A stretch of DNA of 64,000 nucleotides, taken from assembly GCA_027452025.1 (NCBI GenBank), contig DAIDHI010000035.1, positions 1 through 64,000 of the forward strand, written 5' to 3'. Shown piece after piece: positions 1 to 64,000 of the stretch (positions are counted from its first letter, which is position 1; every line of letters starts with the position of its first letter). Made by a program: the position numbers and the translations under genes. The notes beneath the pieces were generated by a model, which was not told the DNA's origin, ran no database searches, and worked only from the letters and a program-made list of their open reading frames with translations. Source of the stretch: Elusimicrobiota bacterium (GTDB taxonomy: Bacteria > Elusimicrobiota > Elusimicrobia > UBA1565 > UBA9628).

Positions 1-936
1 CACGGCCAGATAGCCCGCCGCCGGCAAGAGCAAAAGCGCGGCCAGCCGCGCGTCTCGCCGCAGCAGGCGCCAGGCCCCGGCCAGGACGGCCAGCCCCGCC
101 AGGGAGCCCAGGCCGGCGAAGCCCCAGGCGTTGCCGGCCACGGCTTCCAGGACGCCCAGCCGGCTCCACGGTCCCATGCCCGAAAGCTGCGCCGGCGAGT
201 GCATGCTCACCCAGAACCAGAAGCGGTGGAAGTCGAGCAGGGCATAGGGCGAGCCGCCCAAAAAGCACGCGGCCGCCGCGGCGCCGCCCTCGAGCAGCCA
301 GCGCAGGGGCGCTCGCCGGCGCGCCAGGGCCCAAGCCAGCGGCAGCAGCGCGAAGGCCGGCAGCGCCGTGAATTGGCTGGACATCGCCAGGCCGAGGGCG
401 GCGCCCAAGGCCCAGAAATCCCGCCGCTCGCCCTTTTGAAAGGCCCTCAGCGCGAAAAGGTAGGCCAGGCACGCCCACAGGAACATGAAGCTGTCGGGCT
501 TGAGAGAGTGCGCCTCCTCGACGAGCGCGGGCGAGACGGCGATCAGGGCCGCCGCCCACGGCCCGCGCGGCCCCAGGCGTTTTTCCGCGCGAAAGAGGAC
601 CCAGACGGCCGCCGTGGAGCAGGCGGCCGCGAGCAGCCGCCCCGACAGGTAGAAGGCCGTCGGCTGCCAGCCGTAAAGCGCGACGAACTGGCCGATGGTC
701 TGGCGAGACAGGACGAAGCCGACGCCGTACATGAAGAAGAGGACGTAGGGCCACAGCGTCGGATATTTGAAGGCGTAGGGCCGCAGCGAGCCTGCCCCGA
801 AGGAGACGGCGAGATTGACGATGTGGGGCTCGTCGCCGTTGTAGGTGTGGGGCAAGCCCCAGGCGATGCCGGTCAGGCGCAGCGCGGCGGCCGTCAGCAG
901 CACCGCCCAGATCCAGTAGCGCGACTTCCAGCTCAC
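1..936 (-). CDS. GT-C type membrane glycosyltransferase (GT39/ArnT-like), 3' end cut by window
   Basis: The gene runs off the left edge; 312 residues from the N-terminus are visible. It opens with one hydrophobic helix, then a loop with the acidic motif N-G-D-E-P-H near residue 30, the pattern expected for the first periplasmic loop of polyprenol-phosphate-sugar dependent glycosyltransferases of the PMT/ArnT group. Many further hydrophobic segments follow. Such enzymes usually move a sugar from a lipid-phosphate donor to a glycan, lipid or protein on the outer face of the inner membrane; the substrate cannot be told. The GTG start overlaps the stop of the upstream gene as GTGA, so the two are probably translated together. 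Family call is good; function is inferred. Confidence 0.8.
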   Translation of the reverse strand, partial: MSWKSRYWIWAVLLTAAALRLTGIAWGLPHTYNGDEPHIVNLAVSFGAGSLRPYAFKYPTLWPYVLFFMYGVGFVLSRQTIGQFVALYGWQPTAFYLSGRLLAAACSTAAVWVLFRAEKRLGPRGPWAAALIAVSPALVEEAHSLKPDSFMFLWACLAYLFALRAFQKGERRDFWALGAALGLAMSSQFTALPAFALLPLAWALARRRAPLRWLLEGGAAAAACFLGGSPYALLDFHRFWFWVSMHSPAQLSGMGPWSRLGVLEAVAGNAWGFAGLGSLAGLAVLAGAWRLLRRDARLAALLLLPAAGYLAV

Positions 937-1538
937 GCGCCGTCCTCCACGAGGCAGCCGGCCAAGGGGCTTCCGCGGCGCAGGGCGGCCGGGAAAACGT
1001 CGCGGACGAGGTCCGTCGGCCCCTTCTCCGGCACGCCCTTGAGCAAAGGCCGGCGCAAGATCCACGCGGGCGAAAGCCCCAGCGGATAGCGCCCGACCAG
1101 GGGCCGCGCCGGCAGATCGAGCACCGCCTCGCCGGCTCCGAGCACGACCGGCTGGCAGGCGGGCTCGTGAGCGCAGCGGTGCACGGCGAGCGTGGCCAGG
1201 GCCGAGTGGCTCTCGTGAAACGACAGCAGCCGCCGCAGCCCCTCTTTCGGAAGGTAGCCGCCGGACAGGACCACGATGTCTTCCGGCAGCGAGGCCGGTC
1301 CGAGCGCGCGCACCGCGCCCGCGCTGCCCAGAGGCTCTTCTTCGATGCGAAAGCCCAGGGGAAGGCCAACGCGCGAGCCGTCCAGCTGCCGGCGCAGCGC
1401 CGGAGCCGGCGCGGCCAGGCAAACGACGGCGCGCCCCGCGCCGCCCGACCGCAGCCACTGCAGCTGGCGCTCGAGGCGCCGCCGGCCGGCGGGCGGCAGG
1501 CTCTCGTCGATGATGACGCCCAGGATCGGCTCCGGCAT
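933..1538 (-). CDS. Degenerate sugar-phosphate nucleotidyltransferase-like protein
   Basis: A 201-residue protein that aligns by eye along its length with the HddC-like enzyme at 5679-6383. Shared blocks include R-I-E-E-E-P-L-G-S-A-G-A (HddC: R-I-E-K-E-A-R-G-T-A-G-C) and R-D-V-F-P-A-A-L-R-R-G (HddC: R-D-V-F-P-E-A-A-R-R-G). The catalytic features are gone: the N-terminal G-G-x-G-x-R loop and the P-K-P signature have no counterpart, the metal-binding Asp of the Y-G-D motif is replaced by Gly-Gly, and the C-terminal L-G-T-P-E region is absent. It may be a regulatory or scaffold relative, or a decaying paralogue. A TAAAAT hexamer ends 8 bases before the ATG, and there is no Shine-Dalgarno sequence. 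It is coupled to the membrane transferase downstream. Confidence 0.7.
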   Translation of the reverse strand: MPEPILGVIIDESLPPAGRRRLERQLQWLRSGGAGRAVVCLAAPAPALRRQLDGSRVGLPLGFRIEEEPLGSAGAVRALGPASLPEDIVVLSGGYLPKEGLRRLLSFHESHSALATLAVHRCAHEPACQPVVLGAGEAVLDLPARPLVGRYPLGLSPAWILRRPLLKGVPEKGPTDLVRDVFPAALRRGSPLAGCLVEDGA

Positions 1539-1546
1539 TCGCGCGA

Positions 1547-1552
1547 ATTTTA
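1547..1552 (-). promoter_or_regulatory. -10 element TAAAAT, predicted leaderless start
   Basis: TAAAAT on the minus strand ends 8 bases before the ATG at 1538. No Shine-Dalgarno sequence lies between them. Transcription would be expected to begin at or next to the start codon. Confidence 0.45.
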
Positions 1553-1580
1553 GCTATTTTTGCGGGCGCAACAGTAATGG

Positions 1581-1586
1581 TAATAT
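1581..1586 (+). promoter_or_regulatory. -10 element TAATAT, predicted leaderless start
   Basis: TAATAT ends exactly 6 bases before the GTG at 1593, so position +1 would be the first base of the start codon. It diverges from the minus-strand element at 1547-1552. Confidence 0.45.
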
Positions 1587-1592
1587 TCGGCC

Positions 1593-2153
1593 GTGCCGCT
1601 GCACGTCGCCATCGAGAATTTCATCCATGACCTGCGCTACCGGCAGGTGCTTCCCCATCTCGAGCCCTGCGAGCGCCTGGGAGACCTCGGCTGCGGCGAC
1701 GCTCCCCGGTTCCTGCGCAAGGCCCGCCGCCGCGCCAAGCACTGCTGGGGCTTGGACCTCAAGACCCCGGAGAGCCGGGAAGGCAACGTCACGCTGACCA
1801 AGGGGGACATCACAAAGCCCCTGCCCTTCTCGGACGGCTTCTTCGACCAGGTCACCCTCCTGGCCGTCATCGAGCACATCGAGGATCCCCTCCCCATCCT
1901 GCGGGAAGCCCACCGCTGCATGCGGCACGGCGGGCGTCTCATCGTCACGACGCCGTCGCGCCTGGGCATCCGGATCCACGACGTCATCCGCCGCCTGGGC
2001 CTGGTCCGCGACGTCGAGGAGGGCGAGCACAAGGACTTCGGCATGAGCCTCGGCGTCCTTCGCGGCTGGATCGAGCGGGCGGGATTCAAAGTGGCCAAGG
2101 CCTATTCCTTCGAATTCGGCATCAATCTCATCGTCGTAGCCGAAAAGCCGTGA
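1593..2153 (+). CDS. SAM-dependent methyltransferase (Methyltransf_11 type)
   Basis: A 186-residue class I methyltransferase. Motif I is L-G-D-L-G-C-G-D-A near residue 30, a motif II acidic residue follows in the G-L-D-L stretch, and the motif with A-V-I-E-H-I-E-D near residue 95 is typical of the UbiE/Methyltransf_11 branch. It is shorter than the usual 220-250 residues, with a small C-terminal part. The substrate is unknown; the context suggests a glycan or lipid-linked intermediate. The GTG start is chosen because a TAATAT element sits 6 bases upstream. The stop overlaps the next start as GTGA. Confidence 0.85.
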   Translation: MPLHVAIENFIHDLRYRQVLPHLEPCERLGDLGCGDAPRFLRKARRRAKHCWGLDLKTPESREGNVTLTKGDITKPLPFSDGFFDQVTLLAVIEHIEDPLPILREAHRCMRHGGRLIVTTPSRLGIRIHDVIRRLGLVRDVEEGEHKDFGMSLGVLRGWIERAGFKVAKAYSFEFGINLIVVAEKP

Positions 2154-3385
2154 GCGCCGTCCGCAGGCAATGGGCCTGGCTCGGGCTGGGCTTGTCCCTG
2201 CGGCTGGCCTTCGCCTTGAAGCTGGGCTCGGCCTTCTATCAATTCGACGAGACCGGGTTCCACGCGGCCGCGTCCCTCGTCGCCAACTACGGTCTCTTCG
2301 GCCCCAAGACGGCGATGGCGTTTCCGCCCATCCCCGTCCTGTTCTTCGCCGCCTTCCTGCGCCTGGGCGGCGATCATCTGCTTTGGCCGCGCTTGGCCGA
2401 GGCTTTTCTCGGCACGGCCGCGGCCTGGGCGGTGGGCCGCCTGGCCGCGCGCCTGTCGCGCTCGGAGGCCGCCGCGGAGCTGGCCCTGGCCGTCTCCTGC
2501 GTCTATCCCTTCTTCATTTATTACGGAGGCATGGTGATGTCGGAAATCCCCTACATCGCCGTGCTCGTCCCCGCCCTGATCCTGCTGTCGCGCGCCTTCG
2601 GCGACGGCGGCCGCGACCCGCGGCTCGCCGCCGCCGCCGGGGCCGCCCTGGGGCTGGCGGCCCTTTGCCGTCCGGAGGCCGCGCCGATCGGCGCGCTCAT
2701 CTGGGCCTTCGCGGCGCTGCTGGCGGGGCTGAAGCGCTGGAGCTGGAAAGGCCTGGCTCTGGCCGTCTGCCTCTGGGCACTGCCCTTGGCCCTCTGGGCC
2801 GCCCGCGACCGGGTCTCCTTCGGCCAATGGACGCTCGACGACCACGGCGGCATGGCCATGATGCACGGGACGGTGCTCTTCGACTACAACGAGCAGGACA
2901 CCTCCGTCGCGATGCGGGCCTTGGAGAAGATGCCGGTCTGGCAAGAGGCTCAAAAACTGCCGCCCACGGCGCGCGACCGGCTGTTTTTGCGCACCAGCCT
3001 CGAATTCATGCGGGACAATCCCCGGACGGTCCTGCGCCAGTGGGCCCGCAAGCTCGTGAACTTCTGGCGCCTCTATCCGCGCACGGACAAGGTCTACGTC
3101 AAGAGCGATTACAGCCATCCGACCGTCGGGCTTGGCCGCGACGCGCTCGTCGTCGTCAGCCTCCTCTTCGAGCCGTGGCTGCTCGTGCTCGGCTTCCTGG
3201 GCCTCGTCGAGATCACCAAAGACCGGGCCCTCGAAGCCGCGCCGCTGTGGCTGTTCCTCGCGGGCACGACGGCCATTCACATGGTCAGCGTCAGCCAAAT
3301 GCGCTACCGGCTGCCGGTCATGCCGCTCTTCATCGCCGGGGCCGGCGCCTGGATCGCCGCGCGGCTTCAGTCCGTGAAGCGGTAG
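2150..3385 (+). CDS. GT-C type membrane glycosyltransferase (PMT_2/ArnT-like)
   Basis: A 411-residue polytopic protein with about ten hydrophobic segments. The first loop after helix 1 has the acidic motif Y-Q-F-D-E-T, matching the catalytic D-E loop of the GT39/GT83 fold. A soluble stretch near residues 225-300 (from D-D-H-G-G-M to the region before L-V-N-F-W-R) would face the periplasm. It probably transfers a sugar from a polyprenol-phosphate donor. It is translationally coupled to the methyltransferase before it. Its last 19 bases overlap, tail to tail, the end of the GT2 gene on the other strand, so these convergent genes share their 3' ends. Confidence 0.82.
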   Translation: MSAVRRQWAWLGLGLSLRLAFALKLGSAFYQFDETGFHAAASLVANYGLFGPKTAMAFPPIPVLFFAAFLRLGGDHLLWPRLAEAFLGTAAAWAVGRLAARLSRSEAAAELALAVSCVYPFFIYYGGMVMSEIPYIAVLVPALILLSRAFGDGGRDPRLAAAAGAALGLAALCRPEAAPIGALIWAFAALLAGLKRWSWKGLALAVCLWALPLALWAARDRVSFGQWTLDDHGGMAMMHGTVLFDYNEQDTSVAMRALEKMPVWQEAQKLPPTARDRLFLRTSLEFMRDNPRTVLRQWARKLVNFWRLYPRTDKVYVKSDYSHPTVGLGRDALVVVSLLFEPWLLVLGFLGLVEITKDRALEAAPLWLFLAGTTAIHMVSVSQMRYRLPVMPLFIAGAGAWIAARLQSVKR

Positions 3386-4101
3386 CGCAGGATCGCCACC
3401 AGCACCCGCCACCCGTCTCGCCAAAAGCGGATCTTCTTGCCTTCCGCCCGCGACCTGGCCTTGTAATAGACCGGAACCTCGACGAAGCGGCGGCCTTTCT
3501 TGGCGAGCTTGGCCGCCAACTCCCAGTCGTAGTCGAAGCCTTCGCTGCGCAGCCTCAACTCCTTGAGATCCCGGCCCAGGAACAGCTTGTACATCGTCGC
3601 GCCGTCCGACAGGCGCGTGCCGTAGAGCAGGTTGAAAATGATCGTGTAGAAGAGGCCGCCCCAGTTGACGACCAGCCCGTAGAGGCGCTCCCAGAGCCCC
3701 CGGAACTGGCGGTACTGCCATTTCTGCTTATGCTTCAAGGCTCGCGAGCCGAAGACCACCTCGCAGCGGCCGGCCAAGAGAGGCTCCAGAAGGGCCGGGT
3801 AGTCGGCCACGTCGTACTCGAGGTCGGCGTCCTGGATGAGGACGATGTCTCCCGCCACCTGGGAAAGCCCCAGACGCACGGCCGCGCCCTTGCCGCGAGG
3901 CCGGTCCTCGTAAAGCACGCGCACGCCGGGCCGGCCCTCGTAGCGGCGCACGATCTCGCGGGTTCCGTCGGTCGACCCGCCCTCGACGATGACGACCTCC
4001 CGGGCCAGTCCTCCCGGCAGCGGCTGCGCCAGGACCCGGTCCAGAAGCGCCGCCGCCGTCGCCGCCTCGTTGTAGACGGGGATGACGATCGAAAACGTCA
4101 T
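3367..4101 (-). CDS. Family 2 glycosyltransferase, polyprenol-phosphate sugar synthase-like
   Basis: A 244-residue GT2 enzyme with the GT-A fold. It begins S-I-V-I-P-V-Y-N-E-A, has V-I-V-E-G-G-S-T-D-G-T for nucleotide binding (Glu replaces the usual first Asp) and the metal-binding Q-D-A-D-L-E-Y near residue 92. The ending A-E-G-K-K-I-R-F-W-R-D-G-W is typical of DPM1-like enzymes that load a hexose onto undecaprenyl or dolichyl phosphate. One hydrophobic patch near residues 145-165 may associate with the membrane. It could make the lipid donor for the GT-C enzymes in this window. Its ATG overlaps the gmhA stop as ATGA, so it is the last gene of the heptose operon. Confidence 0.85.
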   Translation of the reverse strand: MTFSIVIPVYNEAATAAALLDRVLAQPLPGGLAREVVIVEGGSTDGTREIVRRYEGRPGVRVLYEDRPRGKGAAVRLGLSQVAGDIVLIQDADLEYDVADYPALLEPLLAGRCEVVFGSRALKHKQKWQYRQFRGLWERLYGLVVNWGGLFYTIIFNLLYGTRLSDGATMYKLFLGRDLKELRLRSEGFDYDWELAAKLAKKGRRFVEVPVYYKARSRAEGKKIRFWRDGWRVLVAILRYRFTD

Positions 4102-4724
4102 CGACGCTGCTTCAAGTAGAAGGTGACCACGTGCCCGATCGCCATGTGCACGTCCTCGATGACGCCGTACTGGTCGCAGGGAACGTGCACGACCAGGTCG
4201 ACAAGGCCCTTGAGCTTGCCGCCGTCAAAGCCCAGCAGGGCCGCCGTCTTGGCCCCGCGGCTGCTGGCCAACCGCGCGGCCTTGACCAAATTGGGCGAGT
4301 TGCCGCTGCCGGAGACAAGGATCACGAGGTCGCCCGGACCGGCCAGATTCTCGAGCTGGCGCGAGAAGACGTCGTCGAAGGACAGGTCGTTGCCGCACGC
4401 CGTCATGAGCGCGGCGTTGTCGGACAGCGAGAGGCACTTGACGGGCTTGCGTCCCGGAACGGCCGCCGTCTTCATGAGATCGCAGGCCAGGTGCGAGGAG
4501 CTCGAGGCCGAACCGCCGTTTCCGACGGCGAAGACCTGCTTGCCCGACTCCTGGCACTCGACGACGAGCGCCGCCAGACGCGCCACGGCGGAAAGGTCGA
4601 GGCGCTCCCACTGGCGGATCGTCTCGGCGCGGTACCATCTCGCGAACTCCTCCGCCGAAAGCCCGCCCGGCCCCGTCACGTGCGTCGCGCCCGGCTTGGT
4701 GCCTTTGATTTTATTTGGCGACAT
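4098..4724 (-). CDS. gmhA: Sedoheptulose 7-phosphate isomerase (SIS domain)
   Basis: A 208-residue SIS-fold protein of normal GmhA length. It should convert sedoheptulose 7-phosphate to D-glycero-D-manno-heptose 7-phosphate in the cytoplasm, the first step of nucleotide-heptose synthesis. Visible signatures are V-G-N-G-G-S-A-S near residue 70, the phosphate-binding S-G-S-G-N-S-P-N, and G-V-I-E-D-V-H-M-A-I-G-H near the C-terminus, which carries the conserved histidines. The ATG at 4724 is chosen because it gives the normal N-terminus; an upstream reading-frame extension would lie inside hddA. It overlaps hddA by 14 bases. The neighbours hddA and hddC support the assignment. Confidence 0.9.
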   Translation of the reverse strand: MSPNKIKGTKPGATHVTGPGGLSAEEFARWYRAETIRQWERLDLSAVARLAALVVECQESGKQVFAVGNGGSASSSSHLACDLMKTAAVPGRKPVKCLSLSDNAALMTACGNDLSFDDVFSRQLENLAGPGDLVILVSGSGNSPNLVKAARLASSRGAKTAALLGFDGGKLKGLVDLVVHVPCDQYGVIEDVHMAIGHVVTFYLKQRR

Positions 4725-5682
4725 AGATGATTTTGGAGCCCTCCGATTCGAATTGGAACGGGATGCGCCGCCAGCCGGGCAAGGCCGCCGCCACCCGATC
4801 CTGGCGTCCCGGCTTGCAAAACAAGAGAAGAAAGCCCCCGCCGCCGGCGCCGAGGATCTTGCCGCCGACGGCGCCGGCCTTCCTCGCGGCGTCATAGGCG
4901 CGGTCGATGCGCGGGTTGGAGATCCCGTCGGCAAGCGAACGCTTGATCTGCCAGCCTTCGTGCAGGAGCTCGCCGAGCGAATCCACCATGCCGAGCTGCA
5001 GTTCTCGCCGGCCGAACTCCGCCAGCTCCCGCAGGCGGCGCAGTCCCGCGGCTTTGGCGTCGTAGTTCGCCCTCTGCCGGCGCAGGATCTTCGAGGCGCT
5101 GCGCGTGGCCCCGGTATAGAGGAGCAGCAGTCTCGCGTGCAGCTGAGCCTTGGTCTTGGCGGGACAGATCAGCGGGTCGACGCGCACGCTTTCGTCGGGC
5201 ATGAACTCCAGGAACTGGAGGCCGCCGTAGGCCGCGATGTATTGGTCCTGCTTGCCGATCGGCTCCTTGAGGACCTCGATCTCGATCTCGCAGGCTTCCC
5301 GCGCCAGTTCCTCGGCCGTCTTGAACCGGCCGAGGTGCGCGTAGAGGGCATGGAGCACTCCCACGGTGAAGCTCGACGAGGAGCCCAGGCCCGTGCCGGC
5401 GACGACGTCGGCCATGGAGGTGATCTCCACGCCTTTCTGGATGCCCACCCTGCGCAGGCACTCGCGCAGCAGCGGATGCTTGATGTCGCCGACGCGCTTG
5501 ACCAGCTCCGTCTTGCTGTATTTGAGGATGATGGAGTCGTCGAAATAGTGGTTGACGGTGATGTACATGTATTTGTCGATCGCCGTCGAGACGACCGCGC
5601 CGGCCTGCCGGCGGTAGAAGGCGGACAGGTCCGTGCCTCCGCCGACGAAGCTGATGCGAAAGGGCGTGCGCGAGATGATCAC
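4711..5682 (-). CDS. hddA: D-glycero-D-manno-heptose 7-phosphate kinase (GHMP family)
   Basis: A 323-residue GHMP kinase. It opens with M-I-I-S-R-T-P-F-R-I-S-F-V-G-G-G-T-D, the usual HddA N-terminus. The ATP loop G-T-G-L-G-S-S-S-S is near residue 97, and the C-terminal G-A-G-G-G-G-F motif is present. HddA phosphorylates the heptose at C-1 to give the 1,7-bisphosphate. The HddA/HddC route leads to GDP-D-glycero-alpha-D-manno-heptose, unlike the HldE route to ADP-L,D-heptose. The start overlaps the hddC stop by 4 bases (ATGA). The related fucokinase-type GHMP enzymes are a less likely alternative given gmhA and hddC on either side. Confidence 0.9.
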   Translation of the reverse strand: MIISRTPFRISFVGGGTDLSAFYRRQAGAVVSTAIDKYMYITVNHYFDDSIILKYSKTELVKRVGDIKHPLLRECLRRVGIQKGVEITSMADVVAGTGLGSSSSFTVGVLHALYAHLGRFKTAEELAREACEIEIEVLKEPIGKQDQYIAAYGGLQFLEFMPDESVRVDPLICPAKTKAQLHARLLLLYTGATRSASKILRRQRANYDAKAAGLRRLRELAEFGRRELQLGMVDSLGELLHEGWQIKRSLADGISNPRIDRAYDAARKAGAVGGKILGAGGGGFLLLFCKPGRQDRVAAALPGWRRIPFQFESEGSKIIYVAK

Positions 5683-6383
5683 GCGCGCCTGGCCTTGAGG
5701 AAAGCCTCGAGCCGCTCGGGCGTGCCGAGATCGGCCAAGGTTTCCTGCGTGCGGTAGCCGCGCAAGACCAGCCCGCGGCGCGCCGCCTCCGGAAAGACGT
5801 CCCGCCCGAAATCAGAAGGGCGGTCTTCGAAGATCAGCGGCATGAGGCTCGGACGCACGGCCCAGACGGCGGCCAGGGCGACGTTCTCGAACCGCTGCCC
5901 CGGCTGGGCGCGAAAAAATCCGGTGATGCGGTCCCCGTCCATGCGCGCGAGATCGGAGTCGAGGGGATGATCGCTTTCCCAAACGCAGATCGTCGCGGCC
6001 GCGGAGGGATCGGCCTGGTGGAAGTCCAGAAAGCGCCCCAGGTCCAGGTCGGGGAAGAGGTCGCCGTAGACGACGAGGGCGTCGCCCGGCAAGGCCAGGT
6101 CGCGCACGCAGCCGGCCGTGCCGCGGGCCTCTTTCTCGATGCGGTAGTCGATGCGCGCCCCGAAGCGCGCGCCGTCTCCGAAGTGAGCGCGCACGGCCTC
6201 GGCCTTATAGCCCAGGCAGAACGTGACGCGGGAAAATCCAAAGGATTTAAGCCAAAGCAGCTGGTGCTCGAGCAAGGGCTTGCCGAGCACGGGGATCATG
6301 GGCTTGGGCAGGTCGCGGGTCAGCGCGCCCAGCCGCTCCCCTCGTCCGCCGGCCACGACGACGGCCTCGATCGTCTGGCGCAA
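5679..6383 (-). CDS. hddC: D-glycero-alpha-D-manno-heptose 1-phosphate guanylyltransferase
   Basis: A 234-residue nucleotidyltransferase with A-G-G-R-G-E-R-L at residues 11-18, D-L-P-K-P-M, the metal-binding Y-G-D near residue 107, and the C-terminal L-A-D-L-G-T-P-E-R. It should join GMP to heptose 1-phosphate with release of pyrophosphate. The only in-frame start that fits is TTG at 6383. A TATACT hexamer with an extended TG lies 8 bases upstream and no Shine-Dalgarno sequence is present, so this appears to be the first gene of the hddC-hddA-gmhA-GT2 operon. Specificity for GMP and heptose is inferred mainly from the neighbours. Confidence 0.87.
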   Translation of the reverse strand: MRQTIEAVVVAGGRGERLGALTRDLPKPMIPVLGKPLLEHQLLWLKSFGFSRVTFCLGYKAEAVRAHFGDGARFGARIDYRIEKEARGTAGCVRDLALPGDALVVYGDLFPDLDLGRFLDFHQADPSAAATICVWESDHPLDSDLARMDGDRITGFFRAQPGQRFENVALAAVWAVRPSLMPLIFEDRPSDFGRDVFPEAARRGLVLRGYRTQETLADLGTPERLEAFLKARRA

Positions 6384-6391
6384 TCGCGGGC

Positions 6392-6397
6392 AGTATA
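6392..6397 (-). promoter_or_regulatory. -10 element TATACT of the hddC operon
   Basis: TATACT, preceded directly by TG, ends 8 bases before the TTG start of hddC. It lies in the 46-base gap after the flavoprotein gene. It would start a short-leader or leaderless heptose mRNA. Confidence 0.45.
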
Positions 6398-6429
6398 CAA
6401 AATCGTCAAACCAGGCCGGGGAGCCGCCG

Positions 6430-7701
6430 TTACTTTTTTAGTTCGCGCGCAAGCCGTCGCGCGCTGGCGGCCACGGCGTCGCTGTTCATGTACTCGAACT
6501 CGGCGAAACGCCCGCAGCAGCGGATGCCCTGCTCGCGCAGCCAGCCGAGCACGGCGTCGGTGTTTTTGCGATGATCGAGGTCGTAGATGACGTAGGCGTA
6601 GTGGAAGGTGCGCGTCTCCACGCCCAGGACGTCTTCCCGGCGCACCAAGCCCTGGCTTTCCAGCCCGTCGACGACGGCCCGCCCGATCTTCGCGCCGTCC
6701 TGCGGCTCGCCCGGCCGGAAGGTGACCTCCGCCAAGAGGGTCGTCGCGCCTGGGCGCCGGTAGGCGGGCCCGAGAAAATCGAGCTTTGAGACGCGGTGGA
6801 ACGCCGTCTCGCGGTCCGGAAAATAGAGCGCGAAGTGCTCGCCGATGGCGTCCTTGGCCGCCTGAACGACGACGATATGGATGGAGTTGAATAGGAGCTT
6901 ATCCAGCGCGGCGCGGATGCTCTCCGGCGCCTTGAGATACCGGAAGAGCTCGTGCAGAGGCATGCAATTGACCAACGCGTCCGTCTCGAAGGACCCGCGG
7001 TCCGTGTCGACCGTCCAGACGCCCGCCTGGCGGCGCAGGCGCTCGAGCCGGACCGGATTGAGGACCTGGGCTTTTTTGGCCGCTTCCCGCGCGTAGGCGT
7101 CGACGAGGGACTGGAAGCCGCCGCGCTTGGGATAGCGGAAGTAGAGCTGGTGGAGATAACCCTCGGTCGGCACGCCGTTGGCCGATTTGACGATATCCTC
7201 CTTCGGCGGCTTGGGGATGCGCTCGACCATCTGCAGGTCCATGCGGGCCGGGTCGAATTTCCAGATTTTTTCATTGTAGGGCTGGAGGTAGAGGCGCGTG
7301 ATGCCCTCGCCGAAGGTCTTGAGGAAGAACTCGAGCATATTGCGCGCCGGCCGCCCCTCGTGCGGGTTCTCGAGAAAAGCGTTGAGGCAAAAGTCCCGGT
7401 CCTGCGGCGGCAGCGCGGCCAGATCGTTCTCGAAGGGATACTTGACCAGCCGCCGCTTGTAGAAAATCTGGTTCGAGCGCCGGACCTTGTCCGTCTCCAC
7501 GAGAGACGTATGGAGGTCCAGTATTTCGCGATCCTTCGAGAACATGATGTGCGGCCCGACATCGTAGGGCACGCCGTTGAAGGAGAAGCTGCGGGAAAGG
7601 CCGCCGAGGCGCTCTTCCTTTTCGAGAACGACGGACGGCCCCTCGAGGAAGTAGGCCAGCGACAGCCCGGCGATGCCGCCGCCGAGGATGACGGGCTTCA
7701 C
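6430..7701 (-). CDS. FAD-dependent oxidoreductase, UDP-galactopyranose mutase-like
   Basis: A 423-residue flavoprotein. The N-terminal dinucleotide-binding motif is V-I-L-G-G-G-I-A-G-L-S, followed by E-K-E-E-R-L-G-G-L and a stretch ending D-V-G-P-H, the arrangement of UDP-galactopyranose mutase and protoporphyrinogen-oxidase-like enzymes. Residues near 75 read K-Y-P-F-E-N-D. With the epimerase just upstream a UDP-galactofuranose branch is plausible, but the protein is not a close match to classic Glf, so the substrate is open. The GTG at 7701 is chosen because it overlaps the epimerase stop as GTGA and places the Rossmann motif directly at the N-terminus. Confidence 0.82.
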   Translation of the reverse strand: MKPVILGGGIAGLSLAYFLEGPSVVLEKEERLGGLSRSFSFNGVPYDVGPHIMFSKDREILDLHTSLVETDKVRRSNQIFYKRRLVKYPFENDLAALPPQDRDFCLNAFLENPHEGRPARNMLEFFLKTFGEGITRLYLQPYNEKIWKFDPARMDLQMVERIPKPPKEDIVKSANGVPTEGYLHQLYFRYPKRGGFQSLVDAYAREAAKKAQVLNPVRLERLRRQAGVWTVDTDRGSFETDALVNCMPLHELFRYLKAPESIRAALDKLLFNSIHIVVVQAAKDAIGEHFALYFPDRETAFHRVSKLDFLGPAYRRPGATTLLAEVTFRPGEPQDGAKIGRAVVDGLESQGLVRREDVLGVETRTFHYAYVIYDLDHRKNTDAVLGWLREQGIRCCGRFAEFEYMNSDAVAASARRLARELKK

Positions 7702-8651
7702 GGGTTTTCCGCGGCGATCTCGCAGACGGCCCGGGCCACGGCCTGCGTGGAGGTCAGCTTGGGCTTCCAGCCGAAGGCCGCGAGCTTGCGCGTCGAATAT
7801 TGGAACCGCGGCACGTCGCCGACCCAGCCCCGCGCGCCGCCGGCGTAATGGACGCGCGCGCCCGGCGAGACGCGCGCGACCACCAACTCGGCGATCTCGC
7901 GCACCGTCGTCGCCGTGCCGGAGGCCGCCCCTATGTTGAAGAGGTTCAGCCGGTGGCGGCCGCGCGTAAAGCAATAGAGCATGGCTTCCACCAGCTCGGC
8001 GACGTGGAGATAGGGTTTTTTCTGCCTGCCGTCGCCGAGGACCTCGAGGCGCCGCGGGTCTTTGCGCAGCTTGCGCACGAAGTCGAGGATCGCGCCGTGC
8101 GTGGCCCGGCCGCCGACGACGTTGGGAAAGCGGAAGATCCAGGCCCGCTCCAGGATCGTCTGGGTGGCCGCGCTGACCGCGCCCTCGGAGGCCAGCTTCA
8201 TCGCTCCGTAGTTCGAGACCGGCAGCAGCGGCCCGCTGTCCTCGGCCACCGGCCGGTCGTGCTCGCCGTAGATCGCCGAAGTGGAGGCGAAGGCGAAGCG
8301 CCGGATCTTCAGGCGGCCGGCCAGCGCGAGCGCATGGTAGGTCGTCAGGAAGGTGCGCGCGAGGTCGACTTCCGGGTCCCGCGCCCCGGCCTGGATGTCG
8401 GAGTTGGCCGCCAGGTGCCAGAGCGCCTCGAAGCGGCGCAGGCGCAGCGCGCGCAGGCAGGCGCGCTCGTCGCCCAGGTCGGCGCGGACCAAGCGAAAGC
8501 GGCGGCAGGCCAGGGCCTGCCGTAGGTTCGAGCGGCGCCCGAGCGAAAGGTCGTCGAGACCGACGACGTCGAAGCCTCGCGCGAGCAGCGCATCGACAAG
8601 GTGGCTGCCGATGAAGCCCGCCGCGCCGGTGACGAGCACGGCCCGGCTCAT
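7698..8651 (-). CDS. NAD-dependent sugar-nucleotide epimerase/dehydratase (extended SDR)
   Basis: A 317-residue extended short-chain dehydrogenase. It has the NAD loop V-T-G-A-A-G-F-I-G-S-H at residues 7-17, L-A-A-N-S-D in the middle, the catalytic Y-G-A-M-K (Tyr-x3-Lys) near residue 150, and F-R-F-P-N-V-V-G typical of GalE and WbpP-like enzymes. Likely reaction: 4-epimerisation of a UDP-hexose; a dehydratase is less likely. It is joined by ATGA and GTGA overlaps to the GT2 before it and the flavoprotein after it, so the three form one translational unit that may make and use an unusual galactose form. Confidence 0.86.
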   Translation of the reverse strand: MSRAVLVTGAAGFIGSHLVDALLARGFDVVGLDDLSLGRRSNLRQALACRRFRLVRADLGDERACLRALRLRRFEALWHLAANSDIQAGARDPEVDLARTFLTTYHALALAGRLKIRRFAFASTSAIYGEHDRPVAEDSGPLLPVSNYGAMKLASEGAVSAATQTILERAWIFRFPNVVGGRATHGAILDFVRKLRKDPRRLEVLGDGRQKKPYLHVAELVEAMLYCFTRGRHRLNLFNIGAASGTATTVREIAELVVARVSPGARVHYAGGARGWVGDVPRFQYSTRKLAAFGWKPKLTSTQAVARAVCEIAAENP

Positions 8652-9382
8652 GAGAGCTCTTCCTTGAGGCGCGGGAACAGCCGCAGCACGTTCCAGACCA
8701 CCGCCGGGATCTTCCTGAGAGGCAGCCCGCGCGAGGGGCCGCTGGCGCGCGCGAAGTGCCTCACGGGCACCTCGGCGACGGGAAAACCCGCGTAGTGAAA
8801 ACGCAGCGTCATTTCGAAATTGACCAAGGCCTTTTCCAGCCAAGGCTTGCCAGAAAGCTGCAGGAAGCGGCTCTTCTTGAACAGGCGCATCGGGCAGTTG
8901 CAGTCGCGATAAGGGACGCCGAAGTAGCGGCGCACGAGGAAATTGAAGACGCGCGTCGTCGCGATGCGGTAGAGCGGGTCGGCCCGCTTGGCCTTGTAGC
9001 CGACGACGAGATCGTGATCGGACATGAGGGGCGCCATGGCCCAGAAGTCGTCGGGGTCGTGCTTGCCCGAGCAGTCGCAAAAAAGCACGAGCTCGTTTTT
9101 GGGCAGCTCCATGGCCTTCTTGAAGGCCGTCACGTAGCCGCGCTTTTCGCGCCCCTCCTCCCAGCGCACGCCGGGCAGCTCGCGCACCAGACGCGCCAGG
9201 ATCTCCTTGGTGCCGTCGACGCTGCCGTCCTCGGCGACGATGATCTCCGAGCCCGGGAGCCTGGCGACGATCTTGCCGTAAAAGCCCCTCACGACCGCTT
9301 CGATGACGGCGGCCTCGTTGTGAGCGAGCAGGACCACCGAGACGGGCTGCGGTTTGAGAACGCTCGTCGGATTTGTAATCAT
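8648..9382 (-). CDS. Family 2 glycosyltransferase
   Basis: A 244-residue GT2 enzyme. It has S-V-V-L-L-A-H-N-E-A at residues 14-23, I-I-V-A-E-D-G-S-V-D-G-T, and C-D-C-S-G-K-H-D-P-D-D in place of the usual Asp-x-Asp line. The second half contains the Y-R-D-C-N-C-P-M-R-L-F-K segment often seen in polyprenol-phosphate sugar transferases of this type. No clear transmembrane helix is visible. The ATG at 9382 lies only 6 bases from the start of the divergent YfhO-like gene. A TATCAT hexamer inside that gene's first codons is a possible promoter. The product feeds the epimerase and flavoprotein unit downstream. Confidence 0.83.
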   Translation of the reverse strand: MITNPTSVLKPQPVSVVLLAHNEAAVIEAVVRGFYGKIVARLPGSEIIVAEDGSVDGTKEILARLVRELPGVRWEEGREKRGYVTAFKKAMELPKNELVLFCDCSGKHDPDDFWAMAPLMSDHDLVVGYKAKRADPLYRIATTRVFNFLVRRYFGVPYRDCNCPMRLFKKSRFLQLSGKPWLEKALVNFEMTLRFHYAGFPVAEVPVRHFARASGPSRGLPLRKIPAVVWNVLRLFPRLKEELS

Positions 9383-9388
9383 TGGGTG

Positions 9389-12300
9389 ATGCCGCCGGAC
9401 CCGCAGAATGATACAAATTTGACGGATCGCCGGCGGTTTTGGCGCGAGGCGCTGTGCGCCGCCGCCGCCTTCCTGGCGCTTCTCGGGTGGACCCACCGGC
9501 GCATCCTCTTTCTCGGCGAGGTCAACCGCTTCTTCGGCTTCGTCACGCCGGCTCAGGCGATCCGCGGCATTTACGAGCCCGTCTACCAGTTGGCGCCCAT
9601 GCAGTGGACGACGGCGCATATGCTGCGCGCCGGCATCTTCCCGGCCTGGACGCCGTGGGCCGAGGGCGGACGCCCGCTCGTCGCCAACATGATCAGCGGG
9701 GTCTTCTCGCCCTTTCATCTGATCCTGTGGACGCTCCCGGCCGGCCTCTTGCCCCACGCCATCAGCCTGGTCCCGCCGCTGACAGCCGTCTTCGCCTTCC
9801 TCCTAGTGTTCTTCTACGCGCGGCTTTTGGGCTTGGGCTGGATTTCGGCCGCGCTCGCCGGCGGCTTCTACGCCTTTTCCAGCCGCCTGCTCGCCGGACA
9901 CGCGCTAGGCGTCGACGACGCCACGGCGCTGACCCTGCCGCTGCTCTTGACGCTCGTCGAGCTCTACTTCCGGGCCGCTTCACGGCCGGCCCTGGCGCTG
10001 CTCTGCGCGGCTTTCTCGCTGCCTTTCCTCATCGGGCACTTCGAGACGGCGTTCCGCGTGGGCTTGGCCGCGATCTTCGCCTTCCTGTATTTTCTCAACC
10101 GGCGGCCCGAGCCTTCCTCGCGCAAGTGGGCGCGCCTCGCGCTCTTCGGCGCGGCGGGGGCCGTCGGCCTGGCCGGCGCCGGCTGCCAGATCCTGCCGGC
10201 GCTGCAGTACGTCTCCTGGAGCTACAATCAGGTCTGGCGCAGCCTCCCGGAGTTCGGCTGGCGCTTCCAGACGATCCAGAAGACGCTCGGCTCCGGCGAC
10301 GTCCCCGCGCTCCTTCTCGGGCTCGGCGCGCTTTCGCTGGCGCTTTACGGCCTGCGCGAGTCGCGCTCGGGCCGCTGGCAAGCCCGGGCGGTCAAGGCCG
10401 CCGTGGCCGCGGCCGCGCTTGCTGCCGGCCTCGGCGCCCTGTCGGCCGTCGGCCTGGACGAAACGGCGTACGGCCTGCAGCCGGTCCATGTCGGCGGGCC
10501 GTGCGGCGCGTTCGCGGGCTGGCTGCTTTTTGCCGTCGCCGTTTGGGCGGCCTTGCGCTGCCGACCGGGCAGCGGCCTTCGCGTCCAGGCCTGGCTTTTC
10601 GCGGCCTCCGGGGTCGTCTTGCTCAAGCTGCCTCCTCTGTCGAACCTGCTGACGGCGCTGCCGCTGTTCAAGAACTTCAACAACACGGCCTACACCCCTG
10701 AATATCAACTGGCCGTCCCGCTCCTGGCGGCCTGGGGCCTGGAGGAGTGCCTGCGCTTGTGGAGGCGGCCGCGAGCCGAGCGCCTCGACCAAGCCGCAGC
10801 GGCGGGACTGATCGCCGCGGCCATCGCGCTCGGCTGGGCCGGCGCCGCGCCGGCGCGCGACTGGACGCTGCGCGCGCTGCCCACGTCGGTGCCGCCCTCG
10901 CTGGCGCTGCGCGGGGGCGTCGGGGGCCTGATGACGCCCGAACGGCCGCGGTCCTACGAAGGAGGCCGCGACATCTCGGGGTGGCTCAACCCCGGGATCG
11001 GCGCGGCCGACGTCACGTTCACGGCCGGCGCGAGGACCGTCTCCGCCACGTGGGACGAGTCCACGGAGACTCGCCGCTATTTCCACGCCGAGCTCCCCCT
11101 TTCGGCCGCCGACTCCGGCGCCGTCGGCGTGAGGTTGAAGCTGGCTGACGGGCGGCAAGGCGTCTTGCCCGGGCCGCAAGTCGACGTGGTCGACCGCCGC
11201 GTCTTCTTCGCCGGCCTGGCGGCCCTGGCCGCGCTTCCCGTCGTGATTCTGGCCGGCCCCGGCGGCCTGGCCGGGTTGGGAGCCCTCGTCGCCTGCCTCG
11301 CGCTCGGGCAGGCGCCCAAGACGATGCCCGCCGCCGATTTCCCCTTCAGGCTCGGAGGGACCTCCTATCTCGCGTCCCAGGACGCAGGCGTGCCGCCTCG
11401 GCGCGTGGACTCCTTCAACTACAACTTCCTGCAGGCCGACTACGACAACCTTTACGGGCTGCCCGACATCCGCAACGGAGGCGACAACCTCGACGTCCTG
11501 CCGATGATCTACTGGCTCTTCCTGCGCCAGAGCGTCCTGGGCTCGTCGGATCCGAAGGAGCTGTCGGCGGGACTCGCCCTCGACGGCTTGGCCAACGTCG
11601 GCTGGCTCGTGGACGCCCCTCAGGCCGTCCACCGCTCGCCCGACCTCGAGGAGGTCTACCGCGGAGACGACATGGTCGTCTACCGCAACAAGCGCGTGCA
11701 GCCGCGCGCGGCGTTCTTTCCCAACGCCGTCGACTTGCCGCTGGCCGACCTGCGCGATTGGAACTACGGCCGCGGCCAGGTCTTGCCCGAGTTCGCCGGC
11801 CTGCTGCGCCAACCCGGTTTCGACGCCGCCAAGACCCTGGTGCTCGATGAGGCTGCGCCGGCCCCGCCCGCGGCCTCCGGGCCGGCGACGGCGGCCTCGC
11901 CGTCCGTCGAGATCACCCGCTACCAGGCCGACCGCGTAGAGCTCGAGATCGACGCGCCCAAAGCCGGCTACGTCCAGCTGGCCGACACCGATTTCCCGGG
12001 CTGGACGGCCTCCCTCGATGGCGTGCCGGTTCCGATCCTGCGCTCCTGGCTCGCGTTTCGCGCCGTCGCCGTGCCGGCCGGGCGCTCGCGCCTCGTGTTC
12101 TCCTACCGCCCCTGGCAGCTCGCGCTGACGCTGCCGTTGTCCGCGCTCTTGGGTTTTTTGTGGCTCGTCGGCTACGCGCTTTGGCGCGGGCCGCGCCGCT
12201 TGGCGGACCTGTTGGAGGCGGAGAAGGCCTCGGCGTCCGCGCCGCCGGTTAAAGGCAAGAAAGCGGCGAAGAGCCCGCCGCCTCCCCATGGCGACGACGG

Positions 12301-12535
12301 CCTGCTCTGGTGCTGCGCGGCGGCGGCGGAAGCCTCCGTGCTCGTCCTCGCGGCTCCCGCGCTCCTCTATTGGGCCGCTTGGGCGGCCTTCGTGCGCCAA
12401 GGCGGCGGCTGGCCCCGCGCGGCGGGCGCGGCCGGGCTTCTCGCGCTGGCGGCGGCGGCCGCTATGTTTGTCGCGAACCGCCGCAGGCCGGCGGCTTCAG
12501 CGCCGCGACAGGATCCAGTCAGCGGCCGCGCGTAG
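9389..12535 (+). CDS. Very large YfhO-like polytopic membrane protein
   Basis: A 1048-residue protein. The N-terminal two-thirds contain many hydrophobic helices, with the conserved first extracytoplasmic loop W-A-E-G-G-R-P-L-V-A-N-M (residues 91-102) and a large soluble region near residues 510-600. A second hydrophobic pair is followed by an extracytoplasmic domain near 640-890 with P-G-W-T-A-S-L-D-G-V-P near residue 870, the signature of the YfhO C-terminal domain. A last pair of helices follows after an Ala/Lys/Pro-rich linker. Bacillus YfhO takes part in glycosylation of wall polymers, and this is probably a GT-C-type enzyme or partner. The YfhO family is normally 850-900 residues, so this one is long. 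It ends inside the convergent gmhB gene (39-base overlap). Confidence 0.8.
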   Translation: MPPDPQNDTNLTDRRRFWREALCAAAAFLALLGWTHRRILFLGEVNRFFGFVTPAQAIRGIYEPVYQLAPMQWTTAHMLRAGIFPAWTPWAEGGRPLVANMISGVFSPFHLILWTLPAGLLPHAISLVPPLTAVFAFLLVFFYARLLGLGWISAALAGGFYAFSSRLLAGHALGVDDATALTLPLLLTLVELYFRAASRPALALLCAAFSLPFLIGHFETAFRVGLAAIFAFLYFLNRRPEPSSRKWARLALFGAAGAVGLAGAGCQILPALQYVSWSYNQVWRSLPEFGWRFQTIQKTLGSGDVPALLLGLGALSLALYGLRESRSGRWQARAVKAAVAAAALAAGLGALSAVGLDETAYGLQPVHVGGPCGAFAGWLLFAVAVWAALRCRPGSGLRVQAWLFAASGVVLLKLPPLSNLLTALPLFKNFNNTAYTPEYQLAVPLLAAWGLEECLRLWRRPRAERLDQAAAAGLIAAAIALGWAGAAPARDWTLRALPTSVPPSLALRGGVGGLMTPERPRSYEGGRDISGWLNPGIGAADVTFTAGARTVSATWDESTETRRYFHAELPLSAADSGAVGVRLKLADGRQGVLPGPQVDVVDRRVFFAGLAALAALPVVILAGPGGLAGLGALVACLALGQAPKTMPAADFPFRLGGTSYLASQDAGVPPRRVDSFNYNFLQADYDNLYGLPDIRNGGDNLDVLPMIYWLFLRQSVLGSSDPKELSAGLALDGLANVGWLVDAPQAVHRSPDLEEVYRGDDMVVYRNKRVQPRAAFFPNAVDLPLADLRDWNYGRGQVLPEFAGLLRQPGFDAAKTLVLDEAAPAPPAASGPATAASPSVEITRYQADRVELEIDAPKAGYVQLADTDFPGWTASLDGVPVPILRSWLAFRAVAVPAGRSRLVFSYRPWQLALTLPLSALLGFLWLVGYALWRGPRRLADLLEAEKASASAPPVKGKKAAKSPPPPHGDDGLLWCCAAAAEASVLVLAAPALLYWAAWAAFVRQGGGWPRAAGAAGLLALAAAAAMFVANRRRPAASAPRQDPVSGRA

Positions 12536-13060
12536 GTCCGGAAAAGTCCTGTGGGGCTTGGCGCGATGGACCTTGTCGCGGCCGCCTTTGCCGGTGCGCA
12601 CGAGGAGCGCGGCGACGCCGGCGTTTCTGGCCGTCTTTACGTCCGTCGTGGTGTCGCCGACTAGAAAAGACCGCTCGAGGTCGAGGGCGAAGCGCTTGGC
12701 CGCGCGCTCGATCATCAGCGTGCCCGGCTTGCGGCAGCGGCACTTCACCTTGCGGCCCGCCTCCGGATGGTGGACGCAGTAGTAGACGGCGTCCAGGCGC
12801 GCGCCGGCGCGGGAAAGCTCGCCATGGAGCTTGCGGGTGATGCGCGAGAGCATCCGAAGCGAAAAGTAGCCCCGCGCCACGCCAGACTGATTGCTCACGA
12901 CGATCACGCGGTAGCCGGCGGCGCGCAGGGAGCGGATGGCGGCCGGCGCGCCCGCGAGCACGCGCAGGTCCTTGGGGTGCGAGAGGTAGTCCACTTCCTC
13001 GACGATGACCCCGTCGCGGTCTAGGAAGACGGCGGGACGCCGCCGCCGCGTGGGGCTCAT
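12497..13060 (-). CDS. gmhB: D-glycero-D-manno-heptose 1,7-bisphosphate 7-phosphatase (HAD family)
   Basis: A 187-residue HAD phosphatase. Motif I is F-L-D-R-D-G-V-I near residue 12, motif II is V-V-S-N-Q-S-G-V, and the GmhB zinc loop is visible as Y-C-V-H-H-P-E followed by C-R-C-R-K-P-G near residues 95-113. F-L-V-G-D-T-T-T-D carries the motif IV acids. It removes the 7-phosphate from heptose 1,7-bisphosphate, linking hddA to hddC. It stands alone, 6 kb from the other heptose genes. A TACAAT element ends 6 bases before its ATG. Its 3' end overlaps the YfhO-like gene tail to tail. A histidinol-phosphate phosphatase role is possible in this family but less likely here. Confidence 0.9.
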   Translation of the reverse strand: MSPTRRRRPAVFLDRDGVIVEEVDYLSHPKDLRVLAGAPAAIRSLRAAGYRVIVVSNQSGVARGYFSLRMLSRITRKLHGELSRAGARLDAVYYCVHHPEAGRKVKCRCRKPGTLMIERAAKRFALDLERSFLVGDTTTDVKTARNAGVAALLVRTGKGGRDKVHRAKPHRTFPDLRAAADWILSRR

Positions 13061-13066
13061 GACCGG

Positions 13067-13072
13067 ATTGTA
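13067..13072 (-). promoter_or_regulatory. -10 element TACAAT of gmhB
   Basis: TACAAT ends exactly 6 bases before the gmhB ATG, so transcription is predicted to start on the start codon. It stands back to back with the plus-strand element at 13074-13079, one base away. Confidence 0.5.
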
Positions 13073-13073
13073 G

Positions 13074-13079
13074 TAAAAT
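13074..13079 (+). promoter_or_regulatory. -10 element TAAAAT of the glutathione peroxidase gene
   Basis: TAAAAT ends 7 bases before the ATG at 13087. It supports 13087 as the start codon of a leaderless mRNA. Confidence 0.45.
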
Positions 13080-13086
13080 GACGCCG

Positions 13087-13680
13087 ATGAAAACGCTCGG
13101 CCAGCGCGTCCAGCTCGCCTTCGCCGGCTTGTTCTTCCGCGGCCTGGACTGGAAGCGCCGGCTCAAGGAGGGCGCCATGCCCAAGTCCGCGCCGGCCGCC
13201 GCCGGAAAGCTCTACCAATTCTCCGTAAAGACCATCGACGGCCGCGAGAAATCCCTGGCCGACTACAAGGGGCGGGTCCTGCTGATCGTCAATACGGCCT
13301 CCCTGTGCGGATTTACGCCGCAATACGACTCGCTGGAGCAATTGCAGCGCAAATACAAGGACCGGGGATTCTCGGTCCTGGCGTTTCCCGCCAACGAGTT
13401 CGGCGCTCAGGAGCCCGGCTCCGACTCCGAGATTGCCGGGTTCTGCAAATCCCGCTACGACGCCACCTTCGACCTCTTCTCCAAAATCGTCGTCAAAGGG
13501 GCCGACATCCACCCGCTCTACAGATTCCTGACCACCGAATCGGGCCACAACGGCGAGATCGCGTGGAATTTCACGAAATTCCTCGTCGGCCAGGACGGGA
13601 GCGTGTCCGCGCGCTACGACCCGCCGACCGATCCGCTGTCGCGCAAGGTCACGGCCCGCATCGAAGAGCTACTCGGCTAG
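13087..13680 (+). CDS. Glutathione peroxidase family thiol peroxidase
   Basis: A 197-residue GPx-fold peroxidase of the cysteine type. The peroxidatic Cys is residue 74 in N-T-A-S-L-C-G-F-T; the partner motifs F-P-A-N-E-F-G and W-N-F-T-K-F follow. Bacterial members generally use thioredoxin and reduce organic hydroperoxides. The first 30 residues are an extension beyond the usual 160-residue family. An ATG at 13177 has AAGGAGG in front and would give the standard length, but codons between 13087 and 13177 nearly all end in G or C, as in real coding sequence here, and a -10 element sits 7 bases before 13087. I therefore keep the longer form. The 3' end overlaps the convergent GT2 gene by 12 bases. 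Confidence 0.85.
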   Translation: MKTLGQRVQLAFAGLFFRGLDWKRRLKEGAMPKSAPAAAGKLYQFSVKTIDGREKSLADYKGRVLLIVNTASLCGFTPQYDSLEQLQRKYKDRGFSVLAFPANEFGAQEPGSDSEIAGFCKSRYDATFDLFSKIVVKGADIHPLYRFLTTESGHNGEIAWNFTKFLVGQDGSVSARYDPPTDPLSRKVTARIEELLG

Positions 13681-14655
13681 CAGCGATCGGATCTGCTCGC
13701 CCGCGCGGCGAAACTCCGCGGGCGCAAACAGCGGGCCGTAGCGAAGCGACAGCCAGGCCCGGCGGGCGGCGCGCGCGGCCGCCAGCAGCGGCGCCGGAAC
13801 GAAGGTCTCCCAATACAATAGAGACGAGCGCGCGGCGCCGCCCCATTCGCGCAAGAGCAGGCGCCGGGCTTCTTCGGGCATGAGCGACTTGAGCCAGTAG
13901 CCGGCCACCTCTCCCGTCAGCCGCTTCCGGACGCGCAGGCGCTCCTGCGGCGGAGCCCCCGACGCCTCGATCGCCAGCGCCGCCTCGGCGAAATCGGTCC
14001 CGTAGTCGCGGGTGATCTGGCCCTCATGCAGGAACCGCACCGCGAGCGGCTCGCCGATCGCGCCTACCTCCAGCCCGCCCGCGAGCATCTGGGCGTAGAG
14101 CTGGGTATCTTCCAGGATGTGCAGGTCCTCGCGAAAGCAGCCGAACCTCTCGAAGGCCTCTTTGCGCAGGCAGACCGTGGTCGTGACGTAGGGCAAAAAC
14201 ACGTCGCCGAGCGCGTAATAGCCGGGCACGCGCCCCTGCGGGATGGGACGGCCCGGCTCGAAGAGCCGGCCGATGACGCGGCCGAGGCGGAAGACATAGG
14301 CGTTGGTGAACCAAAACCCGGCCCGCGGCCGCGCATCGATCGCTTTGCGCAGCGCGGCCAGCCGTCCGGGCAGGTAGAGGTCGTCGGAATCGAGGAAGCA
14401 GACCCAGGGCGCCTTGGCCTCGCGGATCGCCTGGTTGCGGCAGGCATGCTGGCCGCGGTTGCTCTCGTTGAAGAAGAAGCGCAGGCGCGGGTCCGAGAAG
14501 GCCTCGAGGGTCCGGCGCGAGCCGTCGGTGGAGCCGTCGTCGACGACCAGGCACTCGAAGTCCCCGTCGGTCTGGGCCAGGACGGAGCGCAGGGCCGCGG
14601 CCGCGCGCGCGGCGCGATTGTACGTGGGCACGACGATGGAAAACGCCGGGGCCAT
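13669..14655 (-). CDS. Family 2 glycosyltransferase
   Basis: A 328-residue GT2 enzyme with the GT-A motifs S-I-V-V-P-T-Y-N-R-A at the start, L-V-V-D-D-G-S-T-D-G-S near residue 36, and the metal-binding F-L-D-S-D-D-L near residue 87. Region E-D-T-Q-L-Y near residue 185 fits the acceptor-base position of this family. The C-terminal 100 residues are helical and Arg-rich, with no clear membrane span. It probably adds one sugar to a lipid-linked glycan on the cytoplasmic side. It is a single gene between convergent glutathione peroxidase and divergent GT2. The only -10-like hexamer (TAAACT, 14675-14680) is 19 bases from the ATG. Confidence 0.86.
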   Translation of the reverse strand: MAPAFSIVVPTYNRAARAAAALRSVLAQTDGDFECLVVDDGSTDGSRRTLEAFSDPRLRFFFNESNRGQHACRNQAIREAKAPWVCFLDSDDLYLPGRLAALRKAIDARPRAGFWFTNAYVFRLGRVIGRLFEPGRPIPQGRVPGYYALGDVFLPYVTTTVCLRKEAFERFGCFREDLHILEDTQLYAQMLAGGLEVGAIGEPLAVRFLHEGQITRDYGTDFAEAALAIEASGAPPQERLRVRKRLTGEVAGYWLKSLMPEEARRLLLREWGGAARSSLLYWETFVPAPLLAAARAARRAWLSLRYGPLFAPAEFRRAGEQIRSLLAE

Positions 14656-14696
14656 CCGTTGCGGCAGCGGCGTTAGTTTACCATAATCCAGTCGCC

Positions 14697-15656
14697 ATGC
14701 CTTCCGGCGCCCCGCGCGTCAGCGTCGTCATCGACAACTATAACTACGGTCGATTCCTGCGGCAATGCCTCGACAGCGTCCTGGCCCAGGATTTTCCCGA
14801 GGCGGAGCGCGAGATCATCGTCGTCGACGACGGCTCCACCGACGACTCGCGGGCGATCATCGACTCCTACGGGGAGCGGCTGCGCCGGGTCTATCAAACC
14901 AACCAAGGACAGGCCTCGGCGCTCAATGCGGGCATCGCCGCCGCCCGCGGCGAGCTCGTCTGCCTGCTCGACGCCGACGACTGGTGGGCGCCGAGCAAGC
15001 TCTCCCGGGTCGCCGCGCGCTTCGACGCCGAGCCGGCTGCGGGATTGGTCCAGCACTGGTGCGAGGAAGTCTCGGACTCGGGCCCCGTCCCGGCCGCGCC
15101 GACGCCTGCGCCGCCCCTTTGGCGGCTGGACGATTTCCTCGCGGGGCGCGCCTTCTTCGCCGGCACCACGGGCTTGAGCTTCCGCCGCTCGCTTCTCGAG
15201 AAGATCGGGGCGATCCCGAAGGACCTCTTCTACTGCGCCGACGAGTTCCTATACACGCACGCCATATTCGAGGCCCCCGTCGCCACCATCCCGGAAATCC
15301 TCGGCTGCCGGCGCGTTCACGGATCGAACCTGTACGCCCAGGTCCTCGCGGATCCGAGGCGCCTGGAAAATCACCTCAAGGTCGGCGCCCTTCTCGACGA
15401 GCTCATAGACCGGCGCGCGGCGCGCTCGGGCGTGCGCCTTTGCGCCGCTTTCGTCGAGCGCCGACGCCGGGAGCGCGCGCGAGAGGAGCTGCTGCTTTCC
15501 CGCTATCGGGGCCGCTTCGGGGACGCCCTGCGCAGTTGGCGCGGCTGCGGCGGCTTGTTCAGGAAGACTTCGCTTTCCGCCGCCCTCCTCTCGCCCTGGC
15601 TTTACCTGCGCCTCCAGGGCGCTTACGCGCGCCTGCGCCGCCTCGCGAGCCGCTGA
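14697..15656 (+). CDS. Family 2 glycosyltransferase
   Basis: A 319-residue GT2 enzyme. The N-terminus is S-V-V-I-D-N-Y-N-Y-G, nucleotide binding I-V-V-D-D-G-S-T-D-D-S is near residue 41, and the metal site L-L-D-A-D-D-W-W is near residue 93. The middle part carries F-F-A-G-T-T-G-L-S-F and an acidic C-A-D-E-F. The C-terminus is basic and probably binds the membrane surface. It diverges from the GT2 at 13669-14655 with 41 bases between start codons; a CATAAT hexamer ends 9 bases before this ATG. Its last 98 bases overlap the reading frame of the acidic protein on the other strand. Confidence 0.86.
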   Translation: MPSGAPRVSVVIDNYNYGRFLRQCLDSVLAQDFPEAEREIIVVDDGSTDDSRAIIDSYGERLRRVYQTNQGQASALNAGIAAARGELVCLLDADDWWAPSKLSRVAARFDAEPAAGLVQHWCEEVSDSGPVPAAPTPAPPLWRLDDFLAGRAFFAGTTGLSFRRSLLEKIGAIPKDLFYCADEFLYTHAIFEAPVATIPEILGCRRVHGSNLYAQVLADPRRLENHLKVGALLDELIDRRAARSGVRLCAAFVERRRRERAREELLLSRYRGRFGDALRSWRGCGGLFRKTSLSAALLSPWLYLRLQGAYARLRRLASR

Positions 15657-16167
15657 TCTGGCGCCCGGCGCGGCCCTGCGAACGGCGGGGAGCGCGCGAG
15701 CGCGGCAGGGCTTCCTGCTCTTCGAGGTCCTCCTCCGCGATGACGTGTTCGACGTCGGCCTCGTCGACGGGGTTGCTCGACCGGCCGGTCCGGGCGCTGA
15801 CGCCGCCCTCGGAGGCCGTTTCCTGCTCGAAGTCGTGGTTGCCGAGCGCCGTCTCGTCCGAGAACGTCCCCGTGTCTCCGCCGGCCTTCTTCTGTCCCGT
15901 CTTGCGCTTGCGCGCCGGGATGCCGCCGATCGCATCGGCGCGCCCGCGAGCCGTGGCCGCCTCCTCTTCCTCGAAGCGTCCCCCGCTTTCCGAGTACGGC
16001 ACGTCCTCGTCGAGCGCCTCGGCTTCCTCGTCGAGGAGCTCCTGCTCCTCTTCCTCCTCGCCTTCGGGGGTCAAGTCTTCGCCGGCCTCCAGATCGATCA
16101 CCTCGGCTTCCTTGCGGGTGTGCTTGCGGCCGGGCTCTTCCTGCTCCTCCTCCTCTTCCTCGTCCAT
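15559..16167 (-). CDS. Acidic/basic low-complexity protein, unrecognised
   Basis: A 202-residue protein with no family I recognise. Residues 1-70 are dominated by Glu and Asp, including a run of six Glu residues near the start and two more Glu-rich blocks. The middle (about 75-155) is mixed and polar. The last 45 residues are rich in Arg, Lys, Gly and Ser and carry a strong positive charge. There is no signal peptide or membrane segment. Support for a real gene: AGGAGG at 16173-16178, 5 bases before the ATG; a TATAGT hexamer; and a 17-base inverted repeat just beyond it. The basic tail is encoded opposite the 3' end of the GT2 gene. A nucleic-acid-binding or phase-separating role is conceivable but not shown. 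Confidence 0.6.
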   Translation of the reverse strand: MDEEEEEEQEEPGRKHTRKEAEVIDLEAGEDLTPEGEEEEEQELLDEEAEALDEDVPYSESGGRFEEEEAATARGRADAIGGIPARKRKTGQKKAGGDTGTFSDETALGNHDFEQETASEGGVSARTGRSSNPVDEADVEHVIAEEDLEEQEALPRSRAPRRSQGRAGRQISGSRGGAGARKRPGGAGKARARGGRRKAKSS

Positions 16168-16206
16168 GGCGGCCTCCTGAGACGGCCTCGCGGCTCATCT
16201 GTGGAC

Positions 16207-16229
16207 ACTATAGTCCCGAGGTCCGGGAC
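16207..16229 (-). promoter_or_regulatory. Promoter with inverted-repeat operator candidate
   Basis: TATAGT (16207-16212, minus strand) is a -10 candidate about 40 bases before the ATG at 16167. Directly upstream of it lies the perfect inverted repeat GTCCCG-N5-CGGGAC (16213-16229), placed between the -10 and -35 positions where a repressor could act. No convincing -35 box is visible. Confidence 0.4.
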
Positions 16230-16261
16230 GCTCCATGAACGGCGTGTAAAGCTTTTGGGTT

Positions 16262-17896
16262 CTACGGCTGCGGCGGCGGGAGAATGGGCTGCTTCTCCGG
16301 TTTGGTCTCGGAGCGCTGGAGCTCGACCTCGCCCAGGAGCAGGCTCGGAGTGACCACGGAGACGGGCACGCCGTGGACGCCGTTGCGGACCTGCTCGTCT
16401 TGCCCCGCGTAGAGGATGTTGGACAGCATCTCCAGAGGCGTTCCCACGACGTCGAGATTGCGCACAAGCGTCAGCTTCCCCGTCTTGGCGTCGACGAGGT
16501 AGACGAGCTCCGGCATGAGGCGGATCGAGGTCTCGTCGGCCGTGCCCTCCTGCTGCGCGAAAGTCCGCAAGCGCTTGATCCAGATGCCGTAGGGCTTGCC
16601 GCGCCTGCGGCACTCGCGGCGCAGGATCTTGAGCAGCCTCTCCTGCTCGATCGGCGCGGAGGAGCTGAGCATCAGCACGCCCGGCGAGCCTTGCGGCATG
16701 TAGCCGGCGAAGGAGGCCCGGCCGTGCCCGTTGGAATGATCGAAGCCCACGACCGGATAGCGCGAGAGCAAAAGCCCCTTGAGCACGCCGTGGTCGATGA
16801 GGGTGACGCGGCTCGGCGCCACACCCTGGTCGTCGAAGTCGTAATGGCCGAGCAGCGGCGTCTTGTCCCAGACCGACAGCGTGGGATCGTCGACGAGCGT
16901 GAAATGCCGGTCCATGACGGGCTTGCCGAGCTTCCCCTTGAAGGTCTGCGCTCCCGAGGGATTCCGCTGCTCCTCTCCCGAGAGCCGCTGGCCGATCGAG
17001 AGGACGACGGCGGCCGAGACCGAGGGGTCGAGCAGGGCCGGAGCGGAAAACGGCGACGTCGTGCTGGCGGACTTGAGCCGCTCCAACGTCTTGATCATAT
17101 CGGCGGCCTCGGCCTGGAGCTTGGCCGCGGAGGGCAGGCCCTCGGGCGAGGAGGCCGTGAAGCGGCGCATCGAGTCGAGCTTCATGCCGTCGGAAGCCAC
17201 GGCCTGCGCCTCAAGCTCCAGCTCGACGGTGTCCCGCGGGAAATCGACGCGGCTGCCCTCCGTGTCCAGAAGGCGCGACCACTGCCGCCGGGCCCGCACG
17301 CTGGCCTCGCCGTCGAGCAGCCAGGGAGCCCGGCGAAAAACGGCGCTCGCCTGGCGGCAGTCCCTCGAGAGCTGCGCGCGGTCCCAGTCGTCCGCGGGCT
17401 TGGCCCCGACGGCGACGCGGGGCTCTTCGCGCGTCAGGTCGTCGGTGTCGTAGTCCGCCTTGCCTTGCGTCTCTCGCTGAGCCTCCTTGCGCAGGAAATC
17501 GGCGGACGCGTCCTTATAAGAGGAATCCAGGGCCTGCCAGATGGAGTGGCGCAAGGAGAACTCGTCGTCTTGCGAAGCGACGAAGACCCCTTTGAAGTCG
17601 CTGACGGCGCCCGAGGCGCGGTTGTCCATCGCGTAGCTCCCCACGCGCACGTCGGGCGTCAGGAGACGTTGCCGGAAATGGCCGGCGAAACTCTCCGCGC
17701 CGAAGAGGCATCGGCGCTCCCAGGAGTCGACGTCGATGCCGGTCAGGCTGACGTAATAGGGGGGCTGGTAGCCGGGCTCCTTGAGGTCCTTGGCGCGGGA
17801 GAGCTCGGCGGCGGCCGCCGCGTCGAAAGCGTGCCCGGAGGCCAGGGCGGGGCTTGCGGCGAGCAGCGCGCTCAGGGCGAGAGCCAGGGCTTTCAT
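16262..17896 (-). CDS. Exported TldD/TldE-family protein without zinc ligands
   Basis: A 544-residue protein with a signal peptide (Lys at residue 2, hydrophobic A-L-A-L-S-A-L-L-A-A, cleavage near A-L-A-S). It is a clear relative of the TldD-like protein at 19121-20818; shared blocks include L-V-D-D-P-T, H-Y-D-F-D-D-Q-G-V, L-I-D-H-G-V-L, S-N-G-H-G-R and Y-L-V-D-A-K-T-G-K. Where the relative has the zinc motif H-E-A-L-G-H, this one has V-L-S-I-G-Q, and the later Cys is also gone. In TldD/TldE heterodimers TldE lacks the metal site, so this is probably the TldE-like partner, here outside the cytoplasm. Its ATG overlaps the preceding stop as ATGA. Confidence 0.85.
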   Translation of the reverse strand: MKALALALSALLAASPALASGHAFDAAAAAELSRAKDLKEPGYQPPYYVSLTGIDVDSWERRCLFGAESFAGHFRQRLLTPDVRVGSYAMDNRASGAVSDFKGVFVASQDDEFSLRHSIWQALDSSYKDASADFLRKEAQRETQGKADYDTDDLTREEPRVAVGAKPADDWDRAQLSRDCRQASAVFRRAPWLLDGEASVRARRQWSRLLDTEGSRVDFPRDTVELELEAQAVASDGMKLDSMRRFTASSPEGLPSAAKLQAEAADMIKTLERLKSASTTSPFSAPALLDPSVSAAVVLSIGQRLSGEEQRNPSGAQTFKGKLGKPVMDRHFTLVDDPTLSVWDKTPLLGHYDFDDQGVAPSRVTLIDHGVLKGLLLSRYPVVGFDHSNGHGRASFAGYMPQGSPGVLMLSSSAPIEQERLLKILRRECRRRGKPYGIWIKRLRTFAQQEGTADETSIRLMPELVYLVDAKTGKLTLVRNLDVVGTPLEMLSNILYAGQDEQVRNGVHGVPVSVVTPSLLLGEVELQRSETKPEKQPILPPPQP

Positions 17897-19134
17897 GCGC
17901 TTTCTCCCAGGAGCCCGCGCGCGGCCAGGCCCGCGCAGGGCATGAACACGAACATCAGCGGACTGTGATAGCGCGTCACGGCCCAAAAGAGGCCGAAGAC
18001 GACGGTCATGAGCGCCGGCGTCAGGACCAGAAAGTCCAGAGAGGTCCCACGCCGCAGAGCCAGCCAGAACCCGAGCAGGCCGGCCGCTATCAGCCCGCCG
18101 TTGGAAAGCGCGCCGACGATCGTGAGCAGCCACAGCGAATAGCCGTAGTTCCAGCCGACATTGGGATAGAACCTCCACATCTTGATCACCTTGTGAAGGA
18201 ACGCGCCCCAGAAGACGCCGGGCCGATGAATGAATATGTCCCAGCAGCCGCGGTAGAAGATCGGCTCTCCCTGCCCGAGGGTCAGCCCGCGGTCGAAGAC
18301 CGCCCGCACGACCGGATCGGAGCCGTTGAGGGGAGCCTCCAGCGGGACCTCGGGGTGCGCGTAATCGTACTTGAGCGACAAATACATCTGGCTGCCGCCC
18401 ATCGTGGCCCCGGCCACGAGACGTCCGGTGATGAGATAGTTTCGCGCGACCCACGGCGCCTGGAACAGGACCGTGCAGAGCGCGAAGACGCCTAATGTGC
18501 GCGACCAGACGCGCCTGGGAAGCTTCGCCCCGGCCATCAGCCAGAAGGCGGCCCCCAAGGGCACGAACGGAGACCGGATGACGGTGATGGCCCCATAGCA
18601 CAGTCCCGCGATCAGAAAAGAGCGCGGAAGCCCCCACCGCTCGCGGGCAAACCAGGCCCAGGCCCACAGGACCAGCAAAGCGGTGACGAGGGGCTCGCGA
18701 AACATCACGCCGTCGTAGTAGACCCATTCCGGAAACACGCAGGCGGCCGCGAACGCCAGCCGCGCCGCCCAGGGGTCTCCGAAGAGCTCGAGGGTCAGCG
18801 CGTAGATCAGCCAGCACGTAACGACGCCGGCGGCTACGTTCAAAGCCATGCCCACCGCCGGCGAGCGTCCGAAGACCAGATGCGCAGCGGCCAGGATGAG
18901 CGGATAGAGGGGCTCCCGGTCCGTCATCGGCTTGCCGTCCGGACCCAAGAAGGCGTGATGGTCCAGCAGCTGAAGCGCCATGCGGTCGTAGGACTCGGGG
19001 TCGACGACCTCCATGCGCGGCTGGTCGGGCTTGACGTAGCGGTAGGCGTAGGCGCTATAGCCGCAGCGCAGAGCGAAAGCCAGGGCGAGGCCGGCCGGCA
19101 GCCACCAACGCTTCACGAACTCAATCATTCTCAT
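17893..19134 (-). CDS. GT-C type membrane glycosyltransferase (ArnT-like)
   Basis: A 413-residue polytopic protein with about ten hydrophobic segments. After helix 1 comes a soluble loop with V-V-D-P-E-S-Y-D-R and then T-D-R-E-P-L-Y-P, both usual in GT39/PMT_2 enzymes. It likely transfers a sugar from a polyprenol-phosphate donor in the periplasm. Two start codons are possible, ATG at 19134 and ATG at 19128; both overlap the end of the TldD-like gene, and the first is used here. It sits between the two TldD/E homologues and is coupled to both, so all three are made together. Confidence 0.82.
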   Translation of the reverse strand: MRMIEFVKRWWLPAGLALAFALRCGYSAYAYRYVKPDQPRMEVVDPESYDRMALQLLDHHAFLGPDGKPMTDREPLYPLILAAAHLVFGRSPAVGMALNVAAGVVTCWLIYALTLELFGDPWAARLAFAAACVFPEWVYYDGVMFREPLVTALLVLWAWAWFARERWGLPRSFLIAGLCYGAITVIRSPFVPLGAAFWLMAGAKLPRRVWSRTLGVFALCTVLFQAPWVARNYLITGRLVAGATMGGSQMYLSLKYDYAHPEVPLEAPLNGSDPVVRAVFDRGLTLGQGEPIFYRGCWDIFIHRPGVFWGAFLHKVIKMWRFYPNVGWNYGYSLWLLTIVGALSNGGLIAAGLLGFWLALRRGTSLDFLVLTPALMTVVFGLFWAVTRYHSPLMFVFMPCAGLAARGLLGESA

Positions 19135-20818
19135 GGCGCTTGGCGAAAGGCGAAGGGAGAATGGGCGGCCGCGAGCGGTCCTCGGGCAGCCGTTGCAGCT
19201 CGATCTCGGAGGCCAAGACGCTCGGCGCGATCTGGTCGACGGAAACCCAGCCCGACTCCGCTCCGCAGACAAATCCGTTGGCGAGCGTATCGTCGTTGGA
19301 GGCCGCCACGATGCGGTTGAGCATGATCAGGGGCGTTCCGACCATCGAGACGCCGCGCACGAGCGTCTCCTTCCCCGTCTTGGCGTCGACGCGGTAGATC
19401 AGGCGTGGGCGCACCTCGAGGGTCTGCGCGGCATCGCGGGAATTGGGGTTTTCCCCGCCGAAGGCTCCGACGAGCAGGAAGCCGTAGGGCTTGCCGCTTT
19501 TGCGCAGCAGCTCCAGGAGCTTGCGCTTGAGTTTGGCGCGAGACACCGGATGCTCCCCGCGCACGATGAGGTTGGCCATGCGGCCCGTCGGGCGCAGGTA
19601 GGCGTCCGAGCGGCCGTGGCCGTTGGAATGCGAGAAGCCCTTCACGGGCCAGCGCGACATCAGGAAGTTGCGCAGCACGCCGTGATCGACCAGCGCTACT
19701 TTCTGAGCCGGAACCCCCTCGGAGTCGTAGTCGTAGTGGCCGTGGACGGGCTCGCCGCGAAACGCGGCCATGGTCGGGTCGTCGAGCACGCTGATGAAGT
19801 CGGGCAGTATCTTCTTGCCCACCATGTCGCGGAAGACCTGGCTCTCCTGGGGGTCGCGCTGGCGCTGTCCCTCCAGCTTATGGCCGAGGGCCTCATGAAA
19901 GAGCACGCCGGTGAACTCCGGATCGAAGATGGCCGGCGCCGCGGCTGGAGGCTGCACGGGCGCCCGGCGCTCCGCCTCCAGTTCCCGGGCCATCGCCTCG
20001 GCGGCGGCGGCGAGGTCCTTGTCCGAAGGAAGATCGGCCAGCGTGCGGATCTCCCAGCTGCGGTGGTCGTCGAGGCGCATGCCGTCGTCGGCGCGGGTCA
20101 TGGCGTCGATGTGCAGCTCTCCCGGCACGTTCTCCTCGGGGGTGGCCAGCTCGGTGCCCTCGCTGGTCACCAGATAGCGGCGCGCCCAGCGCAGCCGGAT
20201 GGAGGCATGGGCCTCGTAGATCTGCGGGTGGTTCCGGAAAGGGCGGCTGGCCGCCTCGACGGCCTCGCGGGCGCGCTGCCTGGGGAAATCCGGCGGCGGC
20301 TGGGACTCATCGCGCACCACGGCCTTCTCGACCGAGAAATCATCGAGCGGGTCGGCGATGTACTCCGTGGCGCGCTTGGCTTTCTTCTGCAGGTAGCCGG
20401 CCACGGCGTTCTTGTAGGCGGCGTCGGTGAGATACCACAGGTTCTGGCGCAGGGCCTTCGGGTCCGGCGCGGCCGAGACGTGCCAGCCGCGGTAGCCGAC
20501 GTCGGTGTTGTCCAAGTGGCGGTCGCCGAAGCGGACCTCGGCGAAAAGGACGCGGTCGCGGTCGAAGCTGTCCTGCAAAGCCGAGCCGAAGGCCGCGGTC
20601 GCGTCGTATTCCTTTTCATCGACCACCCGGTAGGCGACAAAATACGGCGGGCCGAAGTCGTCCTGCTTGAGCGTCATCGCGCGCGCCAGCTCCGCCTTCA
20701 TCGGCCCGAAGACGTCCTGGTCCGGCACGGCCGAGAGGTCCTGGGCGTAAGCGGCGGCGCACGAAAGCGCCAGGGCGACGGCCAGAGGCAGGCTAGCGAC
20801 GCGGCGGAAGATTCGCAT
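19121..20818 (-). CDS. Exported TldD-family metalloprotease
   Basis: A 565-residue TldD/PmbA-family protein with a signal peptide (R-I-F-R-R start, hydrophobic core, cleavage after A-Y-A near residue 25). The zinc motif H-E-A-L-G-H occupies residues 308-313, followed by K-L-E-G-Q-R. The probable third ligand, Cys518, lies in N-G-F-V-C-G. H-S-N-G-H-G-R near residue 400 is also conserved. Known TldD/TldE pairs are cytoplasmic and cut unfolded peptides, as in microcin B17 maturation; the signal peptide here points to the periplasm. It overlaps the O-antigen ligase gene by 26 bases and the next gene by 14 bases. Confidence 0.88.
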   Translation of the reverse strand: MRIFRRVASLPLAVALALSCAAAYAQDLSAVPDQDVFGPMKAELARAMTLKQDDFGPPYFVAYRVVDEKEYDATAAFGSALQDSFDRDRVLFAEVRFGDRHLDNTDVGYRGWHVSAAPDPKALRQNLWYLTDAAYKNAVAGYLQKKAKRATEYIADPLDDFSVEKAVVRDESQPPPDFPRQRAREAVEAASRPFRNHPQIYEAHASIRLRWARRYLVTSEGTELATPEENVPGELHIDAMTRADDGMRLDDHRSWEIRTLADLPSDKDLAAAAEAMARELEAERRAPVQPPAAAPAIFDPEFTGVLFHEALGHKLEGQRQRDPQESQVFRDMVGKKILPDFISVLDDPTMAAFRGEPVHGHYDYDSEGVPAQKVALVDHGVLRNFLMSRWPVKGFSHSNGHGRSDAYLRPTGRMANLIVRGEHPVSRAKLKRKLLELLRKSGKPYGFLLVGAFGGENPNSRDAAQTLEVRPRLIYRVDAKTGKETLVRGVSMVGTPLIMLNRIVAASNDDTLANGFVCGAESGWVSVDQIAPSVLASEIELQRLPEDRSRPPILPSPFAKRHEND

Positions 20819-23333
20819 ATCCCGTGACCGTGATGTTCAAGGCGCGCGCGAGCTGGGGATCCTTCTTGAGCACCACGCCCAGGTTCTGCTTGGCCTGGGC
20901 GAAGTTCGGATCCAAGCTCAGCGCCTTCAGATACATCTTCGCGGAGTCCTCGAGGCGGCCCATCATGAAGTAGGCGTTGGCGAGGTTGGTGTAGCCGTCG
21001 GGCTTCTCGTGCCGGTGGACGGGATAGGGGATCCCCGGCTCGTTGTAGTAGGGCTGATAGGACAAGATGGTCCTGCGCAGGAAGGGGTTTTCGATCAGAG
21101 AGGGCGCCACGGCGCATTTGTCGGCGTTGATGTAGTCCTGATAGACCCGCGCGGCGAGGTCGTAGCGCTTCTCCATCATGAAGATCTGGCCCATCCGCAC
21201 GTAATTCGGCTCGTAGACCGGATCGATGGCGCGATACATCCTGAAGCGAGTCAGGGCCCGGTTGAGGAAGTAGGGGACCTGCTCCGGATGGCCGTTTTGG
21301 AGGGCCCACTCGGCGCGCTTCATGTGCAGGTTGCCGACTTGATGATGCATCTGCACGTAATTGGGAGCCAGGCGCCGCACCTCGTTATAGGCGTCGAGCG
21401 CCCGCTCGTAGTCGTCGCGCGCGACGCCGTTCTTGTCGCCCCAGGCCGGATTGTAGATCTTGCGCATGTCGAAGCGGTCGTTGAAGACGTTGCCTTCGAA
21501 GTAGAGCGACATCGCGAAGTCGGGATTGAGCCGGTTGACCTCGAAGTAGTTGGCCAGCGCCTGGTCCCAATTGCGCTCCTTCGAGAAGTAGATGGCGATG
21601 TTGTGGTGGATGTCGGCCTTAAAGAAGCCCCAAAACGTGTACATCGGCTTGCAGGCGAGCAAGAAGACGAGAGGCACCGCCGGATTCTCCGTCATCAGGA
21701 TCAGCCGCATGAACAGGTAGCCGAGGCCCCCCACGCAGGCGAGCAGCGTGCCCCAGGAGATCCACCACTGGAGAATCTCCCCGCCCAGCTGCAGAGAGTC
21801 GACTCCGCCTTGCAAGGCGTTGAACTCGGTGACGATGAGGAAGCTGACGTAGCCGATGGCGCCGAGAGCGGCCAGCCGCGCCGGCCAGATCAGGAAATCG
21901 CGAAGGGTCTTGCCGAGCGCCCCTTCCTGGGCCGCCGGCGGCGGCGCGCCCGTCGCGCCCGAGTCGCGCATGTCGTGGAGCTCGTAGAGCGCCTTGCCGC
22001 GCGAGAGATTGACCACCATGCCGGACAACAGGCCCAAGTACACCCCGGAGGAGACGAAGCGCAGGCTGACGTCGAAGAAGTTGTGGCCGAGCATGCCCAT
22101 GAAGGCCACCATGTATCCGACGAGGTCGTAGGCGCGCGGAGGCGGCCGGCCGTCCTTGAACCGTAGCGGGCCCATCAGCTGCCCCAGGGACCGGAAGCCG
22201 ACCACGAGCGTGCTGATGATGAGCCACAGGAAGACCCCGAACCCCAGGATGCCGTTGTCGAAGAGCTCCTCGAGGTATTCGTCCTCCGCGTGGTCGGTCT
22301 CGGTGTTGTGCTTGCCCTCGATGTGGAAGATGGGCGGCCGGCGAAACGCGGGGTAGATCGGCGGGAAGCTTCCCACGCCCGTGCCGACCCAGGGATGGGT
22401 CATGATCATTTCCCACGTGCCTTCCCACGTGAACAGGCGGAAATTGACGGAGACGATCCTGCCCTCGATGCCCCGGCCCGTCATCAGGAGGAATCCGAGC
22501 GCTCCCGCGGCCGCGCCGCCCAGGATCCATTTCTTGAACGGCCGGATCATATCCTCGAAGTAGAGCCAGGCGATGATGCCGAAAATGAGTATCACGATGG
22601 CGAACCCGATCCACGCGCCCTTGGTGTCCGTGGCGATGAGATCGACGAGGAGCATGGCCATGAGCGGCACCAGGCTCCAGCGCTTGGTCTTGAGGAACTG
22701 CGTCAGGAGGATCGGAAAGATGATGACCAGGAAGTCGGCGAAGAAGTTCGGATTTCCGTAGGTCGAGAATACGCGGGGGCCGAAAGCCTCCCGCCAGATG
22801 AAGGGATCGATGCCCTTGCCGAGGCCCGGCGGGAAGAAATGACAATCGATCACCTGCAGGAAGCCGTATCCGATCGCCACCCAGGCCGTCCAGATGAGGA
22901 TCTTGGTCAGCCGCTCGACGGCCGGCCCGTCGAGCTCGTAGACGGCGATGAGCGCCACCGTCATGAAGAAGAAGTGGCGCAGGAAGAAGTCCGTGCTCGT
23001 CATGTGGTAGGGCGCGTGGAGGTACGACAGGATGCCCACCAGCAAATAGGCCAGGAACGGCGAAAGGCAGACCAGGTCGTCCTTGCTGAACGCCGCTCTC
23101 CCGGCTTCCATCAGGCGCACGATCCACATCGTCAGGAGGGCCAAGCCGCCCATCTGCATGACGGTGATCTTGACCTGAGCCGAGTCGTAAGTCCGCAGAT
23201 AGAACAGCGACGAGATGAGGAAATAGAGCAGCGGCAGCCACCAGACGATGATTCGGTGGGCGAAGAGTTCCGCCGTCAGGCGGTCTCCCAGGCGCCGGAC
23301 GCCGCTCTTCGCGGTCCTGACGGCCTCAGGCAT
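20793..23333 (-). CDS. O-antigen ligase/polymerase (Wzy_C) with C-terminal TPR repeats
   Basis: An 846-residue protein. Residues 20-490 contain about twelve membrane helices with the Wzy_C region: G-N-P-N-F-F-A-D near residue 195, G-T-G-V-G-S-F near residue 320, and T-D-H-A-E-D-E-Y-L-E-E-L near residue 345, the acidic/His loop of O-antigen ligases. From about residue 590 to the end there are TPR-like repeats, including D-G-Y-T-N-L-A-N-A-Y-F and K-A-L-S-L-D-P-N-F. Members polymerise or ligate lipid-linked glycans or glycosylate proteins. The start is ATG 23333; a TTG 12 bases further upstream is also possible. A TACAAT hexamer ends 33 bases before the ATG. Confidence 0.86.
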   Translation of the reverse strand: MPEAVRTAKSGVRRLGDRLTAELFAHRIIVWWLPLLYFLISSLFYLRTYDSAQVKITVMQMGGLALLTMWIVRLMEAGRAAFSKDDLVCLSPFLAYLLVGILSYLHAPYHMTSTDFFLRHFFFMTVALIAVYELDGPAVERLTKILIWTAWVAIGYGFLQVIDCHFFPPGLGKGIDPFIWREAFGPRVFSTYGNPNFFADFLVIIFPILLTQFLKTKRWSLVPLMAMLLVDLIATDTKGAWIGFAIVILIFGIIAWLYFEDMIRPFKKWILGGAAAGALGFLLMTGRGIEGRIVSVNFRLFTWEGTWEMIMTHPWVGTGVGSFPPIYPAFRRPPIFHIEGKHNTETDHAEDEYLEELFDNGILGFGVFLWLIISTLVVGFRSLGQLMGPLRFKDGRPPPRAYDLVGYMVAFMGMLGHNFFDVSLRFVSSGVYLGLLSGMVVNLSRGKALYELHDMRDSGATGAPPPAAQEGALGKTLRDFLIWPARLAALGAIGYVSFLIVTEFNALQGGVDSLQLGGEILQWWISWGTLLACVGGLGYLFMRLILMTENPAVPLVFLLACKPMYTFWGFFKADIHHNIAIYFSKERNWDQALANYFEVNRLNPDFAMSLYFEGNVFNDRFDMRKIYNPAWGDKNGVARDDYERALDAYNEVRRLAPNYVQMHHQVGNLHMKRAEWALQNGHPEQVPYFLNRALTRFRMYRAIDPVYEPNYVRMGQIFMMEKRYDLAARVYQDYINADKCAVAPSLIENPFLRRTILSYQPYYNEPGIPYPVHRHEKPDGYTNLANAYFMMGRLEDSAKMYLKALSLDPNFAQAKQNLGVVLKKDPQLARALNITVTGYANLPPRR

Positions 23334-23377
23334 GGGAACGTCCAAAAGTAGTCACGAAGCGTTCGAATTGTATCAAA

Positions 23378-25123
23378 TCATTGGACTGCGCCAAGGGCCG
23401 CCGGATTCGCTTTCGCCCGGCGGAAGATATACATGGCTGAGTTGGCGAAGAAGCTATCGTCCGCCAAGGGCGCCAGCGCCGTCCAGCGCGGCTCGAAAGC
23501 GGCGGCGAGAGTGTAGGCGCCGGGCAGCGCCTGCTCGAGCCTCTGCCCGTCTCCGGCGTCCGCCACGATCCAGTCGGGGCGGCCGCGCGGGGCGAGCAGA
23601 GAAGGGTCCTCGAAGACGATCAAGCGGTAGAGGTCGTAGCGGAAAGGGGGCGTGCCGAAAGGCTGGGGGTAACGCGCCAGACCGACGGAGGAGCCCGCCG
23701 GAATATGGGCGGAGATCCAGCCGGCGGCCTGCGCCCGCGTCGAAGCCGGGCCGGCGTCCGCCGCGAAGTTTCGCAGATAGACCGCCGAGCGAGCCGAGAG
23801 CTCCGCCAGCGCCGCGACGACGAGGACTGCGCGCAGCCAGGGGCGGGCGCGGCCCGCGGCCGCCCACGAGCCCGCCAGCACGCAGGCCAAGCCGAACAGC
23901 GGGAAGAAAAAGCGCGCGGCGCCCGGCCCGCTCACGAAACCCCACAGCAAGCCAACGGCCAACGCCAGGACCGCGGTCGCCACAAGTAGGACGGCGGCGC
24001 AGAATCGCGCCTCCCGCGAACCGCCCCGGCGAAAGCTTTGCCAGATGCCGAGCGCGCAGAGCGTCTCCAGGCCGGCGCCCATGGCTCGGGTCAGCGGGCG
24101 CCCGAAGAACCAGGCGACGCTGAACAGGGACGACGCCCCCCCGCCCGCCGGATAGATTGTCGTCTCCCAGAAATAATCGGCGTGCGCCAGCAGGTAATAT
24201 GGGTTTAGGGCCGCGAACACCGCCGCGCACGCAGCGCCGCCTGCCAGCGCACGGCTCCAGACGCGAGAGTCGCCGCGGCGCAGCAACGCGGCCGCCAGAG
24301 GCAGCGCTCCAAACGCGAGCATGAAAAAGCTGGCCCCCCCTCCGATCCCCGCGCAAAGACCGCACAGCAGGAAATCGCGCAGCCGGCCCGTATCGGCAGC
24401 AGCCAGCGCCAGCCGAACCGCCGCAAGGATCCAGAACGCCGCGAAAACGTGAGGCTTGAAGATGTGGGACTGGACCACGACGGCCGGGCACAGCGAGTAG
24501 AAGGTCCCGGCAAAAAGTCCGGCACGCTCGCCGGAGCAGCGGCGTCCCAAATCGTAGACCAGCCAAACCGAGAGAAGAAAGAACCCCGCGATGATCAAGC
24601 GGCCGGCGAGGTAGAGCCGCGCTATGGCGTCGGGATGCAGGAGATAAAAGGAAGCGTCGGGCACGAGCTCGATGAGACGCGCTTTGGCTGCGAGCCACAA
24701 AACGGCGCCCACGAAGTAGAGATACGATCCGCCATAATGGATGTAGAGTGGCTTGAAATCCCCCCGCCCCGGGCGCATTCGAGCCAGCTCGGCCAGGGTC
24801 TGTTGTTCGTCGGGATCTTCCGTGCGCAAGAGCGTTGAACGCACGCTGCCGACGAGCGCGTCGGGAGGGAACACCCAGCCGGGGCGGAATTCCCGCACGC
24901 CTTGAATAGAGGTGACCGGCTCCTCGCGCGCCCTTTCGAGATGGGCGCGTTCGATGGCTTGATACAGCTTGGACCAAGCCTCGGCCAGACGCCGCGCGGC
25001 CGCCTGGTCGCCGTGGAGCGCCGGCGGCAGTGCCGCCCAGCGCGCTTTGCCGGGAAGCCCCCACGTGATGCCGCATAGGCCCACTCCGGCTGCCAGCGCG
25101 AGCAAGGCGAGAGAGCGCCGCAC
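23378..25123 (-). CDS. GT-C type membrane glycosyltransferase (GT39-like)
   Basis: A 581-residue polytopic protein. The first helix is followed by G-L-P-G-K and a soluble segment with L-H-G-D-Q-A, then Y-I-H-Y-G-G-S-Y-L-Y near residue 135, a pattern common in dolichyl-phosphate-mannose-type GT39 enzymes. About ten more helices follow, then a soluble C-terminal domain from about residue 455 with an Ala-rich and aromatic composition, probably periplasmic. The GTG at 25123 is chosen over longer extensions because TAAGGT lies 10 bases upstream and the preceding bases are non-coding. It stands between the GT2-methyltransferase fusion and the O-antigen ligase, 44 bases from the latter. Confidence 0.8.
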   Translation of the reverse strand: MRRSLALLALAAGVGLCGITWGLPGKARWAALPPALHGDQAAARRLAEAWSKLYQAIERAHLERAREEPVTSIQGVREFRPGWVFPPDALVGSVRSTLLRTEDPDEQQTLAELARMRPGRGDFKPLYIHYGGSYLYFVGAVLWLAAKARLIELVPDASFYLLHPDAIARLYLAGRLIIAGFFLLSVWLVYDLGRRCSGERAGLFAGTFYSLCPAVVVQSHIFKPHVFAAFWILAAVRLALAAADTGRLRDFLLCGLCAGIGGGASFFMLAFGALPLAAALLRRGDSRVWSRALAGGAACAAVFAALNPYYLLAHADYFWETTIYPAGGGASSLFSVAWFFGRPLTRAMGAGLETLCALGIWQSFRRGGSREARFCAAVLLVATAVLALAVGLLWGFVSGPGAARFFFPLFGLACVLAGSWAAAGRARPWLRAVLVVAALAELSARSAVYLRNFAADAGPASTRAQAAGWISAHIPAGSSVGLARYPQPFGTPPFRYDLYRLIVFEDPSLLAPRGRPDWIVADAGDGQRLEQALPGAYTLAAAFEPRWTALAPLADDSFFANSAMYIFRRAKANPAALGAVQ

Positions 25124-25161
25124 GCCTAAAGTTACCTTAAACGGGGCGTAGCCGCAACCGA

Positions 25162-26580
25162 TCAGCGCGGCTTCCGGGCCACGGCCAGCACGGAGATTCC
25201 GACGGGGATTTGCCAGCGCGACAGCAGTTTGACCAGCCAAACCAGGCGGCCGAAGACGGCCACCTGGAGGCTCGGCAAGACGCGCCGGCCGAGCACGCGC
25301 CCGTTGAACCACCATCCGGGCACCGCCAAGGGATTGACCAACCGTACCAGCACCGGCTCGAAGCCCGCCTCGCGCAGCAAACCGGCGAACCCATCCGCGG
25401 AATAGCGCCGGAAATGGCCCAAATAGCGGTCGAGCGATCCGTAGAGCCATTGGTGCGCCGGGACGATGAACGCGGCCTGCCCTCCCGGCGCCAGCAGGGC
25501 GGCGATGTTGCGTAATGCCGCCGCGTCCGCTTCCACGTGCTCGATGACGTTGAAGCACAGGACCGAATCGAAGCGCCCGCGAAACGGCTCGATATCCGCA
25601 GCGTTCGTCACGTCCAGGCGCCGGACCTGGACGTACCCCCAACTTCTATAGGTATCGGAAAGGATCCTCAGGTAGCCGTCGTCGGTGTCCGTGAGGACCA
25701 CTTCGGCGCGGTCGAGCAGGAAGCGGGAAAGGTTGCCGACCCCCGAGCCGATTTCTATGACGGAACGGCCCAAGTAGGGCCGGCACATCTCGCAGAGGAA
25801 ACGGTTGTATCCGCCGGCCCGGGCCATGATCCGCAGCGTGCGCTCTCCGGTGGCCAATTCCCCCAGGTCGCCGAAAAATGCGGTCTTGACGATCGTCCAT
25901 AAGGAGAGCAAGGCATCTAAGAAGCCGATCTTCTTGCCCTCGGCATAGCTGCGGCCTTGGTAGCTGACGGGGACCTCCCAGATCCGACAGCCCAACTGGG
26001 CCAGCTTTATGGTGATTTCGGGCTCGAACTCGAACCCTTTCGCGGAAAACGGGACTCTCTTGATCAAATCCGCGCGGAAAGCCTTGGCTCCGGTCCAGAC
26101 GTCCGACAGATTGAGATTCGACACCACGTTGCAGGCCAGCGTGAGCAAGTGGTTTGCGAGCGTGTGCCAAAAGAGGAGAACGTTGTGGCGGGCTCCCGAA
26201 AACCGAGAGCCGAAGACCGCGTCGGCCAGCCCATCGGCAATAGGCCGCACCAGATCGGAATAGTCGGCAGGGTCGTATTCCAGGTCGGCGTCCTGCACCA
26301 CGATGATGTCGCCGGTCGCCGCGGCGAACCCCTCGCGCAGGGCCGCTCCTTTGCCGCCATTGCGGTCCCGAAGGATGGTCCGTATCTCCACGTCGTCGCG
26401 GCGTCCGGCGAGCTTCGAGATGAGCTCGCGGCTTCCGTCGCTTGATCCGTCATCGACGATGATGAGCTCGTGAATCGTCCCGGCCTGGGCGAGGACTCTC
26501 CGGACGATCTCGCGGACGGTCAGCGCCTCGTTGTAGACCGGCATGACGATGGAGATTCTCGGTCCGGCCGCGGCACCCAT
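25162..26580 (-). CDS. Fusion of family 2 glycosyltransferase and SAM methyltransferase
   Basis: A 472-residue two-domain protein. Residues 8-235 are a DPM1-like GT2: S-I-V-M-P-V-Y-N-E-A, I-I-V-D-D-G-S-S-D-G-S, Q-D-A-D-L-E-Y-D-P, and Y-A-E-G-K-K-I-G. Residues 265-472 are a class I methyltransferase with V-I-E-I-G-S-G-V-G (motif I), V-L-T-D-T-D-D (motif II), and C-F-N-V-I-E-H-V-E. The first part should make a polyprenol-phosphate sugar and the second may methylate the same or a linked product. A perfect TATAAT ends 8 bases before the ATG, with no Shine-Dalgarno sequence. It diverges from the radical SAM operon. Confidence 0.88.
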   Translation of the reverse strand: MGAAAGPRISIVMPVYNEALTVREIVRRVLAQAGTIHELIIVDDGSSDGSRELISKLAGRRDDVEIRTILRDRNGGKGAALREGFAAATGDIIVVQDADLEYDPADYSDLVRPIADGLADAVFGSRFSGARHNVLLFWHTLANHLLTLACNVVSNLNLSDVWTGAKAFRADLIKRVPFSAKGFEFEPEITIKLAQLGCRIWEVPVSYQGRSYAEGKKIGFLDALLSLWTIVKTAFFGDLGELATGERTLRIMARAGGYNRFLCEMCRPYLGRSVIEIGSGVGNLSRFLLDRAEVVLTDTDDGYLRILSDTYRSWGYVQVRRLDVTNAADIEPFRGRFDSVLCFNVIEHVEADAAALRNIAALLAPGGQAAFIVPAHQWLYGSLDRYLGHFRRYSADGFAGLLREAGFEPVLVRLVNPLAVPGWWFNGRVLGRRVLPSLQVAVFGRLVWLVKLLSRWQIPVGISVLAVARKPR

Positions 26581-26588
26581 TGTCTTTT

Positions 26589-26594
26589 ATTATA
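26589..26594 (-). promoter_or_regulatory. -10 element TATAAT
   Basis: A consensus TATAAT ends 8 bases before the ATG at 26580, so the GT2-methyltransferase mRNA should have almost no leader. The remaining sequence to 26679 is the divergent gap to the radical SAM operon. A weaker TAGACT (26664-26669) lies 10 bases before that operon's ATG. Confidence 0.5.
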
Positions 26595-26679
26595 GACAAA
26601 ACCAAATGAAGAAGTTCGCGCCGCCTGCCGCCGGGCGTTGTTGCCCTGATGACGGCCGTGTGATAGACTTCCGATAGGG

Positions 26680-28071
26680 ATGAGGCTGCTCTTCTTGAAT
26701 CCTCCGGGGCCTCGTTACCTTTATAGAGGCTCGGTCTGCACCTACATCTCGAAGGCACGGTATGTATGGAAGCCCAAAGACTTCATCCTCTTGTCGAGCG
26801 TGGTGCCGCCCGAGTGGCCCATCGATTTCCTCGACGCTTCCATTGATTCTCTGGGGCGCGCCGAGACGCTGCGGCGGGCTCAGGAGCTGCGGCCGGAAGC
26901 CATCATCGTCGCCATGTCCTCGATCGTCTGGGAGGACGACCTCTCCTTCCTCGGAGACTTGCGCCGCGTCCTCGCGCGGACCCGGCTCTTGGCGTTCGGC
27001 GACGCCTTCCTCAGCCCGGCTTTTCGCGCTCAGGCGCGGCCTTGGCTCGACGGGATCGTCGACGACCCCCTTCGATTCCCGGTCACGAAGCTGTTGGGCG
27101 GGGACGGCCTCGATCAGCGGCGGCTCGAGCCGAAGAGCCCCGGCAAGAAGCAGGCCGCGGAGCTTTCGACCCACGCGTCCCGGCAGTCGCTGTTCGACAA
27201 CCGGCGCTATCGCTGGCCCTTCGTCAGGAGGTTTCGCTTCGCCAGCGTCTATACCCAGTTCGGCTGCCCCTTTTCCTGCTCCTACTGCACGGAGTCGAAG
27301 ACCGACGTCACTTTCAGGCCCGCCGACAACGTGCTCGAGGAACTGCGGCGGCTCAAGGACGCCGGCTACCGGGAGTTGGTCTTTGGCGACGCTTCCTTCG
27401 GCTTTCCGACGCAAAACGCGCGAAGGATCTTGGAAGGCATGATCGGCGAGCGCATGGACTTCGGCTGGAGCGCCTACACGTACCCCGGCTTGCTCGACGA
27501 CGCCGCCCTGGACCGCGTCGCCGCATCCGGCGGCCACACCTTGGTCATCGGAGTCGATTCCGCCGACGAGGCGCTCCTGGCCCGCTACGGCCGCCGGCTG
27601 CCTCAAGCCAAGATCCGCGAATTCGCCGCGGCCTGCCGGCGCCGCGGCGTAGAAGTCTGCGGCGACTTCATCCTGGGCTTCAAGGAGGAGACCCTTGCGT
27701 CCTGCCTGCGCAGCATTGAGCTCGCCGTGGAGCTCGATTTGGACTATGCCTCCTTCAACATCGCCACGCCTCTGCTCGGCTCCTCCATCCGCGACGACTA
27801 TGAGGCCCGGGGCCTCATCGGCGCGGCCGCCGCGGGGTTCGACACGGCCGGCTTGAGCAGGATCCACGGCACGGAAGCGTTGCCCGCTCCCGACCTTCTT
27901 TGGCTGCGCAACCATGCCGTGCGCCGGTTCTACCTGCGGCCCGGCTACTGGCTCAAGCGCCTGCGCCGCCTCAACGGCCTCGAGGACCTGCGATTGAAGA
28001 CCGACGAGGGCTTCGGCATCCTTCTGAACCTGCTCAAGGCCGAGCGCACCCTTCGGGACGGCTATCTATGA
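26680..28071 (+). CDS. B12-binding-type radical SAM protein
   Basis: A 463-residue protein. The N-terminal 150 residues start L-L-F-L-N-P-P-G and resemble the cobalamin-binding domain of class B radical SAM enzymes, although the D-x-H-x-x-G cobalamin motif is not evident. The [4Fe-4S] cluster cysteines are Cys196, Cys200 and Cys203 in G-C-P-F-S-C-S-Y-C. The radical SAM barrel runs to about residue 380, with G-F-K-E-E-T before a helical tail. Relatives methylate or rearrange unactivated carbons. It is the first gene of the acyl activation/reduction operon, and its stop overlaps the acyl carrier protein start as ATGA, which ties it to that pathway. The substrate is unknown. Confidence 0.87.
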   Translation: MRLLFLNPPGPRYLYRGSVCTYISKARYVWKPKDFILLSSVVPPEWPIDFLDASIDSLGRAETLRRAQELRPEAIIVAMSSIVWEDDLSFLGDLRRVLARTRLLAFGDAFLSPAFRAQARPWLDGIVDDPLRFPVTKLLGGDGLDQRRLEPKSPGKKQAAELSTHASRQSLFDNRRYRWPFVRRFRFASVYTQFGCPFSCSYCTESKTDVTFRPADNVLEELRRLKDAGYRELVFGDASFGFPTQNARRILEGMIGERMDFGWSAYTYPGLLDDAALDRVAASGGHTLVIGVDSADEALLARYGRRLPQAKIREFAAACRRRGVEVCGDFILGFKEETLASCLRSIELAVELDLDYASFNIATPLLGSSIRDDYEARGLIGAAAAGFDTAGLSRIHGTEALPAPDLLWLRNHAVRRFYLRPGYWLKRLRRLNGLEDLRLKTDEGFGILLNLLKAERTLRDGYL

Positions 28072-28304
28072 ACCGCCTGGAACGCGCCTTCGCCGAGGCC
28101 TTGGGTCTGCCCGCCAAGACCGATTTCGCCGCGCTCGAATACAGCCGCAACGACTATTGGGACTCCGTCGCCCATATGCGCCTCGTCGCCGAGATCGAAA
28201 AGACCTTCGGCGTCCGGTTCGACTACGAGGAGGTGCTGGCGCTGAGCAGCTATTCGAAAGCGGCCGAGATGCTCAAAAAGCGCGGCCTGAGCGTCGATGA
28301 TTGA
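28068..28304 (+). CDS. Acyl carrier protein
   Basis: A 78-residue acidic protein with the size and helical pattern of an acyl or aminoacyl carrier protein. The phosphopantetheine site is Ser33 in W-D-S-V-A-H-M, corresponding to the D-S-L of common ACPs, followed by E-I-E-K-T-F-G-V-R-F. It is not the housekeeping ACP in context: it overlaps the radical SAM gene by 4 bases and the acyl-AMP ligase by 8 bases, so it is likely dedicated to this operon. A phosphopantetheinyl transferase is not in the window. The loaded acyl or aminoacyl group is unknown. Confidence 0.9.
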   Translation: MNRLERAFAEALGLPAKTDFAALEYSRNDYWDSVAHMRLVAEIEKTFGVRFDYEEVLALSSYSKAAEMLKKRGLSVDD

Positions 28305-29667
28305 CGCGGGCCGAGGCGCGGACCTCGCTCTCATCGACGCCGACGCGAGCCAGCGTTGGACCTACGACGAGCTGCGATCGGCCGCGCGGGAAGTCGCCGG
28401 CGCCTTGGCTCTGCCCGCCAAAGGCCTGGTCTTCGTCTTCGCCCGCAACGACCTTTCCTCCGTCGCCGCTTATCTGGGAGCCGTCGAGGCCGGGCACGCG
28501 GCGGCGCTGCTCGACGCCGGCGCGCAAGCGCCGCTCAAAAGCGCCCTCGTCGAGGCCTACAGGCCCGACTTCGTCGTCGAGCCCGGAATCGGCGGCCGGC
28601 CGGCCGTTCGTCGGCGGGACGCGCCCGCCCGGCGCGTCCACCCCGATCTCGAAATCCTGCTCGCCACTTCGGGAACGACGGGCAGCCCCAAATTGGCGCG
28701 CCTTTCGCGCCGCAACGTCGAGTCCAACGCGAGGGCGATCGGACAATATCTCGGCTTGGACGCCTCGGAGCGCGCCTGCGCCAGCCTGCCGCTGCACTAT
28801 TCCTTCGGGATGTCCGTGCTCAACAGCCATCTGGCCGCGGGCGCCTGCGTCGTCTTGACCGGCGAGGCGATGACGCGGCCGGCTTTCTGGGAGAAGCTCT
28901 CCGCCCATCGCTGCACGTCCTTGGCCGGCGTGCCCTATTCCTTCGAGATCATGCGGCGCGTGGGCTACGAGAAGCTCCTGCCGCCGTCGGTGCGCACCTT
29001 GCTCCAGGCGGGCGGGAAAATGAGCGAGGCGCTCGTGCTCGAGTTCGACCGCTTCATGAAGGCGCGCGACGGGCGGCTGTTCGTGATGTACGGCCAGACC
29101 GAAGCGTCCCCGCGCATCGCGTACGTGCCGCCCGAGCGCCTCCCGCAAAAGGCCGGCAGCGCCGGCGTGGCGATCCCGGGCGGCTCGCTGTCCGTCGAGG
29201 ACGGGGAGGTGGTCTATCGCGGCCCCAACGTCATGCTCGGCTACGCCGAGTCCTCGGCCGATCTCCTCCGGGGCGACGAGCTGGGCGGGGTCCTGCGCAC
29301 CGGCGACCTCGGCCGCCTCGATGCCGACGGCTTCCTCTATATCACCGGGCGGCGCAAGCGCTTCTCCAAGGTCTACGGCCTGCGCCTCGCCCTCGACGAC
29401 GTGGAGGTCCGCCTGCGCGAGCGCGGCCCGGCCGCCGTCGTCGGCGGCGACGACCGCATCACCGGCTTTTGCGAATTCGGCGACGAGCCGTCGCTCAAGG
29501 CGCTGGCCCGGGAGCTCGCCGCGCTCTATGGCGTCAACGCCGCGGCCTTCGACTTGCGACGGGTGGACGCCTTGCCGCTCAAATCCAACGGAAAGATCGA
29601 CTACGACCGCCTGCCAAAGACCCATGGACCTGGACGAGATCCTTCGCCTGCCCCCCTACAGCCTTAG
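28297..29667 (+). CDS. Acyl-AMP ligase / adenylation enzyme (ANL superfamily)
   Basis: A 456-residue AMP-binding enzyme. The phosphate loop is L-L-A-T-S-G-T-T-G-S-P-K near residues 124-135, A5 is M-Y-G-Q-T-E-A near residue 265, and A7/A8 read R-T-G-D-L-G-R-L-D then G-R-R-K-R-F-S-K. The A10 lysine is in K-S-N-G-K-I near residue 430. It lacks any fused carrier domain, so it should adenylate a carboxylic acid and load it onto the small ACP encoded next to it. At about 450 residues it is compact compared with fatty-acyl ligases of 550-600. It overlaps the LuxE-like gene by 44 bases. Confidence 0.9.
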   Translation: MIDAGRGADLALIDADASQRWTYDELRSAAREVAGALALPAKGLVFVFARNDLSSVAAYLGAVEAGHAAALLDAGAQAPLKSALVEAYRPDFVVEPGIGGRPAVRRRDAPARRVHPDLEILLATSGTTGSPKLARLSRRNVESNARAIGQYLGLDASERACASLPLHYSFGMSVLNSHLAAGACVVLTGEAMTRPAFWEKLSAHRCTSLAGVPYSFEIMRRVGYEKLLPPSVRTLLQAGGKMSEALVLEFDRFMKARDGRLFVMYGQTEASPRIAYVPPERLPQKAGSAGVAIPGGSLSVEDGEVVYRGPNVMLGYAESSADLLRGDELGGVLRTGDLGRLDADGFLYITGRRKRFSKVYGLRLALDDVEVRLRERGPAAVVGGDDRITGFCEFGDEPSLKALARELAALYGVNAAAFDLRRVDALPLKSNGKIDYDRLPKTHGPGRDPSPAPLQP

Positions 29668-30694
29668 CGCGGCCGACAAGCGCCGCATCCTGGGCGCGGG
29701 CTTGGCCGACTTGACGCGGAGCCATCGCCGGCGCTGCCCGCAATACGCCCGCCTGCTCGACATCTTTTATCCGGGGCTCGAGGATTTCAGGCTGCCGCAA
29801 GAGGCGCCCTATCTGCCCGTAGGCCTCTTCAAGGCGCGCGAGCTCAAGAGCATTCCCGACTCCCAGGTCTACAAGATTCTGACGTCGAGCGGTACGTCGG
29901 GCTCGGGGCTGAGCCGCATCGTCTTGGACCGGGAGACCGCCCGCCGCCAAGCCCAGGCCCTGGGCGCTATCGTCGCTCAGGCCGTCGGCCCCGCCCGCTT
30001 GCCCATGCTGGTCCTGGACTCGGCCGATTTTCTCAAGGACCGCAAGAACTTCAACGCGCGCGCCGCGGCGATCCTCGGCTTTTCCACCTTCGGCCTGGAC
30101 CATCTCTACGCCTTCGACTCCTCGCTGTCGGCGGACTTGCCCGCCATCGAGGCTTGGCTGCGCGCCCACGACGGGCCGATTCTGGTCTTCGGCATGACCT
30201 TCCTCGTCTGGCGCCTGCTGGAGCAGACGGCCGGCCGGCTCGATTTGTCGCGCGCCGTGCTCATCCACGGCGGCGGCTGGAAAAGGCTGCAGGAGCGAGC
30301 CGTCACGCGCCTGGAGTTCAGGAAAGCCCTGGCCGACGGCTGGGGCGCGCGCCGGGTTTACGACTATTACGGGATGGTCGAGCAGGTCGGCGGGGTCTTC
30401 CTCGAATGCGAGCACGGCTGGCTCCACGCTCCCAACTTTTCCGATATTCTGGTGCGCGACCCCCTGACCTGGAAGCCGGCCCGGGCGGGAGAGACCGGCG
30501 TCATCGAGGCGATGAGCCTGCTGCCCGAAAGCTACCCGGGACACTGCGTCCTGACCGAGGACTTGGGCGCCCTCGGCGGCGAGGACGGCTGCTCCTGCGG
30601 CCGCCGCGGGACCTATTTCTCGGTCTCCGGGCGCGTGCCGCAGGCGCAGCTGCGCGGCTGCAGCGACGTCTACGCCGAGGGAGCCGCCGCGTGA
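29624..30694 (+). CDS. LuxE-like acyl-protein synthetase
   Basis: A 356-residue LuxE-family (PF04443) enzyme. In bioluminescent bacteria LuxE forms acyl-AMP, moves the acyl group to its own C-terminal Cys and then to LuxC. The AMP loop is I-L-T-S-S-G-T-S-G-S-G-L near residues 86-97, and D-Y-Y-G-M-V-E-Q near residue 250 matches the adenylating A5 motif. The C-terminus has R-G-C-S-D with Cys346 ten residues from the end, the same position as the acylated Cys of LuxE. A C-S-C-G pair lies nearby. The ATG at 29624 is chosen from the match to the family N-terminus. It is coupled to the LuxC gene by GTGA. Confidence 0.88.
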   Translation: MDLDEILRLPPYSLSAADKRRILGAGLADLTRSHRRRCPQYARLLDIFYPGLEDFRLPQEAPYLPVGLFKARELKSIPDSQVYKILTSSGTSGSGLSRIVLDRETARRQAQALGAIVAQAVGPARLPMLVLDSADFLKDRKNFNARAAAILGFSTFGLDHLYAFDSSLSADLPAIEAWLRAHDGPILVFGMTFLVWRLLEQTAGRLDLSRAVLIHGGGWKRLQERAVTRLEFRKALADGWGARRVYDYYGMVEQVGGVFLECEHGWLHAPNFSDILVRDPLTWKPARAGETGVIEAMSLLPESYPGHCVLTEDLGALGGEDGCSCGRRGTYFSVSGRVPQAQLRGCSDVYAEGAAA

Positions 30695-31935
30695 AGATCC
30701 GCCTGCGCGTCCCGGTCGAGCGCGAGGTCGAGCCCTCCGAGGCGCTCTCGCTAGCCGCCGGCGGCGGCGCCCAGCCGTTCTCCGGCCGGCTCATCGATTT
30801 CTGCGCGGCCCTCTCGGAGGCGCTGCTCGCCGACGCCGAGGCGCGCCGGTATCCCGAGCTCCAGGCCTTGGGCTTCTGGCTGCGGCGCTCTCAGCTCCTC
30901 TCTCTCAAGGAGAGCTTTTCCGGCCTCGCCGAGCAGGGACTCATCGCCGTGCCGAGAGGCTTGGTCTTCCACGTGCCGCCCTCCAACGTCGACGCCCTGT
31001 TCGTCTATTCGTGGGCGTTCTCGTTCCTCGCGGGCAACGCCTCCGTCGTCCGGCTTTCCCCGCGGCCGTCGCGGCCGACCGATATCCTGTGCCGGCTGCT
31101 GGGCGCCCAGTTCCGCCGCGACCCATTCCAAGCGCTTTCCCGCGGCGCCCTGGTCGTCTCCTACGGCCACGAGGACGAGCCGACCGCCGTTTTTTCAGCG
31201 GCCTGCGATCTTCGCGTCCTCTGGGGCGGCGACGAGGCCGTGGCGCGGCTGAGGGCCTTCCCGCTCAAGCCGCGCGCGCGCGACCTGACGTTCCCGGACC
31301 GCTGGTCCTTCTGCCTGCTCGACGCCGGGCGAGTGCTGGCCCTCGACGACGCCGCGCTCGCGAGCCTGGCCGGGGACTTCTTCAACGACGCGTTCTGGTA
31401 CGATCAGCGCGCCTGCGCCTCGCCGCGTCTGGTCGTCTGGCGCGGCGCGCCCCCGGAGCGCGACCGGGCCTCGGCGCGGTTCTTTTCCCGGCTCCGCGAG
31501 ACCATCACCGAGAAGGGCGCCCGCTTCGAGACGGGCGCCGTGCTGGGGAAGCTGGCTTTCGCTTACGAATCGGCCTTGGCCGCGCCCGTCGTCGCGCAGA
31601 AGAACTTCGGAAACGAGCTGACTCTGCTGCGCGTCCGCGGGTTGGAGGGCCTTCCGCGCGAGCACTGCGGCGCGGGCCTGCTCTTCGAGGCCGGCGTCGA
31701 GAGCCTCGAGGAAGCCGCCGGCTTCGTGAGCGAGAAAGACCAGACGATGACCCACTTCGGCCTCTCGGCCGAAGAGCTGCGCGCCTTCGCCGGAAGCCTC
31801 AACGGGCGGGGCCTGGACCGCCTCGTGCCCGTCGGACGCGCGCTCGCGTTCGACCGGTATTGGGACGGCTGCGATCTGGCGCGCGAAATGATGCGTCTAG
31901 TGCGCGTCGAGGGGGGGCGTGAAGAGGGCCGCTAA
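30691..31935 (+). CDS. LuxC-like acyl-CoA (acyl-protein) reductase
   Basis: A 414-residue member of the LuxC acyl-CoA reductase family (PF05893), related to aldehyde dehydrogenases. It reduces an activated acyl group to an aldehyde with NADPH. The acyl-accepting residue is probably Cys242 in Y-D-Q-R-A-C-A-S-P-R. V-P-P-S-N-V-D-A and A-F-S-F-L-A-G-N-A-S near residues 91-115 fit the nucleotide-binding part. It starts with GTG overlapping the LuxE stop. No luxA, luxB or luxD is present, so the aldehyde is for biosynthesis, not light. The next gene, a polysaccharide deacetylase, overlaps by 17 bases. Confidence 0.9.
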   Translation: MKIRLRVPVEREVEPSEALSLAAGGGAQPFSGRLIDFCAALSEALLADAEARRYPELQALGFWLRRSQLLSLKESFSGLAEQGLIAVPRGLVFHVPPSNVDALFVYSWAFSFLAGNASVVRLSPRPSRPTDILCRLLGAQFRRDPFQALSRGALVVSYGHEDEPTAVFSAACDLRVLWGGDEAVARLRAFPLKPRARDLTFPDRWSFCLLDAGRVLALDDAALASLAGDFFNDAFWYDQRACASPRLVVWRGAPPERDRASARFFSRLRETITEKGARFETGAVLGKLAFAYESALAAPVVAQKNFGNELTLLRVRGLEGLPREHCGAGLLFEAGVESLEEAAGFVSEKDQTMTHFGLSAEELRAFAGSLNGRGLDRLVPVGRALAFDRYWDGCDLAREMMRLVRVEGGREEGR

Positions 31936-32896
31936 GAGCCTCTTCTACGGCGGACTGCGCGCCTGCGGGGCGACGTCGCTGTTTTCGTTGGCCAATCGGG
32001 GCCGGGTGCCGATCCTTTTCTATCATGGGGTGACCGACCGCCGGCCTCGCGGCGTGATCAACCGGGAGGACAATCACATCCCCTCCGAGGACTTCGAGGC
32101 TCATCTGCGCTTTCTGAAGGCCGAGCGCCGCGTCATCCCCTTGGCTCAATACGTGCGCTGCCTCGCGGAGGGCCGCCCCGCGCCCGAGCGCGCCGCCGTC
32201 ATCACCTTCGACGACGGCTTCGAGAACAACTACACGACGGCTTTTCCGCTGCTCAAGAAGTACGGCCTGCCCGCCACGATCTACGTGACCACGGATTTCG
32301 TGGAGCGGGGGATCCCTCTGTGGGTCGACCGCCTGGCTTGCGCCTTCGAGTCGTCCCCGGTCGTGCCGCAAGCCGAGAGGCTGCCCCGGTTTCTCGAGGT
32401 CAAACGCCGGCTCAAGGCCATGCCGCAATCGGAACGGCTCGACGCCCTGGAAAAGACGATCGGCGAGGTCTGCGACGGACGGGAGCCCGCGCTCGACCCC
32501 GTCTACGCGCCGCTCAAGAAGGAGCATATCCGCGAAATGGCCGCCTCGGGCCTCGTCGAGATCGGCTCCCATTCGCTCACCCACCCGATCCTGACCTCGC
32601 TGAGCCCGGAGGAAAAGCGCCGCGAGATCGAGCAGTCCAAGGCGGCCGCCGAACGGCTGTCCGGAGGCTCGGTCGAGAGCTTCGCCTACCCCAACGGCGA
32701 CTACGACGCCGAGTGCCTGGCCCTCGTCGGGCGGGCGGGCTACGCCAGCGCCGCCGCCGCCGGCATGAAGCTGAGCGATTTGCGGGACTCGCGCTTCGCG
32801 CTCTCGAGGCTGGCCTTGGGCCCCGGCGAGGGCGTCGCCGTCGCGGCGGCGACGGTCAGCGGCCTGCGCCGGTGGATCGTCGCCCTGAGATCATGA
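31919..32896 (+). CDS. Polysaccharide deacetylase (CE4, NodB-type)
   Basis: A 325-residue NodB-homology protein. It has I-L-F-Y-H-G-V at the start of the domain (near residue 32), the catalytic and metal Asp pair in T-F-D-D-G-F near residue 98, and the metal histidines in H-S-L-T-H-P near residue 218. F-A-Y-P-N-G-D is the later conserved block. An insert near residues 145-195 is longer than in small chitin deacetylases. There is no clear signal peptide, so it may act in the cytoplasm on a sugar intermediate, giving a free amine that could be acylated or joined to an aldehyde. GTG start, 17-base overlap with LuxC. Confidence 0.87.
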   Translation: MKRAAKSLFYGGLRACGATSLFSLANRGRVPILFYHGVTDRRPRGVINREDNHIPSEDFEAHLRFLKAERRVIPLAQYVRCLAEGRPAPERAAVITFDDGFENNYTTAFPLLKKYGLPATIYVTTDFVERGIPLWVDRLACAFESSPVVPQAERLPRFLEVKRRLKAMPQSERLDALEKTIGEVCDGREPALDPVYAPLKKEHIREMAASGLVEIGSHSLTHPILTSLSPEEKRREIEQSKAAAERLSGGSVESFAYPNGDYDAECLALVGRAGYASAAAAGMKLSDLRDSRFALSRLALGPGEGVAVAAATVSGLRRWIVALRS

Positions 32897-33966
32897 CGGC
32901 AACGCTTGCCGAGGTCGTCGCCGGCGACTACGAGGCCCTGGCGGCCTTCATGGCGACGGCTTGGAGCTCGCCTCGAGCCTTTTGGGAGAGCCGCTTCCGC
33001 GTCTGGTGGGACGACAATCCCGCGTTCGCGGGCTTCGCGCTGCCGCGCGGCTGGTCGCTCAAAGACCGCGGGAGCATCGTCGGCTTCCTGGGGAACGTCC
33101 CCTCTCTGTTTTGGGCGAACGAACGGACTCTCGCCGCCGTCAATACGAGCAGCTGGATCGTGGAGCCGGCTCACCGCTCGGGCCTCGGCAGCCTCGCGCT
33201 TCTGTCTCGCCAACTGGAGGCGGCCAAGGATGCCGTGCTGTTCAACGCCACCCCCACCGACGCCGTGCTGCCGATCTTCCTCAGGATGGGCTGCCGGCCC
33301 CTGCCGTGGGGCGGCCAGCGCGAGAGCTTCATCGTCATCGACGCCGCCGCCTGCGCCCGGGCGAAGGTGCCTCTCCTGGCGCGCGTGCCCGGAGCCGCGC
33401 AGGCGGCCGGGCTGGCGTTGTTCGCGCGCCAAGCCTCGCGGCTGTCCTTGCTGTCGCCTCTGGCCGTCCGGCGTCTCGAGGAAGCGGGACCCCGGTTCGA
33501 CGAGCTTTGGGAACGGACGCGGGGAGCTTACGCGGCGACCAACGTGCGCTCGGCCGCCGCCATCGGCTGGCACTGCTTTCGGGACCCGGAGTTTCCGAAG
33601 GTCCTGCTCGGCTGCTTCGACGGCAAGCGGCTCTGCGGCTACATGATCCTGCGGCCGAAGAGCCGGCGCGGGCTCTCCGTGCTCGAGTGCTGCGACCTCT
33701 GGACGGACCCCCCGCTGTCGCGCGACGCGACGGCCGCTCTCGTCTTCGCCGCCCGGCAGGCCGCCGACGAGGGCAATCACGACCTTCTCATGCTGCCTCA
33801 TTTCACCGGCGCCCTGGCCGGCCTCTACGCCGAGCTGGGCCTCATCCAGGGGCAAGCCCCGCCGCGCAAGTACCTCTACAAGGCGCCCGCGGCCCTTTCC
33901 GAGGCGATCGAAAGCGGGCGGGGCTATTTCTGCGCTCTGCAGGGCGACGCCGGCAGCGCGCCGTAG
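32893..33966 (+). CDS. GNAT-like protein (possible N-acyltransferase)
   Basis: A 357-residue soluble protein. Both halves have the look of a GNAT fold: I-V-G-F-L-G-N-V-P near residue 55 and C-G-Y-M-I-L-R-P near residue 252, with W-I-V-E-P-A-H-R-S-G-L-G-S-L-A near residue 86 resembling the acyl-CoA loop. The first half is better conserved than the second. This is the layout of double-GNAT and FemX-like enzymes. With the deacetylase immediately before it (ATGA overlap) it could acylate a freed sugar amine, but this is inference. It is the last gene of the operon, and its final 43 bases overlap the convergent membrane transferase gene. Confidence 0.65.
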   Translation: MTATLAEVVAGDYEALAAFMATAWSSPRAFWESRFRVWWDDNPAFAGFALPRGWSLKDRGSIVGFLGNVPSLFWANERTLAAVNTSSWIVEPAHRSGLGSLALLSRQLEAAKDAVLFNATPTDAVLPIFLRMGCRPLPWGGQRESFIVIDAAACARAKVPLLARVPGAAQAAGLALFARQASRLSLLSPLAVRRLEEAGPRFDELWERTRGAYAATNVRSAAAIGWHCFRDPEFPKVLLGCFDGKRLCGYMILRPKSRRGLSVLECCDLWTDPPLSRDATAALVFAARQAADEGNHDLLMLPHFTGALAGLYAELGLIQGQAPPRKYLYKAPAALSEAIESGRGYFCALQGDAGSAP

Positions 33967-35273
33967 CCGCCGGCGCACAGGCCCCGGCCCGCGAGCAAGA
34001 ATACCGCGGGCATCAGCGGCAGGCGAAAGCGGTAATAGGCCATCGCCCCGGCGCTCACGGCGATGAAATAGGCGATGGGCGAGACCGCGGCGGCCGCCGA
34101 GGCGCGCTGCCCGCAGCGCCACGCGCTCCACGCGCCGCGCGCGGCCAGCGCATACACGGCCGCCAGGAAGAGGAGATAAAGGACCAGCGGCACGGCGAGC
34201 CCGGGATGGTCGGAAAGGAGAGCGCGCGTCCCCGAGAAGTGACCGGAGGCCGGCAGCGGATGCATGGGATCGTAGCGCGGGTCCTTGAGCACTCCCCAGG
34301 CCGCGATCTCCAGGCCGTGGCCTCCCAGCATCTTGACCGTGTCGACCGCCATCTCCTCACCGTAGGCGAGCGGATGCGACAGAATGAAGCGCTCCGCCCA
34401 GCGGCCCGAGTAGGCGGCCTGCTCTTCGACCGACGAGAACGGCTGGGGATGATCGCGGCGAAGCTGCTCCTGGACCGAGGCGAGAGCTTGATCGAAGCCT
34501 TGGCCGGTCAACCTCATCTCCACGGCCGCCGCGCGCATGCCGAAGATGTTGAGCCCTTGGATCGACGAGAACGTCGCCGTGCCGAGCGCGGCTTTATTGC
34601 GCGCCATCCAGGCCGCCGGGCCGATCAGCGCGGCCAGCACGAAAGCCGCCGTCGGCTTCCAAAGCGCGCGGCGGCCCCGCGCGACGAGCATGGCCGCCGC
34701 GCCGAAGACGAAGAAATAAAGCCCGGCGGGGCGCACGAGAGGGCAAAGCCCGAAAAGGAGGCCGGCCGCCGCCCAAGGACCCGGACGATCGTCATCCGCG
34801 GCGAAAGCGCGGGCAAAAAGCAGAAACGCCGCGCAGAAGCAGAAGACGAAGACCGTCTCCGTCCCCAAAAGGCCGGTGTTGAGCACGGTCACGGGATCGA
34901 CGGCAAGACCGAGGGCCGCGAGCAGCGCCGCCGCCTCGCTTCCCCAAAGCGCCACGCCGGCGGCGTAGACGAGCGCGACGGAGGCGGCGCCCAGAGCCGC
35001 CTGAACCCAGAGCGCCCTCCAAGCGCTCGGCCCGGTGGCGGCCAAGAGCAGCGGGTAGCCCGGCGTGCGCACCGTGTCCGGGACCAGCGGAGGGGCCTCG
35101 CTGAGCGAGAACGTCCCGTGCTCGGCCAGGTTGCGCGCGGCCTGAAGGTAGCCGACGGCGTCCGGCACCATGGCGTAGCGCGGGTCCGGGCCCATGCGGA
35201 TAACCAGGGCGGCGCGCAGGGCGAACGCCAGGGCGACCGCGGCCAGCGCCTTGGGCGAGCTAAAGAGTCTCAT
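33924..35273 (-). CDS. GT-C type membrane glycosyltransferase (GT39-like)
   Basis: A 449-residue polytopic protein with about eleven hydrophobic segments. After helix 1 it has M-V-P-D-A-V-G-Y-L-Q and then T-P-G-Y-P, which fit the first loop of GT39/ArnT-like enzymes. A soluble stretch near residues 230-330 would face the periplasm. It probably transfers a polyprenol-phosphate-linked sugar. The ATG at 35273 overlaps the upstream radical SAM gene by 14 bases. The 3' end overlaps the GNAT-like gene tail to tail. It is the last of a three-gene minus-strand unit with the SPASM radical SAM protein and GT9. Confidence 0.81.
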   Translation of the reverse strand: MRLFSSPKALAAVALAFALRAALVIRMGPDPRYAMVPDAVGYLQAARNLAEHGTFSLSEAPPLVPDTVRTPGYPLLLAATGPSAWRALWVQAALGAASVALVYAAGVALWGSEAAALLAALGLAVDPVTVLNTGLLGTETVFVFCFCAAFLLFARAFAADDDRPGPWAAAGLLFGLCPLVRPAGLYFFVFGAAAMLVARGRRALWKPTAAFVLAALIGPAAWMARNKAALGTATFSSIQGLNIFGMRAAAVEMRLTGQGFDQALASVQEQLRRDHPQPFSSVEEQAAYSGRWAERFILSHPLAYGEEMAVDTVKMLGGHGLEIAAWGVLKDPRYDPMHPLPASGHFSGTRALLSDHPGLAVPLVLYLLFLAAVYALAARGAWSAWRCGQRASAAAAVSPIAYFIAVSAGAMAYYRFRLPLMPAVFLLAGRGLCAGGYGALPASPCRAQK

Positions 35274-36264
35274 AACGCGTGCAAGTCTTGCAGATTTCGG
35301 GGAAATCCCCGCGGGCGTGGCGCTCGAGGAGCCCTCGCAGCGCGGGGCCCGCAAGAATCTCGCCCAGCGGCTTTTCCTTGACGTCTCCGATGATCAAGGT
35401 GGCCTCGACGTCGCGGCAGCAGCAGGCGTTGACGCGCCCGTCGGCCAGGATCATGGGCCCGGTGAGGAGCCGGCGGCACGGACCGCGATGGATGGGCGGG
35501 GGCTTGGGCACCAGGCCTGCGCCGCGCAGCCGCTCGTCGCCGATCTTGCCGCCCCAGTTGTCGAAGTCGGCGACGCCGTCGACCCGGATCACGCCCTCGG
35601 CCGCGCGGCGCCGCAGATACTCCCAAAATTCGCCCTTTTCGCTGCCCAGAGGCACGCGCAGGTTCACCTGCACCCGGATGCGCGAGCCGGCGCGGACCTT
35701 CTCATCGATGAGATTCCTGATGTTGGCCACGGCGGCCTCGAACTTGTCCACGCCCATGATCTCGTGATACGTCCGGCGGTCGAAGCCTCCGAAGGAGCAG
35801 AAGATGGCCAGCCGGTCGTCGTGGCCGACGAGCCGAGACACGATGTCCGGCTTCATCAGGATCGCGTTCGTGTAGAAGTGGTAGCGCTTGACCTCGGGGC
35901 GCGAGCGCAGATAATCCATGCGCTCGAAGAGGAGCTTGTCGACGAAGGGGTCGCCGACGATCGGCGTCAAGTCCACGTCCCCGGGACCGAGAGCGAGGTA
36001 TTGGTCGACGGCGCGCCGGAAGAGCTCGAGAGGCATCGACGCCTTGGGCCGCTCCATCTGCGGGTAGGCGCAGAAGACGCAGGCCGCGTTGCAGATGTTG
36101 GTGCCTTCGATGTAGAGCGCGTGCGGCCGGGCACGGACCCAAGGCAGCAGCCGCATCAGCCGGTAATTGAGCCGCAGTCCGGCGCGTTCCCGCGCGCCGG
36201 ACAAGCGCGCGCGAACGGGCTCGGGAACCATGGCGCGATAGGCCCGCCGCAGAAGCTCCGTCAT
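35260..36264 (-). CDS. Radical SAM protein with SPASM-type C-terminus
   Basis: A 334-residue radical SAM enzyme. The cluster cysteines are Cys58, Cys62 and Cys65 in C-N-A-A-C-V-F-C. The C-terminal region has C-R-R-L, then V-N-A-C-C-C-R-D, and C-K-T-C near the end, the spacing of a SPASM auxiliary-cluster domain. SPASM proteins modify peptides, sugars (for example aminosugar dehydratases) or cofactors. With glycosyltransferases on both sides a sugar or lipid substrate is the more likely reading. The ATG overlaps the GT9 stop by 4 bases. It has no B12 domain, unlike the protein at 26680-28071. Confidence 0.86.
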   Translation of the reverse strand: MTELLRRAYRAMVPEPVRARLSGARERAGLRLNYRLMRLLPWVRARPHALYIEGTNICNAACVFCAYPQMERPKASMPLELFRRAVDQYLALGPGDVDLTPIVGDPFVDKLLFERMDYLRSRPEVKRYHFYTNAILMKPDIVSRLVGHDDRLAIFCSFGGFDRRTYHEIMGVDKFEAAVANIRNLIDEKVRAGSRIRVQVNLRVPLGSEKGEFWEYLRRRAAEGVIRVDGVADFDNWGGKIGDERLRGAGLVPKPPPIHRGPCRRLLTGPMILADGRVNACCCRDVEATLIIGDVKEKPLGEILAGPALRGLLERHARGDFPEICKTCTRYETL

Positions 36265-37511
36265 CGGGCCTCCAGCCACGCCAGAACCTTGGCCGCGACT
36301 TCCTCGGCCGCCAACTCGCCGAGACAGGCGCGGTGGCCGCAATTGTCGAAGTGGAGCACGTCAAAGCCTTCGTTTCTCACGCCGAGGCCGACGCAAGGCG
36401 AGCAGGGAAGGCTCTTCGACACGTCGAGATGCCGCTCTGCGTCCCAGATGCGGCCGAGTTCGCGCGGATCGGTCGGCCCCCAGACCGTCGCCGTCGGCAC
36501 GCCCAGCGCCATGGCCGCCTTGGCCAAGCCCGTGTCGCTGGCGAGGAAGGCCTCGCAGCGGCGCAGGGCGGCGAACGTCTCCAGAATCCCGGCCCTCCCG
36601 GTCAAATCGATCAACGGCTCGCCGCAGGCGGCGGCGAAGGCTCGCGCGGCGTCCGTCTCCTCGGGGCCGCCCAAGAGGACCAGCGACGCGCCGGTCTTTG
36701 CGACGACGGCGCGCGCCACGGCCGCCCACCGCTGGGCGGGCCAGATCTTGGCGTATTGGCTGCGCGGCGACCCGAGATGCAGGCCCAGGAAGCGCTTGCC
36801 TCGCGGCAGATGGCGCTCGGCGAAGTCCCGCGCCGCCGCAGGCTCGGGAAGCTCCGGCCTCGCCTCGTCCTCTTGCCGCAGGCTCAGCCCCAGCGCCTGC
36901 GCCAGGCGCAGGTTGCGGCGCACGGCGTGCTCCGCACCCGGCGCCGTCCACACTTTCCGATTGAAGGCCAGCCTGCGCTCGAATTCCTCGCAGACCACGC
37001 CCCGCCGCAAGCGCCAAGCCGCGTAGCGCAGAGGCCCCCATCCGGCGTGCGGCGCGCGAATCGGGCGGCAGTGGCCCGCGCGCGTCGGGACGCTCAAGAC
37101 GGCGCCGGCGAAGGCGCGCATGGGCGTTGCGCCGGTGGCGGCGACGGCGTCGAAGCCCTCGGCGCCGACGCGCCGCTCTATCTCCCGCCGCGTCCCGCGC
37201 GCGGCCAATTCCTCGTGCTCGTAAAGCCAGAGATCGTCGACCAGCCCGGAGGCGGGCAGAATCTCCGAGGTCCCCGCGTAGCGATCGGCCACGAACACGA
37301 TTTTGGCCCCGGGAAAGCCGCGGCGCAAGGCCCGCAGCGTCGGCAGGAAAAAGATCAGGTCCCCGATGGCGGCGTAGCCTAAGACCAGGACCTTCCCAGG
37401 CGCGGCCGCCCGCGCGCCCGGGCCGGGCGCGCGCATGGATCGGACCGCCAGGCCCGCGTAATGCGAGGCAAGCCCGGCCGCCAGGCCCCATCTCGACCTT
37501 GCAGAGCCCAT
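36261..37511 (-). CDS. Family 9 glycosyltransferase, heptosyltransferase-like
   Basis: A 416-residue GT9 protein. The N-terminal Rossmann half starts V-L-V-L-G-Y-A-A-I-G-D-L near residue 42, and the C-terminal half has H-L-G-S near residue 250, L-L-G-G-P-E-E, S-D-T-G-L-A-K-A-A-M-A-L-G-V-P-T, and the Cys-rich end L-P-C-S-P-C-V-G common in LPS heptosyltransferases. GT9 enzymes add heptose from ADP- or GDP-heptose; the heptose pathway in this window gives a donor. It starts with ATG 6 bases from a TATACT element shared with the divergent gene, and is the first gene of the unit with the SPASM protein and GT-C enzyme. Confidence 0.87.
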   Translation of the reverse strand: MGSARSRWGLAAGLASHYAGLAVRSMRAPGPGARAAAPGKVLVLGYAAIGDLIFFLPTLRALRRGFPGAKIVFVADRYAGTSEILPASGLVDDLWLYEHEELAARGTRREIERRVGAEGFDAVAATGATPMRAFAGAVLSVPTRAGHCRPIRAPHAGWGPLRYAAWRLRRGVVCEEFERRLAFNRKVWTAPGAEHAVRRNLRLAQALGLSLRQEDEARPELPEPAAARDFAERHLPRGKRFLGLHLGSPRSQYAKIWPAQRWAAVARAVVAKTGASLVLLGGPEETDAARAFAAACGEPLIDLTGRAGILETFAALRRCEAFLASDTGLAKAAMALGVPTATVWGPTDPRELGRIWDAERHLDVSKSLPCSPCVGLGVRNEGFDVLHFDNCGHRACLGELAAEEVAAKVLAWLEAR

Positions 37512-37517
37512 CGGAGA

Positions 37518-37530
37518 AGTATACTAGAAT
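37518..37530. promoter_or_regulatory. Overlapping divergent -10 elements
   Basis: Within 13 bases lie TATACT on the minus strand (37518-37523, 6 bases before the GT9 ATG at 37511) and TAGAAT on the plus strand (37525-37530, 6 bases before the ATG at 37537). The core AGTATACT (37518-37525) is a perfect palindrome. The whole gap between the two start codons is only 25 bases, so both mRNAs should begin at their start codons. Confidence 0.5.
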
Positions 37531-37536
37531 CCAGAA

Positions 37537-38520
37537 ATGAGCTGCCCCGCCTGCCCGGCCGACGAGCCGTCCCGCCTCATCGAGGAGCACGTCGATCGCA
37601 TCTCCGGCAACCGCTACCGCATCTGCGCCTGCCCGCGCTGCGGCGCGGTCTTCTCGGAGCCGCGGCAAGCCGTGGGGCCCGACTGGTATGAGAAGGCGGC
37701 GCCGATCCGGGACCGGGAGACCCGGCCGGATCCCTCGCGCGATTGGCGCTTCCGCACCTTCCTGGACGAAGGCCTGCCGCCGGGGCGCCTCCTCGATGTC
37801 GGCTGCGGCGACGGCCGGTTCTTGACTTTGGCCCTGCGGCGGGGCTTCAGGTGCTCGGGATTCGACTACGAGCGGCGCATGATCGAGCTTGCGCGCGCCA
37901 AGGGCCTCGAGGACGTCGAGGCGGCCGAGTTCGCGCATTACTGCGCCAAGCGCGCCGACGGGGAGTTCGACTGCATCACGCTTTTCGACGTCCTCGAGCA
38001 TACTCCCGAGCCGGCGTGGTTTTTAGGCCTGCTCACCCGGCTGCTCAAGGTGGGAGGGCATCTCGCGATCACGCTGCCCAACGCCGAGCGGCCGCTGCCC
38101 TGGGGGCGGGAGGAGCACGACTTTCCGCCGCACCATTTCACGCGCTGGAGCGCGGCGGCCTTGCGGGGGTTTCTCGAGCGCCACGGCTACGCCGTGGTCC
38201 GACAGGATGCGGGCCGCCTCAAGCTCAGCTATCTCGCGGACCACTTCTTCTTCTACGCCGTCATGCCGCGGCTGCTGGCGCCGGCCAAGGCGCTCTTGTT
38301 CGGACGCCAAGCGCAGGGAACGATCACCGAGCTTTACCGCGACCGACCCGCCGGCGGAGCCCTCTCCGACAAGCTGCGCCGCCAGAAGCTCGTCAACGCC
38401 CTCAAGGCGGCCTGCGGCCCGCTGACTTACGCCGTGGCGATCGCCTTGTATGTCCGCTACCGCCTCGCCAGTCCCCGCTGCGGCGATTGCCTCTATACAC
38501 TGGCGCGCCGGACTCGCTAG
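37537..38520 (+). CDS. SAM-dependent methyltransferase with N-terminal zinc ribbon
   Basis: A 327-residue protein. It starts with a putative zinc ribbon: C-P-A-C-P near residues 3-7 and C-A-C-P-R-C-G near residues 30-36. The class I methyltransferase domain follows with L-L-D-V-G-C-G-D-G (motif I, near residue 85), F-D-Y-E-R-R and L-F-D-V-L-E-H-T-P. A C-terminal part of about 90 residues has a hydrophobic stretch near 240-260 and a final C-G-D-C. Such ribbon-methyltransferases often act on sugars or lipid-linked sugars. It starts with ATG 6 bases after a TAGAAT element, and its stop codon TAG forms part of the next -10 element. Confidence 0.84.
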   Translation: MSCPACPADEPSRLIEEHVDRISGNRYRICACPRCGAVFSEPRQAVGPDWYEKAAPIRDRETRPDPSRDWRFRTFLDEGLPPGRLLDVGCGDGRFLTLALRRGFRCSGFDYERRMIELARAKGLEDVEAAEFAHYCAKRADGEFDCITLFDVLEHTPEPAWFLGLLTRLLKVGGHLAITLPNAERPLPWGREEHDFPPHHFTRWSAAALRGFLERHGYAVVRQDAGRLKLSYLADHFFFYAVMPRLLAPAKALLFGRQAQGTITELYRDRPAGGALSDKLRRQKLVNALKAACGPLTYAVAIALYVRYRLASPRCGDCLYTLARRTR

Positions 38521-38523
38521 AAT
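38518..38523 (+). promoter_or_regulatory. -10 element TAGAAT of marC
   Basis: TAGAAT ends 6 bases before the GTG of the MarC gene. Its first three bases are also the TAG stop codon of the preceding methyltransferase gene. Confidence 0.4.
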
Positions 38524-38529
38524 CTCGTC

Positions 38530-39141
38530 GTGCTCGAGTACGCGCTGCTGACCTTCGGGTCCCTATTCGCCATCGTCGACCCCTTCGCGGCGATCCCCAC
38601 GTTCCTGGCCATGACGGCGCGGGACACATCGGAGCAGCGCCGGCGCATGGCCCGCACGGCCTGCCTGGTCTGCTGGCTCGTGCTCACCGCCTTCGCCGCG
38701 CTCGGCCCGCTCATCTTCCGCATGCTGGGCATCACGCTCTCGGCGTTCCAGATAGCCGGGGGCCTGGTGCTTCTACTCTCCTCCCTGGACATGCTGCGCG
38801 CCAAGCGCTCGGCGCTGCGAGAAACCGAGGAAGAGATGGAAGAGGGCTTGAGCAAGGACGACATCGCCGTCACGCCGCTGGCGATCCCGATGCTCGCCGG
38901 CCCCGGCGCGATCACGACGGCGATCGTGCTCTCGGGGCACGCCCACGACTGGAAGCGCCGAGCGATCTTCTACAGCCTCCTCGCCGCGGTGTCCGCCCTG
39001 ACCTACGCCACGCTGACGCTGGCCGGTTCCGGCGCCCGCAAGCTCAGTCCCACCGTTCTCAACATCATCACCCGCCTCATGGGACTGCTGCTTGCCGCCA
39101 TCGGCGTCCAGTTCATCCTGACGGCTCTCCGGATTTCGTAA
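38530..39141 (+). CDS. MarC family inner-membrane protein
   Basis: A 203-residue MarC-family (UPF0056) protein with six hydrophobic segments. F-A-I-V-D-P-F-A-A-I-P-T-F near residues 13-25 and P-L-A-I-P-M-L-A-G-P-G-A-I near residue 118 are the two conserved repeats of this family. Its transport function is unclear; early claims of a role in antibiotic resistance were not upheld. The acidic cytoplasmic loop E-T-E-E-E-M-E-E-G separates the two halves. It is a normal-length member and does not belong to a glycan pathway. The GTG start follows a -10 element with no Shine-Dalgarno sequence. Confidence 0.88.
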   Translation: MLEYALLTFGSLFAIVDPFAAIPTFLAMTARDTSEQRRRMARTACLVCWLVLTAFAALGPLIFRMLGITLSAFQIAGGLVLLLSSLDMLRAKRSALRETEEEMEEGLSKDDIAVTPLAIPMLAGPGAITTAIVLSGHAHDWKRRAIFYSLLAAVSALTYATLTLAGSGARKLSPTVLNIITRLMGLLLAAIGVQFILTALRIS

Positions 39142-39144
39142 CAT
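39139..39144 (+). promoter_or_regulatory. -10 element TAACAT of the FkbM-type methyltransferase
   Basis: TAACAT ends 6 bases before the GTG at 39151. Its TAA is the stop codon of the MarC gene. The match to the consensus is moderate. Confidence 0.35.
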
Positions 39145-39150
39145 TGCGTC

Positions 39151-39957
39151 GTGGCGCCGGCGCGCGTGCTGCTCTCCGAGACCCTCGACCGCGTGTGGAC
39201 CTCCTGCCGTGGAGGCCTGGGCCGCCTGCTCGGCCAAGAGAGGCTCGGCCGCCTGCTCGACTCCCTCGGCCTGAGAGGGCTCAAGGCCCGGACCTTCCTC
39301 TTCGAGCGCTCTCTTCCGGACGGCAACGTGATCCTCTACCGCTCGCGCGACCAATGCGTCATCGAGGAGATCTACGCGCAGGGCGCCTACACGCGCGGCG
39401 GCCAGATCCGCCCGGGGGCCGTCGTCGTCGACGCCGGCGGCCACATCGGCACGTTCACGCTCCTGGCGGCCAGGCTCGTGGGCCCGACGGGACGGGTCGT
39501 GGTCTGCGAGCCGAGCCCGGAAAGCGCCGCGCTGCTGAGAAGCAACGTCGCGCGAAACGGCCTCAAGCAAGTGACGCTCCATGAATGCGCCCTGGCGGAG
39601 GCCGCCGGGCGAGCGCAGCTCTTCGTCGCCCAAAACGACGCGGACAATCCCGTCGCCGACACCCTGGCCCCCTCCGCGGGGCGCGCGCCGGTCGAGGTCG
39701 CCCTGCGCACCCTCGACGAGATCTTCGCCGAGGACGGACTGGATCGCATCGACCTTCTCAAGATCGACGTCGAGGGCGCCGAGCTGCGCGTGCTCGCCGG
39801 GGGGACGAAGGCGCTGGCGGCCACGCGCCGCGTGATCATGGAGGTCCACCCGGGCCGGCTCGACCCGCAGGCGGTCCTTGAGCGCCTCCAGTCCCTCGGC
39901 TTCCGGCCAAAGACCCTGAGCGATCGGCCGATGATCGTCGAGGCGGACAGGCCCTAG
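39151..39957 (+). CDS. FkbM family methyltransferase
   Basis: A 268-residue SAM methyltransferase of the FkbM type. Motif I is V-V-D-A-G-G-H-I-G near residue 93, then V-C-E-P-S-P-E-S (motif II). The family marker I-D-L-L-K-I-D-V-E-G-A-E is near residues 201-212, and the end has I-M-E-V-H-P. FkbM enzymes methylate hydroxyl groups, often on surface sugars. The N-terminal 60 residues are basic and not part of the core. It starts with GTG after a -10 element. Its stop overlaps the convergent aconitase gene by 4 bases. Confidence 0.88.
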   Translation: MAPARVLLSETLDRVWTSCRGGLGRLLGQERLGRLLDSLGLRGLKARTFLFERSLPDGNVILYRSRDQCVIEEIYAQGAYTRGGQIRPGAVVVDAGGHIGTFTLLAARLVGPTGRVVVCEPSPESAALLRSNVARNGLKQVTLHECALAEAAGRAQLFVAQNDADNPVADTLAPSAGRAPVEVALRTLDEIFAEDGLDRIDLLKIDVEGAELRVLAGGTKALAATRRVIMEVHPGRLDPQAVLERLQSLGFRPKTLSDRPMIVEADRP

Positions 39958-41882
39958 ATCCTGGCCTTGAGCCAGTTGATGAGCCCGCCGGCGAGCAGGA
40001 CCTCGACTTGCCGGAGGGAGAGCCCATGCCGGGCGCGGATCGTCCTGCCGCCCAGGCGGACGTCGAGTTCGTCGCCGCGCCGAAGCCGGCGGCGCAGGTC
40101 CTCCAAGCGCAGCCGCGCGCCCGCCGCGACGGCGCCGTAGTCCGCCGGGTCCGCGAAGACGAGCGGCAGCACGCCGAAGTTGACGAGGTTCTGGCGATGG
40201 ATGCGGGCGAAGCTCTTGGCCAGGACCAGCTGGAGCCCGAGGAACCTCGGCGCGAGCGCCGCGTGCTCGCGGCTCGAGCCCTGCCCGTAGTTGCGCCCCC
40301 CGACGACGGCGTGCGGCCCGGCCTTCTTGGCTCGCGCGGGGTAGCCGGAATCGATCATGCCGAAGGCGAACTCGGCGATCTTGGGAATGTTGCTGCGGTA
40401 AGGCAGCGCGCGCCCTCCCGCGGGCAGGATCTCGTCGGTGGAAATGTCGTCTTTGACCTTGAGCAGCACCGGCAGCTCCAGGACGTCGTCGAGGGGCGGC
40501 AACTCCGGCATGGCGGCGATGTTCGACCCTTTCTCCAAGGGCACGCGCGCGGCCTCGTCCTGCGGCAGCGGCGCGAGAAGGTTGCGCGCGTCGATGATCG
40601 GGCTCTCCGGCTCGTCGACGTCCGGATAGGGCATCGGCAAGCTCCGGGGATCGGTGACGACGCCCGCAAGCGCCGACGCGGCCGCCGTCTGCGGACCGCA
40701 GAGGCAGACTTGGTCGTCGCGCTCCCCGGAGCGGCCCGGGAAATTCCTGGGCACGGTGCGCAGGCTGAGCTTGCCCTTGGCCGGGGCCTGCCCCATGCCG
40801 ATGCAGCCGTTGCAGCCGATTTGATGAAGCCTCGCTCCCGAGCGCAGGAGCGACAAGACGCGGCCGTCGCGCACGAGGTTTTCCAAGATCTGGCGCGAGG
40901 CTGGATTGACGTCGAAAGACACTCGCTCATGAACGCGCTTGTCCCGGGTGATCTCGGCGACGACGGCGATGTCGGTGTAGCCGGGGCTGGCCGAGGAGCC
41001 CACGTAGACCTGATAGACGGGCCGGCCGGCGGCCTCGCGCACGGGGACGACGTTTCCGGGGCTCGAAGGCAGGGCGATGAGCGGCTCCAGGCGCGACAGG
41101 TCGATCTCCTCGGAGAGATCGTAGGACGCGCCGGGATCGGCCGATAGCGGCCTCCAGTCCCGTTCGCGGCCCTGAGAGGCCAGAAAGCGGCGCGTGCGCT
41201 CGTCGGAGGGAAAGACGCTCGCCGTCGCGCCCAGCTCGGCGCCCATGTTGGCGACGACATGCCGGTCCATGGCGCCGAGTTGAGCCACGCCGGGACCGAA
41301 ATATTCGATGACCTTGCCCAAGCCCCCGTCGACGCCCCGGCGCCGCAGCAGCTCGAGGATGAGGTCCTTGGCCCCCACCCAATCGGGGAAGCGTCCCGTC
41401 AGGAGCACCCCGAGCACCTGCGGCGCCGGAAAGTAAAAGGGCTGGCCGGCGATGGCCATCGCCACCTCCAGGCCGCCCGCGCCGATGGCGAGCATGCCGA
41501 TCGCGCCCGCCGCGCAGGTGTGGCTGTCGGAGCCGAGCAAGGTCTTGCCGGGGGCGCCGAAGCGCTCCTGATGGACGGGGTGGCTCACGCCGTTTCCCGG
41601 CGGCGAGAACCAGAGGCCGAAGCGCCGGCAGGCGCTGCGCAGGAAGATGTGGTCCTCCGGGTTCTTGAAGTCTTCTTGGAGGAGGTTATGGTCGACGTAC
41701 TGCACGGACAGCTCGGTGCGCGCGCGCTCGAGGCCCATGGCCTCCAGTTCGAGCATCACGAGCGTGCCGGTGGCGTCCTGGGTCAGCGTCTGGTCGACGC
41801 GGATGGCGATCTCGGCTCCCGGCCGCAAGTCGCCTTCGACGAGATGGTCGCGGATGAGCTTCTGCGCGAGGTTGAGGGGCAT
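39954..41882 (-). CDS. Aconitate hydratase, short bacterial type
   Basis: A 642-residue aconitase-family protein that should interconvert citrate and isocitrate. It has V-D-H-N near residues 63-66, G-S-D-S-H-T near 117-122, and I-G-C-N-G-C-I-G with Cys357 and Cys360, two of the three iron-sulphur ligands. The C-terminal swivel domain has G-R-N-Y-G-Q-G-S-S-R-E-H. Where classic aconitases have S-C-T-N, this one has S-S-A-S near residues 296-299, so the third ligand Cys is not at its usual place; Cys123 in S-H-T-C is an alternative. It is about 250 residues shorter than AcnA. A TAGGAT hexamer ends 6 bases before the ATG. Confidence 0.88.
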   Translation of the reverse strand: MPLNLAQKLIRDHLVEGDLRPGAEIAIRVDQTLTQDATGTLVMLELEAMGLERARTELSVQYVDHNLLQEDFKNPEDHIFLRSACRRFGLWFSPPGNGVSHPVHQERFGAPGKTLLGSDSHTCAAGAIGMLAIGAGGLEVAMAIAGQPFYFPAPQVLGVLLTGRFPDWVGAKDLILELLRRRGVDGGLGKVIEYFGPGVAQLGAMDRHVVANMGAELGATASVFPSDERTRRFLASQGRERDWRPLSADPGASYDLSEEIDLSRLEPLIALPSSPGNVVPVREAAGRPVYQVYVGSSASPGYTDIAVVAEITRDKRVHERVSFDVNPASRQILENLVRDGRVLSLLRSGARLHQIGCNGCIGMGQAPAKGKLSLRTVPRNFPGRSGERDDQVCLCGPQTAAASALAGVVTDPRSLPMPYPDVDEPESPIIDARNLLAPLPQDEAARVPLEKGSNIAAMPELPPLDDVLELPVLLKVKDDISTDEILPAGGRALPYRSNIPKIAEFAFGMIDSGYPARAKKAGPHAVVGGRNYGQGSSREHAALAPRFLGLQLVLAKSFARIHRQNLVNFGVLPLVFADPADYGAVAAGARLRLEDLRRRLRRGDELDVRLGGRTIRARHGLSLRQVEVLLAGGLINWLKARI

Positions 41883-41888
41883 GGCCTC

Positions 41889-41894
41889 ATCCTA
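41889..41894 (-). promoter_or_regulatory. -10 element TAGGAT of the aconitase gene
   Basis: TAGGAT ends exactly 6 bases before the aconitase ATG. The 40-base gap to the end of asnB contains nothing else recognisable. Confidence 0.35.
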
Positions 41895-41922
41895 GCGCGT
41901 CGATATTGAGGCCGCGCGACGA

Positions 41923-43848
41923 TCAGGCGACCGTCGTTTCGCCTGCCGGCACGCCGCCTTCCAGGCAGCTCTCGTGCCAGAGCTCGAGCATGAGGAGAGC
42001 CCATAGGCGGTAGCCGTGGTCGCGGCCGCCGCTCTGGTGCTCGTTCCAAATGCGGCGAAGCGCCTCCTCGCGGAAATAGCCGCGGCCCAGGGCCTTGCCC
42101 GAGAGGACGCGGTCCTCCCAAAAGCCCTTGAGCGGGCCGCGGAACCAGCTGCCCAGAGGGATGCCGAAGCCCATCTTCCCGCGTTTGTAGATCGTCTCGG
42201 GCAGCCGGTCGCGGAAAGCCTCCTTGAGCAGCCACTTCTGGCCCCTCAAGCCTTTGAGCTTCCAGCTCCCCGGAAGGTTGTAGACCAGCTCGATGAACTC
42301 ATGGTCGAGCAGCGGCGAGCGGCCCTCGAGCGAGGTCGCCATCGTCGCGATGTCGACCTTGGTCATCAGGCATTCCGGAAGATACGACTTGAAGTCCACA
42401 TAGAGCAGCCGGTTGACGAAATCCTCCTTCTCGCAGCGGGCGAAGAGTTGGGCGACGTAACGCTGCGCCGAGCCGGCCTGCGAGCCGAGGCGGGCCTGGA
42501 ACTGCGGCGTGTAGAGGCCCGCCTTGTCCTCCTCGCGGAAGTAGGCGACCATGTTGAGGTGGCGGCGCGGCAGGTCGGCGAAGACGGCCGAGCGCAGGAA
42601 GCGCTTGAGCCGCCAAGTGAAGCCATAGGGAGCGTTATACTCCGGCAAAAGCTCGGCGCCGGCGCGAAGCGCCGCGCGCGCCGGCGCGGGCAGGGCGTCG
42701 AAGTAGCGCGCCAGATTCATGGCCATGTAGCGGATGTAGCCGGCGAAATTCTCGTCGCCGCCGTCGCCGTTGAGCGCCACCGTGACATAGCGCCGCGTCT
42801 CGCGCGAGACGTAGTACGATGGAAGAGCGGACGGGTCGGCATAGGGCTCGCCGTAATGCCAGGCGAGCTTGGGCAAGATCTCGGCCATCTCGGGCTTGAC
42901 GACGAACTCGGTGTGCTCGCAGCCGTAGCGCGCGGCCACCTCCTTGGCGAAGCGCAGCTCCGAGAAACGTTCCTCCTCGAAGCCGATCGAGAACGTTTTG
43001 ACCGGCCGCGAGGACTGCTCGGCCATGAGCGCGACGACGACGGAGGAGTCGATGCCCCCGGACAGGAAGGCCCCGAGCGGCACGTCGGCGAGCATGCGCA
43101 GGCGCACGGCCTCCTTGAGCTTGTCCACGACCAGACGCTGCGCCTGCCGCGGGTCGCGCGTGGCCGGCGAGCCTCCCAGCGGCAGATCCCAGTAGCGCCG
43201 GATGAGCGCCTTGCCGTTCTCGTAGAGCAGCCAGCAGCCCGGAGGCAGCTTGCGGACGTCCTTGTAGATCGTCCCGGGCGACGGGATGTACTGCAGCGAC
43301 AGGAACTGGTCGACGGCTTCCTCGCGGACCTCTCGCGACAGCCCGGGCCAGACGAAGAGGCAGCGGAGCTCCGAGCCGAAGGCGAAATACCCGGGCTCGT
43401 CGGCGTAGACGAGAGGCTTCTTGCCCACGCGGTCGCGCGCCAAAAAGAGGCTCTTTTTGTCGCGGTCCCAGATGGCGAAGGCGAACATGCCGCGCAGCTT
43501 CAAGACGCAGTCCGGGCCCAGCTCCTGGTAGAGCGCCAGGATGGCCTCGGTGTCGGTCTTGGTGGCGAAGCGGTGGCCGCGCTCCTCGAGCTCCTTTCTC
43601 AGCTCGAGGAAGTTGTAGATCTCTCCGTTGAAGACGATCGTATAGCGGCCGCCGGCGTAGGAGATCGGCTGGTGCCCGGTGTTGAGGTCGATGATGGCCA
43701 GACGCCGCATCGCCAAGCCCACGGGGCCGTCGACGAAGAAGCCCTCGTCGTCGGGTCCCCGGTGCCGGATGAGGTCGTTGGCCTTCTTGAGAAGATCCGG
43801 GTCGGCGCTCTTGCCGCCGCGCATGACCACGCCGCAGATGCCGCACAT
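41923..43848 (-). CDS. asnB: Asparagine synthase (glutamine-hydrolysing) type amidotransferase
   Basis: A 641-residue AsnB-type protein. The N-terminal nucleophile is Cys2 (M-C-G-I-C-G) of the class II glutaminase domain (about 1-210), with R-H-R-G-P-D-D and V-F-N-G-E-I-Y-N. The synthetase domain has the pyrophosphate loop S-G-G-I-D-S-S near residue 264 and G-D-G-G-D-E. Members inside glycan clusters often amidate uronic acids and do not make asparagine (WbpS-like). Here it is the last gene of the long minus-strand glycan run, one base after Wzx, so glycan amidation is a real possibility. Housekeeping asparagine synthesis is the alternative. Confidence 0.88.
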   Translation of the reverse strand: MCGICGVVMRGGKSADPDLLKKANDLIRHRGPDDEGFFVDGPVGLAMRRLAIIDLNTGHQPISYAGGRYTIVFNGEIYNFLELRKELEERGHRFATKTDTEAILALYQELGPDCVLKLRGMFAFAIWDRDKKSLFLARDRVGKKPLVYADEPGYFAFGSELRCLFVWPGLSREVREEAVDQFLSLQYIPSPGTIYKDVRKLPPGCWLLYENGKALIRRYWDLPLGGSPATRDPRQAQRLVVDKLKEAVRLRMLADVPLGAFLSGGIDSSVVVALMAEQSSRPVKTFSIGFEEERFSELRFAKEVAARYGCEHTEFVVKPEMAEILPKLAWHYGEPYADPSALPSYYVSRETRRYVTVALNGDGGDENFAGYIRYMAMNLARYFDALPAPARAALRAGAELLPEYNAPYGFTWRLKRFLRSAVFADLPRRHLNMVAYFREEDKAGLYTPQFQARLGSQAGSAQRYVAQLFARCEKEDFVNRLLYVDFKSYLPECLMTKVDIATMATSLEGRSPLLDHEFIELVYNLPGSWKLKGLRGQKWLLKEAFRDRLPETIYKRGKMGFGIPLGSWFRGPLKGFWEDRVLSGKALGRGYFREEALRRIWNEHQSGGRDHGYRLWALLMLELWHESCLEGGVPAGETTVA

Positions 43849-43849
43849 G

Positions 43850-45373
43850 CTAGGCCGCCCTCCTCAAGACCAGCCGCCGGAAGATGTCCTTGTCGCCCGC
43901 GTCCATGACGAACCAGCAAAGACCCGCGTACAGGGCGCCGCCCGCCGAGCAAAGTCCGAGGAGCCGGGGCCAAGTCGACGCTTCGGCGTGGAAGGGAAAC
44001 ACGAGCGCGAGCAGGACGCCGGCGCAAGCCAAGGGCCGCAGCAGCCCCTCGTCGAGATAGCGCGAAAGCGGGAGCTTGAGCAGGCCGCGATTGGTCGCCG
44101 TCACATAGACGCAGGCCGGGATGAGCTGAGCCAACAGCGAGCCCAGAGCCACGCCCAGCAGGCCCAGCCGGCCGATCAGAAGAGACCAGGCGACCAAGCT
44201 GATGATCGCCTGAGCCCAGGAGACGGCGGCTTGGTGCAGCGGCTGGCCTCGGCCGGCGACGGCGGCGTTGGGGATGTAATTGAAGAGCAGAGCGGCCTGG
44301 GCGGCCACGAGCAGACGCGCCGGCCAGGCCGCGCTGAGGCTGAAGTCGCCGCCGACCCACAGGCTCAAGAACTGGGGCATCACGCAGAAAAGCAGCACGA
44401 GCACGGGCAGGATCATGAAAAGCAGCGATCGCGTGCCGCGCAGGTAGACCCGCCGGACGGTCTCGTCGTCGCCCGCGCCGATCTCCACGAACATCGGGAG
44501 CATGACGGAATTGATGACGGCCGGGAAAAACTGCAGGCGCTGAAGAAGATTGGCTGGAACGGCGTAATAGGTCAGCGCCGAGAGGCTTTGCGCGCGGGCG
44601 ATAAAGAGGCGGTCGAACTGAAAGGTCACGATCCCGGCGAAGGCGCCGTTCCAAACGCTCAATCCGTAGGTCAGGAAGCGGGAGAACTTCAGCTCGGCGC
44701 CGTCGCCGCGCCATTTCGCCAGCAGCTGCCGCCTCGTGACGAAGACCGCGAAGATCAGCGCGCAAGCGCTCCAAAGCACGTACCAGCGCGCCACGCCGTC
44801 GATGCCGAAGCCCTTCACGGCCAGGACCGTCGAGCCGACGATCATCACGCCGCTTTGCAGCAGCGTCGCGGCGTTCTGCCAGTCGAAGCGCTGGAGCCCC
44901 TGAAGAATGGCGGCCGCGCCCTGGTTGAGCGCGACGAAGACCGCGCCCGCCGCGGCGCAGCGCAAGACGAAGACGGCCGGGCCGAGCATGGGCGGCGGCA
45001 CGTGGAAGAGATGCTGGGCGCAAGGACGGGCGAACGCGGCGAGGACGGCCGCCCCGGCCAGCGCGCCGAAAAAATGCAGGCCGCCGCAATAGCGCACCGC
45101 CAGACGCATCGCGCGGCCGCCCGAGGCCGCGGCCTCGGCCACGAATTTGACGGTGGCCGAGCCTGCGCCCAGGCAGCCCAGGATCACGTAGCCGACCGAC
45201 GCCTGGAACAGGACGTAGAGTCCGTAGGTCTGGACGCCCAGGGCGCGGATGAGGACGGGCGTCAGGAAAAACGAGAGAGCCATCAGGCCCGCCTGCGCGG
45301 CCACGCTCGCTCCCACGTTGCGCACGAAGCGCTCGGAACGGGACTCTTGCGCGCGCGCGACGAGAGCCGTCAT
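43850..45373 (-). CDS. Polysaccharide flippase, Wzx/RfbX type
   Basis: A 507-residue membrane protein with 12 to 14 hydrophobic helices. The N-terminus F-V-R-N-V-G-A-S-V-A-A-Q-A-G-L is followed by L-I-R-A-L-G-V-Q-T-Y-G-L-Y, the usual start of the Polysacc_synt (PF01943) MOP flippases. Lys and Arg between helices fit a lipid-linked oligosaccharide translocase moving repeat units to the periplasmic face for the O-antigen-ligase-type enzymes in this region. The ATG overlaps the upstream methyltransferase stop as ATGA. An AglR-like flippase is the same family. Confidence 0.87.
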   Translation of the reverse strand: MTALVARAQESRSERFVRNVGASVAAQAGLMALSFFLTPVLIRALGVQTYGLYVLFQASVGYVILGCLGAGSATVKFVAEAAASGGRAMRLAVRYCGGLHFFGALAGAAVLAAFARPCAQHLFHVPPPMLGPAVFVLRCAAAGAVFVALNQGAAAILQGLQRFDWQNAATLLQSGVMIVGSTVLAVKGFGIDGVARWYVLWSACALIFAVFVTRRQLLAKWRGDGAELKFSRFLTYGLSVWNGAFAGIVTFQFDRLFIARAQSLSALTYYAVPANLLQRLQFFPAVINSVMLPMFVEIGAGDDETVRRVYLRGTRSLLFMILPVLVLLFCVMPQFLSLWVGGDFSLSAAWPARLLVAAQAALLFNYIPNAAVAGRGQPLHQAAVSWAQAIISLVAWSLLIGRLGLLGVALGSLLAQLIPACVYVTATNRGLLKLPLSRYLDEGLLRPLACAGVLLALVFPFHAEASTWPRLLGLCSAGGALYAGLCWFVMDAGDKDIFRRLVLRRAA

Positions 45374-46218
45374 CGCGGCGCCGCCTTCTTGACGAGGGCG
45401 AAGCCCTGGCAGGTCAGGTTGAACGGCGCTCGCCAGCCCAGACGCTTCTTGACCTTCTTGGCCCACGGACGCAGCCGGCGCCTCCACCATGGCCCGGGAT
45501 CGTACCAGATCGGATAGGGTCCCGCGTTGGAATGCAGCACGTCCGCGGGATGGACGGTCCGCTCGGGGTGCAGGTAATCGAAGCGTTCCTGGAGAAGCTC
45601 CAGCAGCCGGGCGTGGTCGCCGACGTTCAACGGCGACGACCCGCCGCAGTCCAGGTCCACCGTGAGGATAAAGAGCCCGCCGGGCTTGAGCACGCGGGCG
45701 ATTTCGGCGACGACCTCCTCGAAGCCCGGGATGTGCTCGAGCACGCTGATGCAGGAGACGGCGTCGGCGCAGCCGCTGTCCGCGGCGAGTTTGCGCCCGT
45801 CGCACCTCCTGAACTCGACCCTCCCGGGAGGGCGCGAAAACAGCGGGATCGCGCGGCCCATGTCCCGCTCGCAGACCGGGTCGGGGTCCGTCGCGACGAC
45901 CCGCCAGCCTTCGGCCGCGAGGGCAAACGGAAAAAACGTCACCGCGCTGCCGACGTCGATGAGCAAAGGCGCGGGCGCGCCCGGTCCCGCAAGCGCCTCG
46001 CGGCGCTTGCTGAGGTGATGGAACGCGTAAGGGTATTCCCAGCACCGGCTCCAATTGAACAGGGGCCGCGGGTACCATTGGTAGCCGGGGCTGCGAAATT
46101 CGGCCTGCCTGGCCTCGAAGCGTTCCTGGTCGGCGGCGAGGCGCGAAAAAAGCTCCTTCCACTCCGGAGTCTCGAGGTCGGACAGCGCGGGCAGGCCGCT
46201 GCGGTCGAAGACCTTCAT
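45370..46218 (-). CDS. SAM-dependent methyltransferase
   Basis: A 282-residue class I methyltransferase. Motif I is L-I-D-V-G-S-A-V-T near residue 87, motif II is V-A-T-D-P-D-P-V near residue 109, and C-I-S-V-L-E-H-I-P-G plus V-L-K-P-G-G-L-F follow. The first 80 residues are aromatic and Arg-rich (W-Y-P-R-P-L-F-N-W) and the last 60 are basic with W-W-R-R-R-L-R-P. These ends may bind a membrane-linked substrate. The ATG overlaps the GT4 stop, and its own stop overlaps the Wzx start. The substrate is unknown; a glycan hydroxyl or carboxyl is likely. Confidence 0.83.
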   Translation of the reverse strand: MKVFDRSGLPALSDLETPEWKELFSRLAADQERFEARQAEFRSPGYQWYPRPLFNWSRCWEYPYAFHHLSKRREALAGPGAPAPLLIDVGSAVTFFPFALAAEGWRVVATDPDPVCERDMGRAIPLFSRPPGRVEFRRCDGRKLAADSGCADAVSCISVLEHIPGFEEVVAEIARVLKPGGLFILTVDLDCGGSSPLNVGDHARLLELLQERFDYLHPERTVHPADVLHSNAGPYPIWYDPGPWWRRRLRPWAKKVKKRLGWRAPFNLTCQGFALVKKAAPR

Positions 46219-47342
46219 GACCGGCGCCCCGCGATCTCCCGATAGATCTCCAAGGTCTCGCGGGCCGTCCGCTCCCAGGTGAATTGCGCGGCGCGCTCGA
46301 GAGCCGCCGCCGCCAGGCGCTGGATCTTCGCTCCTCCCTCCCATACGGAGCGCATGGCGGACAATATATCGTCGGGGCTCTTGGGGTCGATCAGGAGGCC
46401 GGCGTCTGCGATATTCTCGGACAGGGAAGTGATGACGGGCTTGCCGCAAGCCATGGCCTCGTAGGGAGGAAGCTCGACTCCCGGCAAGAGAGAGGGGTGG
46501 ATGAGCGCCTGGGCCAGATTATAGAGCTGCGCCAAGCGGTCGTGCGCGACGTAGCCGGGCCATATGAAGCAGCCGGACACGCCGCGCTCCTCGGCCAGGC
46601 GCTGGAGCCCCCGGGCGTAGTCGTCCACCGGGCCGACGGCGACGATCGCGGGGCGCTCTCCCTTCCAAAGCGCCAGCGCCTCGACGACGGCGGAGAAGCT
46701 CGCGACGACGTCGAAGGGCCCTACCATCAAAAAGAAGCGCTCCGGCAGGCCGTAGCGCTTGCGCGCCGGCTCCAGCGACGCCTCGGCCAGGGGCTTGAAC
46801 AGCTCGTGGTCGACTCCCAGCCGCGTGATCCTGATGCGCTCGGCCGGGACGTTCATGCGGCGCATCAGATCGTCTCTGGTGGCCTCGCAAAACGTGATGA
46901 TCCGCTTGGCCCGGCGGATGCCCGGCTCGAGCTTCTCGCGCCAAATCGTCCAGCCTTCCGGCCGCACCCATTCGGGCTTGATCACGGGGACGATGTCCGG
47001 CATCGTCAAGGCCATGCGCTCCCCGCCGCGAGGAAGGCCGCGGATGGCGTGGAAGACGTCGACTCGCGCCAAGCGCAGATAGGTCTCGACGACCGGCAGG
47101 CCCCAGCGCCATTCCACGCGGTCCATCACCGACTGAGGCCACCGCTTCAAGCGGTAGGAAACGCGCCCCCCCGGCGGCAGCCGATATTGCTCGCGCAGCC
47201 GATCCTGCGCCCTGAAAGAGAATCCGAAGAGCAGGAAATCGTCGGTGGGCGCCAGGCGCGCGAACTGGCTCATCAAGTGGTTGGCCAAATGGACGCCGCC
47301 GCGGACCACGTTGGCGGCGTCGATCTCGTAGGCTACGCGCAC
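46215..47342 (-). CDS. Family 4 glycosyltransferase
   Basis: A 375-residue GT-B enzyme of the GT4 family. It starts with V-A-Y-E-I-D-A; the C-terminal half has the donor-binding G-P-F-D-V-V, W-P-G-Y-V and L-P-G-V-E-L-P-P-Y-E-A-M-A-C-G-K-P-V, where the E-x7-E-type motif of retaining transferases is partly present. I-T-F-C-E-A-T-R-D-D-L is the linker motif typical of mannosyltransferases like WbaZ/MtfB. Mannose or rhamnose from a GDP or dTDP donor is plausible. The GTG at 47342 overlaps wecB by 10 bases; longer extensions would lie entirely inside wecB. Confidence 0.84.
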   Translation of the reverse strand: MRVAYEIDAANVVRGGVHLANHLMSQFARLAPTDDFLLFGFSFRAQDRLREQYRLPPGGRVSYRLKRWPQSVMDRVEWRWGLPVVETYLRLARVDVFHAIRGLPRGGERMALTMPDIVPVIKPEWVRPEGWTIWREKLEPGIRRAKRIITFCEATRDDLMRRMNVPAERIRITRLGVDHELFKPLAEASLEPARKRYGLPERFFLMVGPFDVVASFSAVVEALALWKGERPAIVAVGPVDDYARGLQRLAEERGVSGCFIWPGYVAHDRLAQLYNLAQALIHPSLLPGVELPPYEAMACGKPVITSLSENIADAGLLIDPKSPDDILSAMRSVWEGGAKIQRLAAAALERAAQFTWERTARETLEIYREIAGRRS

Positions 47343-48511
47343 CGGAAATCCCGCGGGCGCGGCCCGAGGCCGGCCCAGTGAGCGACGGCCTCGACGATGC
47401 GGCGCGCCGCCTGCCCGTCGCCGAAGGGATTGGGCCGCGGCCGCCCCCGCCTCGGCAAACGCTCGAGAGCGGCCAAAAGACGCTCTCCGCTGGCGCCCAC
47501 CAGCCGCGTCATTCCCGCGCGCAGCGCCTCGCCCCGCTCGGTCTTGTCGCGCATGACGAGGACGGGCTTTCCGAGCGTGGGCGCCTCTTCCTGGATGCCC
47601 CCGGAGTCGGTGACGATGAGCTCGCTGCGGGAAAGCAGCCGGACGAAATCGAGATAACCCATAGGCTCCACGAGCCGAACCCGCGGATGGCGCAAGAGCC
47701 GCTTGGCGGCCGCTCGCACGAGAGGATTGGGATGCACCGGGTAGACCCACGTCAGCTCAGGCCGGCGGCGGGCGGCTTCGTTGATGCTTCTCAAGATGCC
47801 CTCGAGAGGCCGTCCGAAGCTCTCCCGGCGGTGCAGGGTGACCACGGCTAATGGACCCTCCAGGCCGCCGAGGCAAGCGGGCCAGGGGCCCTTGCGATCG
47901 AGAGCCCATCTCAGCGCGTCCACCGCCGTGTTGCCCGTCACGTAGATCGAGCCGGGAGAGATGCCCTCCCGCAGCAGATTGCGCCGCGCCTGCGCCGTGG
48001 GAGCGAAGTGAAGGTCGGCCACATGGTCGACCAGCACGCGGTTGGCTTCCTCGGGAAACGGCGCCTTTCTATCGAAGGAGCGCAAGCCCGCCTCGACGTG
48101 GCCGACGGCCACGCGGCGGTGGAAGGCCGCCAGAGCCGTCGCCAGGACGGAGGTCGTGTCTCCCTGCGCGAGCGCGAGGTCGAAGCGGCCTCGTTCCAGG
48201 ACCTTGTCCAGAGCGCAAGCCGCGCGAGAAAGGACTCCGGTCAAGCTCTGTCCGGGCCGCATGACGTCGAAATCGTGGTCCGCCGTCAGCCCGAAGTCCG
48301 ACATCATGGCGTCCGCAAGCTCCCGGTGCTGCGCCGTCGCGCACAAGATCGTCTCGAAGCGCCGGTCCGCCCGCAAGGCCCGGACGACCGGGGCCATCTT
48401 GATGACCTCCGGCCGCGTCCCGACGACCGCCATGATCCGCAGCCTCCCGCGCCTCTTTGGTCTCATGGCCTTGACGGGATTATCCCCCTTTTGCTCCGCT
48501 CGCTTCAACAT
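47333..48511 (-). CDS. wecB: UDP-N-acetylglucosamine 2-epimerase (non-hydrolysing)
   Basis: A 392-residue WecB-type enzyme that converts UDP-GlcNAc to UDP-ManNAc, a precursor of ManNAc and ManNAcA in surface polymers. It has V-V-G-T-R-P-E-V-I-K-M-A-P-V near the N-terminus, Q-G-D-T-T-S-V in the middle, G-H-V-E-A-G-L-R-S, and T-D-S-G-G-I-Q-E-E-A-P near residue 315; all are family signatures. The start may be ATG 48511 (7-base overlap with the GT4 gene before it) or ATG 48466, which gives 377 residues, the standard length. No UDP-ManNAc dehydrogenase (wecC) is in the window. Confidence 0.9.
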   Translation of the reverse strand: MLKRAEQKGDNPVKAMRPKRRGRLRIMAVVGTRPEVIKMAPVVRALRADRRFETILCATAQHRELADAMMSDFGLTADHDFDVMRPGQSLTGVLSRAACALDKVLERGRFDLALAQGDTTSVLATALAAFHRRVAVGHVEAGLRSFDRKAPFPEEANRVLVDHVADLHFAPTAQARRNLLREGISPGSIYVTGNTAVDALRWALDRKGPWPACLGGLEGPLAVVTLHRRESFGRPLEGILRSINEAARRRPELTWVYPVHPNPLVRAAAKRLLRHPRVRLVEPMGYLDFVRLLSRSELIVTDSGGIQEEAPTLGKPVLVMRDKTERGEALRAGMTRLVGASGERLLAALERLPRRGRPRPNPFGDGQAARRIVEAVAHWAGLGPRPRDFRCA

Positions 48512-49656
48512 CGCGGCAAAGCGCTTCGGTAGAGCTCCTCGTAGCGCCGCGCGACGCCGTCCATCCCATAGCGCTCGAGCGCGAGCGTCCGGCCCGCCCC
48601 GCCCAGGCGCGCGCGCAGCGCGGGGTCCCCCGCCAGACGTCCGGCGGCCGCCTCGAGCCCCGCGTCGTCCTCGGCCTCGAACAAAAGACCGGTCTTGCCG
48701 TCCTCGACCGCCTCGGGCGTGCCGCCGACGCGGCTGGCCAGCACGGGCAAGCCGGCGGCCATGGCCTCGAGCAGGGCGTTGGAGAGACCCTCCGAGATCG
48801 ATGGCAGCACGAAGACGTCGGCGGCGCCGTAGGCCAGCTCGACGTCGTCGCGGGCGGCCTGCACCAGGACGCGCGATTCGACTCCCGCTTGCCGGGCCGC
48901 CGCGCGGATCGCCTCCGCCTCGGGGCCGTCGCCCACGAACGCCGCGAAGGCCGCAGGCCGCTCTTCGCGGACGCAGCGCGCCCAGACGGAGACAAACCGC
49001 GGCAGGCGCTTTTCCGGCGAGAGCCGTCCCGTGTAGAGGAAAGCCACCCCCTCCGGCCAGCCCAGGGCGCGGCGGGCGGCCGCGCGCTGCGCGGCGCCGA
49101 AAGGCCGGTAGCGCGCCGTATCCACGCCGTTGGGCAGGACCCGGGCCGAGACGTCCAAATACTGCCGCGCCTCTTCGGCGAGATCGGCGGCCACCGCCAC
49201 GAAGCGCGGCGACAGCGCCCTGAGGGCGGCGAGCTTGAGCCGGCCCGCCGCCGTCGCGCGGGAGGCGGCCAACTCGCCGATGCCCCGGCCCCCGCCGAGC
49301 TTGACGATGACCGGCTTTCGCAGCAGACGCCCGGCCGCGGCGGCCGCGAGCGCGGGCGAGCCGGCCAAATGGACGTGGATCGCGTCGCAGGACGACGCGC
49401 CCAGCAGCAAGCGGCAAAAAAGCGACCACAGGAAGGCCGCCGAGCCGAGCGGCCCGCCCCCGGCGCACCAGAGTCTCTCGACCGGGACGCCCCGCACCTG
49501 CTCGCGCTTGGGCAGGCCGTGCAGCCGGCGCGTGAGGACGCTGACGTCCAGGCCCCGCGCCCGCAGGGCGACGGAGAGCTCCAGCGCCTGCTTCTCGGCG
49601 CCGCCGACGTAGGGATGGAAGCTGGCGCTGACCATCACCACCCTCGGAGGATTCAC
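48505..49656 (-). CDS. Family 4 glycosyltransferase
   Basis: A 383-residue GT4 enzyme. It begins V-V-M-V-S-A-S-F-H-P-Y-V-G-G-A-E-K, the standard GT4 acceptor-side loop, and the donor half has Y-T-G-R-L-S-P-E-K-R near residue 230 and P-S-I-S-E-G-L-S-N-A-L-L-E-A-M-A near residue 305, which includes the catalytic E-x7-E pair (S-E-G, L-L-E). V-L-P-N-G-V-D precedes it. The sugar is unknown. GTG start, overlapping the methyltransferase stop as GTGA; its own stop overlaps wecB. It belongs to the long minus-strand glycan run. Confidence 0.87.
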   Translation of the reverse strand: MNPPRVVMVSASFHPYVGGAEKQALELSVALRARGLDVSVLTRRLHGLPKREQVRGVPVERLWCAGGGPLGSAAFLWSLFCRLLLGASSCDAIHVHLAGSPALAAAAAGRLLRKPVIVKLGGGRGIGELAASRATAAGRLKLAALRALSPRFVAVAADLAEEARQYLDVSARVLPNGVDTARYRPFGAAQRAAARRALGWPEGVAFLYTGRLSPEKRLPRFVSVWARCVREERPAAFAAFVGDGPEAEAIRAAARQAGVESRVLVQAARDDVELAYGAADVFVLPSISEGLSNALLEAMAAGLPVLASRVGGTPEAVEDGKTGLLFEAEDDAGLEAAAGRLAGDPALRARLGGAGRTLALERYGMDGVARRYEELYRSALPRC

Positions 49657-50675
49657 GCGCGCCTTCGCCCGAGGACGCCCGGCTTGGGCACCAGCCCGTG
49701 AGGCAGTATCTTGAGCACGTCGAAGCCCGCCTCGCGAAACCAGCCGGCCAGCTCCTCCTTGGTATGGTGGGATTGGAACGGGGGCGAGATCCAGTCGAAG
49801 TTCTCTATGACGCGCACCTTGAAGTCGGGATGGACCGAGAACGTGAGGTATTTCAACAACGGCGCGGCGCCGGCGGCCGCCAGGGGCCAGCACAGGGCGT
49901 AGGTCAGCGGCAGAGGCAGGCGCGTGGTGAAGAATCTGAGGGCGTCGCTCAACGCCTGCCTCGTCCCTACGACCAGCCAGGCCAGCCTCCGGTGCCTGGC
50001 CACCCAGCCGCGGCCCTCGCGCAAGGGGTTGTCGGCGAAGTCTTGGAAGCGGCCGGCCTTGCCGTAGAGCCAGACGGAAAGATAGCCTCCGGGCCTCACG
50101 AGCTTGGCGACGGCTAAAAAAGCCGCCTTGGCGTCGGAGGTGTGATGGAGCACGCCGTGGCTGTAGACAATGTCGAAGGCGCGCTCCTTGAGCGGGGGCC
50201 GCAGCAAGTCGCCCTTGAGCACGTGGAGCTTGGGCCGCTCGGCGGCCTTTTGGGCCAGCGGCCGAAGGCTCTCGGACAAGTCCATGGCCACCACCTCGGC
50301 GCCCAGGCGCAGGGCGACGAGCGCGTAGCGTCCCATCCCGCAGCCGGCGTCGAGCACGACCTTGCCCTGAAACTCCTCGCGGGGCAGCTGCGCCTCTTCC
50401 AGAAAGATCTTCTCGTCCTCGGGAAGGGAGCCGGGGTAGCGCTGCCACTCCCAGGCGAAGCTGTCGCGGGTCTTGGCCGTGCGGCGGTCCGCCGGCGCGG
50501 CCGTCAGATCCGGAACGCCTTGCGAAAAGGGATAGAGCCGCCCGCACTGGGTGCACGACAGGCGGCCCGCCTGGATCTCCGTCGACTCCAGGACGGGGAA
50601 CTGCTCGAGGGTGTCGAACTTCATCGGCGCCGAGCAGCACGGCGACGAGAGGAATACGAGAAGGCCTCGCTTCAC
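49653..50675 (-). CDS. SAM-dependent methyltransferase with N-terminal zinc ribbon
   Basis: A 340-residue protein. A Trm112-like zinc ribbon is seen as S-P-C-C-S-A-P near residue 11 and C-T-Q-C-G-R-L-Y near residue 41. The methyltransferase core has V-V-L-D-A-G-C-G-M-G (near residue 106), V-V-A-M-D-L-S-E and S-H-G-V-L-H-H-T-S. The last 100 residues contain a hydrophobic A-L-C-W-P-L-A-A-A-G stretch that may touch the membrane. The architecture resembles the ribbon-methyltransferase at 37537-38520 but the sequences differ. GTG start, 4-base overlaps on both sides. Confidence 0.85.
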   Translation of the reverse strand: MKRGLLVFLSSPCCSAPMKFDTLEQFPVLESTEIQAGRLSCTQCGRLYPFSQGVPDLTAAPADRRTAKTRDSFAWEWQRYPGSLPEDEKIFLEEAQLPREEFQGKVVLDAGCGMGRYALVALRLGAEVVAMDLSESLRPLAQKAAERPKLHVLKGDLLRPPLKERAFDIVYSHGVLHHTSDAKAAFLAVAKLVRPGGYLSVWLYGKAGRFQDFADNPLREGRGWVARHRRLAWLVVGTRQALSDALRFFTTRLPLPLTYALCWPLAAAGAAPLLKYLTFSVHPDFKVRVIENFDWISPPFQSHHTKEELAGWFREAGFDVLKILPHGLVPKPGVLGRRRA

Positions 50676-51679
50676 GCGGGCGTTCCCGCCTTCTTGTCCA
50701 TCTTCTGCACCGCGGAGCTCAGCTCGCCCAGCGACAGGCCGACGAAATACAGGAAGGTGAGGCCGAGGAGCGTGACCAGGGCGTAGCCGATGAGGTGGGT
50801 GAAGACGGCGAAGGCCAGGGCCTGCGGCGCGGAGACGCCGAAGTCCATGGCGATCTTCTTGACCATGGCCTCGAAGGTCCCGAAGGCGCCGGGCGCCGCG
50901 GGAAGGGCCACCCCGGCGCCCGCCCAAGACAGCACCAGGATGGAGCGGCCGTAGTCGAGGCCCGGGACCAGGCCCAGCGCCCGCGCTCCGGCCCAGTACT
51001 GCAGCGCGTCCACGCCCCACAACGACAGGCTCAGCGCGACGGCCGACAGCGCCGCGCCCGGGCGGCGCAGGACGCCCGCCCCGGCTGCGAGCTGCAGCAT
51101 CAGATCGTGAATCCTGGGCCAGCGCGCCAGTCTCCGCTCGAGGGCCCCGCCGGGCGACAGGGGCCCCTCGGCGATGATCAAGATCACGAAGCCGGCCACG
51201 AGCCCGGCCACTCCCAGCTCCGCCAGGCGCCGCAAGGAAGCGGGCACGAGCTCCGGCGACCCGGCCGCGGCAAAGATGAACAGCGACAGCATGGCGCCGA
51301 CGTCGAGCGCCCTTTCCACGGCCACGCTCGCCAGCGCCGTGGCCATCGGTATCTCCAGCTCCCGCGACGCGAGAAAAGCGCGGGCGATCTCTCCCAGGCG
51401 CATGAAGAGCACGTTGTTGATGGAAAGCCCGATCGCTTCCAGGCGGTAGAGCAGCCAGGTCGAGCTGCGCGGCCTGGCCGAGGAAAGCAGGATGCGCCAG
51501 CGCAGGCCGCGGATGAGCAAGTCCAACAAGACGATGCCGGCGATTGCGGGCAGCCAGCGCCAGCGGGCCTGCGAGAGCGCCAGCCACAGCTGCCCGACGT
51601 CGACGTTGCGCACGGCCAAGGCGAGGAAGAGCGCCGTCACCGCAAGGGCCAGGATCACCGACAGATGACGCCTCGTCAT
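50672..51679 (-). CDS. UPF0104 / lysylphosphatidylglycerol-synthase-like membrane protein
   Basis: A 335-residue membrane protein of the LPG_synthase_TM (UPF0104, AglD/MprF-N) family with about eight hydrophobic segments. The R-N-V-D-V-G start of the first loop, R-L-G-E-I-A-R-A-F near residue 97, and P-G-A-F-G-T-F-E-A near residue 275 are typical. In MprF this domain flips an aminoacylated lipid; in archaeal AglD it belongs to a dolichol-phosphate glycosyltransferase. Here a lipid flippase for a glycan intermediate is likely. It is coupled by 4-base overlaps to the YfhO-like gene before and the methyltransferase after. Confidence 0.85.
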   Translation of the reverse strand: MTRRHLSVILALAVTALFLALAVRNVDVGQLWLALSQARWRWLPAIAGIVLLDLLIRGLRWRILLSSARPRSSTWLLYRLEAIGLSINNVLFMRLGEIARAFLASRELEIPMATALASVAVERALDVGAMLSLFIFAAAGSPELVPASLRRLAELGVAGLVAGFVILIIAEGPLSPGGALERRLARWPRIHDLMLQLAAGAGVLRRPGAALSAVALSLSLWGVDALQYWAGARALGLVPGLDYGRSILVLSWAGAGVALPAAPGAFGTFEAMVKKIAMDFGVSAPQALAFAVFTHLIGYALVTLLGLTFLYFVGLSLGELSSAVQKMDKKAGTPA

Positions 51680-53532
51680 GCCAAAGCCTCCTTCGTCACG
51701 ATCCTGAGCCAAAGCCCCCAGGACAACGCCGCGGCCAACGCGAGCCAAGTCCAGCCCGTCGGGACGTAGCGGGCGTCGAGCTCGAAAGCGCGGCCGGCCG
51801 CGGCGGCGGGGACCGCCACCGACTGCAGCAGGCCGTCCCAGGCCGAGATCGGCGCGCGGCGTCCGTCGAGCCAGGCGCGCCAGCCCGGATAGACGGGCTG
51901 GGAGAGCACCAGCCGCGCGGCGCCGCGCGGCAGGACGCCGCGCGCGCGCCAAATCTCAGGCCGGGGCAGCGAGAGGTCCAGCGACGGCAGCTGCGCGGGC
52001 CGGCTTTCCCGCGCCGCGTAGATCAGCGGCAGCGAGCGCCTGGCCGAGACGAGAGCGCCCGACGCGGAGATGAAATACGCCACGCCGAGCTCCCGCATCT
52101 GCGGCGTGTTGGGGTCGATCAAATAGGTGCGGCTGGCGTCGGCGGCCGGGCGGCCCTCGCTGCGCGCCGCGAATTGCGCGTAGCCGTCGAGATAAAAGGC
52201 ATCGTAGCCGTTGACGTTGCGGGCGCGGTAGAGCATCGCCTTATCGGCGCTGGCCAGGGCGGGGTCGGTCATCACGCGCAAGGGCGCGCCGCCGGCGAGG
52301 ACGGCGAGCGGCCGGTTGAACGCGAGGTAGCGGCCGGCGTCGTCGGGCTTGGCGAAGCGGGCGTCCCAGACGACGAGGTCGAGCAAGCCCAAGATGAGCA
52401 CGGCCGCGCGCAGTCCGCGTCGCCGAAACGGGCCGCCGGCCGAGCGCGCCCCGGCGCCGGCGGCCGACAAAAGGCCGAGCAGGCAGAAAAAGAGAGCGCG
52501 CGAGGGCGTGCGCAGCCAGGACAAGGGAGAATGGGCCAGAAGCCACCGGTACGCCGGGTTGTGCGCTCCGGCGGCGATGAAAAGGCCGGCCGCGATGAGA
52601 GACAGGCGCCGGACGCGAGGCCGGCGCCGCAGCCCCCAGGCGGCCAGCCCCAGGCCGACGACGCCCAGGAAAAGCCCGGAGCCCTCGAAAAAGACCGACG
52701 GGGCGCCCAGGTAGGTGCGCCGGAGCGGATCGCCCCAGGCTCCGGGCGAGATCCACGTCGCCAAAGCGGGCCAGTCTATGGAATAGCCGAGAGAAAATGC
52801 CGCGGGCCAATGGCTCCGAACCGAATGAGCCAGGAACTCGCGCGTCGGAAGCCATTGCATGGCGGCGAGAGCCGCCGCGGCCGCTCCTTCGCGGACGAGA
52901 CGGCCGAGCGCGGAAACCTCGCCGCGCAGCAGCGCCCACAGAGCCATCGCCGCGGCGTTGAAGACCAAAAATTGCGGATGGCCCGAAAGGAACGCCAAGG
53001 CGAACGCCGCGGCCAGCCACCACCGGCGGGCGCCGAGCCACGCCAGCCAGCACCAAGGCGTCCAGGCCAGCGCGGCCAGCAGAGTCGGAATGCCCTCGGT
53101 GATGCGATAGACGACGAAGGGGCACAGCGCGAAGATCGCGCCGATGAGGAACGCCTCCCCGGAGCGCAGGCCCTCACGCCGTCCGACCAGCGTCCAGCCC
53201 AGCCACGCGCAGAGCCAATGAAGATACATGTCCCAGGTCAGCGCGGCCGACAAGGGAAAGACGTAGCCCAGGATCGCCGGCGGATAGAACAAAACGGCCT
53301 GAGGATTGGCCGCCAGCGGCAGGCCCGAGAAGATGTAGGCGTTCCAAAAAGGCAGGCGGCCGGCCTGGAGGGCCGAGGCCGCGGCGTGCCGCAGCGGGTA
53401 GTGATAAGCGTAGAGGTCGCCGAAGTTCATCAGGCAGGCCGACGACGACCAAAGAGCCCGCCGGCAGAAGGCCGCCAGGATGGCGGCGGCCGCCCCAAAA
53501 AAAGCGAGGTCTCTGCGGCCGACGTCGCTCAC
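51676..53532 (-). CDS. YfhO-like polytopic membrane protein
   Basis: A 618-residue YfhO-family-type protein. After helix 1 it has F-G-D-L-Y-A-Y-H-Y-P near residue 31 and L-P-F-W-N-A-Y-I-F-S-G-L-P-L-A near 54-68, the conserved extracytoplasmic loop of this group. About eleven helices follow, then an extracytoplasmic domain from about residue 405, with P-V-Y-P-G-W-R-A-W-L-D-G-R near residue 565 and one final helix. It is one of three such proteins in the window and the standard-size one. Likely role: a GT-C-type transferase or partner acting on lipid-linked sugars. GTG start, GTGA overlap with the GT2 before it. Confidence 0.82.
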   Translation of the reverse strand: MSDVGRRDLAFFGAAAAILAAFCRRALWSSSACLMNFGDLYAYHYPLRHAAASALQAGRLPFWNAYIFSGLPLAANPQAVLFYPPAILGYVFPLSAALTWDMYLHWLCAWLGWTLVGRREGLRSGEAFLIGAIFALCPFVVYRITEGIPTLLAALAWTPWCWLAWLGARRWWLAAAFALAFLSGHPQFLVFNAAAMALWALLRGEVSALGRLVREGAAAAALAAMQWLPTREFLAHSVRSHWPAAFSLGYSIDWPALATWISPGAWGDPLRRTYLGAPSVFFEGSGLFLGVVGLGLAAWGLRRRPRVRRLSLIAAGLFIAAGAHNPAYRWLLAHSPLSWLRTPSRALFFCLLGLLSAAGAGARSAGGPFRRRGLRAAVLILGLLDLVVWDARFAKPDDAGRYLAFNRPLAVLAGGAPLRVMTDPALASADKAMLYRARNVNGYDAFYLDGYAQFAARSEGRPAADASRTYLIDPNTPQMRELGVAYFISASGALVSARRSLPLIYAARESRPAQLPSLDLSLPRPEIWRARGVLPRGAARLVLSQPVYPGWRAWLDGRRAPISAWDGLLQSVAVPAAAAGRAFELDARYVPTGWTWLALAAALSWGLWLRIVTKEALA

Positions 53533-54233
53533 AGCCCCAGCCTCAGCCGCAGCACCCAAAGGGCGCCGGCGGCCAGCCGCGCGGCGTCCAGCTTGGAGCG
53601 CCCTTGGCGGCGGTCCACGAAGTCGATCGGGACCTCGACGACGCGCAGCCCGCGCCTCGCCGCGCGAAACAGCGTCTCGTGCAGGATGGCGGGCCCCCGC
53701 GAGCGCAGCGTGGCCGGCTCGAGAGCCAGGAGCGCCTCGCGGCGGAAGCACCGGAAGCCCGAGTTGACGTCTCGCAGGCGCAGGCCGAGCGCGGCGCGCG
53801 CGTAAGCGGTGGCCGCGCGCGTCAGCATCCTGCGCGGCGCAGGCCGATCGTCGCTGCCGCCGGAAATCAGCCGCGATCCCAGAGCGATGTCGCAGCCGCC
53901 GGAGGCCGCCGCATCGATCAAGCGGATCGCCTGCTCGGGCTCGTGCGAAAGATCGGCGTCCATCTCCAGGATCAGGTCGGCGCCGCGCTCGAGCGCGAAC
54001 AGGAAGCCGTCCTTGCCGGCCAAACCGCGGCCGGCGGGGCCGCGGCGGCTGAGGACGTACAGCCCGGGAAACCTGGGCCGCAGCCCGGCGGCCAAGGCCG
54101 CGGTGCCGTCGGGACTGGCGTCGTCGACGACGACGGCCTCGAATCCGTCGAGGGGCAGGGCGAAGAGCCGCTCCAGGAGCCCCACGACGTTGGCCGCCTC
54201 GTTGTAGGTCGGCAGCACGGCCATCGTCCTCAC
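53529..54233 (-). CDS. Family 2 glycosyltransferase, polyprenol-phosphate mannose synthase-like
   Basis: A 234-residue DPM1-type GT2. It has A-V-L-P-T-Y-N-E-A-A-N at the start, V-V-V-D-D-A-S-P-D-G-T near residue 34, E-M-D-A-D-L-S-H-E-P near residue 90, and V-N-S-G-F-R-C-F-R-R near residue 155, which are the DPM1 and GtrB signatures. No C-terminal membrane helices are present, so it is the short soluble form. It would make the polyprenol-phosphate sugar donor used by the neighbouring YfhO-like proteins. GTG 54233 overlaps the GT9 stop; an ATG at 54224 is an alternative. Confidence 0.88.
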   Translation of the reverse strand: MRTMAVLPTYNEAANVVGLLERLFALPLDGFEAVVVDDASPDGTAALAAGLRPRFPGLYVLSRRGPAGRGLAGKDGFLFALERGADLILEMDADLSHEPEQAIRLIDAAASGGCDIALGSRLISGGSDDRPAPRRMLTRAATAYARAALGLRLRDVNSGFRCFRREALLALEPATLRSRGPAILHETLFRAARRGLRVVEVPIDFVDRRQGRSKLDAARLAAGALWVLRLRLGL

Positions 54234-55264
54234 GAGAGCCCCTTCCTGACGGCCGCGACGACGCGCGCCGCCGGGATGCGGTCGAGGCAATGCACGGCTT
54301 GCCGGCAGCGCGGCGCGTAGAAGCAGCCGCAGCCGCCCGGCGCCTGGAGCTTGCGGCCCCGGCCGTAGACGTCCAACTCCGCCGCGGAGGTCGGTCCGAT
54401 CAGCGCCACCGTCCAAAGCCCCAAGGCCGTCGCCAAGTGCAGCGCCAGGGAATCGGTGACCACGACGGCGGCGCACAACTCGAGCAGTCCCGCGAAGGCC
54501 CGCAGGTCCACGGTGTCCGGCCTGATGACGGTTCCCGCGGGCAGGGCCCGGGCGATGCGGCGATTGCGTTCGGCCTCCTCTTTTCCGCCGAGGAGGAGAA
54601 TAGGCCGATCCAGCGGCCCCAAGGCGCGAATCAGCGCGACGCAGGCCTGCTCCGAAAGCTGCTTCGAGGGCCAGCGCGCCCCCGCGCCGGGATTGATGCC
54701 GATGGCTCGACGGGACTTCAAGCCGTGCCGCCGCGCCAAGGCCCGGGCCTCGCGCCGGTCGGAGTCCGTCAAGGCCAGGCTGGGGCGCAAGGCGTCTCGG
54801 CCGCGCGGGGCCGGCAGCCCCAGGGCCTTGAGCCAAAGCCGGGCGTAGCTGAGGCGATTGGCTCCCTTGAGGCGGTTCGCCGCCTCAAGGCCCCCCGCCT
54901 TGCGGCGCAGCAGGCTCATGTCGTAGTAAGCCGCGCTCGAATCCGTATAAGCCAGGCCGCCGTCCTGGGGATAGACGCCGATAAGAGTCTTGCGGCAGCA
55001 ACGCTCTGCCAGCGCGGCCGACTCCAGGTCCTCTTCCAGGCTCAAGACGACGTCGAAATCCCGCCCCAGGCCGCGGGCCTGCGCCGAGCCCGCCGCGACC
55101 AACTCGATGCCCGGATGGCCCTCGAGAAGGGGCCTGGCGCGCGCCGAAGTGACCCAGGTGACGGGGCCCGCGAAAGCCTTGCGCAGCGGCTCCAGAAGCG
55201 ACGTCGTGCGCACGACGTCGCCCAGCGCCCCGCACTTGACGATCAGCAGGCTTTGGCTTTTCAT
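54230..55264 (-). CDS. Family 9 glycosyltransferase, heptosyltransferase-like
   Basis: A 344-residue GT9 enzyme of standard heptosyltransferase length. It starts L-L-I-V-K-C-G-A-L-G-D-V-V-R-T-T, has I-N-P-G-A-G-A-R-W-P-S-K near residue 190, L-L-G-G-K-E-E-A, and V-T-D-S-L-A-L-H-L-A-T-A-L near residue 272, all expected. The Cys-rich C-G-C-F-Y-A-P-R-C is near the end, as in many LPS heptosyltransferases. It probably transfers heptose, and the GDP-heptose genes at 4-13 kb offer a donor. It is the second GT9 in the window. ATG overlaps the upstream YfhO-like stop as ATGA. Confidence 0.88.
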   Translation of the reverse strand: MKSQSLLIVKCGALGDVVRTTSLLEPLRKAFAGPVTWVTSARARPLLEGHPGIELVAAGSAQARGLGRDFDVVLSLEEDLESAALAERCCRKTLIGVYPQDGGLAYTDSSAAYYDMSLLRRKAGGLEAANRLKGANRLSYARLWLKALGLPAPRGRDALRPSLALTDSDRREARALARRHGLKSRRAIGINPGAGARWPSKQLSEQACVALIRALGPLDRPILLLGGKEEAERNRRIARALPAGTVIRPDTVDLRAFAGLLELCAAVVVTDSLALHLATALGLWTVALIGPTSAAELDVYGRGRKLQAPGGCGCFYAPRCRQAVHCLDRIPAARVVAAVRKGLS

Positions 55265-57192
55265 GAAGCGGCGGCGCGGCGCAGCCCCCAAGCGGCGGCG
55301 GCCGCCCAGGACAGCGCGGAGAGCCACAGGCCCAGGCGCCAACTCATGGGATGATACAGAAAATGGAGAGTCCAGGGCCCGGCCGGCACGGGCACCTTCT
55401 GGAAGGCCCCAAGAGCCTGAACGGCGGGCACGAGACCGCTGCCCAGCGGCGTCTCGAGGTAGGCCGTCCAGCCCGGGTAAAGAGGCTCCGAGACGAAGGC
55501 CCAGCCCGCCGGCTCTCCGGCGCTCGCCCTGATCTCGAAGCGATCCTCGCGACGATCGGGCGGGCTGTCCAAGGCGCGAGCCTCGGCAGGCAGAGCCCCG
55601 GTGCGGTCCGCGGGCAGCGCCGCCCCGGCGGCGGAGCCCAGCCAATAGGCGCGCGCGGATGGCCTCTTGACTCGGGAGATAAACCACAGGGCCCGTCCAT
55701 CGGCGGCGAGCAGGGCTGAAGGCGGCTGCGGCGCGGGCGTGAGGAGGAGGCGGACGTCGCCGGCTCCCATCCCCGGCGCGGCCTGGGCCGCGCCGGGCGC
55801 GCTATAGAGCGCGTCCATATAGCGATAGGAGTTCTCGGGCACGAGCGGCTCTCCGAAGTTGGCCGCGGAACGCAGGCGGAAGGGCGCGTTGGTCAGGCCA
55901 TAGAGTCTTCCTCTCCAGTCGGCCAGACCGGCTCCGGCGTGCGTCTCGAGGGCGCGCGGGCTCAAGAGATAGCGGTCCGCCTGCAAGCCGGACTGGAGCC
56001 GCTCGACGAGCGGTCCCTTCCACGTGAAGATGGAGCGCGGAGCGGCCGGAAGCGCTCCGAAGCCGTAGAGGGACAGCTCTGCGGCGAGGGCCGCCAGCCA
56101 GAGCGCGGACCAGCCGCGCCGCGCCCCCGCGATGCCGGCCGCGGCCAGGACGATCAGCGCCGGCCAGGCCAGGTAGGTGACGTTGCCCGGATAGCGGATG
56201 AAATGGAGCGGGGGCAGGACCCTCCAAGCCCAGCGCGACGCTCGAGTCGAGGCGCCGAGCGAGAGCCACACCAACACCGCCGCCCACAAGCCCAGCAGCC
56301 GGGCGCGGCCCTTGGCCCTCCAAAGCCCGGCGGCCGCGGCAAGCGCGCCCGCAAAGCCGAGAAAATCGCACTTCCACCATTCGACGGCGGGATTGAAGCG
56401 GCTCCAGGGCACCAAAACGGGGCTTATCCACTGGACCAGGTCTGGCGGCGAGAAGCCGAAGGCGAGGGCCTCGGCCAGCTGCACGCCGCCGGCGCGGTGC
56501 GAGTGAAACACCAGCTCGACGGCCGGCAGCAGCAGCGCCGCCGACAGAAACGCGCACAGCAGCATCGCCAGCGTCCAATCCCGCAGCGATTCCAGGGGCT
56601 CTTGCCCCAGCATCGCGGGCAGCGCCGCCGCGCACAGGGCCATGCCCAGCCAAAACGGCGGGTAGCCCGCGAAGAAGGCGAGCGCGAGGGTGACGGCCAG
56701 CCAGCCCGGCCTCCTGGCCAACAGCAGCGCTGCGGGCAACAACGCCAGCACCGCCATGTGATTGAGGAAAGACCGGTTCTCCAGAAACAGCCCGCCCAAG
56801 GCGTAAACGATCCCGCCCGCCAACGCCGCGCTCTGCGGCGCCCGCAGGGAGCGCAGCCACAGCACGGCGAGCATCCCGGCCAGCCACAGATGAAAGACCT
56901 CGAAGACCGACAAGCCCGTCGCGAAGCCGAAAAGGAAGAAGGGGGCTGTCCCGGGATACATGAGCGAATCCTGCATCGTCGCTCCCAGCGGCATGCCGAG
57001 ATAGACGTAGGGGTTCCAGACGGGCAGGCGTCCTCCCATCAAAATCTGGGCGTCGAGAGCCCGCCATGGGTGGTGAATGTAGGACAGGTCTCCCCAAAAA
57101 AGAGTCAGGCCGCGGGCCCAGAGCGGCGCGAAGGGAAGCGCGCATAAAAGCGCCAGCACGGCCGCCGCCGTGAACGCCTCTCGCGGCCTCAC
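55261..57192 (-). CDS. YfhO-like polytopic membrane protein
   Basis: A 643-residue protein of the YfhO type. After helix 1 it has W-G-D-L-S-Y-I-H-H-P near residue 33, then L-P-V-W-N-P-Y-V-Y-L-G-M-P-L-G near residue 56, matching the loop of the 51676-53532 protein. About eleven helices follow, then an extracytoplasmic domain from about residue 400 with P-L-Y-P-G-W-T-A-Y-L near residue 575, and a last helix. Length and layout are close to the other mid-size paralogue. GTG start overlaps the O-antigen ligase stop as GTGA. Confidence 0.82.
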   Translation of the reverse strand: MRPREAFTAAAVLALLCALPFAPLWARGLTLFWGDLSYIHHPWRALDAQILMGGRLPVWNPYVYLGMPLGATMQDSLMYPGTAPFFLFGFATGLSVFEVFHLWLAGMLAVLWLRSLRAPQSAALAGGIVYALGGLFLENRSFLNHMAVLALLPAALLLARRPGWLAVTLALAFFAGYPPFWLGMALCAAALPAMLGQEPLESLRDWTLAMLLCAFLSAALLLPAVELVFHSHRAGGVQLAEALAFGFSPPDLVQWISPVLVPWSRFNPAVEWWKCDFLGFAGALAAAAGLWRAKGRARLLGLWAAVLVWLSLGASTRASRWAWRVLPPLHFIRYPGNVTYLAWPALIVLAAAGIAGARRGWSALWLAALAAELSLYGFGALPAAPRSIFTWKGPLVERLQSGLQADRYLLSPRALETHAGAGLADWRGRLYGLTNAPFRLRSAANFGEPLVPENSYRYMDALYSAPGAAQAAPGMGAGDVRLLLTPAPQPPSALLAADGRALWFISRVKRPSARAYWLGSAAGAALPADRTGALPAEARALDSPPDRREDRFEIRASAGEPAGWAFVSEPLYPGWTAYLETPLGSGLVPAVQALGAFQKVPVPAGPWTLHFLYHPMSWRLGLWLSALSWAAAAAWGLRRAAAS

Positions 57193-58673
57193 CGGGCCGG
57201 CTCCGCGGCCGCGGAAGGCGGGGCGTAGCGCGCCGCGCGCTCGCCGGCCGCGCGCGCCTTATCCGGCTCGCCGAGCTGCGTATAGAGCCTCTCGAGGGCC
57301 GCCCACGTCGACGGGCGGTAGGGATTGAGGGCGACGGAGCGCTCGAGGTGGGCCGCCGCTTCATGCGCCAACGCCCCGGCCTCTTCGGGCGACGCCGCCT
57401 GCGGCAGGGACTTGAGGTCCATCTCCGCGGCCAGCCGTTCGGCTTGCGCGTCGTCATGCGCGCGAATCGAGCGAGCGAGAAGCTCCTGGATTTGCGCGGG
57501 CGGCGCTCCGCGGGCCGCGCGCTCAACGGCCTGGGCTTCCAGCCGGTCCGCCGCCCAAGCCCGCCACGACCATGCGCAGGCGACCGCGGCCGCCGCCAGC
57601 ACGGCGGCGGCCGCCGGCAGCTTGCGGCGCGCGGGGATATTGACGCCGTTGGACACCTGGGGCGCCGAGGAGCCGGCGAGATAGCAAAAGAGCCAGAAGT
57701 TGGCCGGAATGGACAGCGGATAATCCCAAAGGCTCTGCACGAGCACGGCCAGCGCGCCGAAACGCTTGTGCGAGCCGCCGCGGCGCAGGAAATGAGCCAA
57801 TCCCGCCGACCAGACCAGCGCGTAAGGGATGCCGCATTCGGCCGCAAGCTCCAGGAAATGCTCGTGAGCGTACAGGCTGGACAAGTCGGACCCTGGATTT
57901 TGATAAACCGGCATGACGAAGGCGTAGCTGCCGGGGCCGAAGCCAAACCAAGGCCGCGCGCAAGCCATCCTCGCCGCCGCCACCCACCATTGCCAGCGGT
58001 GGAAAACGTCGGGAGACTTGAGCTTGGCGTAGATCGCCACGAGACAAAAAAACCCTATCAGCGCGCCGCCCCAATAGCCCGCCGCCCCGGTCTGGCGCCG
58101 GGTGAGCATCAGGGCCGCCGCCAGGCCCAGCCAAGCGCCGACGCTGTGCGACCACGCCAGGCAAACCAGCAATCCGGCCGACAGAAACCAGTCCCGCTTC
58201 TGCCAAGCCAAGGGCAACAGCATCAGGCAGGTCCCCGCGAACACGTTGGTGTTGAGGAAAGCGCTGAACGGGCGGCCGATGTGCTCTCGGGAATGCTGAT
58301 AGAAGGCGAGGATCACGAGCACCCAGGCGCAGGCGCGCAGGGCCTCGTCGATGCGGGAGCGCTCGTCTTTGGAGACGGCGCTCAGCGCGGGGAAAATCGC
58401 CAGGCCCAAGATCAGCCACCGCCACGAGCCCACGGAGAACGCCGCGACCGGGCTTTGCGCGGCCGCGAGACCGGCCAGCAGGGCCAGTCCCGCGGCCCAG
58501 GCCGCGGTGCGGGCGTGCGGCAGCGGGACGTAGCCGAGGGCGATCCGCGCCGCCAGCCAGAGTCCGAGGCCGCCGACGGCGGCTAAAAAAAGGAAGGACT
58601 GCGCCCACAGGTCCCATCCTCCCCGCAGCAGAGGCCCGGCGGCGACGAGCAGGCCGATCAGGAAGGCGAGCAA
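57189..58673 (-). CDS. O-antigen ligase/polymerase (Wzy_C)
   Basis: A 494-residue membrane protein with about eleven helices. The Wzy_C block is seen as N-T-N-V-F-A-G near residue 141, W-F-G-F-G-P-G-S-Y-A near residue 245 and Y-A-H-E-H-F-L-E-L-A-A-E-C-G-I near residue 269, with the catalytic-type His/Glu loop. The C-terminal 100 residues are helical and Ala-rich with L-N-P-Y-R-P-S-T-W, like a short TPR pair. The only start is TTG, 15 bases after the pilQ stop and in the same frame, so translation probably depends on ribosomes finishing pilQ. It opens the glycan half of the run. Confidence 0.82.
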   Translation of the reverse strand: MLAFLIGLLVAAGPLLRGGWDLWAQSFLFLAAVGGLGLWLAARIALGYVPLPHARTAAWAAGLALLAGLAAAQSPVAAFSVGSWRWLILGLAIFPALSAVSKDERSRIDEALRACAWVLVILAFYQHSREHIGRPFSAFLNTNVFAGTCLMLLPLAWQKRDWFLSAGLLVCLAWSHSVGAWLGLAAALMLTRRQTGAAGYWGGALIGFFCLVAIYAKLKSPDVFHRWQWWVAAARMACARPWFGFGPGSYAFVMPVYQNPGSDLSSLYAHEHFLELAAECGIPYALVWSAGLAHFLRRGGSHKRFGALAVLVQSLWDYPLSIPANFWLFCYLAGSSAPQVSNGVNIPARRKLPAAAAVLAAAAVACAWSWRAWAADRLEAQAVERAARGAPPAQIQELLARSIRAHDDAQAERLAAEMDLKSLPQAASPEEAGALAHEAAAHLERSVALNPYRPSTWAALERLYTQLGEPDKARAAGERAARYAPPSAAAEPAR

Positions 58674-58688
58674 GGGCGGTCGGCCGTC

Positions 58689-60692
58689 CTAGGCCGCCAT
58701 GATCTTGGAGGTGACGAAGATCAGCAGCTCTGAGCGCGTCCGGGTATGGTCCTTCTTCTTGAAGAGCCAGCCGATGATCGGGATGTCGCCCAGGAGCGGG
58801 ATCTTAGCGTACTGATCGCTGACCGAGTCGCTGATCAAGCCGCCGATGACGATGGTCTCGCCGTTGTCGACCATCACCGTCGTCGTCGCGTTGCGCGAGT
58901 CGATGCCCGGGGCGCCCGTGACGGCCGTGGCCGCGCTGCTCGTCGCCGACGGCTGGCTGACGTTGGGGTTGAGCATCAGGGTGATGCGTCCGTCGGCGTT
59001 GATCGTGGGCGTCACCGTCAACTGGATGCCCGTGATGGCGTAGTTCAGGGTCTGGGTCTGGACGCCGGTCGAGGCCACGTTGGCGGTGACGTAGGGAATC
59101 TGCGTGGTGACGTTGATGGTCGCCGGCTGGTTGTTGAGCGTGGCCACTTTGGGGTCGGAAAGGACCTTCACCTTGCCTTCGGCCGCCGCCGCGGTGAGCG
59201 TGGCGTTGAGGAAGTAGTTGTTCGTGATGCGCCCGAAAGTCAGCGCGCCCAGGATGTTGCTGGCCGGCAGGTTGACCCCGGTGCCGCGGCCGTTGCCGCC
59301 CACGCCGGAGCCGCCGAGCAGCGGGACGGGGATTGTATTGGCCGTCGTGTTCAAAGGGCTGGTCAAGGTCGTCGCGCCGGCCATGGGGCCCACGGTATTG
59401 CCGATGTAGTTGGTCCCGCTCTGCCCGCCGATGCGCCCGTTATTGACCCCCGTGAGGTCCCACTGGATGCCGTAGTTGAGCGAGTTGGTCAGGCCCACCT
59501 CGATGAGCTTGACCTCGATGAGGACCTGCTTCGGGCGCACGTCGAGCTCGTTGACGATCTTCTCCGTCGAGATGAGGCCTTCGGGCGATTCCGTCACGAT
59601 GAGCGAGTTCGTCTTGGCGTCGGCGATGGTCGTGCCCGGCCGGCCCTCGGCCGAGCGGATCTGATTGACCGCGGCGGCCAGGTCGGCGGCTTTGGCGTAG
59701 TTGAGCGGGATCACCTTCGTCGCCGTGGCCGCGGCGGACTTGGCCGATTGCGCGGCGGCCGGAGTCAGCACTCTCAGCACGTCGTCTCCGACCTGCGTCG
59801 TGGTCAGGTTCATCATCGTCAGGATCGTGCCGAACGCCTCGTTGAACGGCACGTTGGTCAGGTGCAAGGTGAGGTTGCCGGTCACGTCCGGTCCGTAGAT
59901 GATGTTCATCCGCGCCTTCGCCGCCATGAGACGGATGACGTCGCGAATGTCGGTGTTGTCGAAATCGAGGGTCACGGGATCGACCGGGAGCCGGGCGAGC
60001 ATGTCGACCTGCTCCGGAGCCGCCTCGACCACGGCCGCGGGAGCCGCCGAGGCAGCCTGCGCCTTCTTGCCCGTCGCCGTGGCGTCGGCCGACCTGGCGA
60101 TGGCCGCCAACTCAGGGCTGTAATTGGGGTCGAGCCCGTCCTCCTTCTCGGCCTTGGCGGCCTGCGCCGAGGCGTCCGAAGCGGGGGCGGCCTCGGAGGC
60201 CTGGCCGCTCTGGCCGGCGGCTTGCAGCGCCGCCGCATCGGCCGCGGCTTGCGCCGGCGCCGGCGCCGGCGCGGCAGCGGACTGCGCGGCCGGGGCTCCA
60301 AGAGTGACGACGAGGTCGGTGCCGTCTTGCGCGACTTGGTAGGCGGTCTGCTTCTTGAGATCGAGGACGACGCGGGCGATCAATTGGGGCGAGCGCTGGA
60401 ACTGGCCGGCGCGCACGTCCTTGAGGTAGTCTCCTCGACCGGGAAAGCTCTTGCGATCGACTTGGTATTGGGTACCGGGGAGCTCGATGACCAGCCGCGC
60501 CGGCGTCGCCGTCACGAAGCTGCGGTAGGCGACGGGGCTGCTCAGCGAAATGCGAACCGTGTCTTTCGCCACGGAGATGGCGTCGACGGACGCGCCGGAG
60601 TCGGCCCAGGCCGGCGCGACGGCCGCCTGCGGACAGAGGATCAGCAGGGAGAGTATCGCAGCGGCGGCCTTTTTGAGTCGATCGGTGGTCAT
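58689..60692 (-). CDS. pilQ: Type IV pilus secretin
   Basis: A 667-residue outer-membrane secretin that would form the channel for a type IV pilus. A signal peptide covers residues 1-30. An AMIN peptidoglycan-binding domain (about 35-130) is followed by an Ala/Pro/Gln-rich linker (about 133-185). N-domains (about 230-400) include F-D-N-T-D-I-R-D-V-I and I-I-Y-G-P-D-V-T-G-N-L-T. The secretin domain (about 405-667) has V-L-I-E-V-K-L-I-E-V-G and ends with I-P-L-L-G-D-I-P-I-I-G-W-L-F. A Gly/Thr/Asn-rich insert lies near 440-500. Only one AMIN domain is visible. It follows pilP after 14 bases. Confidence 0.94.
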   Translation of the reverse strand: MTTDRLKKAAAAILSLLILCPQAAVAPAWADSGASVDAISVAKDTVRISLSSPVAYRSFVTATPARLVIELPGTQYQVDRKSFPGRGDYLKDVRAGQFQRSPQLIARVVLDLKKQTAYQVAQDGTDLVVTLGAPAAQSAAAPAPAPAQAAADAAALQAAGQSGQASEAAPASDASAQAAKAEKEDGLDPNYSPELAAIARSADATATGKKAQAASAAPAAVVEAAPEQVDMLARLPVDPVTLDFDNTDIRDVIRLMAAKARMNIIYGPDVTGNLTLHLTNVPFNEAFGTILTMMNLTTTQVGDDVLRVLTPAAAQSAKSAAATATKVIPLNYAKAADLAAAVNQIRSAEGRPGTTIADAKTNSLIVTESPEGLISTEKIVNELDVRPKQVLIEVKLIEVGLTNSLNYGIQWDLTGVNNGRIGGQSGTNYIGNTVGPMAGATTLTSPLNTTANTIPVPLLGGSGVGGNGRGTGVNLPASNILGALTFGRITNNYFLNATLTAAAAEGKVKVLSDPKVATLNNQPATINVTTQIPYVTANVASTGVQTQTLNYAITGIQLTVTPTINADGRITLMLNPNVSQPSATSSAATAVTGAPGIDSRNATTTVMVDNGETIVIGGLISDSVSDQYAKIPLLGDIPIIGWLFKKKDHTRTRSELLIFVTSKIMAA

Positions 60693-60706
60693 AGTTCTCC
60701 GCGCTT

Positions 60707-61174
60707 CTAGTCCGTCTCCCGCTCGCCGAGGCGGAAGATTTGCACGTCCCCTTCCCGCGTCTGCAAGCTGGCCCTCTTGCGCCTCAAATCCAAGCGGCCG
60801 CCGACTCCCGGCACGGGCTTGCCCCCCGGGGCGTAAAGCCGGCCGCGGCGCAGCATCAGGGTGTAGCCGTAGGTATTGTCGGTAAAGACGGCGAAGCCGC
60901 TGCGCCGGTCGCCCATGATGCCCCTCAGCGTCAGATTGTGGATGCTGAAATCCTCCAGGTTGAACTTATGCCCGGCCGCGAGCGTCCCGGCGGTGAGGCT
61001 GCGAAACGGGTCGCGGAGGCGCTCGGCGTTGTAGATGGATTGGACGCTAACCGCCGGCGCGGGCTTCGGCGAGACGGCGGCCGGCGGCGCGGACGGCGCG
61101 GGTCGCACGGCTGGCGGCGCGGCCCAAACGGCGGCCGGACCGGTCAGAAGCAGCGAGAGGAGCGCGGTCTTCAT
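60707..61174 (-). CDS. pilP: Type IV pilus alignment lipoprotein-like protein PilP
   Basis: A 155-residue exported protein. A signal peptide (K-T-A-L-L-S-L-L-L-T) is followed by a Pro/Ala-rich linker to about residue 42. The core has L-R-D-P-F-R-S-L near residue 55 and L-R-G-I-M-G-D-R near residue 85, the PilP beta-domain signatures. There is no lipobox Cys near the cleavage site, so it is probably not a lipoprotein here, unlike Neisseria PilP. PilP joins PilN/PilO to PilQ. ATG overlaps pilO by 4 bases. Confidence 0.9.
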   Translation of the reverse strand: MKTALLSLLLTGPAAVWAAPPAVRPAPSAPPAAVSPKPAPAVSVQSIYNAERLRDPFRSLTAGTLAAGHKFNLEDFSIHNLTLRGIMGDRRSGFAVFTDNTYGYTLMLRRGRLYAPGGKPVPGVGGRLDLRRKRASLQTREGDVQIFRLGERETD

Positions 61175-61722
61175 CCCTTATACTGGTAGGAGATCAGCGT
61201 GAAGCTCACCTGCATCTGCCCGCTGCCGTCCTCCGCCCCATAGTTGATGTTCTGCACGTTGAAGATGCGCTCCTCCAGCGAGACGGCCGCCAGGAACTTG
61301 CCCACGTTATGAAAGGAGCCCCTGACGATCACCGGGTAATCCAGCTCGACGAAGAACTGCTTGTTGGCCGTCGGACCCGGCGTGAAGCTCTTGAGGTCGA
61401 CGTCGTATTGCTGGGCCAGCGCCCCGAGGGTCACGAGAATCTCGGGGACGGACTTGTCCTTGGGCAGACGGCGAGCCGCTTCGACGGCCTCGTCGTTGAG
61501 AGTCTTGAGGTCCGATTGCAGGCGCGGCAGCCGGGCGGCCTCCTGCTTGGCCTTGTCGATCTTGGCTTCGACCTGCTCGACGCTCTTGGACGTGTCGTCG
61601 ATGCGGTTGGAGATCGGCAGCCAAAAGAAAGCGATGTAGATGTAGCCGAAGGCGCCCAGGCCGAGCACCCCCGCCACGATGGCCTGCTGCTGCTGTTTGG
61701 TCAGCTTGATGTTGACGGCCAT
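61171..61722 (-). CDS. pilO: Type IV pilus inner-membrane protein PilO
   Basis: A 183-residue bitopic protein. The N-terminal cytoplasmic stretch (K-L-T-K-Q-Q-Q-Q) is followed by one transmembrane helix (about 14-34), a coiled coil (about 38-80) and a ferredoxin-like periplasmic domain with F-V-E-L-D-Y-P-V-I-V-R-G near residue 128. PilO pairs with PilN to form the alignment subcomplex. The length is slightly less than the 200-residue norm. One base separates it from pilN. Confidence 0.92.
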   Translation of the reverse strand: MAVNIKLTKQQQQAIVAGVLGLGAFGYIYIAFFWLPISNRIDDTSKSVEQVEAKIDKAKQEAARLPRLQSDLKTLNDEAVEAARRLPKDKSVPEILVTLGALAQQYDVDLKSFTPGPTANKQFFVELDYPVIVRGSFHNVGKFLAAVSLEERIFNVQNINYGAEDGSGQMQVSFTLISYQYKG

Positions 61723-61723
61723 G

Positions 61724-62278
61724 TCACAGTTGCGGCGTGTAAGTCGACGTCAGCGAAAAGTTGTAGACGCCGTCGGCGCCCTCCGTCACCGCGCCAAGCT
61801 CCACGGCGGAAAAGCGCCCGCTGTCGGAGAGCTTGCGCGTCCACGAGGCGATGTCCTGCTCGGTGCGGGCCTGCGCCATCGCCGAAAGCTTGACCGGCAT
61901 TCCTCCGCTGCCGCCGCCAGACGTCGTCAAGGTCTTGACCTGCACGCCGGCCGGCACGCTGCGCACGAAATCCGCCATGAATCGGGGATAGAGCGGCCGT
62001 CCCTTGAGCAGGTCGTTGATCACGTTGAGCCTGGCCCGCACGGCCGAAGCCGTCTTTTCCAGTTCCTCGACCTGATCCACGATGACCTGCAGCTTCTTGA
62101 GCTGCCCCTGATCGTAGGCGTATTGCTTCTGCAGCCGCGTCAGCGTCCAATAGTGCATTACCGAGGCCAGCGCGATGAGAATCAGCGCGACGATTCCGAC
62201 CGCGGAGGCCTGCATGATCTGCTGCTTTTGCCGCGCCTTGGCGAGGATCTCGGCCGGGACGAGGTTGATCTTGATCAT
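61724..62278 (-). CDS. pilN: Type IV pilus inner-membrane protein PilN
   Basis: A 184-residue bitopic protein. It starts with the PilM-binding motif I-K-I-N-L-V-P-A-E near residues 2-10, then one helix (about 24-43), a coiled coil (about 48-85), and a periplasmic domain with P-A-G-V-Q-V-K-T-L near residue 110. The Gly/Ser-rich loop near residue 121 is unusual in placement but not in kind. It links cytoplasmic PilM to PilO. The start is 4 bases downstream of the pilM stop. Confidence 0.93.
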   Translation of the reverse strand: MIKINLVPAEILAKARQKQQIMQASAVGIVALILIALASVMHYWTLTRLQKQYAYDQGQLKKLQVIVDQVEELEKTASAVRARLNVINDLLKGRPLYPRFMADFVRSVPAGVQVKTLTTSGGGSGGMPVKLSAMAQARTEQDIASWTRKLSDSGRFSAVELGAVTEGADGVYNFSLTSTYTPQL

Positions 62279-62282
62279 GGCT

Positions 62283-63440
62283 TCAAGCCCAATCCCTGTT
62301 GCGCCGCAGCGCCAGGCCCGCGGCCACCCCGAAGGCGGGCGTCAGGTCCGCGGGAACGTCGACGGATGTCTTCAGAAACGAGAAGGGGTCGAGGACGCTG
62401 ACCGGCACCTTGAGCTCGCCCGCAAGATGCTTGGAGAGGTTGCGCAGTCGCGCCGTGCCGCCCATGAGCACGATGCGGCCGATGGAGCGCTCGGGGCCCT
62501 GCGACAGGTAGAAGTCCACCGACCGGTGAACCTCGGCGACCAAGTCCTTGACGACGCCGGTGATCGCCTGGGACACGCCCAGCGCTTCGCGCTGGCCCTC
62601 TTGAAGGGCCTTTTCCTTTTCCGCGGGGTCGACGATGATCCCGTAGCTGCGCTTGGCCTCCTCGGCCTTGGCTTGGTCCATCTGGAACGCCTTCATGATA
62701 GCCTTGGTCAAGGTGTTGCCCGAGATGAAGATGTCGCGCACGACCCGGGTAACCCCGCTTTCGAGGATCGAAAGGTTGGTCACCATATGGCCGATGTTGA
62801 GATAGAGCGTCGCCCCGAGCTCCGGCTTGGGACCCTGCAGGCGCTCATAGACGTTCTCCAAGGCGAAGGAGTCGACGTCGATGATCGTCGGCGTGAGGCC
62901 GGCGCCCTGCAGCACGTCGAGCCTCGCGGAGATGAGGTCCCTCTTGGCGGCCACGAGGACCGTCTCCATCTTCTTCTGGCCCTCCTCGACGAGCTCGGCG
63001 AGGATGTGGAAGCCGAGCTGCACCTCGTTGATGTCGAAGGGGATGAAGGGTTCGGCCTCGGTGGCCAAAGTAGCGGTGAGCTCCGACTTCGTCAGCCGAG
63101 GAAACTTCACGTAGCGGACGATGACGGAGTTGCCCGAGAGCGCCGTCGCCGTCTCCTTGACGCGGATGCCCTTCTTGATGAGGAAAGCGCGCAGCTCGTT
63201 GATCGTGTAAGCCTTTTTCTCCTCGGGAGAAGCGTCGGGCTTGGGCTTGAGTTCGACGTAGCCCCAGCTCTTGAGCGCCAGCTGGCCCGACTCTTGCCCG
63301 AACTGCGCGATCTTCAGGGCATAGCTGCCGATGTCGACGCCAACGACGTCTTGCGGCCCCGTAAAGAACGCGGCCAAGCCCTTGGCCTTCTTGAGGGCCG
63401 CGCCTGCCTTCATCTTCCAGTCTGCGATAGGAACCGCCAT
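62283..63440 (-). CDS. pilM: Type IV pilus assembly ATPase-fold protein PilM
   Basis: A 385-residue actin-like protein. It has V-V-G-V-D-I-G-S-Y-A-L-K near residues 33-44, the adenosine and phosphate loops of this fold, N-I-G-H-M-V-T-N-L-S near residue 220, and V-L-M-G-G-T-A-R-L near residue 325. It sits on the cytoplasmic face and binds the N-terminus of PilN. The start ATG 63440 gives the usual family N-terminus; a longer frame starting at 63515 would begin inside the -10 element of the promoter and is rejected. No Shine-Dalgarno sequence precedes it. Confidence 0.94.
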   Translation of the reverse strand: MAVPIADWKMKAGAALKKAKGLAAFFTGPQDVVGVDIGSYALKIAQFGQESGQLALKSWGYVELKPKPDASPEEKKAYTINELRAFLIKKGIRVKETATALSGNSVIVRYVKFPRLTKSELTATLATEAEPFIPFDINEVQLGFHILAELVEEGQKKMETVLVAAKRDLISARLDVLQGAGLTPTIIDVDSFALENVYERLQGPKPELGATLYLNIGHMVTNLSILESGVTRVVRDIFISGNTLTKAIMKAFQMDQAKAEEAKRSYGIIVDPAEKEKALQEGQREALGVSQAITGVVKDLVAEVHRSVDFYLSQGPERSIGRIVLMGGTARLRNLSKHLAGELKVPVSVLDPFSFLKTSVDVPADLTPAFGVAAGLALRRNRDWA

Positions 63441-63508
63441 GATTTTTAAAATCCAGCCATGAAAAAGCGCCAGCGCCCCCTGGCTGGAAGGGGGTCGACT
63501 CGGCGCGT
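63441..63508 (-). promoter_or_regulatory. Structured 5' leader of the pil operon
   Basis: The 68-base leader has two mutually exclusive hairpins: CCCCC/GGGGG (63490-63494 with 63476-63480) and CCAGC/GCTGG (63483-63487 with 63470-63474). The second is followed by C-G-C and five T (63462-63466). Next to the ATG lies a perfect inverted repeat GATTTT-T-AAAATC (63441-63453), where a Shine-Dalgarno sequence would be expected. This looks like a control region, though the stems are short. Confidence 0.35.
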
Positions 63509-63514
63509 GCCTCA

Positions 63515-63543
63515 TTAATAACAGGATTGCAACTCTTTGTCAA
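63515..63543 (-). promoter_or_regulatory. Sigma-70-type promoter of pilMNOPQ
   Basis: On the minus strand a consensus -35 TTGACA (63538-63543), a 17-base spacer and -10 TATTAA (63515-63520) with an extended TG. This is the best full promoter seen in the window. Expected +1 is near 63508. Confidence 0.7.
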
Positions 63544-63596
63544 GGCCCGGTCCCAAAAGTCACAAAATTGAGACCGGACGTTCTTGGACGATTTGA

Positions 63597-63602
63597 TAGA
63601 AT
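63597..63602 (+). promoter_or_regulatory. Extended -10 element TGATAGAAT of the HAD gene
   Basis: TAGAAT with the TG of an extended -10 (63595-63602). It lies 19 bases before the HAD ATG at 63622, so this mRNA should have a short leader. No good -35 at 17 bases is visible. Confidence 0.45.
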
Positions 63603-63621
63603 TGCCTCCCCGGAATCCAGC

Positions 63622-64000
63622 ATGAAAGCCTTGCTTTTCGACTTTGGCGGCACCCTCGACGCCGACGGTCGGACGTGGATCGACCGCTTCTACCCTATTT
63701 ATAAGGAAACGGGGCTGGAATTCCCGCGCGAACGCTTCGACCGGGCATTCTACGAGAGCGACGACGGACTGCCCCGCCGCCACGCTCTCAAGGGCCTGTC
63801 GTTGGAGCAGACCGTCCGCCTGCAAGTCGAGGACGTCCTGCGCGCGCTGGCGCCGGACCGCCGCGACGCGGCGCCGGCCGTCAGCGGCCGATTCCTCGAG
63901 GACTGCCGCGCCGTGTTTCGCCGCAACGCGCCCGTCCTCGACCGGTTGTCCCGGCGCTTCCGGTTGGGCGTCGTCTCGAACTTTTACGGCAATCTCGACA
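63622..64000 (+). CDS. HAD-family hydrolase, 3' end beyond window
   Basis: The first 126 residues are visible. Motif I is L-L-F-D-F-G-G-T-L-D at residues 4-13, with Gly at the second acid position, a common variant in HAD hydrolases of unknown substrate. Motif II is G-V-V-S-N-F-Y-G near residue 117. The cap region (about 15-100) is helical, as in C1-cap members. It is divergent from pilM with 181 bases between the start codons. Function is unknown; phosphatase activity is likely. Confidence 0.85.
   Translation, partial: MKALLFDFGGTLDADGRTWIDRFYPIYKETGLEFPRERFDRAFYESDDGLPRRHALKGLSLEQTVRLQVEDVLRALAPDRRDAAPAVSGRFLEDCRAVFRRNAPVLDRLSRRFRLGVVSNFYGNLD

Follow-up and report, generated by a model that had tools for sequence, protein, structure and literature searches.

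A seven-gene operon of an Elusimicrobiota bacterium with a probable role in decorating surface sugars with a small, carrier-bound acid

What is made by an operon that places LuxE- and LuxC-family enzymes beside a carrier protein and a polysaccharide deacetylase? The question is raised by a stretch of 64,000 nucleotides from an Elusimicrobiota bacterium (contig DAIDHI010000035.1; the window hereafter), where seven consecutive open reading frames fill positions 26680-33966 of the + strand, each overlapping the next by 4 to 44 bases, as the initial annotation had described. They encode, in this order, a radical SAM protein, an ACP, an AMP-forming acyl ligase, a LuxE-family protein, a LuxC-family protein, a NodB/PgaB-type deacetylase and a last protein read as GNAT-like. 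Pfam matches and motifs uphold the family calls for the first six, while the call for the seventh found only weak backing. The glycan setting proposed for the locus was recovered as well, since the operon sits among glycan genes: a PMT_2-type glycosyltransferase (33924..35354, - strand) converges on it with a 43-base overlap, and a GT9 heptosyltransferase-like gene (36261..37511) is found on the same - strand. In general terms, the likely task of the operon is to produce a small acid and attach it to the carrier protein in order to decorate surface sugars.

The LuxE-family acyl-protein synthetase (29624..30694, 356 aa; Pfam LuxE, 1.4e-43) and the LuxC-family acyl reductase (30691..31935, 414 aa, GTG start; Pfam LuxC, 7.8e-22, the match covering only residues 86-250) keep the two cysteines pointed out earlier. 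In fact, Cys346 of LuxE, within RGCSD, is invariant in 9/9 relatives aligned, and the catalytic-type Cys242 of LuxC is a cysteine in 46/46 aligned LuxC proteins, true lux LuxC among them. Although membership of these families and the conserved cysteines would suit a lux-like fatty-acid reductase making a fatty aldehyde or alcohol for lipids, this reading is highly unlikely: the scores against the NCBIfam bioluminescence equivalogs are far too low (LuxE 55.6 bits for a cut-off of 550, LuxC 21.7 bits for one of 750), the true lux LuxE and the true lux LuxC each form a separate, fully supported group in the trees, the neighbours of the relatives are sugar genes, and neither luciferase nor LuxD lies inside the operon, an absence already remarked upon. 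The same scores and trees rule out a true lux operon and set both proteins apart from the ordinary lux enzymes, as the initial annotation required. Moreover, the cassette clade of the LuxC tree (33 rows, support 100) stands apart from true lux, and the window LuxC lies within this clade, in a group of eight rows with a support of 97. Its clade differs from that of the RfbN-type LuxE-LuxC fusion, for which the fusion of locus L197 was the stand-in, so that a substrate other than a dicarboxylate is conceivable. Of the 56 genomes in the order, just one other encodes a related LuxC.

The ACP (28068..28304, 78 aa; Pfam PP-binding, 2.4e-5), with its serine in a DSV motif at 32-34, scores lowest among the six PP-binding matches in the genome, the best being found elsewhere, at C33:35622, adjoining a FabG-like gene. 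The housekeeping ACP is thus ruled out, as the earlier reading of the operon needed, and the window protein is a dedicated, divergent carrier protein. The AMP-forming acyl ligase (28297..29667, 456 aa; Pfam AMP-binding, 8e-41) carries the motifs TSGTTGSPK, YGQTE, TGD and NGK, its best NCBIfam match being the exosortase-A-associated ligase TIGR03098, at 128 bits for a cut-off of 592. By analogy with RfbL of V. cholerae, the probable role of this enzyme is to charge the ACP with an acid.

The set ACP-(SDR)-AMP ligase-LuxE-LuxC recurs in many phyla, Azonexus hydrophilus being one of its cultured environmental carriers. Among 80 LuxE loci, the AMP ligase was found in 77, LuxC in 77, the ACP in 70 and an SDR in 58. 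In the window the ACP, the AMP ligase, LuxE and LuxC are adjacent, on the same strand and in cassette order, and the FabG-like SDR is missing; being common but not universal, the latter was not taken as defining for the cassette. The neighbour clusters, counted over 88 loci, include a dTDP-Fuc4N-type transaminase (41), NeuB (21), a NeuD/PglD-type acyltransferase (18) and dTDP-glucose dehydratase (17) as sugar genes. One Chloroflexi locus has the order sugar transaminase, hexapeptide transferase, ACP, SDR, AMP ligase, LuxE, LuxC and ACP synthase, and L197 has an ACP, an AMP ligase, an Fe-ADH and an 825-aa LuxE-LuxC fusion, a layout like that of rfbKLMN in V. cholerae; a gene for a NodB-type deacetylase lies not far from this set. 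Therefore, the joining of a carrier protein and an AMP ligase to LuxE and LuxC, formerly presented as unprecedented, turns out to be a widespread cassette which had already been published. The full seven-gene set is as unfamiliar as was claimed, its exact order being absent from all 80 LuxE loci. The core cassette is already known, and only its combination with the deacetylase pair and the radical SAM protein looks new.

The radical SAM protein (26680..28071, 463 aa; Pfam Radical_SAM, 2.5e-17) has a CPFSCSYC cluster motif at 196, and neither a B12-binding Pfam domain nor DxHxxG was found in it. Its nearest named relatives are HpnJ and AprD4, with scores far under the family cut-offs (HpnJ 83.7 of 577.6 bits, AprD4 64.6 of 500, TIGR04072 68.2 of 360). 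Its relatives occur in glycan loci without the cassette and without the NodB pair and, elsewhere in the phylum, are flanked by GT9 and PMT_2 genes, the same two kinds as near the operon. Among the open-access papers searched, none was found to describe a radical SAM protein in company with the ACP, ligase, LuxE and LuxC set.

The NodB/PgaB-type polysaccharide deacetylase (31919..32896, 325 aa, GTG start; Pfam Polysacc_deac_1, 3.5e-28; motifs TFDDG and HSLTH) and the last protein (32893..33966, 357 aa) are kept as one unit in three genomes (G085, G165 and G089), one copy of the pair adjoining an alginate-export protein. An apparent fusion of the two in G113, a single frame of 697 aa, contains a stretch of unknown residues where the two parts meet. 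This is probably a gap in the assembly, and no fusion is therefore claimed. Four related genomes have the pair but not the cassette, and the relatives that carry it have no ACP or LuxE genes nearby, so that it need not use the acyl group of the cassette. Both the NodB pair and the radical SAM protein seem to have been added separately. For the last protein, Pfam gave no match even with the threshold relaxed to E 10, and a single-sequence structure model reached a pLDDT of 38, which is unusable. One homologue matches GNAT models at E 0.0012 and 0.0028, under the cut-offs, and the window protein itself matches none, which makes a GNAT-type N-acyltransferase a weak reading. L070 and L197 likewise have a deacetylase in the vicinity of the cassette; a 324-aa protein of L070 was considered as a homologue of the last protein, which the comparison did not support.

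In this context, we give an even chance to the operon making an unusual short acyl group that is attached to a surface glycan at one of its amino sugars, where we infer the reactions, their order, the substrate and the acceptor. LuxE would activate a carboxylate as the acyl-AMP and LuxC would reduce the acyl group to an aldehyde, which a reductase would turn into the alcohol; the outcome would be a hydroxy acid, for instance a dihydroxybutyrate. In related loci this reductase would be a dedicated SDR or an iron-type alcohol dehydrogenase, and here perhaps a general SDR encoded elsewhere in the genome, where a search gave 13 SDR matches, led at 40% by the FabG-like protein on C33 that adjoins an ACP. 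The AMP ligase would then load the hydroxy acid on the dedicated ACP, the deacetylase would bare the glycan amine, and the last protein, perhaps an N-acyltransferase, would move the acyl group from the ACP, while the radical SAM protein would modify either the sugar or the acid. The conserved cassette, its amino-sugar and glycan neighbours, the V. cholerae O1 analogue and the conserved NodB pair speak for this short-acyl scheme. Against it, neither a dedicated SDR nor an alcohol dehydrogenase lies inside the operon and no Fe-ADH was found in the genome at E 0.001; furthermore, a split transketolase is present in about one third of the related loci and a thioesterase in ten, as would be expected if the aldehyde were extended in later steps. 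It is quite improbable that the radical SAM protein and the cassette act on one molecule, remodelling the ACP-bound acid through radical chemistry or deoxygenating the amino sugar, with the NodB pair swapping an acetyl for the new acyl group to give an unseen glycan substituent.

The aldehyde might instead be the product: the ACP-loaded acid would be altered, released and reduced by LuxE and LuxC, and the aldehyde would itself become part of an unusual sugar or branched chain, perhaps by serving as a transketolase acceptor. In the lux system LuxE and LuxC do work after release from the ACP, and the 88 cassette loci include the two parts of the split transketolase (30 and 29), FabZ (23), a TPP enzyme (14) and the thioesterase (10). 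Nevertheless, we regard this possibility as unlikely, since the window operon has no transketolase, FabZ or thioesterase, and the AMP ligase would be left without a clear purpose if the acid were released again. Moreover, V. cholerae O1, the best-studied and closest analogue, acylates an amino sugar with the activated, ACP-loaded acid, which also makes less likely the step order first put forward for this operon, namely ACP loading, a change by the radical SAM enzyme and reduction to an aldehyde product. Equally doubtful is a gathering of three independent modules, in which the radical SAM protein, the NodB pair and the acyl cassette would serve the same glycan region without forming one pathway. 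The occurrence of the pair without the cassette, of the radical SAM relatives without either, and the failure of the seven-gene order to recur, with a related LuxC in just that one further genome, agree with it, whereas the overlaps that link the seven genes from end to end speak for a single transcript and for selection acting on them together, and a deacetylase accompanies the cassette in L070 and L197 too.

The short-acyl scheme would have consequences beyond this locus. Most annotations of Lux-type reductases point to bioluminescence or to fatty-aldehyde formation, and the clearly separate clade described here, for which no tested function was found in the literature, belongs to glycan loci in many phyla. 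Should the cassette supply amino sugars with short hydroxyacyl groups, the annotation of hundreds of loci could be revised. The identity of the 102 Da group in which the Aeromonas flagellin glycan ends would likewise become testable, a dihydroxybutyryl residue (C4H6O3) having 102.03 Da; this link is unpublished and comes from the mass arithmetic of the present analysis.

As regards the systems already described, the bacterial lux fatty-acid reductase (LuxC, LuxD and LuxE) has in common with the window operon the LuxE and LuxC families and their catalytic cysteines, but the operon has a dedicated ACP and an AMP ligase and no LuxD, and the clades and gene neighbourhood differ. In the group II flagellin glycosylation island of Aeromonas, with orf1-orf3-luxE-luxC, an ACP, an AMP-dependent synthetase, LuxE and LuxC follow in the same order within a glycan locus, a likeness drawn from their description; unlike the window operon, that island carries a 3-oxoacyl-ACP reductase and pseudaminic-acid genes, and no radical SAM protein or NodB pair is described for its cassette (PMC7874193). 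A report on flagellin glycosylation islands of Enterobacteriaceae names Acp, LuxE, LuxC, CaiC and FabG, that is, the same kinds of ACP, CoA/AMP ligase, LuxE and LuxC; unlike the window operon, these islands include FabG, and the passages on these proteins report no radical SAM protein alongside (PMC4875605).

With the rfb/wbe tetronate genes of V. cholerae O1, the operon has in common an ACP, an AMP ligase, and LuxE-type and reductase functions that supply the acyl group of an amino sugar. The tetronate pathway was reportedly proposed in a 1995 paper, and RfbM is an alcohol dehydrogenase. The rfb region holds the analogous ACP, ligase, LuxE and reductase set (PMC4772473, PMC12208996), in which RfbL activates 2,4-dihydroxybutanoate, putatively transferring it to CoA or RfbK (PMC12208996); the tetronate is borne on the amine of perosamine, and deletion of wbeL abolishes the O1 antigen (PMC3441752). 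In the RfbKLMN type, again with L197 as stand-in, a LuxE-LuxC fusion from a different clade takes the place of the two proteins, an Fe-ADH is included and a radical SAM protein is absent, whereas the window operon, in a genome without Fe-ADH, keeps LuxE and LuxC as separate genes.

All seven end-to-end overlapping reading frames described in the initial annotation are present in the operon (26680-33966, forward strand), six products having Pfam support: radical SAM, PP-binding, AMP-binding, LuxE, LuxC (match spanning residues 86-250) and polysaccharide deacetylase. The motifs listed for these families were recovered, as were both proposed cysteines, Cys242 of LuxC being a cysteine in 46 of 46 aligned proteins and Cys346 of LuxE in 9 of 9 proteins of the first alignment. 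The last protein (32893-33966, forward strand, 357 aa) matched no family, even at an E-value of 10, and its designation as GNAT-like stands only weakly, in that one homologue reaches GNAT models, under the cut-off. On the same contig, a second PP-binding gene lies with SDR genes (L224, G000:C35:112000-131000).

The core of the operon is a widespread cassette, ACP-(SDR)-AMP ligase-LuxE-LuxC. Scanning the LuxE alignment against bacterial and archaeal genomes gave at least 572 confirmed relatives; in the best 80 loci of these, to which the gene counts refer, some contigs being too short for every gene, LuxE is accompanied by the AMP ligase in 77, LuxC in 77, the ACP in 70 and an SDR homologue in 58. 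Named hosts include Acidobacteriota, Bacillota, Bacteroidota, Pseudomonadota, Chloroflexota, Spirochaetota, Actinomycetota and others, and plasmid records extend them to Deinococcus, Ponticoccus, Rhizobium and Nonomuraea. Two copies of LuxE or LuxE-LuxC occur per cluster in L076, L099, L115 and L204. In related families (L037, L038, L039, L040, L042, L047, L048, L052), LuxE adjoins a protein about 880-1000 aa long, in which the LuxC region lies towards the N-terminus and which has a long C-terminal extension; this protein groups on its own.

In quick trees of 46 sequences, the window LuxE and LuxC group with cassette proteins. True lux proteins, included from three genomes whose LuxE exceeds the equivalog cut-off, form separate groups with support of 100. 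The window LuxC falls within a 33-row group (support 100) and an inner 8-row group (support 97) with members from Acidobacteria, Chloroflexi, Pseudonocardia, Deinococcus and Nonomuraea; the LuxE placement is less firm.

Used as a query, the radical SAM protein of the operon had no match in the 80 best LuxE loci. Greater sensitivity, by way of a profile, brought out a single relative, in L143, and a marginal one in L078. Relatives at about 30% identity occur in 17 of 198 other genomes searched of the phylum, several, among the loci examined, adjoining GT9 and PMT_2 glycosyltransferases. Such genes also lie near the window operon, where others encode O-antigen-ligase-like and flippase-like proteins and further glycosyltransferases. 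The radical SAM protein scored far below the family cut-offs for HpnJ and AprD4, both enzymes acting on sugar-bearing substrates. Nearby on the opposite strand, at 35260-36342, another radical SAM protein is encoded, which has a SPASM domain. As for the deacetylase, a single-sequence search matched one of 80 loci (L136); L070 and L056 matched weakly with a profile. Its pair with the last-protein gene recurs without the cassette in genomes G085, G165, G089 and G113, the G113 frame running across a stretch of unknown bases. In G089, an alginate-export-type outer membrane protein (PF13372; L202:11337-12839) adjoins the pair.

Most of the commonest cassette neighbours are amino-sugar and glycan genes. 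Among same-strand families outside the cassette in 88 loci, each cluster being annotated from one representative, a dTDP-4-amino-4,6-dideoxygalactose-type transaminase is commonest (41), followed by a two-gene transketolase, its halves in 30 and 29 loci (for example L108:12921-13751, L144:7309-8376, L055:2336-4160), then FabZ (23), NeuB (21), a NeuD/PglD-type transferase (18) and dTDP-glucose dehydratase (17). In a Chloroflexi locus, genes for a sugar transaminase and a hexapeptide transferase precede the cassette and one for an ACP synthase comes after it, which fits a dedicated ACP; the 4'-phosphopantetheinyl transferase gene directly 3' of LuxC in the Chloroflexi cassette of L083 (7120-7542) suggests one.

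The best-fitting model is an acyl-donor pathway, in which LuxE and LuxC would reduce a carboxylate, a reductase would convert the product to an alcohol, and the AMP ligase and ACP would carry the resulting hydroxy acid to an amine previously bared by the deacetylase. Its weak points are the absence of the reductase from the window operon, the last protein without a family and the radical SAM step without an assigned role. The pathway initially proposed, with the aldehyde as product, remains a rival, favoured by the split transketolase in about one third of related loci.

Among known systems, the V. cholerae O1 type has a stand-in in locus L197, which encodes an ACP, an AMP ligase, an Fe-ADH and LuxE and LuxC fused into one protein of 825 aa; NeuB and a polysaccharide deacetylase are encoded close by. 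The LuxC tree separates this RfbN-type fusion from the window protein. In the V. cholerae set, RfbM is the alcohol dehydrogenase. RfbL activates 2,4-dihydroxybutanoate and putatively transfers it to CoA or RfbK (PMC12208996). In V. cholerae, tetronate sits on the amine of perosamine, and the O1 antigen is lost upon in-frame deletion of wbeL (PMC3441752). In Aeromonas AH-3, the flagellin glycan ends in a group of 102 Da (PMC7874193), and such strains carry the cassette. Subtraction from the published masses leaves 102.05, against 102.03 Da for a dihydroxybutyryl residue; the match is suggestive only, and other compositions share that mass. Aeromonas group II flagellin glycosylation islands encode an acyl carrier protein, a 3-oxoacyl-ACP reductase, an AMP-dependent synthetase, LuxE and LuxC (PMC7874193), and genes of these kinds also occur in Enterobacteriaceae flagellin glycosylation islands (PMC4875605); the window operon shares with the Aeromonas islands the ACP, the AMP-dependent synthetase, LuxE and LuxC.
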